Positions 1 through 12,422 of a DNA stretch of 12,422 nt are shown in pieces. Origin of the DNA: an uncultured Thermoplasmata archaeon (GTDB lineage Archaea; Thermoplasmatota; Thermoplasmata; Methanomassiliicoccales; Methanomethylophilaceae); NCBI GenBank assembly GCA_946545675.1, contig CAMNNR010000024.1:1-12422 (forward strand), given 5' to 3'. Position 1 is the first letter of the stretch, and each line of letters begins with the position of its first letter. The notes under the pieces were generated by a model. That model ran no database searches, had not been told where the DNA came from, and was given only the letters and a program-made list of their open reading frames with translations. Both the position numbers and the translations under genes were made by a program.

Positions 1-1832
1 AACTGGGTCATGTACAGCTTGTAGTAATTGCCCTTTTGCCGGAGCAGGGATTCGTGGGTGCCGGTCTCAATGATATGCCCCTGCTCCATGACCACGATCT
101 CGTCGCAGTCGCGGATCGTGGAGAGACGGTGGGCGATGATGAAGCTCGTGCGGCCCTCGGTCAGCTTGTCCAATGCACCCTGGATTATCCTCTCGGTACG
201 GGTATCCACCGAACTGGTGGCCTCGTCGAATATCACCATCGGTGCATCGGTTATCATGGCACGTGCGATGGTGAGCTGCTGTTTCTGCCCGGAGGATAAT
301 CCAGCATACTCGTTGAGTACCGTATCATACCCATCCGGAAGACTCTCTATGAAATCGTGGATACCCACGGAACGACAGGCATCGATGACCTTCTCGTCGC
401 ATACACCTTCCTTATTGAACACGAGGTTCTCGCGTATCGTACCGTCAAAGAGCCAGACATCCTGAAGCACCATGGAGAAACAGGAATGGACCTGCTCCCT
501 GCGGAGATTCCGGGTGGGCACGCCGTCGATGCATATGTCTCCGCTGTCCACCTCATAGAAGCGCATGAGGAGGTTCACCATGGTGGTCTTACCCGCACCT
601 GTCGGCCCTACGATTGCTATCTTATCTCCCGACTCCACATGGAAGGTGAAATGGTGGATGACCTCGACACCCTCGACATAACTGAAGCTGACATCACGGA
701 AATCGATCTCCCCGCGGACATCCTTCAATTCCGCATCCTTTCCGGATTCGTCCTCGAGTTCAGGTGCGTCGAGCAGTTCGAACACGCGTTCAGAAGCCGC
801 TGCCAGCGACTGCATTGATGCCAGTGCGTCGGTGAGCTGGAGGAGCGGAGAGTTGAACATCCTCACATAGACGATAAAAGCCACAATCACTCCGTAAGTT
901 ATCTGCCCCTCGATCACCATGAGGGATCCGAGGATGCATACTACCACATATCCCAGATTTCCGACGAAGTTCATTATCTGGGGCATCGTGCTGGTGATGA
1001 AACGTGATTTGTAGGTTGTGTCGAAGAGATCCTGATTGATCTCGTCGAATGATGCGCGTATGTGGTCCTCGTTGCTGTAGGTGCTCACGATGTCATGACC
1101 GTAATATGCTTCCTCGACGAGCCCGTTCATGCGCCCGAGATTGCGGGACTGCTCGACATACAGCCTGTGTGTACGGCTGATTATTATACGTATGACCGCA
1201 AAACCGGCGAGAGAAGGGATTATGGAGACGATTGCCAGCACCGGAGAGGTGTAGATCATCAATACGATACAGCCTACGAAGATCGTTATCGCGGTGAGGG
1301 CACTGCTGATGCTGTGTCCGAAAGTTTCCCCTATGGAATCGGCATCGTTGGTGAGCCTGCTCATTATGTCGCCGGTGCTGCTGTTGTCGAAATAGTTCAT
1401 GGGGAGACGGCGGATCTTCTTCTCGAGGTCCGTACGCAACAGGTAAGCGATGCGCTCCGAGACAACAGGGATGATGTAATGCTCCACGGTGGAGAGCAGG
1501 AAACTCACCCCGTAGAGTATGAAGACGAGCAGACCCAGATACCCTATTTTGCCTGTATCCATCGAACCTGTGCCGATGCCGTCGAAGATGGTGTCGGACA
1601 TGTCCTTCAGGAGCTGCGGACCGATGATGGCGAGGACTGCGCTTGCCATGGACAGCATCACGCCGAACATGATGTAGTAGCGGTATCTTCCGATATGTCC
1701 CATCAACTGCTTCAGTGCCGTACGGAAATTGCGGGGCTTCTCGGCACGGGCCCAAGGCGGCCCGGGAGTCTGTACGGTCTGCTGCTTTCCGGGAGCCAGC
1801 TTCCCGCCCTTCCGCTCAGCGGTCCCGCTCAT
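1..1832 (-). CDS. Heterodimeric ABC exporter subunit, catalytic-site half (C-terminus cut by window edge)
   Basis: This is a fused membrane-domain/ATPase ABC half-transporter of the MdlB/LmrD/TM288 type, probably exporting drugs, lipids or peptides across the cytoplasmic membrane. I translated it directly; 610 codons are visible and no stop is reached, so only a short C-terminus is missing. An N-terminal membrane domain with several hydrophobic helices occupies roughly residues 50-330. The ATPase domain has Walker A GPTGAGKTT (409-417), a signature that reads LSSGQ instead of LSGGQ (512-516), Walker B with canonical Asp536-Glu537, and H-loop His568. The ATG at 1832 overlaps the TGA of the upstream partner gene (ATGA, 4 nt), and a GGAGGAG motif lies 5 nt before it, so translation is probably coupled. 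The intact Glu and His here complement the Asp and Gln of the partner, which is the known signature of asymmetric heterodimers. The substrate cannot be inferred. Confidence 0.93.
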   Translation of the reverse strand, partial: MSGTAERKGGKLAPGKQQTVQTPGPPWARAEKPRNFRTALKQLMGHIGRYRYYIMFGVMLSMASAVLAIIGPQLLKDMSDTIFDGIGTGSMDTGKIGYLGLLVFILYGVSFLLSTVEHYIIPVVSERIAYLLRTDLEKKIRRLPMNYFDNSSTGDIMSRLTNDADSIGETFGHSISSALTAITIFVGCIVLMIYTSPVLAIVSIIPSLAGFAVIRIIISRTHRLYVEQSRNLGRMNGLVEEAYYGHDIVSTYSNEDHIRASFDEINQDLFDTTYKSRFITSTMPQIMNFVGNLGYVVVCILGSLMVIEGQITYGVIVAFIVYVRMFNSPLLQLTDALASMQSLAAASERVFELLDAPELEDESGKDAELKDVRGEIDFRDVSFSYVEGVEVIHHFTFHVESGDKIAIVGPTGAGKTTMVNLLMRFYEVDSGDICIDGVPTRNLRREQVHSCFSMVLQDVWLFDGTIRENLVFNKEGVCDEKVIDACRSVGIHDFIESLPDGYDTVLNEYAGLSSGQKQQLTIARAMITDAPMVIFDEATSSVDTRTERIIQGALDKLTEGRTSFIIAHRLSTIRDCDEIVVMEQGHIIETGTHESLLRQKGNYYKLYMTQ

Positions 1833-3568
1833 TGCAACTCCTCCTGCGTCAACTGCGATTTGGCTATGTCCGCATATAGGGGGCAGCTCCCCATGAGTTC
1901 GGAATGGGTGCCCCTGCCGACGACCCTGCCGCCGTCCAGGACTATTATCTCATCGGCGTCTTTGATCGTACCGATCCTCTGGGCCACTATGAACACTGTG
2001 CTCCCTGCGGTCTCCTCGCGGAGAGCACGCCTCAGCTCCTTATCGGTCTTGTAGTCCAGTGCGGAGAAGGTATCGTCCAACAGATAGATCTCGGGGGACC
2101 TGCAGACTGCACGTGCAATTGAGATGCGCTGCTTCTGTCCGCCGGAGAGGTTCCTTCCGTGCTGGGAGATGTGGGATTCGAGGCCTTCCGGCAGGGCACG
2201 GACGAATTCCTCGGCCTGGGCGATATGGAGTGCCCTCCAGACATCGTCGTCGGTGCGTCCCTCGGAACCGAAACCGTAATTGACGTTCATCCTCACCGAA
2301 CCGGAGAATATGACCGCGGATTGCGGGACATATCCCAACCTGATGCGGAGGGATTCCAGATCGTATTCCCTCACATCCTTCCCGTCCACGAGGACCTGGC
2401 CTTCGCCGACGTCGTAGAGCCTGCTTATCAGGTTGACTATCGTGGATTTGCCCGAACCCGTAGGGCCGATGACAGCCACGGTCTTCCCCGCCTCCACCTT
2501 GAAAGACACATCCTCCAGCGTGCTCTTCCCGGAACCGGGGTAGGAGAAGGTGACGTTCCTGAACTCGATGGTTCCCTTCTCGGTTCCGCCTGTACCTTCC
2601 CCGTCGGTTATGGTGGGCTCGCTGTTGATCACCTCGGTGATACGGCGGTAACCCACCATCGCGCGGGGCAACATACGGAAGATTCCGAAGAACATCATCA
2701 CCGCAGTAAGGACCATGGTGGCGTACGATGAGAAGACGATCATATCCGAGAACAGGAGTTTCTGCTCCACCGTGGTGTTGGCCGCGACGACGAGTCCCGC
2801 CCCGATCCAGTATATACCCAGAGTGATGAAGTTCATCATCGAATGGGCAAAGGGGAATACAGGAGCCATGAACTTGATAGCGCTGATGTTGTTGTTGAGG
2901 AGGTCGCAGTTGGCCTTCTCGAATTTGGCTCCCTGATAATCTGCCGCATTATATGCACGGATCACACGCAGGCCGTCGAGATTCTCCCTGGTAGAACGGT
3001 TGACCACATCGGTGAGCCATTGGATCCTCTTGAAACGGGGGATGGCAAGATAAAGGGAAATGAACATGACCGCGACAAGCATCACGAGGCATCCGATGGT
3101 GAATGCAGTCCATTCCATCGATGTGCCGTAGATCTTCGAGGTGGCCCATACTGCCATGATCGGAGCCTTGATGACGATCTGCAAACCCCTTGCGACGAAA
3201 TTCTGGATCTGGGTGACATCGTTGGTGGTACGGGTGATGAGACTGGCAGCTGAAAACCTGCTTATGTTCTCTGTAGAGAACTTCTGGACGCGTTCGAACT
3301 GCGCTTTACGCATATTGCGTCCGACCGCGGCCGCGATGCGGGAGACGATGAATCCCGCGAGAATCGAAAGTATGAGGCTTCCGAAGGCACAGACCACCAT
3401 ATCGATACCGTACCTGACCACGGTGTTGTGGTCTTCCAGCAGATATGCGTCGGTGATCCTGCTCATATAGTCAGGAATCGATATGTCTAGGTAGACCTGA
3501 CAGATTACCAATATGACTGCCAACGCCGCCAGGATGTACTCACGACGGGTGAAAAATCTCCCTCTCAT
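1829..3568 (-). CDS. Heterodimeric ABC exporter subunit, degenerate-site half
   Basis: This is a 579-residue ABC half-exporter of the MdlA/LmrC/TM287 type, with an N-terminal transmembrane domain (about residues 10-310) and a C-terminal ATPase. Visible motifs are Walker A GPTGSGKST (368-376), Q-loop Gln416, a canonical signature LSGGQ (474-478), Walker B LLDD where the catalytic Glu is Asp (Asp499), and a switch loop reading VAQR, with Gln530 in place of the usual His. In characterised heterodimers this Asp/Gln pair marks the non-hydrolytic ATP site. It is the first gene of the exporter operon and overlaps its partner by 4 nt. I chose the ATG at 3568 (protein begins MRGRFFTRREY) because a GGGGGAT motif lies shortly upstream. 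An in-frame TTG at 3619 would add 17 residues that do not resemble the family. Pairing with the downstream gene is inferred from adjacency and complementary motifs. Confidence 0.94.
   Translation of the reverse strand: MRGRFFTRREYILAALAVILVICQVYLDISIPDYMSRITDAYLLEDHNTVVRYGIDMVVCAFGSLILSILAGFIVSRIAAAVGRNMRKAQFERVQKFSTENISRFSAASLITRTTNDVTQIQNFVARGLQIVIKAPIMAVWATSKIYGTSMEWTAFTIGCLVMLVAVMFISLYLAIPRFKRIQWLTDVVNRSTRENLDGLRVIRAYNAADYQGAKFEKANCDLLNNNISAIKFMAPVFPFAHSMMNFITLGIYWIGAGLVVAANTTVEQKLLFSDMIVFSSYATMVLTAVMMFFGIFRMLPRAMVGYRRITEVINSEPTITDGEGTGGTEKGTIEFRNVTFSYPGSGKSTLEDVSFKVEAGKTVAVIGPTGSGKSTIVNLISRLYDVGEGQVLVDGKDVREYDLESLRIRLGYVPQSAVIFSGSVRMNVNYGFGSEGRTDDDVWRALHIAQAEEFVRALPEGLESHISQHGRNLSGGQKQRISIARAVCRSPEIYLLDDTFSALDYKTDKELRRALREETAGSTVFIVAQRIGTIKDADEIIVLDGGRVVGRGTHSELMGSCPLYADIAKSQLTQEELQ
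1838..1844 (-). promoter_or_regulatory. Shine-Dalgarno GGAGGAG for the second exporter gene
   Basis: On the minus strand GGAGGAG lies 5 nt before the ATG at 1832, inside the last codons of the preceding gene. It fixes the start of the downstream exporter subunit and supports translational coupling across the ATGA overlap. Confidence 0.8.
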
Positions 3569-3621
3569 ACCTATATCCCCCGTTCCTTTCGGAAACAGTA
3601 AATGGATATCGGCAAACAAGG

Positions 3622-3650
3622 ATTTTTACATTTGCCCAGTTGTTAAAAAT
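3622..3650. repeat. Imperfect AT-rich inverted repeat upstream of the exporter operon
   Basis: The arms ATTTTTACA (3622-3630) and TGTTAAAAAT (3641-3650) are complementary apart from one bulged base and are separated by 10 nt. They lie about 55-80 nt upstream of the exporter start, in the region where its promoter should be. This could be an operator or simply part of an AT-rich promoter; no unambiguous TATA box stands out here. Confidence 0.3.
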
Positions 3651-3672
3651 GTAATAATTTGTGATAAGAATT

Positions 3673-3691
3673 GGCGGCGGAGACCGCCGCC
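3673..3691 (-). terminator. GC-rich hairpin after the importer operon
   Basis: A perfect 8-bp stem GGCGGCGG/CCGCCGCC with a 3-nt loop begins 15 nt past the stop codon of the importer ATPase gene. On the minus strand it is followed by an AT-rich stretch, but the T-run is weak. The likely role is transcript 3'-end formation or protection, and separation of the importer operon from the exporter operon. Confidence 0.6.
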
Positions 3692-3705
3692 GTGTATAAT
3701 ATGTT

Positions 3706-4560
3706 TCACTCCATGACGTTCTGTTTCTCAAGGTAACCGAGGATGGTCTTCCTGAGCTCGGTGAACTTGGGATCGGTACGGTCACGGGGCCTGTTGCCGG
3801 GCACATCCACGATCTTATAGATGGTGGACGGTCTCTTCGACAGGACCACGACGCGGTCGGAGAGGTACAGTGCCTCATCAACTGAGTGGGTGACGAATAT
3901 GATCGTTCTGGCACTGTGTTCTACGATCTTGACCAGCATCTCCTGCATGATGTTCCTGGTCTGAGCATCGAGGGCACCGAAAGGCTCATCCATCAGGATG
4001 ACCGCAGGGTGCATCACCATCGCACGGGCGATGCCCACGCGCTGCTTCATTCCTCCGGAGAGCTCATGGATGCGGGAGTCTGCGAACTTCTCGAGACCGA
4101 CCGCTTTGATGTACTTGAGGGCCCTAGCGCGGCGCTCCTCCTTGGGGACGCCAGCCACTTCCATTCCGAACTCGACATTCTTCAGTACTGTCCTCCAGGG
4201 GAAGAGGGCGAAATCCTGGAACACCATTCCACGATCTGAACCCGGAGAGGTACACTCTTTGTTGCCGATGGTTATCTTGCCGCTGGTCGGCTGTAAAAGT
4301 CCAGCGATGGAACGCAGAATGGTGGTCTTACCACATCCCGAAGGTCCTACGATGGAGATGAGTTCCCCTTTTCCTACCTGAAGTGTAAAATCCTCGACAG
4401 CTACTGTTTCTGCGTTATCTGTCTTGTACACCACACGAAGGTGTTCGATGTTCATGATAGGTTCCCCTTCTGCGATATCCTTGAACAACTCATCCGTACG
4501 ATCCAGGCGAACACGGTCCTTTGCCTTGTATCTCTCCCCTTCGACTTTGATCTCTGACAT
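3706..4560 (-). CDS. ABC importer ATPase, nitrate/sulfonate/taurine (SsuB/TauB) family
   Basis: This 284-residue protein is the cytoplasmic ATPase powering the importer encoded by the two preceding genes. All ABC motifs are canonical: Walker A GPSGCGKTT (72-80), Q-loop Gln115 in VFQDFALFPW, signature LSGGM (167-171), Walker B LMDEP with Asp191-Glu192, and switch His225 in FVTHSVDEA. The FALFPWRTV and DEALYLSDRV segments are typical of the SsuB/TauB/NrtD branch. The ATG at 4560 overlaps the permease stop by one base (TGATG), and a GGGAG motif lies 10 nt upstream. With this start there is an unusual charged extension of about 35 residues before the usual ATPase beginning; an internal ATG at 4455 (MNIEHLRVV) is an alternative start. 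The family assignment is firm, the substrate is not. Confidence 0.94.
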   Translation of the reverse strand: MSEIKVEGERYKAKDRVRLDRTDELFKDIAEGEPIMNIEHLRVVYKTDNAETVAVEDFTLQVGKGELISIVGPSGCGKTTILRSIAGLLQPTSGKITIGNKECTSPGSDRGMVFQDFALFPWRTVLKNVEFGMEVAGVPKEERRARALKYIKAVGLEKFADSRIHELSGGMKQRVGIARAMVMHPAVILMDEPFGALDAQTRNIMQEMLVKIVEHSARTIIFVTHSVDEALYLSDRVVVLSKRPSTIYKIVDVPGNRPRDRTDPKFTELRKTILGYLEKQNVME

Positions 4561-5378
4561 CAGGCATCAACTCCCATTCTCTTGCTAACAAACTTGTGGA
4601 TATATTCCGCTAATCCGGTGGTCATGATACCCAACACTGCGATGATTACGATGGCAGAGTAAGCTCCTGGCCAGAAACCTGCGGTTGCCTGTTCTGCAAG
4701 ATAGAATCCTATTCCGCTAAGTTGTGGAGCATACAGTTCTGCCGCGACAATACACATCCAACCGATTCCCAAACCGATTTTAATACCATTCATCAGGAAA
4801 GGTATTGAACTGGGGATAATCACCTTAACAAAAATCTGAAGCTGACTGGCACCCATGGTCTTCGCGGCATCGATCAGGTTATGCTCTATCTTCTGCACTC
4901 CGAAGATCATGTTGGTGAGAAGAGGGAAGAAAATACCAATGAACACTACCAATACAGGACCCAAGGTGTAATTGATGGCGAGGATGAAGATAGGCGCCCA
5001 TGCGATAGGGGCGATAGGTCTCATAACCTCTATCACGGGTTGGGCGAATTCCCTTATCGGTTTCCAGTATCCTATAATTAGCCCCAGAGGTACAGCGACC
5101 ACAAGGGCAAGAAGGAATCCTTTGAAGAATGTGCTCAAACTTGAACCGATGTAATCCCATATCGACTTACCCGTGATAGGGTCGCCATGATTATACAACT
5201 CTACGAGGGCATCCCAGGTCTCTGCAGGAGTAGGGATTGCCACTGAACCTGCAACGAGTGCCACATCCCACCAAGCGAATACAAAGCAAACAAGTGATGT
5301 GACTGTTATTATTCCCATCCTCAACAGACGATGATATCTGTTGTGAGGGTCATAAGTCCAGCCAAATACTGTAGTCAT
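4560..5378 (-). CDS. ABC importer permease, nitrate/sulfonate/taurine (SsuC/TauC) family
   Basis: This is a 272-residue integral membrane permease of the binding-protein-dependent transport family. Hydrophobic segments lie near residues 22-38, 84-104, 122-136, 141-156, 201-216 and 239-256, giving about six helices. The cytoplasmic EAA loop that docks the ATPase is visible at 169-191 (IDAAKTMGAS followed by IIPSSIP). The sequence MRPIAPIAWAPIFI matches the conserved RPIPPlAW-type stretch of SsuC/TauC permeases. The ATG at 5378 is supported by GAGG 8 nt upstream; this motif overlaps the TGA stop of the binding-protein gene, leaving a 10-nt gap and probable coupling. It should form a homodimer in the membrane that receives substrate from the upstream binding protein. 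Confidence 0.94.
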   Translation of the reverse strand: MTTVFGWTYDPHNRYHRLLRMGIITVTSLVCFVFAWWDVALVAGSVAIPTPAETWDALVELYNHGDPITGKSIWDYIGSSLSTFFKGFLLALVVAVPLGLIIGYWKPIREFAQPVIEVMRPIAPIAWAPIFILAINYTLGPVLVVFIGIFFPLLTNMIFGVQKIEHNLIDAAKTMGASQLQIFVKVIIPSSIPFLMNGIKIGLGIGWMCIVAAELYAPQLSGIGFYLAEQATAGFWPGAYSAIVIIAVLGIMTTGLAEYIHKFVSKRMGVDA

Positions 5379-5388
5379 CTGATGTACC

Positions 5389-6624
5389 TCAAGCGTCGAC
5401 GAGTTTACTGTTGATGCTGGTAATCGTTATCGGAGGTGCACCCATGAATCCGAAATTAGCCTCTCCATTCTGCAGGGAAGTGGCAACTCCGGCACCGTTC
5501 GCGGCGGGGCTCATTGTAATTACTATACCGTAAGCATCGAAGTATCCTTTCTCTATTCCATAACCAAGTGCCAGAGATGTGTGGATGTCACCGGATATGT
5601 ATGCTATGGAGATCGAAGTCTTGCTGTACCCTGCTGCACTCGGCTCTCCGAAATTGATTGCCTGCAGGAGATATCCGTCATCAACGAATGCCTGTGCAAA
5701 CCTGTGAGTGCTGCTGAAACCAAGGTTCTTCATGGATACCTTAAGGACTCCGCCGAGAGTGTAGTATGTATCTACCAGATTCTCCACCGTCGTTTGAAGA
5801 CCGCTGAGAGGGGAAGATCCTGTGGTGTATCCCGCATCCGCATAGGTATAGGTCACAATGCCGAGTGCGGATTCGATAACCGCGGTATCAGTTATTCCGG
5901 TCTGGGTCTTAGCGACAGAGACTAATTTCGTATAGTCCTCTGAACTATGATCCGCGAGTGCCTGGTTAATATCCTTGACAGTCTTAATATAAGCTGCTAG
6001 GAAGCGGACGGTCACATCAGAGTTATTGGTAATGAAATCGTGTGAAGCCCCAATAACACAACAGGCATGCCCGGGTTCGAAGTCAGCAGTTAGCATCATC
6101 TTGTTACAACCAGATGCAATCAGACTACTGTACTGGGGTTCCCAGATGATTCCGCCGACCAATCCAGGAATAGAACCGATCGAGGACTCGAAAGCAGCTT
6201 TGTTGGTAATTGATGGAAGATAATAGACTGTTCCAGAATCGAGCGTTTCTTCAGCGCTGTAAGGTTTGAAATTGAGATGCAGCGAGTTCTGGACGATGGT
6301 TTGGAGTTGCATATGCTGGATACTGGTTGTTCCGGGGGTTCCGAATATCTTTCCACCCCAAGCGGAAGCATGATACTGCACGTTACCATCTCCATCCAAT
6401 ACTGGTTTATCATTGCCCACATCGTATTCAATATATGTCGAGGCATTTTCAGTGCTTTTCAGATAAACGCCGGATCCTTCGGTGTTGACTCTGCCAATAA
6501 GGCGTAACTGATTATCCTCTTCGGTATTATTGTAAAAAAGGATAAGCATTGACGAGGCGAGAAGGAAACCCACGACTACGCAAGCCGTGAGGACCACTTT
6601 TTTGTCTATGAACGCTCCAGACAT
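5389..6624 (-). CDS. Membrane-anchored, circularly permuted substrate-binding protein (NMT1/SsuA-like)
   Basis: This 411-residue protein is the extracellular substrate-binding component of the importer. A single hydrophobic segment at about 9-30 forms an uncleaved membrane anchor or signal; no convincing lipobox follows it. The binding-domain motifs are recognisable but out of order. The chain begins with LRLIGRVNTEGSG (40-52), then GTPGTTSIQH (95-104), WEP (161-163) and PGHACCVIGAS (184-194), and continues to FVDDGYLLQA (313-322), the usual C-terminal end of this family. Only then comes the normal N-terminal part: ISIAYISGDIH (338-348), a GIEKGYFDAYGI segment (356-367), LQNGEANFGFMGAPP (384-398) and the terminal SINSKLVDA. 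The end at 411 would connect naturally to residue 38. The frame is continuous, so this looks like a true circular permutation. A TATA box 27 nt upstream and no Shine-Dalgarno suggest a leaderless start. Family confidence is high; permutation is inferred from motif order. Confidence 0.9.
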   Translation of the reverse strand: MSGAFIDKKVVLTACVVVGFLLASSMLILFYNNTEEDNQLRLIGRVNTEGSGVYLKSTENASTYIEYDVGNDKPVLDGDGNVQYHASAWGGKIFGTPGTTSIQHMQLQTIVQNSLHLNFKPYSAEETLDSGTVYYLPSITNKAAFESSIGSIPGLVGGIIWEPQYSSLIASGCNKMMLTADFEPGHACCVIGASHDFITNNSDVTVRFLAAYIKTVKDINQALADHSSEDYTKLVSVAKTQTGITDTAVIESALGIVTYTYADAGYTTGSSPLSGLQTTVENLVDTYYTLGGVLKVSMKNLGFSSTHRFAQAFVDDGYLLQAINFGEPSAAGYSKTSISIAYISGDIHTSLALGYGIEKGYFDAYGIVITMSPAANGAGVATSLQNGEANFGFMGAPPITITSINSKLVDA

Positions 6625-6646
6625 GATAGAAAAAAATCAGGCTCAA

Positions 6647-6656
6647 TCTATATAAT
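6647..6656 (-). promoter_or_regulatory. TATA box of the importer operon
   Basis: The minus strand reads ATTATATAGA, centred about 27 nt before the ATG at 6624. At the usual archaeal TATA-to-start spacing, transcription would begin at or next to the start codon. No Shine-Dalgarno motif lies between, so a leaderless mRNA is likely. Confidence 0.6.
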
Positions 6657-6673
6657 CAAAATGGGAAAAAATT

Positions 6674-6685
6674 TCCTAATTAGGA
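6674..6685. promoter_or_regulatory. Perfect 12-bp palindrome, candidate operator
   Basis: TCCTAATTAGGA is a perfect palindrome flanked on both sides by AAATTT. Its centre is about 28 bp upstream of the importer TATA box, a position suited to a dimeric regulator. It is the stronger candidate for control of the importer. No regulator gene is adjacent. Confidence 0.4.
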
Positions 6686-6735
6686 TAAATTTAATCATAC
6701 AGGCATTTATGTAATAAAACCAACGACGAATACTA

Positions 6736-6748
6736 GTTAGTCACTAAC
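6736..6748. promoter_or_regulatory. Perfect 6+1+6 palindrome, candidate operator
   Basis: GTTAGT-C-ACTAAC is a perfect interrupted palindrome in the divergent intergenic region, about 40 bp upstream of the putative pyrophosphatase TATA box. It differs in sequence from the palindrome at 6674-6685, so the two would bind different proteins if functional. Confidence 0.4.
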
Positions 6749-6786
6749 CGATGACTTCAGAACGAAAAGGGAGCTCAACCATATCC

Positions 6787-6794
6787 TTAAAAAA
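6787..6794 (+). promoter_or_regulatory. Putative TATA box of the pyrophosphatase gene
   Basis: TTAAAAAA is centred about 26 nt before the ATG at 6816. None of the three possible start codons has a Shine-Dalgarno motif. The spacing therefore favours a leaderless transcript beginning at 6816. Confidence 0.5.
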
Positions 6795-6815
6795 CACAAG
6801 ACAATGCCACCTTCC

Positions 6816-7343
6816 ATGCCTAGCATAGTCGACACAATGTCCGACGACAGGATTTCCCCCGAGGAGTTCGTCGCCTTCATCGAGATCAGCAAAGGAAGCA
6901 AGATGAAATACGAAGTGGACGAGGAGACCGGCCTCATCGCCGTTGACAGGATCCTCTCCACCTCCACCGCTTACCCCTGGAACTACGGACTCATCCCCAG
7001 GACCATCGCCCTCGACGGCGACCCTCTCGACGTCCTCGTCATCAGCAGCGAACCCATCATCCCCGGAGCCCTCGCCAAGTGCAGGCCCATCGGAATCATG
7101 AAGATGATCGACTCCGGCGATGTCGACAACAAGATCCTCTGCGTCCTCCCCAAGGACCCCATGTACAAGGGAATCACCGACATCAAACAGCTCCCCGAGC
7201 ACCTCGGAAAGGAGATCCAGCACTTCTTCACCGTCTACAAGGCTCTCGAGGGCAAGAAGACCGAGGTCGGCGACATCGAGGGACCCGAGGCCGCCAAGGC
7301 AGAGATCGCCGCGTGCATCAAAGCCTACAAGGACAAACAGTAA
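6816..7343 (+). CDS. ppa: Inorganic pyrophosphatase, family I (soluble)
   Basis: This cytoplasmic enzyme hydrolyses pyrophosphate to two phosphates, pulling biosynthetic reactions forward. The metal- and substrate-binding residues of family I are all visible. The core reads FIEISKGSKMKYE, VDR, YPWNYG and then the signature DGDPLDV (residues 67-73 with this start). DSGDVDNK follows at 99-106, and TVYK at 139-142 supplies the late Tyr-Lys. Length is 175 residues, normal for the family. I chose 6816 because the TATA-like box sits 26 nt upstream; 6804 (179 residues) and 6837 (168 residues) are in-frame alternatives. Codon use is strongly biased to C-ending codons compared with the neighbours, as expected of a highly expressed gene. 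It is monocistronic, divergent from the importer operon and convergent with the MFS gene. Confidence 0.96.
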   Translation: MPSIVDTMSDDRISPEEFVAFIEISKGSKMKYEVDEETGLIAVDRILSTSTAYPWNYGLIPRTIALDGDPLDVLVISSEPIIPGALAKCRPIGIMKMIDSGDVDNKILCVLPKDPMYKGITDIKQLPEHLGKEIQHFFTVYKALEGKKTEVGDIEGPEAAKAEIAACIKAYKDKQ

Positions 7344-7352
7344 ACCATTCAC

Positions 7353-7368
7353 GCCGGGGCAACCCGGC
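7353..7368. terminator. Hairpin with GCAA tetraloop between convergent genes
   Basis: GCCGGG-GCAA-CCCGGC forms a 6-bp GC stem closed by a GNRA tetraloop in the plus-strand RNA, starting 9 nt after the pyrophosphatase stop. A pyrimidine-rich stretch (ATCTTCTCATTC) follows. The minus-strand MFS gene stops 6 nt on the other side, so one hairpin may serve both transcripts. Confidence 0.6.
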
Positions 7369-7374
7369 ATCTTC

Positions 7375-8610
7375 TCATTCTATATCCTGGCCGGCGGGAG
7401 TTCCGTCGAGCTGTTTTATGCTTCCCTGCGAACGCATGACTATCAGCATCAGGACGAAGTAGACCGTGCATCCTGCCATGCCGATGCAGCCGAGACCGAA
7501 GATGTAGGTGGGCCACGGCAGAGTGGCGCACATCATACCGATTGTACCCACAATGAAGAACATGGCGTTGATCATGGATGATAGGGTCCCGCTGTCCCCC
7601 GGATGACTCCTCATCAGCACCCCCATTCCCCACGGACGTACGGTGGTGGATGCACCGAGGATCAGGATAAAAGCGGCCAGGAACAGATAGGGCGAGAGAT
7701 GGGACACTGTCAGCAGCATGATCGAACCCACCAGTCCCATGCATAGGTAGAGGGGGATGACCCTGCGGTTGACGATGTTCGCTGTGAGCTTCCCCAACAG
7801 TACGGAGATCAGCATACCCCCTATGATGGCCGATGCGAGCATCAGGGAATATTGGGTCCCAGTGAATCCGAAGGTCCCTTCATAGATGTAGGATGAAACC
7901 GAAAGGTACCCCATGAAAGGCATGTTCATCATGCATATCATGACCATGAAAAGCATGAACACGCGGTTAGATGCGATGGTCTTCATGCCCTTGACCATCA
8001 TGCCGAGGCCACCCGTGACACGTTCTTCGTCAGGGAGGGTCTCATCGATGAAAAGCGAGAGTGCTAGACATAGGGTTGCGAAGGCTGCGGGTGCAAGGAA
8101 TGTGGACCTCCATCCGTATGCGTCGATGAGGAACGAACCGAGGATCGGAGCGACAACAGGCCCGGCAACACCGATAATCGCATTGATACGGAGGACACGG
8201 GTCATGGCAGGGCCGTAAAACGAATCCTTGATGAACGCGGTGGAAATGGTCAGGATGCCCCCGGAACCGATCGCCTGCATGACCCTGAGGAATATCAGTG
8301 AATAGATATCCGCGACGAAAGCCGCCGCGAAGAATGCGATGATGTATTCCACGAGACATCCGACGAGCAGCCACTTCCTCCCATACTTGTCGCTGAGCGG
8401 ACCCATCACAAGCATCGATATGGCCAGAGGGAACATGTAACCGTAGAGGGTCATGTTCATCATGACCGCATCCGTCCCCAGATCGGATACCATGGTGCTG
8501 AGGGCGGGAAGATACATATCCGTGGATATCGGGGCGAATATGCACAGCATTATTATTAGGGCGAGAAAGGTCCCAGGAGATAATCTGGATTGATGTACAG
8601 GTTCGCGCAC
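7375..8610 (-). CDS. MFS multidrug efflux transporter, Bcr/CflA-like (DHA1 family)
   Basis: This 411-residue polytopic membrane protein has about 12 hydrophobic segments and is expected to export drugs or metabolites by proton antiport. Family hallmarks are DMYLPAL in helix 1 (31-37), motif A GPLSDKYGRK in the first cytoplasmic loop (70-79), an arginine in helix 4 (LRVMQAIG, Arg109), and the antiporter motif C-like GVAGPVVAPILG in helix 5 (147-158). DMYLPAL is typical of the Bcr/CflA branch. The start is GTG at 8610: an in-frame TGA lies four codons upstream, and the next ATG (residue 21) would cut into helix 1. The stop is TGA at 7375. It is monocistronic and divergent from the small flavin-binding gene, with an inverted repeat in its short leader. 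The actual substrate is unknown. Confidence 0.93.
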   Translation of the reverse strand: MREPVHQSRLSPGTFLALIIMLCIFAPISTDMYLPALSTMVSDLGTDAVMMNMTLYGYMFPLAISMLVMGPLSDKYGRKWLLVGCLVEYIIAFFAAAFVADIYSLIFLRVMQAIGSGGILTISTAFIKDSFYGPAMTRVLRINAIIGVAGPVVAPILGSFLIDAYGWRSTFLAPAAFATLCLALSLFIDETLPDEERVTGGLGMMVKGMKTIASNRVFMLFMVMICMMNMPFMGYLSVSSYIYEGTFGFTGTQYSLMLASAIIGGMLISVLLGKLTANIVNRRVIPLYLCMGLVGSIMLLTVSHLSPYLFLAAFILILGASTTVRPWGMGVLMRSHPGDSGTLSSMINAMFFIVGTIGMMCATLPWPTYIFGLGCIGMAGCTVYFVLMLIVMRSQGSIKQLDGTPAGQDIE

Positions 8611-8611
8611 G

Positions 8612-8627
8612 GTATCAGTTCAGATAC
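8612..8627. promoter_or_regulatory. Inverted repeat in the leader of the MFS gene
   Basis: GTATC (8612-8616) and GATAC (8623-8627) form a near-palindrome (six of eight pairs match) directly before the GTG start and downstream of the TATA box. This position would let a bound repressor block transcription, or a short RNA hairpin affect the start. Efflux genes are often controlled this way; here it is inference. Confidence 0.35.
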
Positions 8628-8651
8628 GGATAATACGCATTTGTATTTCAA

Positions 8652-8661
8652 TTTTATAAAA
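8652..8661 (-). promoter_or_regulatory. TATA box of the MFS gene
   Basis: TTTTATAAAA-type sequence on the minus strand, centred about 46 nt before the GTG at 8610. Normal spacing predicts a leader of about 20 nt. The leader has no strong Shine-Dalgarno motif. Confidence 0.5.
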
Positions 8662-8696
8662 AAGGATTGGATTGAATAAACTATATTAGAACATCC

Positions 8697-8704
8697 TTTA
8701 TATT
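8697..8704 (+). promoter_or_regulatory. TATA box of the flavin-binding protein gene
   Basis: TTTATATT is centred about 26 nt before the ATG at 8727, and no Shine-Dalgarno motif lies between. A leaderless transcript is predicted. Confidence 0.6.
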
Positions 8705-8726
8705 CACAGAGAACAATCGTTAATTC

Positions 8727-9143
8727 ATGTCGACAATAACCCCCTACATCAAGTCCCTGTTCGAGCAACATGCAAACGGCGCTAGATTCTTCGCATTAGC
8801 CACCTCTTCCAAGAAATGCATCCCCAACGTGGTGCCGATCGGATTCCTGTGGGTCGCCAATGACGAGGAAATCTGGGTCATTGACAACTATCTCAACAAG
8901 ACCCTCAAGAACATCAAAGAGAATCCTGTTGCTTCCGTATATGCCATGGGCGGGGAGACCGGCAAGGAATGCGTGCAGCTCAAAGGGAAATGCACCTACT
9001 TCACCAGCGGGGAGGATTACGAGGCGGCCAAGGAGATGGCCCACAAGAAGAACCCCGGATATCCTGCAAAAGGTCTCCTGAAGATCAAGGTGGAGTGTGC
9101 TTTCGACACCACTCCCGGACCCAGCGCCGGAAAAAGGATCTGA
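8727..9143 (+). CDS. FMN-binding split-barrel protein (pyridoxamine 5'-phosphate oxidase-like)
   Basis: This small 138-residue cytoplasmic protein belongs to the pyridoxamine-phosphate-oxidase-like flavin-binding superfamily. Recognisable parts are the first barrel strands (FALATSSKK through VVPIGFLWV, 22-43), the NKTLKNIKENPVASVY segment (57-72) that in relatives contacts FMN, and the C-terminal strand ending DTTPGPSAGKRI (127-138), which matches the conserved tPGpdAGk-type ending of this subgroup. It is too short to be a true PdxH and more likely acts as a flavin- or F420-dependent reductase or cofactor-binding protein. Which of these cannot be decided here. It is monocistronic, apparently leaderless, and ends two bases before a hairpin shared with the convergent DUF1638 gene. 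Confidence 0.88.
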   Translation: MSTITPYIKSLFEQHANGARFFALATSSKKCIPNVVPIGFLWVANDEEIWVIDNYLNKTLKNIKENPVASVYAMGGETGKECVQLKGKCTYFTSGEDYEAAKEMAHKKNPGYPAKGLLKIKVECAFDTTPGPSAGKRI

Positions 9144-9144
9144 A

Positions 9145-9166
9145 GGGTACGGAGTGATCCGCACCC
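9145..9166. terminator. Hairpin with GTGA tetraloop between convergent genes
   Basis: GGGT-A-CGGA-GTGA-TCCG-C-ACCC forms two 4-bp stems with one A/C mismatch and a GNRA-type loop (GUGA) in the plus-strand RNA. It begins one base after the stop of the flavin-binding gene. The DUF1638 gene ends 26 nt away on the other strand, so the hairpin may serve both. Confidence 0.55.
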
Positions 9167-9192
9167 CTCAAACCCATTAATTCGTCTTAGTC

Positions 9193-10035
9193 TCAGGCTG
9201 GCATGTGGCTCTTGCAGTCCGCATAGATCGCTTCTGCGGTACTGAGGGTGAGCCAACCGTCCTCTATCTGAATAGGTTTGAGATTGAGCATCTTTCCGAT
9301 TTCGTCGGCACGTTTGTCCATGTCGAGGTCGGGATCGAGTCCGGTGTCCATCTTGAGCAGATTCTCGTAATGACCCACTTCGAACATCCAACGCATGAAA
9401 TCCATCTGATTGTGGATGCCAAGATCCGCAAGGGTCTCCTTGGGGATGCTCTCGAGGGCTTTGGCGGAATCGCCTGCCATTACAAAGACCTCCCAGTTGT
9501 TGGCGATTGCGGGGGTCAGGAAGAATATCCCGGTGTACCTCTTGATGAATCTGTTGTAATTGGTGGATCCGCCGATGGCAACGGCGACGCAGTCATCGCA
9601 TACCTTGCCGTCGTCTCCGCGGAAGACGGAGGTGGGTTTCAATCCCTCTTTCCTTGCCCACTCGACGATATCCCAGCCGAAGTTGCCGCAGATGCCATAA
9701 TAAAGACCCACTGCGTCGACAAGGGGTTGGATGTCCCTGACCTGCTGGGTTATGTGATCTTTCAGTTTGGGAGGTTCTGCATGCAGTGCCAGATCGTTGC
9801 ATTTGATGACTACGTTGTATATGCTGCGGTCGAATTCCATCCTGCCCTGGTCAAAAGCCTCTTCAGGCAGGTATTCGAACTCGATTCCGCGCTTCTTCAT
9901 CTTGTCATGAGTCAACGCGCTGAATCTGTTCTGCAGCAGAACAATCCTATCGATATCTCTGTCCTTCTTAAGACTGTACAGGAGTTCGTCTTCCAGCATA
10001 GGGCACAGGATGATTCCGAGTACGCCTTTTACCAT
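9193..10035 (-). CDS. DUF1638 family protein
   Basis: This 280-residue soluble protein resembles the uncharacterised DUF1638 family, found in methanogens and some bacteria. Family-like motifs in order are an N-terminal strand with ILCPMLEDEL (9-18), LYYGICGNFGWD (111-122), DDCVAVAIGGSTNY (147-160) and GIFFLTPAIANNW (169-181). Five cysteines (11, 79, 116, 146, 149) and several acidic residues within these motifs could form a metal or cofactor site, but this is speculation. DUF1638 genes have been noted near corrinoid methyltransferase genes in methanogens; none is visible here. Its ATG at 10035 has a palindromic TATA box about 26-30 nt upstream and no Shine-Dalgarno, so it is probably leaderless and transcribed apart from the upstream channel gene. 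The function is unknown. Confidence 0.85.
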   Translation of the reverse strand: MVKGVLGIILCPMLEDELLYSLKKDRDIDRIVLLQNRFSALTHDKMKKRGIEFEYLPEEAFDQGRMEFDRSIYNVVIKCNDLALHAEPPKLKDHITQQVRDIQPLVDAVGLYYGICGNFGWDIVEWARKEGLKPTSVFRGDDGKVCDDCVAVAIGGSTNYNRFIKRYTGIFFLTPAIANNWEVFVMAGDSAKALESIPKETLADLGIHNQMDFMRWMFEVGHYENLLKMDTGLDPDLDMDKRADEIGKMLNLKPIQIEDGWLTLSTAEAIYADCKSHMPA

Positions 10036-10057
10036 GAAGATTAATATTGATTACCTA

Positions 10058-10072
10058 CTATAAATTTTATAG
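10058..10072 (-). promoter_or_regulatory. Palindromic TATA box of the DUF1638 gene
   Basis: CTATAAA-T-TTTATAG is a perfect 7+1+7 palindrome. On the minus strand its downstream half (TTTATAG) is about 26 nt from the ATG at 10035, predicting a leaderless mRNA. The symmetry could also suit a dimeric repressor, or arise because TATA boxes are near-palindromic. Confidence 0.55.
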
Positions 10073-10077
10073 TTGAA

Positions 10078-10107
10078 ACGGTGCCAGGGTGTGACCCCCG
10101 GCACCGT
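10078..10107 (-). terminator. Hairpin after the mechanosensitive-channel operon
   Basis: ACGGTGCC and GGCACCGT form an 8-bp stem. An inner GGG/CCC pairing follows after one A/C mismatch, around a 6-nt loop. It starts 19 nt past the channel gene stop and is followed on the minus strand by TTTC and the DUF1638 TATA box. It probably separates the two transcription units. Confidence 0.65.
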
Positions 10108-10126
10108 GAAAAGGTGCCTAATAGGT

Positions 10127-11161
10127 TTAGTTCTGGTCGAGCTCGAGATCCTTGGAAGCTTCCCTCTGCTCCTCAGCGAACACCCTGGCCTCGAAGTTGG
10201 CACGGGTGGCGTTGTCCGATTTCTCGAAGCTGACAGGCTGGTTGATAGTGACCTGCGGGAAGGGGATGTTGATTCCGTTGTTGTCGAACAGGATCTTGAA
10301 CTCACGGTTCATGGCCCTCTGGACCACGAAGAGGTCCTCCTCCTTACAGTCCGCAAGGAACAGAAGGTTGACACTGGAGTCACCGAGACTGTCGACACCC
10401 TTGTAGAAGGGGCCGTTGATGATCTGGGGGATGTTCTCCTTGATCTTATCGAGATTATCCCTTATGATCAGTTCTATGCGGGGGAGGTCGTCCCCGTACT
10501 CCACGCTGATGTAACACAACGCGACCGAGGTCCTCTTGGACTGGTTTATGACTGTGGAGATCTTGGAGTTGTTGACTATCTTGATGTTCCCGCGGTAGTC
10601 GACCAGTTTGGTGGTCCTCATTCCGATCTCAATCACGGTACCCCTCCATCCGTCGATGACCACGATGTCGCCGACCTCGAAGTCGTTCTCGAAGACCATG
10701 AACAGTCCGGCGATGATGTCTGCGATGAGACTCTGGGCACCGAGACCGATGATCAGGGAGAGGATACCTGCAGAGGCGATGAGGGTTGTAGTGTTGACTC
10801 CCCATGCCGAGAGACAGAAGAGGATGGCCACGATGAAGATCACGTACTTGAGCAGGCTCTTCAGGAGCTTGACAGAGGTGACCATCGCCTTGCTTCCCTT
10901 GGCGAAATGCTCGAGTGCGATCTGGGCCACGAAGTTGAGCACCCATGCGAGGAACAGGATGGTGATACACCTGATGACGGGGGGAACACAGCGGACGAGG
11001 CCGTTCAGGGCCTCGTTGCCGAACAGGTTCTTATTGAACACCGAATCGGGCCCGTATATGTCGTTTGCGAATACCCATGTAAGTACTGTGAACACCGCGA
11101 GAACGATGACCAGTACCACCCTGGGGGTTTTCAGTTCGTTTATGGTTATTGCCTTTGTCAT
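10127..11161 (-). CDS. mscS: MscS-family mechanosensitive channel
   Basis: This 344-residue small-conductance-type mechanosensitive channel opens under membrane tension to release solutes in osmotic downshock. With the ATG at 11161, hydrophobic segments lie near 14-32, 60-82 and 102-120. The pore helix at about 124-159 carries the Gly/Ala-rich pattern of MscS (IASAGILSLIIGLGAQSLIAD). It leads into FEVGDIVVIDGWRGTVIEIG (from 161), the start of the conserved cytoplasmic beta domain. Length is modestly above the 286 residues of E. coli MscS because of an extra N-terminal helix and a charged C-terminal tail. I chose ATG 11161 because AAAGGTG lies just before it; an upstream in-frame GTG (11170) is actually part of that motif. 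It is the last gene of a three-gene envelope operon, 13 nt after its neighbour. Confidence 0.95.
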   Translation of the reverse strand: MTKAITINELKTPRVVLVIVLAVFTVLTWVFANDIYGPDSVFNKNLFGNEALNGLVRCVPPVIRCITILFLAWVLNFVAQIALEHFAKGSKAMVTSVKLLKSLLKYVIFIVAILFCLSAWGVNTTTLIASAGILSLIIGLGAQSLIADIIAGLFMVFENDFEVGDIVVIDGWRGTVIEIGMRTTKLVDYRGNIKIVNNSKISTVINQSKRTSVALCYISVEYGDDLPRIELIIRDNLDKIKENIPQIINGPFYKGVDSLGDSSVNLLFLADCKEEDLFVVQRAMNREFKILFDNNGINIPFPQVTINQPVSFEKSDNATRANFEARVFAEEQREASKDLELDQN

Positions 11162-11167
11162 TTTTGA

Positions 11168-11174
11168 CACCTTT
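11168..11174 (-). promoter_or_regulatory. Shine-Dalgarno AAAGGTG that decides the channel start
   Basis: AAAGGTG on the minus strand ends 6 nt before the ATG at 11161, in the 13-nt gap after the preceding stop. It contains the GTG that would otherwise be taken as a start at 11170, so the ATG is preferred. Confidence 0.7.
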
Positions 11175-12107
11175 TCATATGTAAACGGTTTCGCTGAGCG
11201 AACCCGGCTGCCCGCCGGACACCTCCCAGGTAACTGTAAGGGTACCTGAGAGGGGAGCGGTTATCTGTGCCGGAATCGCGCTGTCTGGGATGAATATCCT
11301 CTGCTCGTCGGTGGGACTGCCCGCGAACTGGCAGACGAAGTACTGGCCCTCGAACTCCAGGTCGGCGGAGAACTGCGAGCACACGTTGCCCCTGTCGATG
11401 ACGGCGAGGCGGAACTTGAAGTAACCTCCGGGGTTGTTGGGATCGTCGGTATTGCGGTCCGTACCGTTGTAGTTCTTGGCACTGAGCAGCTTGACTATCG
11501 GGGTACCGTCGTAGGTTCCGAGTGTGGATACCGTGTGGGCCGAACCCGCGACTACTCCATCGACAATGACGGTTATCTCGTAGGTGGTACCGGGCACCAG
11601 GTTCTGGATGATGCCGGACAGCGACGTATCCAAGGGTATTTCCTGTATCACCTCCGATCCTTCCCGGACCGTAAGCAACTTTTTCCCGTCTGGCACTTGT
11701 TCGAAAATAACGGAGTAATGGATCTCTGTATCGGCAGGGACCAGTTCCACCTCGCAGTATATCGCATACCCGGGCTGCACCCCGGAGACTCCGAAGGCCT
11801 CGGCGATTTCGCCCATGAACGGGTCGAAGAACTCACCAAAGGGGGATTCATCCAGGACCACGGCCATGGCAACCAGGGATACCACCACGAAGGTCGAAGC
11901 TATCTTCTGGACGTCGAAATCGCTGGAGAAGCGGACGTTAGAGGTGGAACCCGAGGTATCAGCCGGCGGTTCGTCCTCGCCGAACTCTTTTGCTGACGGG
12001 TTAGTACGGACGACCTCATACTCGTTATAGGGCACATCGTCGTTGGTGTACCTGACCTCGGGTATCGCATCGTCGTTGGTGTAACGTATCTCGTTGCTGT
12101 CCCTCAC
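11175..12107 (-). CDS. Single-pass membrane protein with fibronectin-III-like ectodomain
   Basis: I recognise no named family for this 310-residue protein. The first 68 residues are polar and acidic and include a tandem repeat E-[IV]-RYTNDD (6-13 and 17-24). One hydrophobic segment at about 69-85 spans the membrane. The rest is beta-rich: about 114-197 resembles a fibronectin type III fold, with LVPGTTYEITVIVDG as the typical F/G-strand region. A second beta-sandwich-like domain follows (202-310) with cysteines at 243 and 259. The start is GTG at 12107, overlapping the upstream TGA as GTGA, with GGAGG 8 nt before it. The frame stays open further upstream, but that part only overlaps the preceding gene and looks non-coding. 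A cell-surface role is inferred from topology and the neighbouring repeat protein; the function is unknown. Confidence 0.85.
   Translation of the reverse strand: MRDSNEIRYTNDDAIPEVRYTNDDVPYNEYEVVRTNPSAKEFGEDEPPADTSGSTSNVRFSSDFDVQKIASTFVVVSLVAMAVVLDESPFGEFFDPFMGEIAEAFGVSGVQPGYAIYCEVELVPADTEIHYSVIFEQVPDGKKLLTVREGSEVIQEIPLDTSLSGIIQNLVPGTTYEITVIVDGVVAGSAHTVSTLGTYDGTPIVKLLSAKNYNGTDRNTDDPNNPGGYFKFRLAVIDRGNVCSQFSADLEFEGQYFVCQFAGSPTDEQRIFIPDSAIPAQITAPLSGTLTVTWEVSGGQPGSLSETVYI
12036..12092 (-). repeat. Tandem 33-bp-period repeat encoding E-[IV]-RYTNDD
   Basis: Two 24-bp copies (12036-12059 and 12069-12092) share an identical 15-base stretch and encode EVRYTNDD and EIRYTNDD. They lie in the predicted cytoplasmic tail of the single-pass membrane protein. 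A weaker third echo (NEYEVVRTN) follows. This suggests a short repeated binding or modification motif, or recent slippage. Confidence 0.7.
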
Positions 12108-12422
12108 TGCTGCTCCCTCCCGGTCTCGGACCATATGGCATAAAGTTTGATGAAATGGATGCTGCCCAGTGCGGAGATGTCGGAATCCGCGGGTATGGGG
12201 TCGCTGCCATCGGCCTTCCTGGACCATCCTGCGAACTTGTATCCATCCCTGCTGAATCCGCTGGCAGGCATGCTGCCCTCTCCGTCACCGAAGAATATGA
12301 TGGCAGGGGTCTTCCCGGTTCCGCCGTTGGCATCGTAGCGCACGATGCGGAGATAGTAAATCGCGAGCAGGATTATCACGACGGCCACGAGGATGTAGAG
12401 GGATACGTCGTAGTAGCTGTGG
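12104..12422 (-). CDS. Membrane protein with InlB-type (Listeria/Bacteroides) repeat, N-terminus outside window
   Basis: The open frame continues to the right edge, so only the last 105 codons are visible. Just inside the edge is a hydrophobic stretch (VSLYILVAVVIILLAIYYL) that should cross the membrane. It is followed at once by one InlB B-repeat-like unit: VRYDANGG, then LP-like MPASGFSRDGYKFAGWS, a variable acidic loop, and LYAIW. Such repeats are beta-grasp modules of surface proteins and are common in gut bacteria and gut methanogens. The stop overlaps the next gene (GTGA). A GTG at 12388 exists, but it would fall in the middle of the membrane segment, so the true start probably lies outside. 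A role in surface interaction is inferred. Confidence 0.82.
   Translation of the reverse strand, partial: HSYYDVSLYILVAVVIILLAIYYLRIVRYDANGGTGKTPAIIFFGDGEGSMPASGFSRDGYKFAGWSRKADGSDPIPADSDISALGSIHFIKLYAIWSETGREQQ
12116..12120 (-). promoter_or_regulatory. Shine-Dalgarno GGAGG for the fibronectin-like protein
   Basis: GGAGG on the minus strand lies 8 nt before the GTG at 12107, inside the end of the upstream gene. It supports the GTGA-overlap start over the longer open frame reaching 12227. Confidence 0.75.

Follow-up and report, generated by a model that had tools for sequence, protein, structure and literature searches.

How can the conserved blocks of a substrate-binding protein come to stand in rotated order along the chain? 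The question is raised by a reverse-strand gene in a 12,422-nt stretch of DNA (the window) from an uncultured Thermoplasmata archaeon. A first-pass annotation, made from the sequence alone, had proposed that the normal N-terminal block of an NMT1/SsuA-type binding protein lies at the C terminus here, in an SsuABC-like importer. In our assessment, the protein is very probably the tethered receptor of an SsuA/TauA/CmpA-type ABC importer with one permease and one ATPase, and its complete, rotated fold was likely reached by a serial duplication route. The parts of this answer with direct support are the swapped order, the confident predicted fold, the conserved operon, the unpermuted homologues, and the differing orders at equivalent loci.

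Block order and predicted fold of the window protein

The features of the window are as follows, with the basis for each in brackets.

5389..6624, minus strand: circularly permuted, membrane-anchored substrate-binding protein, 411 aa, order T1 (ORF, Pfam/NCBIfam, segments, model)
6532..6603, minus strand: N-terminal hydrophobic anchor helix, residues 8–31 (single helix in the AlphaFold2 model, body after it)
5629..6516, minus strand: segments B1-B2-C1-C2, residues 37–332, canonically the second to the last part (matches CmpA 138–414 and SsuA 95–331)
5392..5628, minus strand: segment A, residues 333–411, the canonical N-terminal block, here C-terminal (NMT1_2 5–65, NMT1 9–54; strand-helix order in the model)
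5620..5658, minus strand: linker, residues 323–335, joining both ends of the canonical protein (between model helix 317–323 and strand 336–343)
6058..6069, minus strand: HACC (HxCC), residues 186–189 (sequence)
4560..5378, minus strand: ABC importer permease, 272 aa (PF00528, 63.5 bits)
3706..4560, minus strand: ABC importer ATPase, 284 aa (PF00005, 122.8 bits)

The permease and ATPase genes lie downstream of the binding-protein ORF on the same strand (window 3706–6624). The protein search detected a single copy of the window protein in its own genome (G000, 70.6% complete), and a search of that genome with the Pfam family NMT1_2 gave no match, the window protein itself included.

The motifs on which the proposal had been built were all at the places claimed for them: IGRVNTEGSG at residues 43–52, GTPGTTSIQH at 95–104 and FVDDGYLLQA at 313–322, followed in the C-terminal part by ISIAYISGDIH (338–348), EKGYFDAYGI (358–367), MGAPP (394–398) and SINSKLVDA (403–411). 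Profile searches agreed with this arrangement. In the Pfam search, residues 335–397 aligned with positions 5–65 of NMT1_2 and residues 355–400 with positions 9–54 of NMT1, and residues 159–217 aligned with positions 155–214 of TIGR01728 (SsuA_fam). It is therefore the C-terminal part of the window protein that matches the profile start, and the two matches in swapped order that the first-pass annotation had suggested looking for were found. The scores were at or just above the curated Pfam cut-offs (NMT1_2, 24.7 bits with a cut-off of 24.7; NMT1, 21.7 with a cut-off of 20.5), and with its profile start at residues 335–397, the native protein showed no collinear NMT1_2/NMT1 order. Rotation of the protein in silico to the canonical order gave one collinear NMT1_2 match (3–263 on 5–239) and raised the score from 24.7 to 31.1 bits, a gain that is small because the family is remote. 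Of the three rotations made in silico, only one interrupts the NMT1_2 stretch (28.5 bits over positions 5–100); the rotation meant as a second control keeps that stretch whole (31.4 bits) and is therefore no control. Neither the native nor the rotated protein yielded a useful sequence match to solved structures.

The AlphaFold2 model of the window protein was confident (pLDDT 94.3, pTM 0.87) and had the two-lobed fold of a binding protein. It matched CmpA and SsuA only from beyond their first ~70–80 residues, and the predicted model of an unpermuted homologue matched both end to end. Judging by the model, the fold of the window protein is complete: its chain begins in the loop that follows the third strand-helix unit of lobe 1, and the C terminus supplies what is usually the first block. 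The start and end of the canonical relative P0093 fall at the position of the window linker (323–335). The protein has the same segments as an unpermuted homologue in rotated order, as a natural circular permutant does.

Segment orders among relatives and what stays fixed

Relatives were typed by cutting the window-type alignment into six segments, which in the canonical order read A, B1, B2a, B2b, C1, C2. Order T0 is the canonical A-B1-B2-C1-C2 and T1, the window's, is B1-B2-C1-C2-A; T2 starts inside B2, T3 starts at B2a, and T4 is cut inside B1. The protein search returned 99 proteins, the query included: 88 were T1, three T0 (one a fragment) and two T2, and the remaining six comprised fragments, a fusion and a gapped copy. 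T3 came to light among genome loci. Whole-genome searches within the window's taxonomic order gave a match in 137 of 147 genomes, and a search of the phylum gave one in 63 of 389 genomes, seven of them outside that taxonomic order. A contig scan with the single window protein gave one distant bacterial match (L002). Source names of the relatives, where given, were Methanomassiliicoccales, Methanomethylophilaceae, Methanomassiliicoccaceae, Thermoplasmata and similar.

All six segments were present in 357 records (T4 is not part of this count), of which 352 were exact rotations in four orders (T1, 168; T3, 138; T0, 37; T2, 9) and five were tandem duplicates; none of the 357 had any other segment order. 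The collections share records, one of them consists of the best 120 of 585 matches, and 333 of the 352 rotations are distinct by their last 250 residues. When the T3 protein of locus L126 served as query, a protein search yielded 66 proteins, 16 of them T4, with the C2 segment below threshold, and 17 canonical. The two T4 proteins with an organism name came from Methanofastidiosia and Theionarchaea, and the four named canonical ones from Hydrothermarchaeota, Baldrarchaeia, Heimdallarchaeota and Thorarchaeota. The related sequences that the first-pass annotation had wanted searched thus include both permuted and unpermuted homologues. The permutation it proposed stands, with the amendment that the window's T1 is one of four non-canonical orders.

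Typing covered 128 genomes, some outside the taxonomic order and only part of its 137 matching genomes. Within the window's family (f1), T1 alone was detected in 72 genomes, T2 alone in five, T1 together with T2 in two, T0 in one, a T1-T1 tandem in three, and a tandem together with T1 in one. Outside f1, T3 was detected in 39 genomes, a T3-T3 tandem in one and T0 in four. Non-canonical orders occurred in eight single-contig genomes listed as 98–99% complete (G031, G034, G035, G037, G071, G072, G075 and G077), which excludes an assembly artefact. It is next to impossible that the window protein is collinear like an ordinary binding protein, or is a product of misassembly; the swapped profile matches, the unpermuted homologues and the single-contig genomes together rule it out.

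Rotation leaves the surroundings of the body unchanged. Of the 138 typed ORFs, 137 have a hydrophobic N-terminal stretch (19-mer) ahead of the body, and in 122 a permease and an ATPase lie on the same strand within 2.6 kb. Anchor and operon are thus constant, and the body rotates behind the anchor. Not among the 138 ORFs are loci that duplicate a place already counted (L010, L031, L032, L113–L120), the remote outgroup loci, L002, L068, and the incomplete genes L107 and L144. The motif HxCC was present in 127 of the 138, was kept across all orders, and recurred in all 33 of the more distant T4/T0 proteins; the N terminus of the T4 proteins is lipobox-like. This conserved motif may touch the ligand or a metal; its region is presumably where the CCCFC motif of yeast Thi5 lies. 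Given the succession of strands and helices and what is generally known of the fold, T0 and T1 would be tethered through lobe 1, and T2 and T3 through lobe 2.

Two genomes of the window's own genus carry T2. In one (G040, locus L043), the neighbours and their arrangement are those of the window (ABC exporter, ATPase, permease, binding protein, pyrophosphatase); in the other (G034, locus L044), the same neighbours are present in a different arrangement.

History and probable route of the order changes

Trees were built from the permease plus ATPase, without the binding protein (56 of 122 rows), and from the binding-protein body (61 rows, and 68 when rooted). Rows were picked by hand for spread, and all typed T0 and T2 loci were retained. 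The groups tested for T2 were named after viewing a first tree of 310 rows, with duplicates and one short row removed.

The permease–ATPase tree required at least seven order changes (shuffled mean, 23.1). In this tree, the T2 loci L043 and L044 were sister to six T1 loci (100/99), and the T2 loci L038–L042 formed a separate clade with canonical L045 within it, beside L041 (100/97 in 100/96). A single origin of T2 was rejected (p-AU 7e-56), as was a clade of L038–L042 without L045 (p-AU 3e-4). The body tree required six changes, recovered the same two T2 groups, and rejected both a single T2 origin (p 3e-35) and the grouping of L045 with the remaining T0 proteins of the taxonomic order (p 4e-5). 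Going by these sequence trees, T2 appears to have arisen at least twice, and both datasets need repeated changes (6–8). There was probably one return to T0: L045 was placed inside T2 strongly by the permease and ATPase (100/97) and weakly by the body (98/25; 94/42 in the rooted tree). The other canonical proteins of the taxonomic order, L046–L048, were compatible with one clade (p-AU 0.29) and may be retained ancestors rather than returns.

The body tree was rooted with four canonical bacterial-type proteins, two of them named Paenibacillus, that have block A near the N terminus; they replaced an earlier and weak rooting with the remote proteins L129–L134. The rooted tree implied eight changes among five orders. 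T0 was outermost, followed by the T3 of the taxonomic order (87/87); the T1 proteins of f1 adjoined the T3 protein L056 (100/98), and T2 lay inside T1 twice. From this branching, the window's order most likely descends from the already permuted T3, which amends the earlier assumption that it came straight from the canonical order. T3 proteins of other Thermoplasmatota were placed elsewhere (88/85), so T3 may have arisen twice.

The clearest case of rotation at one locus is the comparison of L045 (T0, genome G093, 61% complete) with L041 (T2, genome G090). The two align over a stretch that begins ~690 bases upstream and includes the anchor (81%), and once more in the downstream part (79%), and between these the body is rotated: T0 109–751 aligns with T2 574–1215 (71%), and T0 754–1170 with T2 112–528 (73%). 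At the point where the former T2 ends are joined, L045 reads RVIEESPDYVSLGLTND, and this loop is as long as its uncut counterpart in the T1 relative L148. Two more canonical proteins belong to the L045 group (P0092 and P0093, 85% identical); they come from other contigs, or represent the same gene in other assemblies.

Such a pattern could also result if the binding-protein gene were replaced horizontally by one of another order instead of being rotated in place. Some genomes do hold two orders (G079 and G090, T1 and T2), but the body and permease–ATPase trees concur on both T2 groups, and at L045 and L041, the ~700 bases upstream with the anchor, as well as the downstream part, are collinear. 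We therefore regard replacement of the single gene as improbable. Transfer of whole operons may have taken place. As a separate observation, G079 and G090 carry a T1 and a T2 receptor operon each, so two orders can serve one cell.

Tandem forms bear on how the rotation came about. In four genomes (L033–L036), the T1 body occurs twice in one ORF of 752–757 aa, with 66–82% DNA identity between the halves, and in the two genomes tested in the body tree, the halves were nearest each other. In one genome (L037:3297–5426), the T3 body occurs twice in an ORF of 709 aa, the first copy of which is without HPCC and GTPGPGSIQH. Each of these five ORFs places two binding domains behind one anchor. Tandems are the predicted intermediate of permutation by duplication, as described in the available text of PMC3320104, and this is the likely route. 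The duplication–fusion–truncation event put forward in the first-pass annotation finds its in-frame tandem copies here; its half-truncated form was absent among the ORFs typed, which leaves the duplication route as likely only.

By this route, an in-frame duplication would first place two bodies in tandem after the anchor; copy 1 would then lose its start and copy 2 its end, and a rotated single body would remain behind the original anchor. Repetition would turn T0 into T3, T3 into the T1 of the window and, on at least two occasions, T1 into T2, with one probable return to T0. We tentatively offer the reading, rated slightly below an even chance, that within one archaeal order this protein undergoes a natural rotation that repeats and can reverse, driven as a duplication ratchet with anchor and operon unmoved. 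In such a ratchet, paired receptors on one tether would be useful, and once the outer ends of such a pair decayed, a single rotated receptor would remain.

Gene fission and fusion would give the same product, as would cut-and-paste that set the body precisely behind the anchor. We consider such mechanisms unlikely, because in-frame tandem duplicates exist in two different orders. The exactly rejoined ends, the loop of L045 as long as the uncut loop of L148, and the lack of half-truncated duplicates among typed ORFs are what these mechanisms would leave; equal loop length, however, may simply be held by the fold rather than point to cut-and-paste, and separate half-genes, as fission would leave, were not noticed among matches that came from no dedicated search.

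The tandems also touch on a different reading of the fold, in which molecules form a domain-swapped oligomer and block A of one completes a lobe of the next. Chain ends near the membrane, together with tandem forms, would permit neighbours to share blocks in this way. Against it, a single chain was predicted with confidence as one compact fold, and the two motifs lost from the L037 tandem (CC and GTPGPGSIQH) both belong to copy 1 as a T3 unit, which fits each copy folding by itself. Domain swapping is thus highly improbable, and we retain a self-contained rotated fold.

Receptor function and known permuted proteins

The window holds an SsuABC/TauABC-type operon, that is, a binding protein with one permease and one ATPase. 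Operon and fold predict a receptor that serves an importer of the sulfonate/taurine/nitrate/bicarbonate kind; the protein would bind its ligand in the cleft and hand it to the permease. The label "SsuABC-like" holds for the kind of importer and not for membership of SsuA_fam: with a TIGR01728 cut-off of 163.5, the window protein scored 18.2 bits and the canonical relative L048 144.4. The best NCBIfam models were SaoP and TauC for the permease and SaoA and a TauB-type model for the ATPase, all under cut-off (SaoP, 123.1 bits against 295; SaoA, 249.1 against 360). For SaoX (NF040735, cut-off 300), the window protein was not among the NCBIfam matches, and canonical L046 and L048 scored 69.6 and 60.5 bits. 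Assignment to Sao, which we take to be an organometal system, was not adopted as the permease and ATPase scores were far under cut-off, and a literature search on Sao gave nothing judged relevant. As a further clue to the substrate, a riboswitch or other RNA was sought in 12 sources, with no Rfam match at gathering score.

The NMT1/SsuA/TauA/NrtA/CmpA proteins (PF13379, PF09084, TIGR01728) have the fold, conserved blocks and permease–ATPase operon in common with the window; unlike them, the window chain is rotated, its profile order is broken, and its TIGR01728 score is below cut-off. Among the literature matches listed, mostly non-subscription papers, there was no description of a permuted SsuA family or of one in Methanomassiliicoccales. 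Single permutations of binding proteins are known, and the serial case is a new variation on these. Tp0684 (MglB-2) of Treponema pallidum, named "Type Ic", is permuted and tethered and still binds glucose; the first three strands of one lobe have moved to the C terminus, a cut like that of T1, in a Type I sugar-binding fold of an unrelated family for which one order is described (available text of PMC4990184). Glycine betaine-binding proteins such as OpuAC are mutual circular permutants, again in a distant family, and, in the accessible part of PMC2395249, it is remote proteins rather than those of neighbouring species that are so related. Permutation by duplication is described for DNA methyltransferases and saposin/swaposin, likewise with tandem intermediates and several orders per family (PMC3320104, as far as its available text goes). 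In contrast to these, the window family changes order between related species, at equivalent loci and behind a fixed anchor, and probably once returned to the canonical order.

Natural circular permutations have mostly been regarded as single, completed events that separate distant proteins. In the present family, five start points, tandems of two of the orders and repeated changes occur beside the same partner genes, so route, reversibility and tolerance can be studied directly. The family also bears on whether it matters to a binding protein which lobe carries the tether, a question raised for Tp0684 in the available text of PMC4990184. Because profile searches split permuted receptors into weak partial matches, such proteins are easily missed or misnamed in methanogens.

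The 709–757-aa tandems resemble GlnPQ (6h30, in the Foldseek list), which has two binding domains per chain and belongs to another class of binding proteins; its tandem domains are not known to be permuted. Other domains were also found joined to T1 bodies. P0071 combines a T1 C-terminal part with a Clp N-terminal-type domain (PF02861 in the Pfam list), possibly on a chimeric contig. Seven T1 relatives of 501–523 aa (P0079, P0083, P0084, P0088, P0091, P0094 and P0097) have an extra domain after block A, identified in the precomputed Pfam list as PF13620 and in some also as PF02369; the new C terminus has thus been used for fusion.
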